From NCBI GenBank assembly GCA_029265335.1, contig JAJUJN010000128.1, positions 1 through 6,268 of the forward strand: 6,268 nucleotides of DNA. The letters run 5' to 3'. Within the stretch, counting starts at the first letter, position 1. Every line of letters begins with the position of its first letter. Both the position numbers and the translations under genes were made by a program. The notes under the pieces are model-generated. The model saw only the letters and a list, made by a program, of their open reading frames with translations, searched no databases and had not been told where the DNA came from. The stretch is from Alcaligenaceae bacterium. GTDB lineage: Bacteria; Pseudomonadota; Gammaproteobacteria; Burkholderiales; Burkholderiaceae_B. Shown here in pieces: positions 1 through 6,268 of this stretch.

Positions 1-1
1 A

Positions 2-250
2 TGCGGTGCAGATGCGCTGCAGTGCGAAACCGTGGCTGCCGAAGGCGTGGTGGCCGAAGCCACGGTGGTGCGCAAGGCGGCGGGCGTGGCGCCGGGGGCG
101 GTTCGCCATCTCGCCAGCGTGCGGCTGGAGCTCGGGCCCACAGTGCTGGCCCGCAGCGAATCTGCTCTCGAGCCTGGTGAGCGGGTTGTGCTCGCTCATC
201 ATCAAGGTGGCGCCGTCTGGGCGCACACCGTGACGCCAGAAGGCGCATGA
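2..250 (+). CDS. 3' end of an unidentified gene, possibly the TOBE-like tail of an ABC-transporter ATPase
   Basis: The frame is open from the first bases of the window and ends in TGA at 248-250, giving the last 82 or so residues of a protein whose start lies to the left. The visible part is rich in Val, Ala and Gly and reads as alternating short beta strands: VVAEATVV, then ASVRLELGPTVLARS, then LEPGERVVLAHHQGGAVW. This resembles the small TOBE beta-barrel that ends many ABC-transporter ATPases (an A-T-V opening strand, a central strand pair, and a PGE/PGD turn before the last strands). The resemblance is by eye only; another beta-rich C-terminal domain is possible. Its stop overlaps the next start as ATGA, so it is probably co-transcribed and translationally coupled with the GntR regulator. 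That the frame is coding is fairly sure; the family is a guess. Confidence 0.5.
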   Translation, partial: CGADALQCETVAAEGVVAEATVVRKAAGVAPGAVRHLASVRLELGPTVLARSESALEPGERVVLAHHQGGAVWAHTVTPEGA

Positions 251-963
251 CACGCAAGCTGAACATGCGCGAACGCGCTTACGCCGCGGTGCGCAAGCGC
301 ATGCAAGATGGTGATATCAGCTACCAGGATCGCTTGGTAGATCACGAAATCGCCGAGCAGCTAGGGATGTCGCGCATGCCGGTGCGCGAAGCCCTGCTGC
401 AACTCAAGAACGAAGGCTATCTCGAAGGCACGGCGCGCGGCTTTCGGCTGCGGCAGTTCACCCCTACCGAAATTGCGAATATCTTCGAGATTCGATTATT
501 GCTGGAGCCGCACGCGGCGATCGAGGCCTGTCGCAATGTGTCGATCCAGGGGCTGGGCGACATGCGGCACGCCCTGGAGGCTGCAACGATCGCCCACGCG
601 GAGTCGGCAGCGGTGGACTTCGTGCACGTGGGTTGGCGTTTTCGCCAGGCCTGGATGCAGATGACACCCAACCAACAGCTGGCCGAAACCATCGGCCGTC
701 TGCGCGATTTCGCCGATCTGGCTCGGCTCGCGGCCTTGCGTCAGCCGGAATACCGTGCGCGCAGTCTCGCCCGCATGCAGCAGATCTTTGAGGCGTTTCT
801 CGAGCGCAACCTCGCAGAGGTTGAAAAACGCATAGAAGAAAACCTCAGGGCCAGCGGCACCGCCTACTATGTGGAACAGAAGGCCTTGTTGGCCAACGAT
901 TCTGGGGCCTTGCACACCGAGGGCAACGCGCCTGCGCGCCCGGTGCGGAGGGCTTCAGGGTAA
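247..963 (+). CDS. GntR family transcriptional regulator, FCD (FadR-type) subfamily
   Basis: A 238-residue DNA-binding regulator. Residues 8-75 form the GntR winged helix-turn-helix: RERAYAAVRKRMQDG, then EIAEQLGMSRMPVREALLQL at 34-53 as helix-turn-helix with recognition helix, then the wing around GYLEGTARGFRL. Residues 76-215 match the all-helical FCD effector domain, opening with the typical EIANIFEIRLLLEP. FCD domains usually carry an Asp and three His that bind a metal. Here the usual FH position reads FR (131-133), the EH position reads MQ (177-178), and the last His position is Asn199, so the site looks degenerate. The tail after about 215 is low in complexity. The chosen ATG overlaps the previous stop by ATGA, with AAGG three bases upstream; Met7 is an alternative start. 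The binding-protein gene downstream, behind two repeat operators, is the likely target. It is a paralogue of the regulator at 4092-4826: about 52 of 91 residues match across the N-terminal part. Confidence 0.93.
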   Translation: MTRKLNMRERAYAAVRKRMQDGDISYQDRLVDHEIAEQLGMSRMPVREALLQLKNEGYLEGTARGFRLRQFTPTEIANIFEIRLLLEPHAAIEACRNVSIQGLGDMRHALEAATIAHAESAAVDFVHVGWRFRQAWMQMTPNQQLAETIGRLRDFADLARLAALRQPEYRARSLARMQQIFEAFLERNLAEVEKRIEENLRASGTAYYVEQKALLANDSGALHTEGNAPARPVRRASG

Positions 964-1001
964 ACAGTATATTGTTTTAATTCAGCAAACAGTATATTGT
1001 T
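962..1001. promoter_or_regulatory. Tandem operator candidate: two 15-bp direct repeats
   Basis: The 15-mer AAACAGTATATTGTT occurs exactly at 962-976 and again at 987-1001, centres 25 bp apart. Each copy is nearly palindromic: in AACAGTATATTGTT six of seven base pairs are symmetrical, the G/T pair being the exception. The first copy begins inside the TAA stop of the GntR gene. The block is AT-rich in an otherwise GC-rich window and sits just upstream of the binding-protein gene. FCD-type GntR proteins bind short palindromes with TGT/ACA-like arms, so GntR at 247-963 is the obvious candidate binder. The site is seen directly; the binder is inferred. Confidence 0.75.
972..1000 (+). promoter_or_regulatory. 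Possible sigma-70 promoter of the binding-protein gene
   Basis: TTGTTT at 972-977 could be a -35 box and TATTGT at 995-1000 a -10 box, 17 bp apart. Both are only partial matches to TTGACA and TATAAT. The two operator repeats would then overlap the -35 and the -10, an arrangement expected for repression. TATATT at 993-998, with a 15-bp spacer, is an alternative -10. Confidence 0.35.
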
Positions 1002-1010
1002 CAACCGAAT

Positions 1011-1028
1011 GCCGGCCGGTTGGCCGGT
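1011..1028 (+). other. GC-rich hairpin in the 5' leader of the binding-protein gene
   Basis: CCGGCC at 1012-1017 and GGCCGG at 1022-1027 form a perfect 6-bp stem around GGTT. An outer G-U pair (1011/1028) extends it in RNA. It lies just after the predicted transcription start and about 30 bases before the ribosome-binding site, so it would cap the 5' end of the mRNA. A role in message stability is possible; no run of U follows, so it is not an intrinsic terminator. Confidence 0.45.
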
Positions 1029-1066
1029 GGTCGGTACACCGGTAGGTCCTATCTCTGGAGGAGACC

Positions 1067-2035
1067 ATGAAAAAAGTGTCAGCCCTTGTGGGCAGTGTGT
1101 TGTGCGCCAGCCTGGCTTTCGGCTTGCCGATGGCTCAGGCGCAAGAAGCCAAAACTCTGAATCTCATCATTCCCTTTCCGCCGGGCGGCGCGGTAGATGG
1201 CCTGGCCCGGGTCTTGGCAGAAAAGCTTGCCGAGCAAGATAAATACCGTGCGGTAATCGTAGATAACCGCCCCGGAGCCGGTGGGCAAATCGCCGTCAAC
1301 GCGCTTAAAAATGCGCCCAAAGACGGCACTGCTTTTTATTTGGGGCATGGCGCCACCTACACGCTCAATCGTTTTGTGTACGACGATCTCAGCTACAACC
1401 CCGATGAAGACCTGGAGCCCGTTTCGATCGTGGCCACGGCACCGGTCTTTCTGATCGTGCCTGGCGATAGCCCCGACCAGACGCTTGAAGACTTCCTGGA
1501 GCGCGCCAAAACCGAACCCATGGATTTCGGCTCACCGGGTGTGGGAACCGAAACCCATCTGGCCGGCGAAGTGCTCAAGGTGCAGGCCGATATCGACGGT
1601 GAACACGTACCCTACAAGGGTGCGGGGCCCGCACTGATCGACCTTGCCACCGGCCGCATCGACTACATGTTCGATGTGCTGATCGGTTCCAATGCCTACC
1701 TGCAAGACGGCCGCTTGCGCGTGCTGGCGTCAGCCGGCAGCGAGCGCAGCGACTTCCAACCCGACGCGCCCACGTTCGCCGAAGGAGGGGTTGAAGGGAT
1801 CGACTTCGACCTGTTCTTTGCCGCGGCGGCTCCGGGTGGCACACCCAAAGAGGTTGTCGACGAACTGAGCGCCGATATTCGCAAAGCGATGGTGCAAGAT
1901 GATGTCATCGAGCAATTCGCCAAATTGGGTATGGTGATTCAGGCCAGCACGCCCGAAGAAATGCAAGAGCGCGTCGACAACGACGTGGCCAGCTTCACCG
2001 AGATTCTCAAGAATCCCGAGATCAAAGTGAAGTAA
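1067..2035 (+). CDS. Bug/TctC family tripartite tricarboxylate transporter solute-binding protein
   Basis: A 322-residue periplasmic binding protein that would capture a carboxylate-type solute. Residues 1-25 are a Sec signal peptide (MKK, hydrophobic core, cleavage after AQA). The mature protein opens with the family signature LNLIIPFPPGGAVDGLAR (31-48), then VDNRPGAGGQIAVNAL (about 66-81), and later DFGSPGVGTETHLAGEVL and VPYKGAGPALIDLATGRIDYMF, all typical Bug segments. Length is normal for the family. The start is well supported by GGAGGAG at 1057-1063, five bases or fewer from the ATG. The usual membrane partners TctA and TctB are not in the window, as is common for the many orphan Bug genes of Burkholderiales. 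It lies between the GntR regulator with its operator repeats and a Rieske oxygenase; TphC, the terephthalate binder, has the same position in tph operons. An aromatic-acid ligand is therefore plausible but not shown by the sequence. Confidence 0.95.
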   Translation: MKKVSALVGSVLCASLAFGLPMAQAQEAKTLNLIIPFPPGGAVDGLARVLAEKLAEQDKYRAVIVDNRPGAGGQIAVNALKNAPKDGTAFYLGHGATYTLNRFVYDDLSYNPDEDLEPVSIVATAPVFLIVPGDSPDQTLEDFLERAKTEPMDFGSPGVGTETHLAGEVLKVQADIDGEHVPYKGAGPALIDLATGRIDYMFDVLIGSNAYLQDGRLRVLASAGSERSDFQPDAPTFAEGGVEGIDFDLFFAAAAPGGTPKEVVDELSADIRKAMVQDDVIEQFAKLGMVIQASTPEEMQERVDNDVASFTEILKNPEIKVK

Positions 2036-2069
2036 TCAAGCCGTTCTTCGCATCGGTCTTGCGTGCGTG

Positions 2070-2096
2070 CCCTACCGGAGCCACACGGCTCCAGGG
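2070..2096 (+). terminator. Hairpin after the binding-protein gene; weak terminator or mRNA 3'-end structure
   Basis: GGAGCC (2077-2082), loop ACAC, GGCTCC (2087-2092) form a perfect 6-bp stem. Outer CCCT (2070-2073) can pair with AGGG (2093-2096) across a three-base bulge. It starts about 35 bases after the stop codon. No T-run follows, so it is not a classical intrinsic terminator. It could protect the 3' end of the binding-protein message, or reduce read-through into the oxygenase genes. Confidence 0.35.
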
Positions 2097-2161
2097 GCCC
2101 GCTGCCAAGACCGAGCGCGGTTCGGTGCCGGCAGGCCTGGCTACCGGCCCTTCTATCTGTC

Positions 2162-2180
2162 TTTCGGTCTCTTGCCGAAA
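2162..2180. other. Second inverted repeat in the spacer before the oxygenase genes
   Basis: TTTCGG (2162-2167) and CCGAAA (2175-2180) are inverted copies around a seven-base loop. Together with the hairpin at 2070-2096 this is the only clear structure in the 224-bp spacer 2036-2259, where I see no convincing promoter and no small gene. It could be a leader structure or a protein-binding dyad. Confidence 0.3.
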
Positions 2181-2259
2181 ACTCATCTTGCTCGTCAGTC
2201 GTGCCCCGGCAGGTTGCAAATCAAGCGGCCGACAGCACCCTTGCTTCAGAGTCACCCTC

Positions 2260-3588
2260 ATGAATGTGTCATATCGCAATGATCCCGCGCGTCTGGCCGG
2301 CCTGGTGCAGCCCGGTCGGATTCACCGCGATGCTTATATCAACCCCGAAATCTTCGACCTCGAAATGGAGCGCCTGTGGTCGCGCAGTTGGCTGTTTGTT
2401 GGCCCTGCCGATATTGTGCCCAATCCCGGAGACTACTGGCGCACCACATTGGCCGGCCAGTCGGTATTCATGATGCGGCAGACCGATGGCAAGGTGGCGG
2501 TTTTCATGAATCGCTGTGCCCACAAAGGCGCCGAGGTTGTGCTCGATACTCAGGGCAATGTGGGTAAGCTGATTCGATGCCCGTATCATGCCTGGAACTA
2601 CCGCCTCGATGGCAGTCTGCTGTCTTTGCCGCTCAAGAACGATTACGAAGGCAGCGGCGTGTGGGAGAGCCCTGCAGGTCAGGGCCTGGCGCAGCCTGGC
2701 GCGGTGCGTGAGTATCGCGGCCTGGTATTTGCCCGTCTGTCGCCCGAAGGCGACGACTTCGAAACCTACTTCGGCGAAGTATTGGCCATTCTCGATCTGG
2801 TGGCCGATCGTTCACCCGAAGGACGGCTCGAACTCACCGGTCGGCCGCTGCGCAGCGAGATTCGCTGCAACTGGAAGATGTATCTCGAGAACGTCAACGA
2901 CAGCGTTCACCCGATTTCGGCCCACGAATCGGCGGCCAACTCGGCCAAGGTAGTGGCGGGCCGCATGGCGGAAGGCGCGGAAAAAGAATTGGCGATGGAG
3001 CAGCTGCTGCCGTTCGGCGCCGGCTACACCTTCTATACCAAGATGGGGGCCAAGCTGTTGGCCAACGGCCACAGCATCCATGGCACGCATTTCAGCATCC
3101 ATTCGGGCTACGCCGCCATCGAAGGCTATGAAGACATGTTGATCGCCGCGCATGGCGAGGCGCGCGCCCGCGAGGTGCTTTCTTTCTCGCCGCAAAATAC
3201 GATTCTCTATCCCAGCATGGCTATCAAGGCCAATCCAAGCGTGGTGCGCGTGCTGCGCCCCGTGGCCGTCGATCGCATGGTGCTCGAAGCCTGGGCGCTG
3301 GCGCCAGTGGGCGCTCCGGACATCCTGCGCAAGCAGGCGGTGAACTACTCACGTTTGGTGTTTTCGCCCCTCTCGGTAGTGGCCCACGACGACTTGCGCC
3401 TGTTCGAAAGTGCCCAGGAAGGCTTGCACACGCAAGGCAACGATTGGATCAGCCTGCATCGCGGCTTGAGCGGCGACGCTGACCCCGAGTTGCCGCACGA
3501 AATCGAAGACGGCAATGACGAGATCATGATGCGCAATCAGTATCGCGCCTGGGCGCAAGGGATGGCGCCGGCAGGAGAAAAAGCATGA
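2260..3588 (+). CDS. Rieske [2Fe-2S] aromatic-ring-hydroxylating oxygenase, large (alpha) subunit
   Basis: A 442-residue catalytic subunit of a cytoplasmic ring-hydroxylating oxygenase. The N-terminal Rieske domain holds the cluster ligands in C-x-H-x18-C-x2-H: Cys86, His88 (CAHKG), Cys107, His110 (CPYH). The C-terminal catalytic domain has NWKMYLENVNDSVHPISAH, giving Asp214 as the bridge to the neighbouring Rieske centre and His217 and His222 as mononuclear-iron ligands. The third ligand is probably Asp377 or Asp378 (HDDLRLFE). The usual D-x-Y-H reads D-S-V-H here, with Val216 for Tyr, which places it outside the best-known naphthalene/biphenyl group. The frame is open back to 2059, but homologues begin near PGRIHRDAYINPEIFDLE, so the ATG at 2260 is chosen although no good ribosome-binding site precedes it. 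Beta follows with a 4-bp overlap. No ferredoxin or reductase gene is in view, so electrons must come from elsewhere. The substrate cannot be read from the sequence. Confidence 0.95.
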   Translation: MNVSYRNDPARLAGLVQPGRIHRDAYINPEIFDLEMERLWSRSWLFVGPADIVPNPGDYWRTTLAGQSVFMMRQTDGKVAVFMNRCAHKGAEVVLDTQGNVGKLIRCPYHAWNYRLDGSLLSLPLKNDYEGSGVWESPAGQGLAQPGAVREYRGLVFARLSPEGDDFETYFGEVLAILDLVADRSPEGRLELTGRPLRSEIRCNWKMYLENVNDSVHPISAHESAANSAKVVAGRMAEGAEKELAMEQLLPFGAGYTFYTKMGAKLLANGHSIHGTHFSIHSGYAAIEGYEDMLIAAHGEARAREVLSFSPQNTILYPSMAIKANPSVVRVLRPVAVDRMVLEAWALAPVGAPDILRKQAVNYSRLVFSPLSVVAHDDLRLFESAQEGLHTQGNDWISLHRGLSGDADPELPHEIEDGNDEIMMRNQYRAWAQGMAPAGEKA

Positions 3589-4073
3589 GCACCACCACCA
3601 ATCTCAAAGAGGAATTGATCGCCGCGGTGTACCGCGAAGCACGCTTGCTCGACGAAGGTCGCTTCGACGAATGGCGTGACCAACTCACTGCCGATGCCCA
3701 TTATTGGGTGCCCGCCGATCCTGCCGATACCGACCCCCTGCGTCAGCCGGCCCTGATCTACGAAGATCGGCTGCTGCTCGACGTGCGCATCGAGCGACTC
3801 AACGATCCGCGGGCGCATTCCCTGCAACCGCGCGTGCGTTGTTTGCACGTGCTGCAGCAGCCCGAGGTGCTGGCGCTGAACGAAGCCGAAGGCAGCGCCG
3901 AAATCGAGGTGCGCTATGTGTATCTCGAAACGCAGGGAGATCGTCAGGTGGTACTGGGCGCCGTGGCCCGTCAAACGTGGTTGCGCCAGAACGATAGCTG
4001 GCGTTTGCAGCGCAAGCGAGTGGATCTGCTGAATGTGGATGCGCCGCTGCCCATGGTGCAACTGCTGCCCTGA
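3585..4073 (+). CDS. Aromatic-ring-hydroxylating dioxygenase small (beta) subunit
   Basis: A 162-residue structural subunit with the SnoaL/NTF2-like cone fold that packs with alpha, normally as alpha3beta3. The recognisable segments are VYREARLLDEGRFDEWRDQL (15-34), AHYWVPADP, IYEDRLLLDVRIERL, then QPRVRCLH where relatives have P-x-S-R-T/R-x-H, and the final strand pair WLRQNDSWRLQRKRVDLLN. Length is normal (about 160-190 in the family). The ATG overlaps the alpha TGA as ATGA and is preceded by AGGAGA at 3573-3578, six bases upstream, so it is translationally coupled to alpha for equal output. The gene ends 18 bp before the stop of the convergent GntR gene, so the oxygenase unit stops here without the reductase or dehydrogenase genes that often follow. 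Confidence 0.93.
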   Translation: MSTTTNLKEELIAAVYREARLLDEGRFDEWRDQLTADAHYWVPADPADTDPLRQPALIYEDRLLLDVRIERLNDPRAHSLQPRVRCLHVLQQPEVLALNEAEGSAEIEVRYVYLETQGDRQVVLGAVARQTWLRQNDSWRLQRKRVDLLNVDAPLPMVQLLP

Positions 4074-4077
4074 ACGC

Positions 4078-4090
4078 CGGCCTCTGGCCG
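4078..4090. terminator. Short dyad between convergent genes
   Basis: CGGCC (4078-4082), loop TCT, GGCCG (4086-4090) lies in the 18-bp gap between the beta-subunit stop and the stop of the minus-strand GntR gene. Being symmetrical, it would form on both transcripts. No T-run follows in either direction, so a role as a bidirectional terminator is only suggested by position. Confidence 0.3.
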
Positions 4091-4091
4091 C

Positions 4092-4826
4092 TCAACGATC
4101 CGCCGCCGCCGAAGGAATGTCTTTGTTGCCGGGTTCGGGCAAGGGCAGGGCTGCCGGGGGCAGCCGGCCAGCACGGTAGAGCTGGTCGTAGGATTCGGCC
4201 GCGGCCCTCACCTGGCGCAGCATGCAGGCGTGCAAAGCGGCCTCGTCGTGCTGGCGAAACGCTTTGTTCACCTCGGTCATGCCATTAATGATGAGGGTGC
4301 GAGTGGCTGGATCTGCCATGGTGGCCAGGCGGATGATCTGCACATGGTCGATGAACCGAGCGATGGTGCTGGCCAATACCTGGTTGGGCACCATATCTAC
4401 CCAAGCCATACGAAAACTTGCATTGTGACGCACGAAGGCGGCCACGTCGTGGTTGCGCCACGCTTCTTCGGTGGCGCTGAGCGCCGCTTGCATGGCTTCC
4501 AGGCCTTGCGGCTGGGCGTTCCGGCTGGCCATCACCGCTGCCGGTGGCTCGATCAGCTCCCGCATTTCAAAGATGTCGTGAAGCTCTTTGCGGCGGAACC
4601 GGCGCAACATGAAGCCTCGCGCCGTACTGCGCAGCAAGCCTTCGTGACGCAGTTGCAGCAAGGCTTCACGCGCGGGCATGCGCGAGGTGCCCGCAGCTTT
4701 GGCCACATCGTGATCCACCAGCCGATCGTCCAGGCCGATCTCACCGCGCTGGATCCGTTCGCGGATTTCCCGATAGATGCGCTCGCGATGCGACATATTG
4801 CGCTTTGGGGTGCCGGTGGTGCTCAC
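4092..4826 (-). CDS. GntR family transcriptional regulator, FCD subfamily (second copy)
   Basis: A 244-residue regulator from the GTG at 4826. The winged helix-turn-helix (about 12-78) includes RERIYREIRERIQRGEI, the recognition helix TSRMPAREALLQL (47-59) and the wing GLLRSTARGFMLRRF. The FCD domain starts at ELHDIFEMRELIEPPAA (81-97). As in the first regulator the metal-ligand positions look lost: SFR (137-139) instead of FH, TEV where EH is usual, and Gln205 near the last His position. The recognition helix is almost identical to that of the regulator at 247-963. Start choice: the GTG overlaps the TGA of the V4R gene as GTGA, suggesting translational coupling; the ATG at 4796 (11th codon) aligns closely with the homologue and is the alternative. 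Neither has a clear ribosome-binding site. It is the last gene of a three-gene operon and probably controls that operon and/or the divergent binding-protein gene. Confidence 0.92.
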   Translation of the reverse strand: MSTTGTPKRNMSHRERIYREIRERIQRGEIGLDDRLVDHDVAKAAGTSRMPAREALLQLRHEGLLRSTARGFMLRRFRRKELHDIFEMRELIEPPAAVMASRNAQPQGLEAMQAALSATEEAWRNHDVAAFVRHNASFRMAWVDMVPNQVLASTIARFIDHVQIIRLATMADPATRTLIINGMTEVNKAFRQHDEAALHACMLRQVRAAAESYDQLYRAGRLPPAALPLPEPGNKDIPSAAADR

Positions 4827-5368
4827 GGATCGAGCGCTGCGCCCGGCGCCAGGTGGAACGTGCAATGGTCGTGCCCTTGGGCGGCACACTGGGTTTCGGT
4901 CACGGTGGCGCCCTCATCCACCAGGAGCCTGCCCACTGCCCGCAACATGCCCTGGATGGGTGCGCAAACCGGAACTTCGCTGGGGCCGTGGCCATGCGCA
5001 AAAGGGCTGTGCTCTACCTTGAGCCAGAACCCTTGCTGCAAGTGCTCCGGATTCACCGCTACTTGCAGCTCGGCGTCGGCATGAAACTGCCAGGAGCCCC
5101 AACCGAGGTCGGCCGACGAGCTGACCATGGTTTGAAGGAAGGCGGCAGCGTTGCCATCAAGACTCTCGAAATAGACTTGCGCCGAGCGGCCGCCATTTTC
5201 GGCCACGCTGTCGGCCATGGCCTGCAGCAGGGTATTGCGGTGATCTTCAGGCACGCGATGCAAGAAGCCCATCAGGACATCGGGGCGCATCATCAAGTAG
5301 CGTCGGTCGGCGTCGTAGATGGCGCCTTGGTTGAGGTCGTGGCGCAAACGATCTTTGAGGGCTCCCAT
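4823..5368 (-). CDS. Free-standing V4R (4-vinyl reductase) domain protein, XylR/DmpR-sensor-like
   Basis: A 181-residue soluble protein. Residues 18-30 (YDADRRYLMMRPD) and DLGWGSWQF (87-95) resemble the sensor region of XylR/DmpR-type regulators; residues 100-175 match the V4R small-molecule-binding domain, ending ETQCAAQGHDHCTFHL. Cys135, Glu158, Cys161 and Cys169 are spaced C-x22-E-x2-C-x7-C. As I recall, the zinc ligands of the phenol sensor MopR (Cys155, Glu178, Cys181, Cys189) have exactly this spacing, so the structural zinc site looks complete. Trp115 lies near the position of a ligand-pocket Trp there. There is no AAA+ ATPase and no helix-turn-helix, so alone it cannot act as such a regulator. 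The ATG is supported by AAGGAG at 5379-5384, which overlaps the thioesterase stop; the gap to that gene is 15 bp. The 3' end overlaps the GntR start. Likely role: binding an aromatic ligand as sensor, carrier or enzyme accessory. The family is sure, the function open. Confidence 0.85.
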   Translation of the reverse strand: MGALKDRLRHDLNQGAIYDADRRYLMMRPDVLMGFLHRVPEDHRNTLLQAMADSVAENGGRSAQVYFESLDGNAAAFLQTMVSSSADLGWGSWQFHADAELQVAVNPEHLQQGFWLKVEHSPFAHGHGPSEVPVCAPIQGMLRAVGRLLVDEGATVTETQCAAQGHDHCTFHLAPGAALDP

Positions 5369-5383
5369 GAGCTGGCTTCTCCT

Positions 5384-5809
5384 TCAGGCTGGCAGCATGG
5401 TTTGGATTCGCTCCCGGATATCGGCAGGAATCTCGGTGGATTCTTGGGTGTCGAGGTTCATGAAGACGATAGTCATTCGGGCCTCCAGTTTGGGTGTTTT
5501 GGGGGGCTCGGCATCTTTCAGTGCGATCTTCAGGCTGACCGACGAACGGCCAAGCTTTTCTACCGAAAGTTCTTTGGTGATGGCTTCGCCCAGCATACCG
5601 GGAGACTTGAACTCCACATTGAGACTGACCACCGGTATGCCAAGCTTGCGCTCGAGATGCAGAGCGTTGAAGTCGACATTCAAATAGTGCTTGAACCAGT
5701 GTTCGATCGTGTCGTTGAGCATCTCGACGTATCGCGGGTAGAACACGATGCCCGCCGGGTCGCAATGCCGGAACATGATTTCGGATGGAACGATATACAC
5801 TTGGCTCAC
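5384..5809 (-). CDS. Acyl-CoA thioesterase, 4-hydroxybenzoyl-CoA thioesterase-like hotdog fold
   Basis: A 141-residue hotdog-fold enzyme expected to hydrolyse an acyl- or aroyl-CoA thioester in the cytoplasm. The signature FRHCDPAGIVFYPRYVEMLND (13-33) is the 4HBT active-site motif with catalytic Asp17 in DPAGIVFYPRY; a long helix follows, then strands VSLNVEFKSP, SSVSLKIAL and EARMTIVFMNLD. With the GTG start at 5809 the length (141) and catalytic residue number (Asp17) equal those I recall for the Pseudomonas CBS3 enzyme. This start also has AGGAG nine bases upstream. A TTG three codons earlier (5818) would touch the AGGAG directly and is rejected. It is the first gene of the operon with the V4R protein and the second GntR regulator. 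The neighbouring oxygenase makes an aromatic CoA thioester a reasonable substrate, but hotdog enzymes cannot be assigned a substrate by sequence alone. Confidence 0.92.
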   Translation of the reverse strand: MSQVYIVPSEIMFRHCDPAGIVFYPRYVEMLNDTIEHWFKHYLNVDFNALHLERKLGIPVVSLNVEFKSPGMLGEAITKELSVEKLGRSSVSLKIALKDAEPPKTPKLEARMTIVFMNLDTQESTEIPADIRERIQTMLPA

Positions 5810-5818
5810 GATGACCAA

Positions 5819-5823
5819 CTCCT
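5819..5823 (-). promoter_or_regulatory. Ribosome-binding site that fixes the thioesterase start
   Basis: On the minus strand AGGAG occupies 5823 to 5819. It is nine bases from the GTG at 5809 but directly against the TTG at 5818, so only the GTG is a workable start. Confidence 0.7.
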
Positions 5824-5832
5824 AGAGAAACA

Positions 5833-5851
5833 CGAGCGCTAGCTGCGCTCG
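5833..5851. repeat. Perfect 7-bp inverted repeat in the leader of the thioesterase operon
   Basis: CGAGCGC (5833-5839) and GCGCTCG (5845-5851) flank TAGCT. In the minus-strand transcript this hairpin ends about ten bases before the AGGAG, so it would sit at the 5' edge of the translation start region. It could be a leader stem-loop or a DNA dyad bound by a regulator. Confidence 0.5.
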
Positions 5852-5865
5852 CCAGAACAAGACGC

Positions 5866-5874
5866 ATCGTAGCA
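5866..5874 (-). promoter_or_regulatory. Possible extended -10 promoter for the thioesterase operon
   Basis: Read on the minus strand, TGCTACGAT (5874 to 5866) matches an extended -10 (TG, one base, then TACGAT). No good -35 lies 16-18 bp upstream, which fits an extended -10 or an activated promoter. Predicted start of transcription is near 5859, giving a leader of about 50 bases. Weak evidence. Confidence 0.25.
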
Positions 5875-5893
5875 AGTCCGGCGCTTGCCGTGG

Positions 5894-5905
5894 CGGTGAT
5901 CACCG
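5894..5905. promoter_or_regulatory. Perfect 12-bp palindrome, candidate operator in the divergent region
   Basis: CGGTGATCACCG is fully symmetrical. It lies between the divergent thioesterase operon and the binding-protein gene at 5990. Its centre is about 40 bp upstream of the start predicted from the extended -10 at 5866-5874, where a class II activator would bind. The rest of the 180-bp region 5810-5989 shows no copy of the AAACAGTATATTGTT operator found at 962-1001. Confidence 0.4.
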
Positions 5906-5989
5906 GCAGCCATGCGGGTTTCGCGGGGCGGCCAAATGGGCAGACATGCCCGCCTACATCGTTGTCCAATTCCCATGGAGACAGAACTG

Positions 5990-6268
5990 ATGACGAAGTT
6001 GATGAGAAATATGGCCATGGCGGCCGGCTTGGCGTTGGCCAGTGGATTGTCGGCGCCCGCGTGGGCGGAGTTTCCCACCCGTGCCATGACCATTGTGGTG
6101 CCTTTCTCGCCGGGTGGCGGCACGGATACCTTATCTCGACTGGTCGCGGAACGCTTGACCGACCGTTTCGGTGTGCCGGTGGTGGTCGAAAATCGACCGG
6201 GCGGCAACACGCTGGTAGGGGTCAACCACGTGCTGCAGGCTGAGCCCGATGGCCACACCTTCATGACC
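5990..6268 (+). CDS. Bug/TctC family solute-binding protein, 5' part (runs off the window)
   Basis: The frame from ATG 5990 stays open for 93 codons to the window edge. Residues 1-26 are a Sec signal peptide (MTKLMRN, a hydrophobic Ala/Leu core, cleavage after AWA). The mature start carries the Bug signature TIVVPFSPGGGTDTLSRLVAERL, then VVVENRPGGNTLVGVNHVLQAEPDGHTFMT, closer to the family consensus (VPF-PGGGTD, VENRPG) than the first binding protein. About 70% of the protein is missing on the right. GGAG at 5977-5980, nine bases upstream, supports this start; an in-frame ATG at 5975 overlaps that site and is less likely. It is divergent from the thioesterase/V4R/GntR operon, repeating the pairing of a Bug binding protein with an FCD regulator seen on the left. 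The ligand is unknown. Confidence 0.92.
   Translation, partial: MTKLMRNMAMAAGLALASGLSAPAWAEFPTRAMTIVVPFSPGGGTDTLSRLVAERLTDRFGVPVVVENRPGGNTLVGVNHVLQAEPDGHTFMT

Follow-up and report, generated by a model that had tools for sequence, protein, structure and literature searches.

The stand-alone V4R protein encoded in the 6,268-nucleotide stretch of DNA analysed here (hereafter the window) is most likely an aromatic-binding accessory of ring-oxygenase gene clusters, which in the window's own bacterial family may tentatively be regarded as wired to the GntR regulator encoded directly after it. Across 55 loci with V4R relatives the ring oxygenase proved to be a steadier partner of V4R than GntR, while within the family the adjacency of V4R and GntR genes held without exception. 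Below, we lay out the evidence for both associations and weigh the readings that they allow.

Genomic context

The draft genome that carries the window comprises 2.65 Mb in 543 contigs, is 89% complete and falls into the genus group of Verticiella sp. GG226, within the family of Alcaligenes, Achromobacter and Bordetella; it contains a single V4R match. On the plus strand, a GntR gene (GntR2) is followed by two palindromes, the gene for a TctC-type solute-binding protein and the genes for the alpha and beta subunits of a Rieske oxygenase, the last of which ends at 4073. Convergent to the beta-subunit gene lies a minus-strand block containing, by position, GntR1, V4R and a thioesterase gene, beyond which a second TctC gene starts (5912, plus strand). 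The annotated features are as follows.

247 to 963, plus strand: GntR2, a second regulator of the GntR1 subfamily, away from V4R (Pfam; same 28-row clade)
963 to 976, no strand: palindrome AACAGTATATTGTT, candidate operator, copy 1 (exact copy; site counts in paired versus unpaired loci)
988 to 1001, no strand: palindrome AACAGTATATTGTT, candidate operator, copy 2 (exact copy)
1067 to 2035, plus strand: TctC-type solute-binding protein, the first gene past the candidate operators (Pfam PF03401)
2260 to 3588, plus strand: alpha subunit of a Rieske ring-hydroxylating oxygenase (Pfam PF00355, PF00848)
3585 to 4073, plus strand: beta subunit of the ring-hydroxylating oxygenase (Pfam PF00866)
4092 to 4826, minus strand: GntR1, a wHTH and FCD regulator, 244 aa from the GTG at 4826 (Pfam GntR and FCD, AF2, fold matches)
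4823 to 4826, minus strand: GTGA start-stop overlap of V4R and GntR1 (read from the sequence)
4823 to 5368, minus strand: V4R, stand-alone, 181 aa, predicted XylR/MopR-type sensory module with C135/E158/C161/C169 (Pfam PF02830, AF2, fold matches)
5384 to 5818, minus strand: 4HBT-type thioesterase, encoded in the orientation of V4R and 15 nt upstream of it (Pfam 4HBT_2)

The Rieske alpha subunit is benA-like at 159 bits, which is below the benA cut-off of 781 bits. Its gene overlaps that of the beta subunit by ATGA (3585-3588), and the convergent 3' ends of the beta-subunit and GntR1 genes are 18 nt apart (4074-4091).

Domain, fold and zinc-ligand pattern of V4R

The preliminary description of the window had portrayed V4R as a sensor domain devoid of ATPase and DNA-binding domains, and this was borne out: the 181-residue protein has V4R as its sole Pfam domain (PF02830, E 2.5e-13), with 50.3 bits against a curated cut-off of 31, and thus belongs to the V4R family. 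The C-x22-E-x2-C-x7-C pattern ascribed to it is likewise exact (C135, E158, C161, C169) and cannot be put down to chance, because all four ligands are invariant in 32/32 aligned V4R sequences, that is, the query and 31 sequences picked from the 59 other relatives found. Zinc binding by V4R is predicted from homology. Identical ligand spacing was observed in MopR where aligned (chain residues 155/178/181/189) and in the NtrC-type proteins of the window's family, whereas the DmpR ligands, numbered Cys151, Glu172, Cys177 and Cys185 in PMC7264223, are spaced differently from those of the window V4R. NtrC-length V4R proteins (571-aa ORFs; L073-L081) are present in eight genomes of genus group g2, the group to which Alcaligenes belongs, and seven of these eight carry a stand-alone V4R as well.

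For the AF2 model of V4R (pLDDT 95.7), the top 18 PDB fold matches were all PoxR, MopR or DmpR, with a TM-score to the query of about 0.7. As this fold extends over the whole protein, the gene appears to encode the entire sensory module, beyond the 62-position piece covered by Pfam, and V4R is predicted to be a free-standing module with the fold of the MopR/PoxR/DmpR aromatic-sensing domain. The pocket differs in that Tyr161, Tyr165 and Tyr176 of MopR are replaced by Met141, Val145 and Val156 where aligned (pocket list given in PMC10715001), and these three differing residues mean that a phenol-type ligand is not implied for the window V4R. With respect to the His/Trp phenol anchor, the sequence alignments span the last third of the protein and a short segment at its N-terminal side, and the NtrC-type profile alignment the C-terminal third alone. 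Ten seemingly long V4R proteins (275-659 aa) turned out on inspection by eye to be start-codon artefacts reading into upstream DNA rather than fusions.

The Cys/Glu site also bears on a reading in which V4R, in the manner of the V4R domain in archaeal MsvR, senses redox state or metals and guards oxygenase expression against oxidative stress. A weak match to MsvR (E 1.2e-5; 25 bits against a cut-off of 220) and three conserved Cys that have counterparts in MsvR, for which site-directed mutagenesis suggested an effect on DNA binding (PMC3729527), point in this direction, but MopR-type sensors use the same residues as a structural zinc site (PMC10715001) and it is these sensors that the V4R fold matches. 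We therefore consider a redox function improbable.

Association of V4R with ring oxygenases

In the genome_contigs set, in which 55 loci encode V4R relatives, a Rieske alpha gene is located near V4R in 41/55 loci and in 32 of the 35 loci with full flanks. This corresponds to an approximately 44-fold enrichment over background, with 25 Rieske alpha genes in 491,655 bases (21/24 loci) versus 167 matches to PF00848 across the roughly 146 Mb of the 24 corresponding genomes, a figure to be read as one from 24 of the 55 loci that we chose ourselves and that are mostly long, from two search methods, from a background that includes the loci and from sizes summed from rounded values. When sorted by the neighbour of V4R, the 55 loci comprise 20 with a Rieske gene on the same strand, seven with a flavin-monooxygenase-like gene, 14 with a GntR pair and 14 others, most neighbour identities being derived from Pfam scans of 30 cluster representatives. 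A co-directional GntR is absent from all 20 Rieske-abutting and all seven flavin-monooxygenase-like loci, and in two of the 20 (L038, L047) a GntR from the same clade lies just downstream in convergent orientation. The flavin-monooxygenase-like gene that adjoins V4R is of the Acyl-CoA_dh_2 type (L007, L019, L022, L034, L039, L040, L055); no Rieske gene is present in the L007 and L034 loci. Neither a GntR of the same kind nor a LysR, the two regulator types searched for, was found in 25/55 loci, several of which are short. Taken together, the association with Rieske genes suggests that the role of V4R across its protein family is tied to aromatic ring oxygenation, while the link to GntR represents wiring at the level of the window's family.

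These counts also support an alternative that we hold to be a genuine, if tentative, possibility: V4R could serve the ring oxygenase inside the cell as an aromatic-binding carrier or accessory that holds its substrate or product or passes it on. The GntR adjacency would then reflect how the operon is arranged, and the FCD domain would allow GntR to sense on its own, as in VanR. Besides the enrichment near Rieske genes and the position of V4R directly next to Rieske genes on the same strand (20/55) or to flavin-monooxygenase-like genes (7/55), the 21 positions that are invariant across the 32 aligned V4R sequences suggest one constant job, and bilin-enzyme clusters, too, are accompanied by stand-alone V4R proteins (PMC10151467). 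Against it stand the loci of opp type described below, where V4R is located in the regulator's unit and outside the oxygenase operon, the nearest solved folds, which are those of sensors rather than carriers, and one genome (G196) that has kept its oxygenase genes without V4R. A carrier or accessory function accounts for the wider V4R family better than does a two-protein switch of V4R and GntR, and both are compatible with each other. The more specific suggestion that V4R serves as a ligand carrier for the neighbouring thioesterase is weak, as thioesterase-like genes were found in five of the 55 loci and adjoin V4R in none of them.

Conservation of the V4R-GntR pair

Adjacency of V4R and GntR, on which the initial proposal of a split sensor had been built, was found to be conserved inside the window's family (22/22) and rare outside it (1/42 loci). 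V4R was detected in 22/268 family genomes (E <= 1e-10), all of which have a GntR gene directly downstream on the same strand; these 22 cases consist of 15 loci, a further six loci and the window, and several of the genomes also belong to the genome_contigs set. In the latter, a co-directional GntR directly follows V4R in 14/55 loci and is absent in 41/55. All 13 loci labelled as Alcaligenaceae are paired, compared with one of the 42 other loci, some of which are drafts without a family label. The 14 pairs stem from Pusillimonas, Mesopusillimonas, three Alcaligenes, two Bordetella, Verticiella, five Achromobacter and one Burkholderiaceae draft (L009). A possible GntR start is positioned -8 to +15 nt from the V4R stop in the window and in 12 of the 14 pairs (all but L006 and L044), and 11 of the 14 share an opp-type layout, in which V4R-GntR is divergent from OppA, followed by more transport genes and the Rieske alpha and beta genes. 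A 94-aa GntR fragment at +272 in L008 is of a different type and was excluded from the pairs.

Phylogenetically, the pairs are spread over no fewer than three branches in each of the V4R and GntR trees, and these branches correspond. Pairing requires four changes on the V4R tree, at least three of them forced, the fork that unites the Alcaligenes-Pusillimonas set being weak (83/78). This tree retains one artefact row (a second 'V4R' in L035 that coincides with the beta subunit, with a branch length of 10) and excludes L056, which is cut off. In the search that identified the pairs, five divergent V4R loci (L016, L028, L041, L052, L054) remained under the score limit, and their V4R was placed by other searches. 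Paired and unpaired members are interspersed in the GntR subfamily (a clade of 28 rows, 100/99), where the pairing state has changed four times or more. When approached from the regulator, a paired-GntR profile (E <= 1e-30; matches in 30/200 genomes) yielded 30 loci, with V4R beside GntR in 16/30 and not beside it in 14/30. No V4R-GntR fusion was found among 48 GntR relatives in a search that admitted proteins of up to about 427 aa, and mirror-tree distances revealed no specific tie between V4R and GntR, with a partial r of 0.32 versus 0.60 for V4R-OppA in 11 loci. The closest V4R (75%, P0004) and the closest distinct GntR (78%, P0064) both have a longest contig of 294,180 bases and thus probably lie on one contig.

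The lack of a specific distance correlation, together with the retention of GntR without V4R in G196, would fit a situation in which V4R and GntR are coincidental neighbours, co-transcribed without a functional link. We consider this unlikely in view of the pairing in all 22 family cases, its spread over at least three branches and the start-stop coupling.

The GntR1 regulator and its FCD domain

The start of GntR1 had been placed at a GTG that overlaps the V4R stop codon, and this reading holds: the GTG at 4826 and the TGA of V4R share the sequence GTGA (4826-4823). An alternative ATG is available at 4796, and the GTG is favoured by the KPN/KRN-type segment that homologues carry directly ahead of the position of this ATG. 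With a GntR wHTH and an FCD domain (Pfam E 1.7e-19; AF2 model pLDDT 89.6), GntR1 belongs to the GntR-FCD (VanR/FadR) regulators, and its best structural matches are McbR, ranking first, and Atu1419/VanR.

In Atu1419, the zinc site is formed by Asn137 and three His (PMC7797058). The claim that the FCD domain of GntR1 seems to lack the metal-binding His residues stood for the His themselves, as Arg139 replaces the first and the two later ones are absent (both columns aligned by eye), while the Asn of the site is kept; the metal-dependent effector site of the form Asn/Asp-x3-His plus two His is thus not present. An Arg in place of the first His was found in 20/20 aligned GntR members (position 139 of P0002), whether paired or unpaired, the window's GntR2 being among the unpaired ones, and E. 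coli McbR likewise has N-x-x-F-R at this site. An Asn has been retained in 17/20 members, and the last His, absent from GntR1, is found in 7/20 (Bordetella/Achromobacter/Verticiella rows and one outgroup row). We conclude that the Arg is a real change, yet, being a trait of the subfamily irrespective of pairing, it is no evidence that sensing has moved to V4R. The FCD domain is complete in the GntR1 model, and R139, W142, N148 and R166 are invariant in 20/20 members; a whole FCD domain with invariant polar residues suggests that GntR may still bind an effector of its own.

A palindrome as candidate operator

The window contains two copies of the palindrome AACARTATAYTGTT, which start 25 bp apart and separate GntR2 from the TctC-Rieske operon; no further copy (<=1 mismatch) was found in the rest of the draft genome. 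In paired loci, it is located upstream of V4R, with two copies 86-89 bp apart in 11/14 (<=2 mismatches), and in those of opp type the palindromes lie between V4R-GntR and the divergent OppA side. Searching for AACANTATANTGTT with <=1 mismatch gave 22 sites across the 15 paired loci (276,789 bases, counting the window), versus one across the 41 unpaired loci (671,431 bases), and this sole site (L027) is close to a GntR gene. Twenty first-order Markov shuffles of the paired loci contained no site at this threshold, and neither did the paired locus L009. Upstream of the thioesterase-V4R-GntR1 block of the window no close site was detected, the best match (5789) having three mismatches. Genome-wide, the exact palindrome was present in 16/200 family genomes, six with and ten without V4R, compared with 5/200 for the reversed control (assessed by eye). 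Since these exact counts do not track V4R, the value of the palindrome lies in its position in the paired loci, and AACARTATAYTGTT is likely the operator of this GntR subfamily, a candidate drawn from site placement.

A regulator and oxygenase without V4R

The G196 locus (L112, G196:C1:1568000-1584500) comprises OppA, OppB, OppC, an ABC gene, Rieske alpha and beta, a divergent GntR and a site with one mismatch. V4R is absent from this locus and was not found elsewhere in the G196 genome either. As the GntRs of Bordetella/Achromobacter form the sister group of the G196 GntR (96/89), a loss of V4R is the simpler reading. This locus counts against a strict split sensor, as regulator, site and oxygenase have been kept without V4R.

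A possible two-protein switch

The preliminary description had suggested that ligand sensing and DNA binding may reside in separate polypeptides. Pairing in 22/22 family cases agrees with this division; 41/55 unpaired loci, an FCD Arg that is general to the subfamily and the absence of V4R from G196 do not. Within the window's family, V4R might be the ligand-sensing half and the overlapping GntR the DNA-binding half of a two-protein switch, a proposal that we put forward as a working idea with somewhat less than even confidence. In such a switch, a GntR dimer on the palindromes would repress the transporter-oxygenase operon and, in loci of opp type, also its own V4R-GntR unit; V4R would bind an aromatic substrate or product and contact GntR in trans, loosening it from DNA. 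Outside the family, V4R would be the same aromatic-binding accessory, encoded within oxygenase operons that have a different linked regulator or none.

The switch draws on the complete pairing, the start-stop coupling, the aromatic-sensor folds, the palindromes and the corresponding tree branches. Speaking against it are the unpaired loci, G196, a whole FCD domain as in self-sensing VanR-type regulators and the lack of fusions and of a distance tie; in addition, the window's palindromes adjoin GntR2 and none is close to the thioesterase-V4R-GntR1 block. In a broader and still more tentative formulation, the XylR/MopR sensing domain may have been freed from its ATPase and DNA-binding domains as an exchangeable sensor for ring-oxygenase clusters, which in Alcaligenaceae would act on GntR at AACARTATAYTGTT.

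Among the matches listed in our search of the open-access literature, no description of V4R with a GntR regulator or of V4R with Rieske clusters was found; one match containing both terms (PMC4417242) concerns a V4R regulator of the sigma54 type and a GntR gene unrelated to it. If true, a two-protein V4R/GntR switch would be of a kind not described there among those matches. A widespread stand-alone V4R tied to ring oxygenases (41/55 loci), and linked within one family to a regulator that has a candidate operator, would show the re-use of a sensing module, and V4R/GntR would constitute a small system of two genes with possible use as a biosensor part. Even without the split-sensor reading, the association of V4R with oxygenases and the palindrome hold.

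Comparison with known systems

Aromatic sensing by V4R is known from one-protein sigma54 activators. The window V4R has in common with the sensory domain of MopR, PoxR, DmpR and XylR the predicted fold, the Cys3-Glu site and a setting of aromatic catabolism, but differs from these proteins in having no AAA+ ATPase, B-linker or HTH. In DmpR, the signal passes through the linker (PMC7264223), which the 181-aa window V4R does not contain. The pre-PcyA and slr0144-slr0149 clusters resemble the present loci in that V4R genes lie beside enzyme genes, and differ in their bilin and photosystem setting and in typically having two V4R genes per cluster (PMC10151467).

On the side of the regulator, GntR1 shares its wHTH and FCD architecture with the VanR-type Atu1419 and with McbR/YncC, and the two spaced palindromes recall the control region of Atu1419, a tetramer seen looping DNA, which likewise contains two palindromes (PMC7797058). 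Unlike Atu1419, the GntR1 subfamily has Arg for the first metal His, and in the window's family a separate V4R gene is coupled to the regulator. PipX and PII are not known to be V4R proteins. As separate signalling proteins (PipX-PII), they contact PlmA, a GntR-family regulator of cyanobacteria (PMC5083789), and so offer a precedent for the contact between V4R and GntR that is proposed here.
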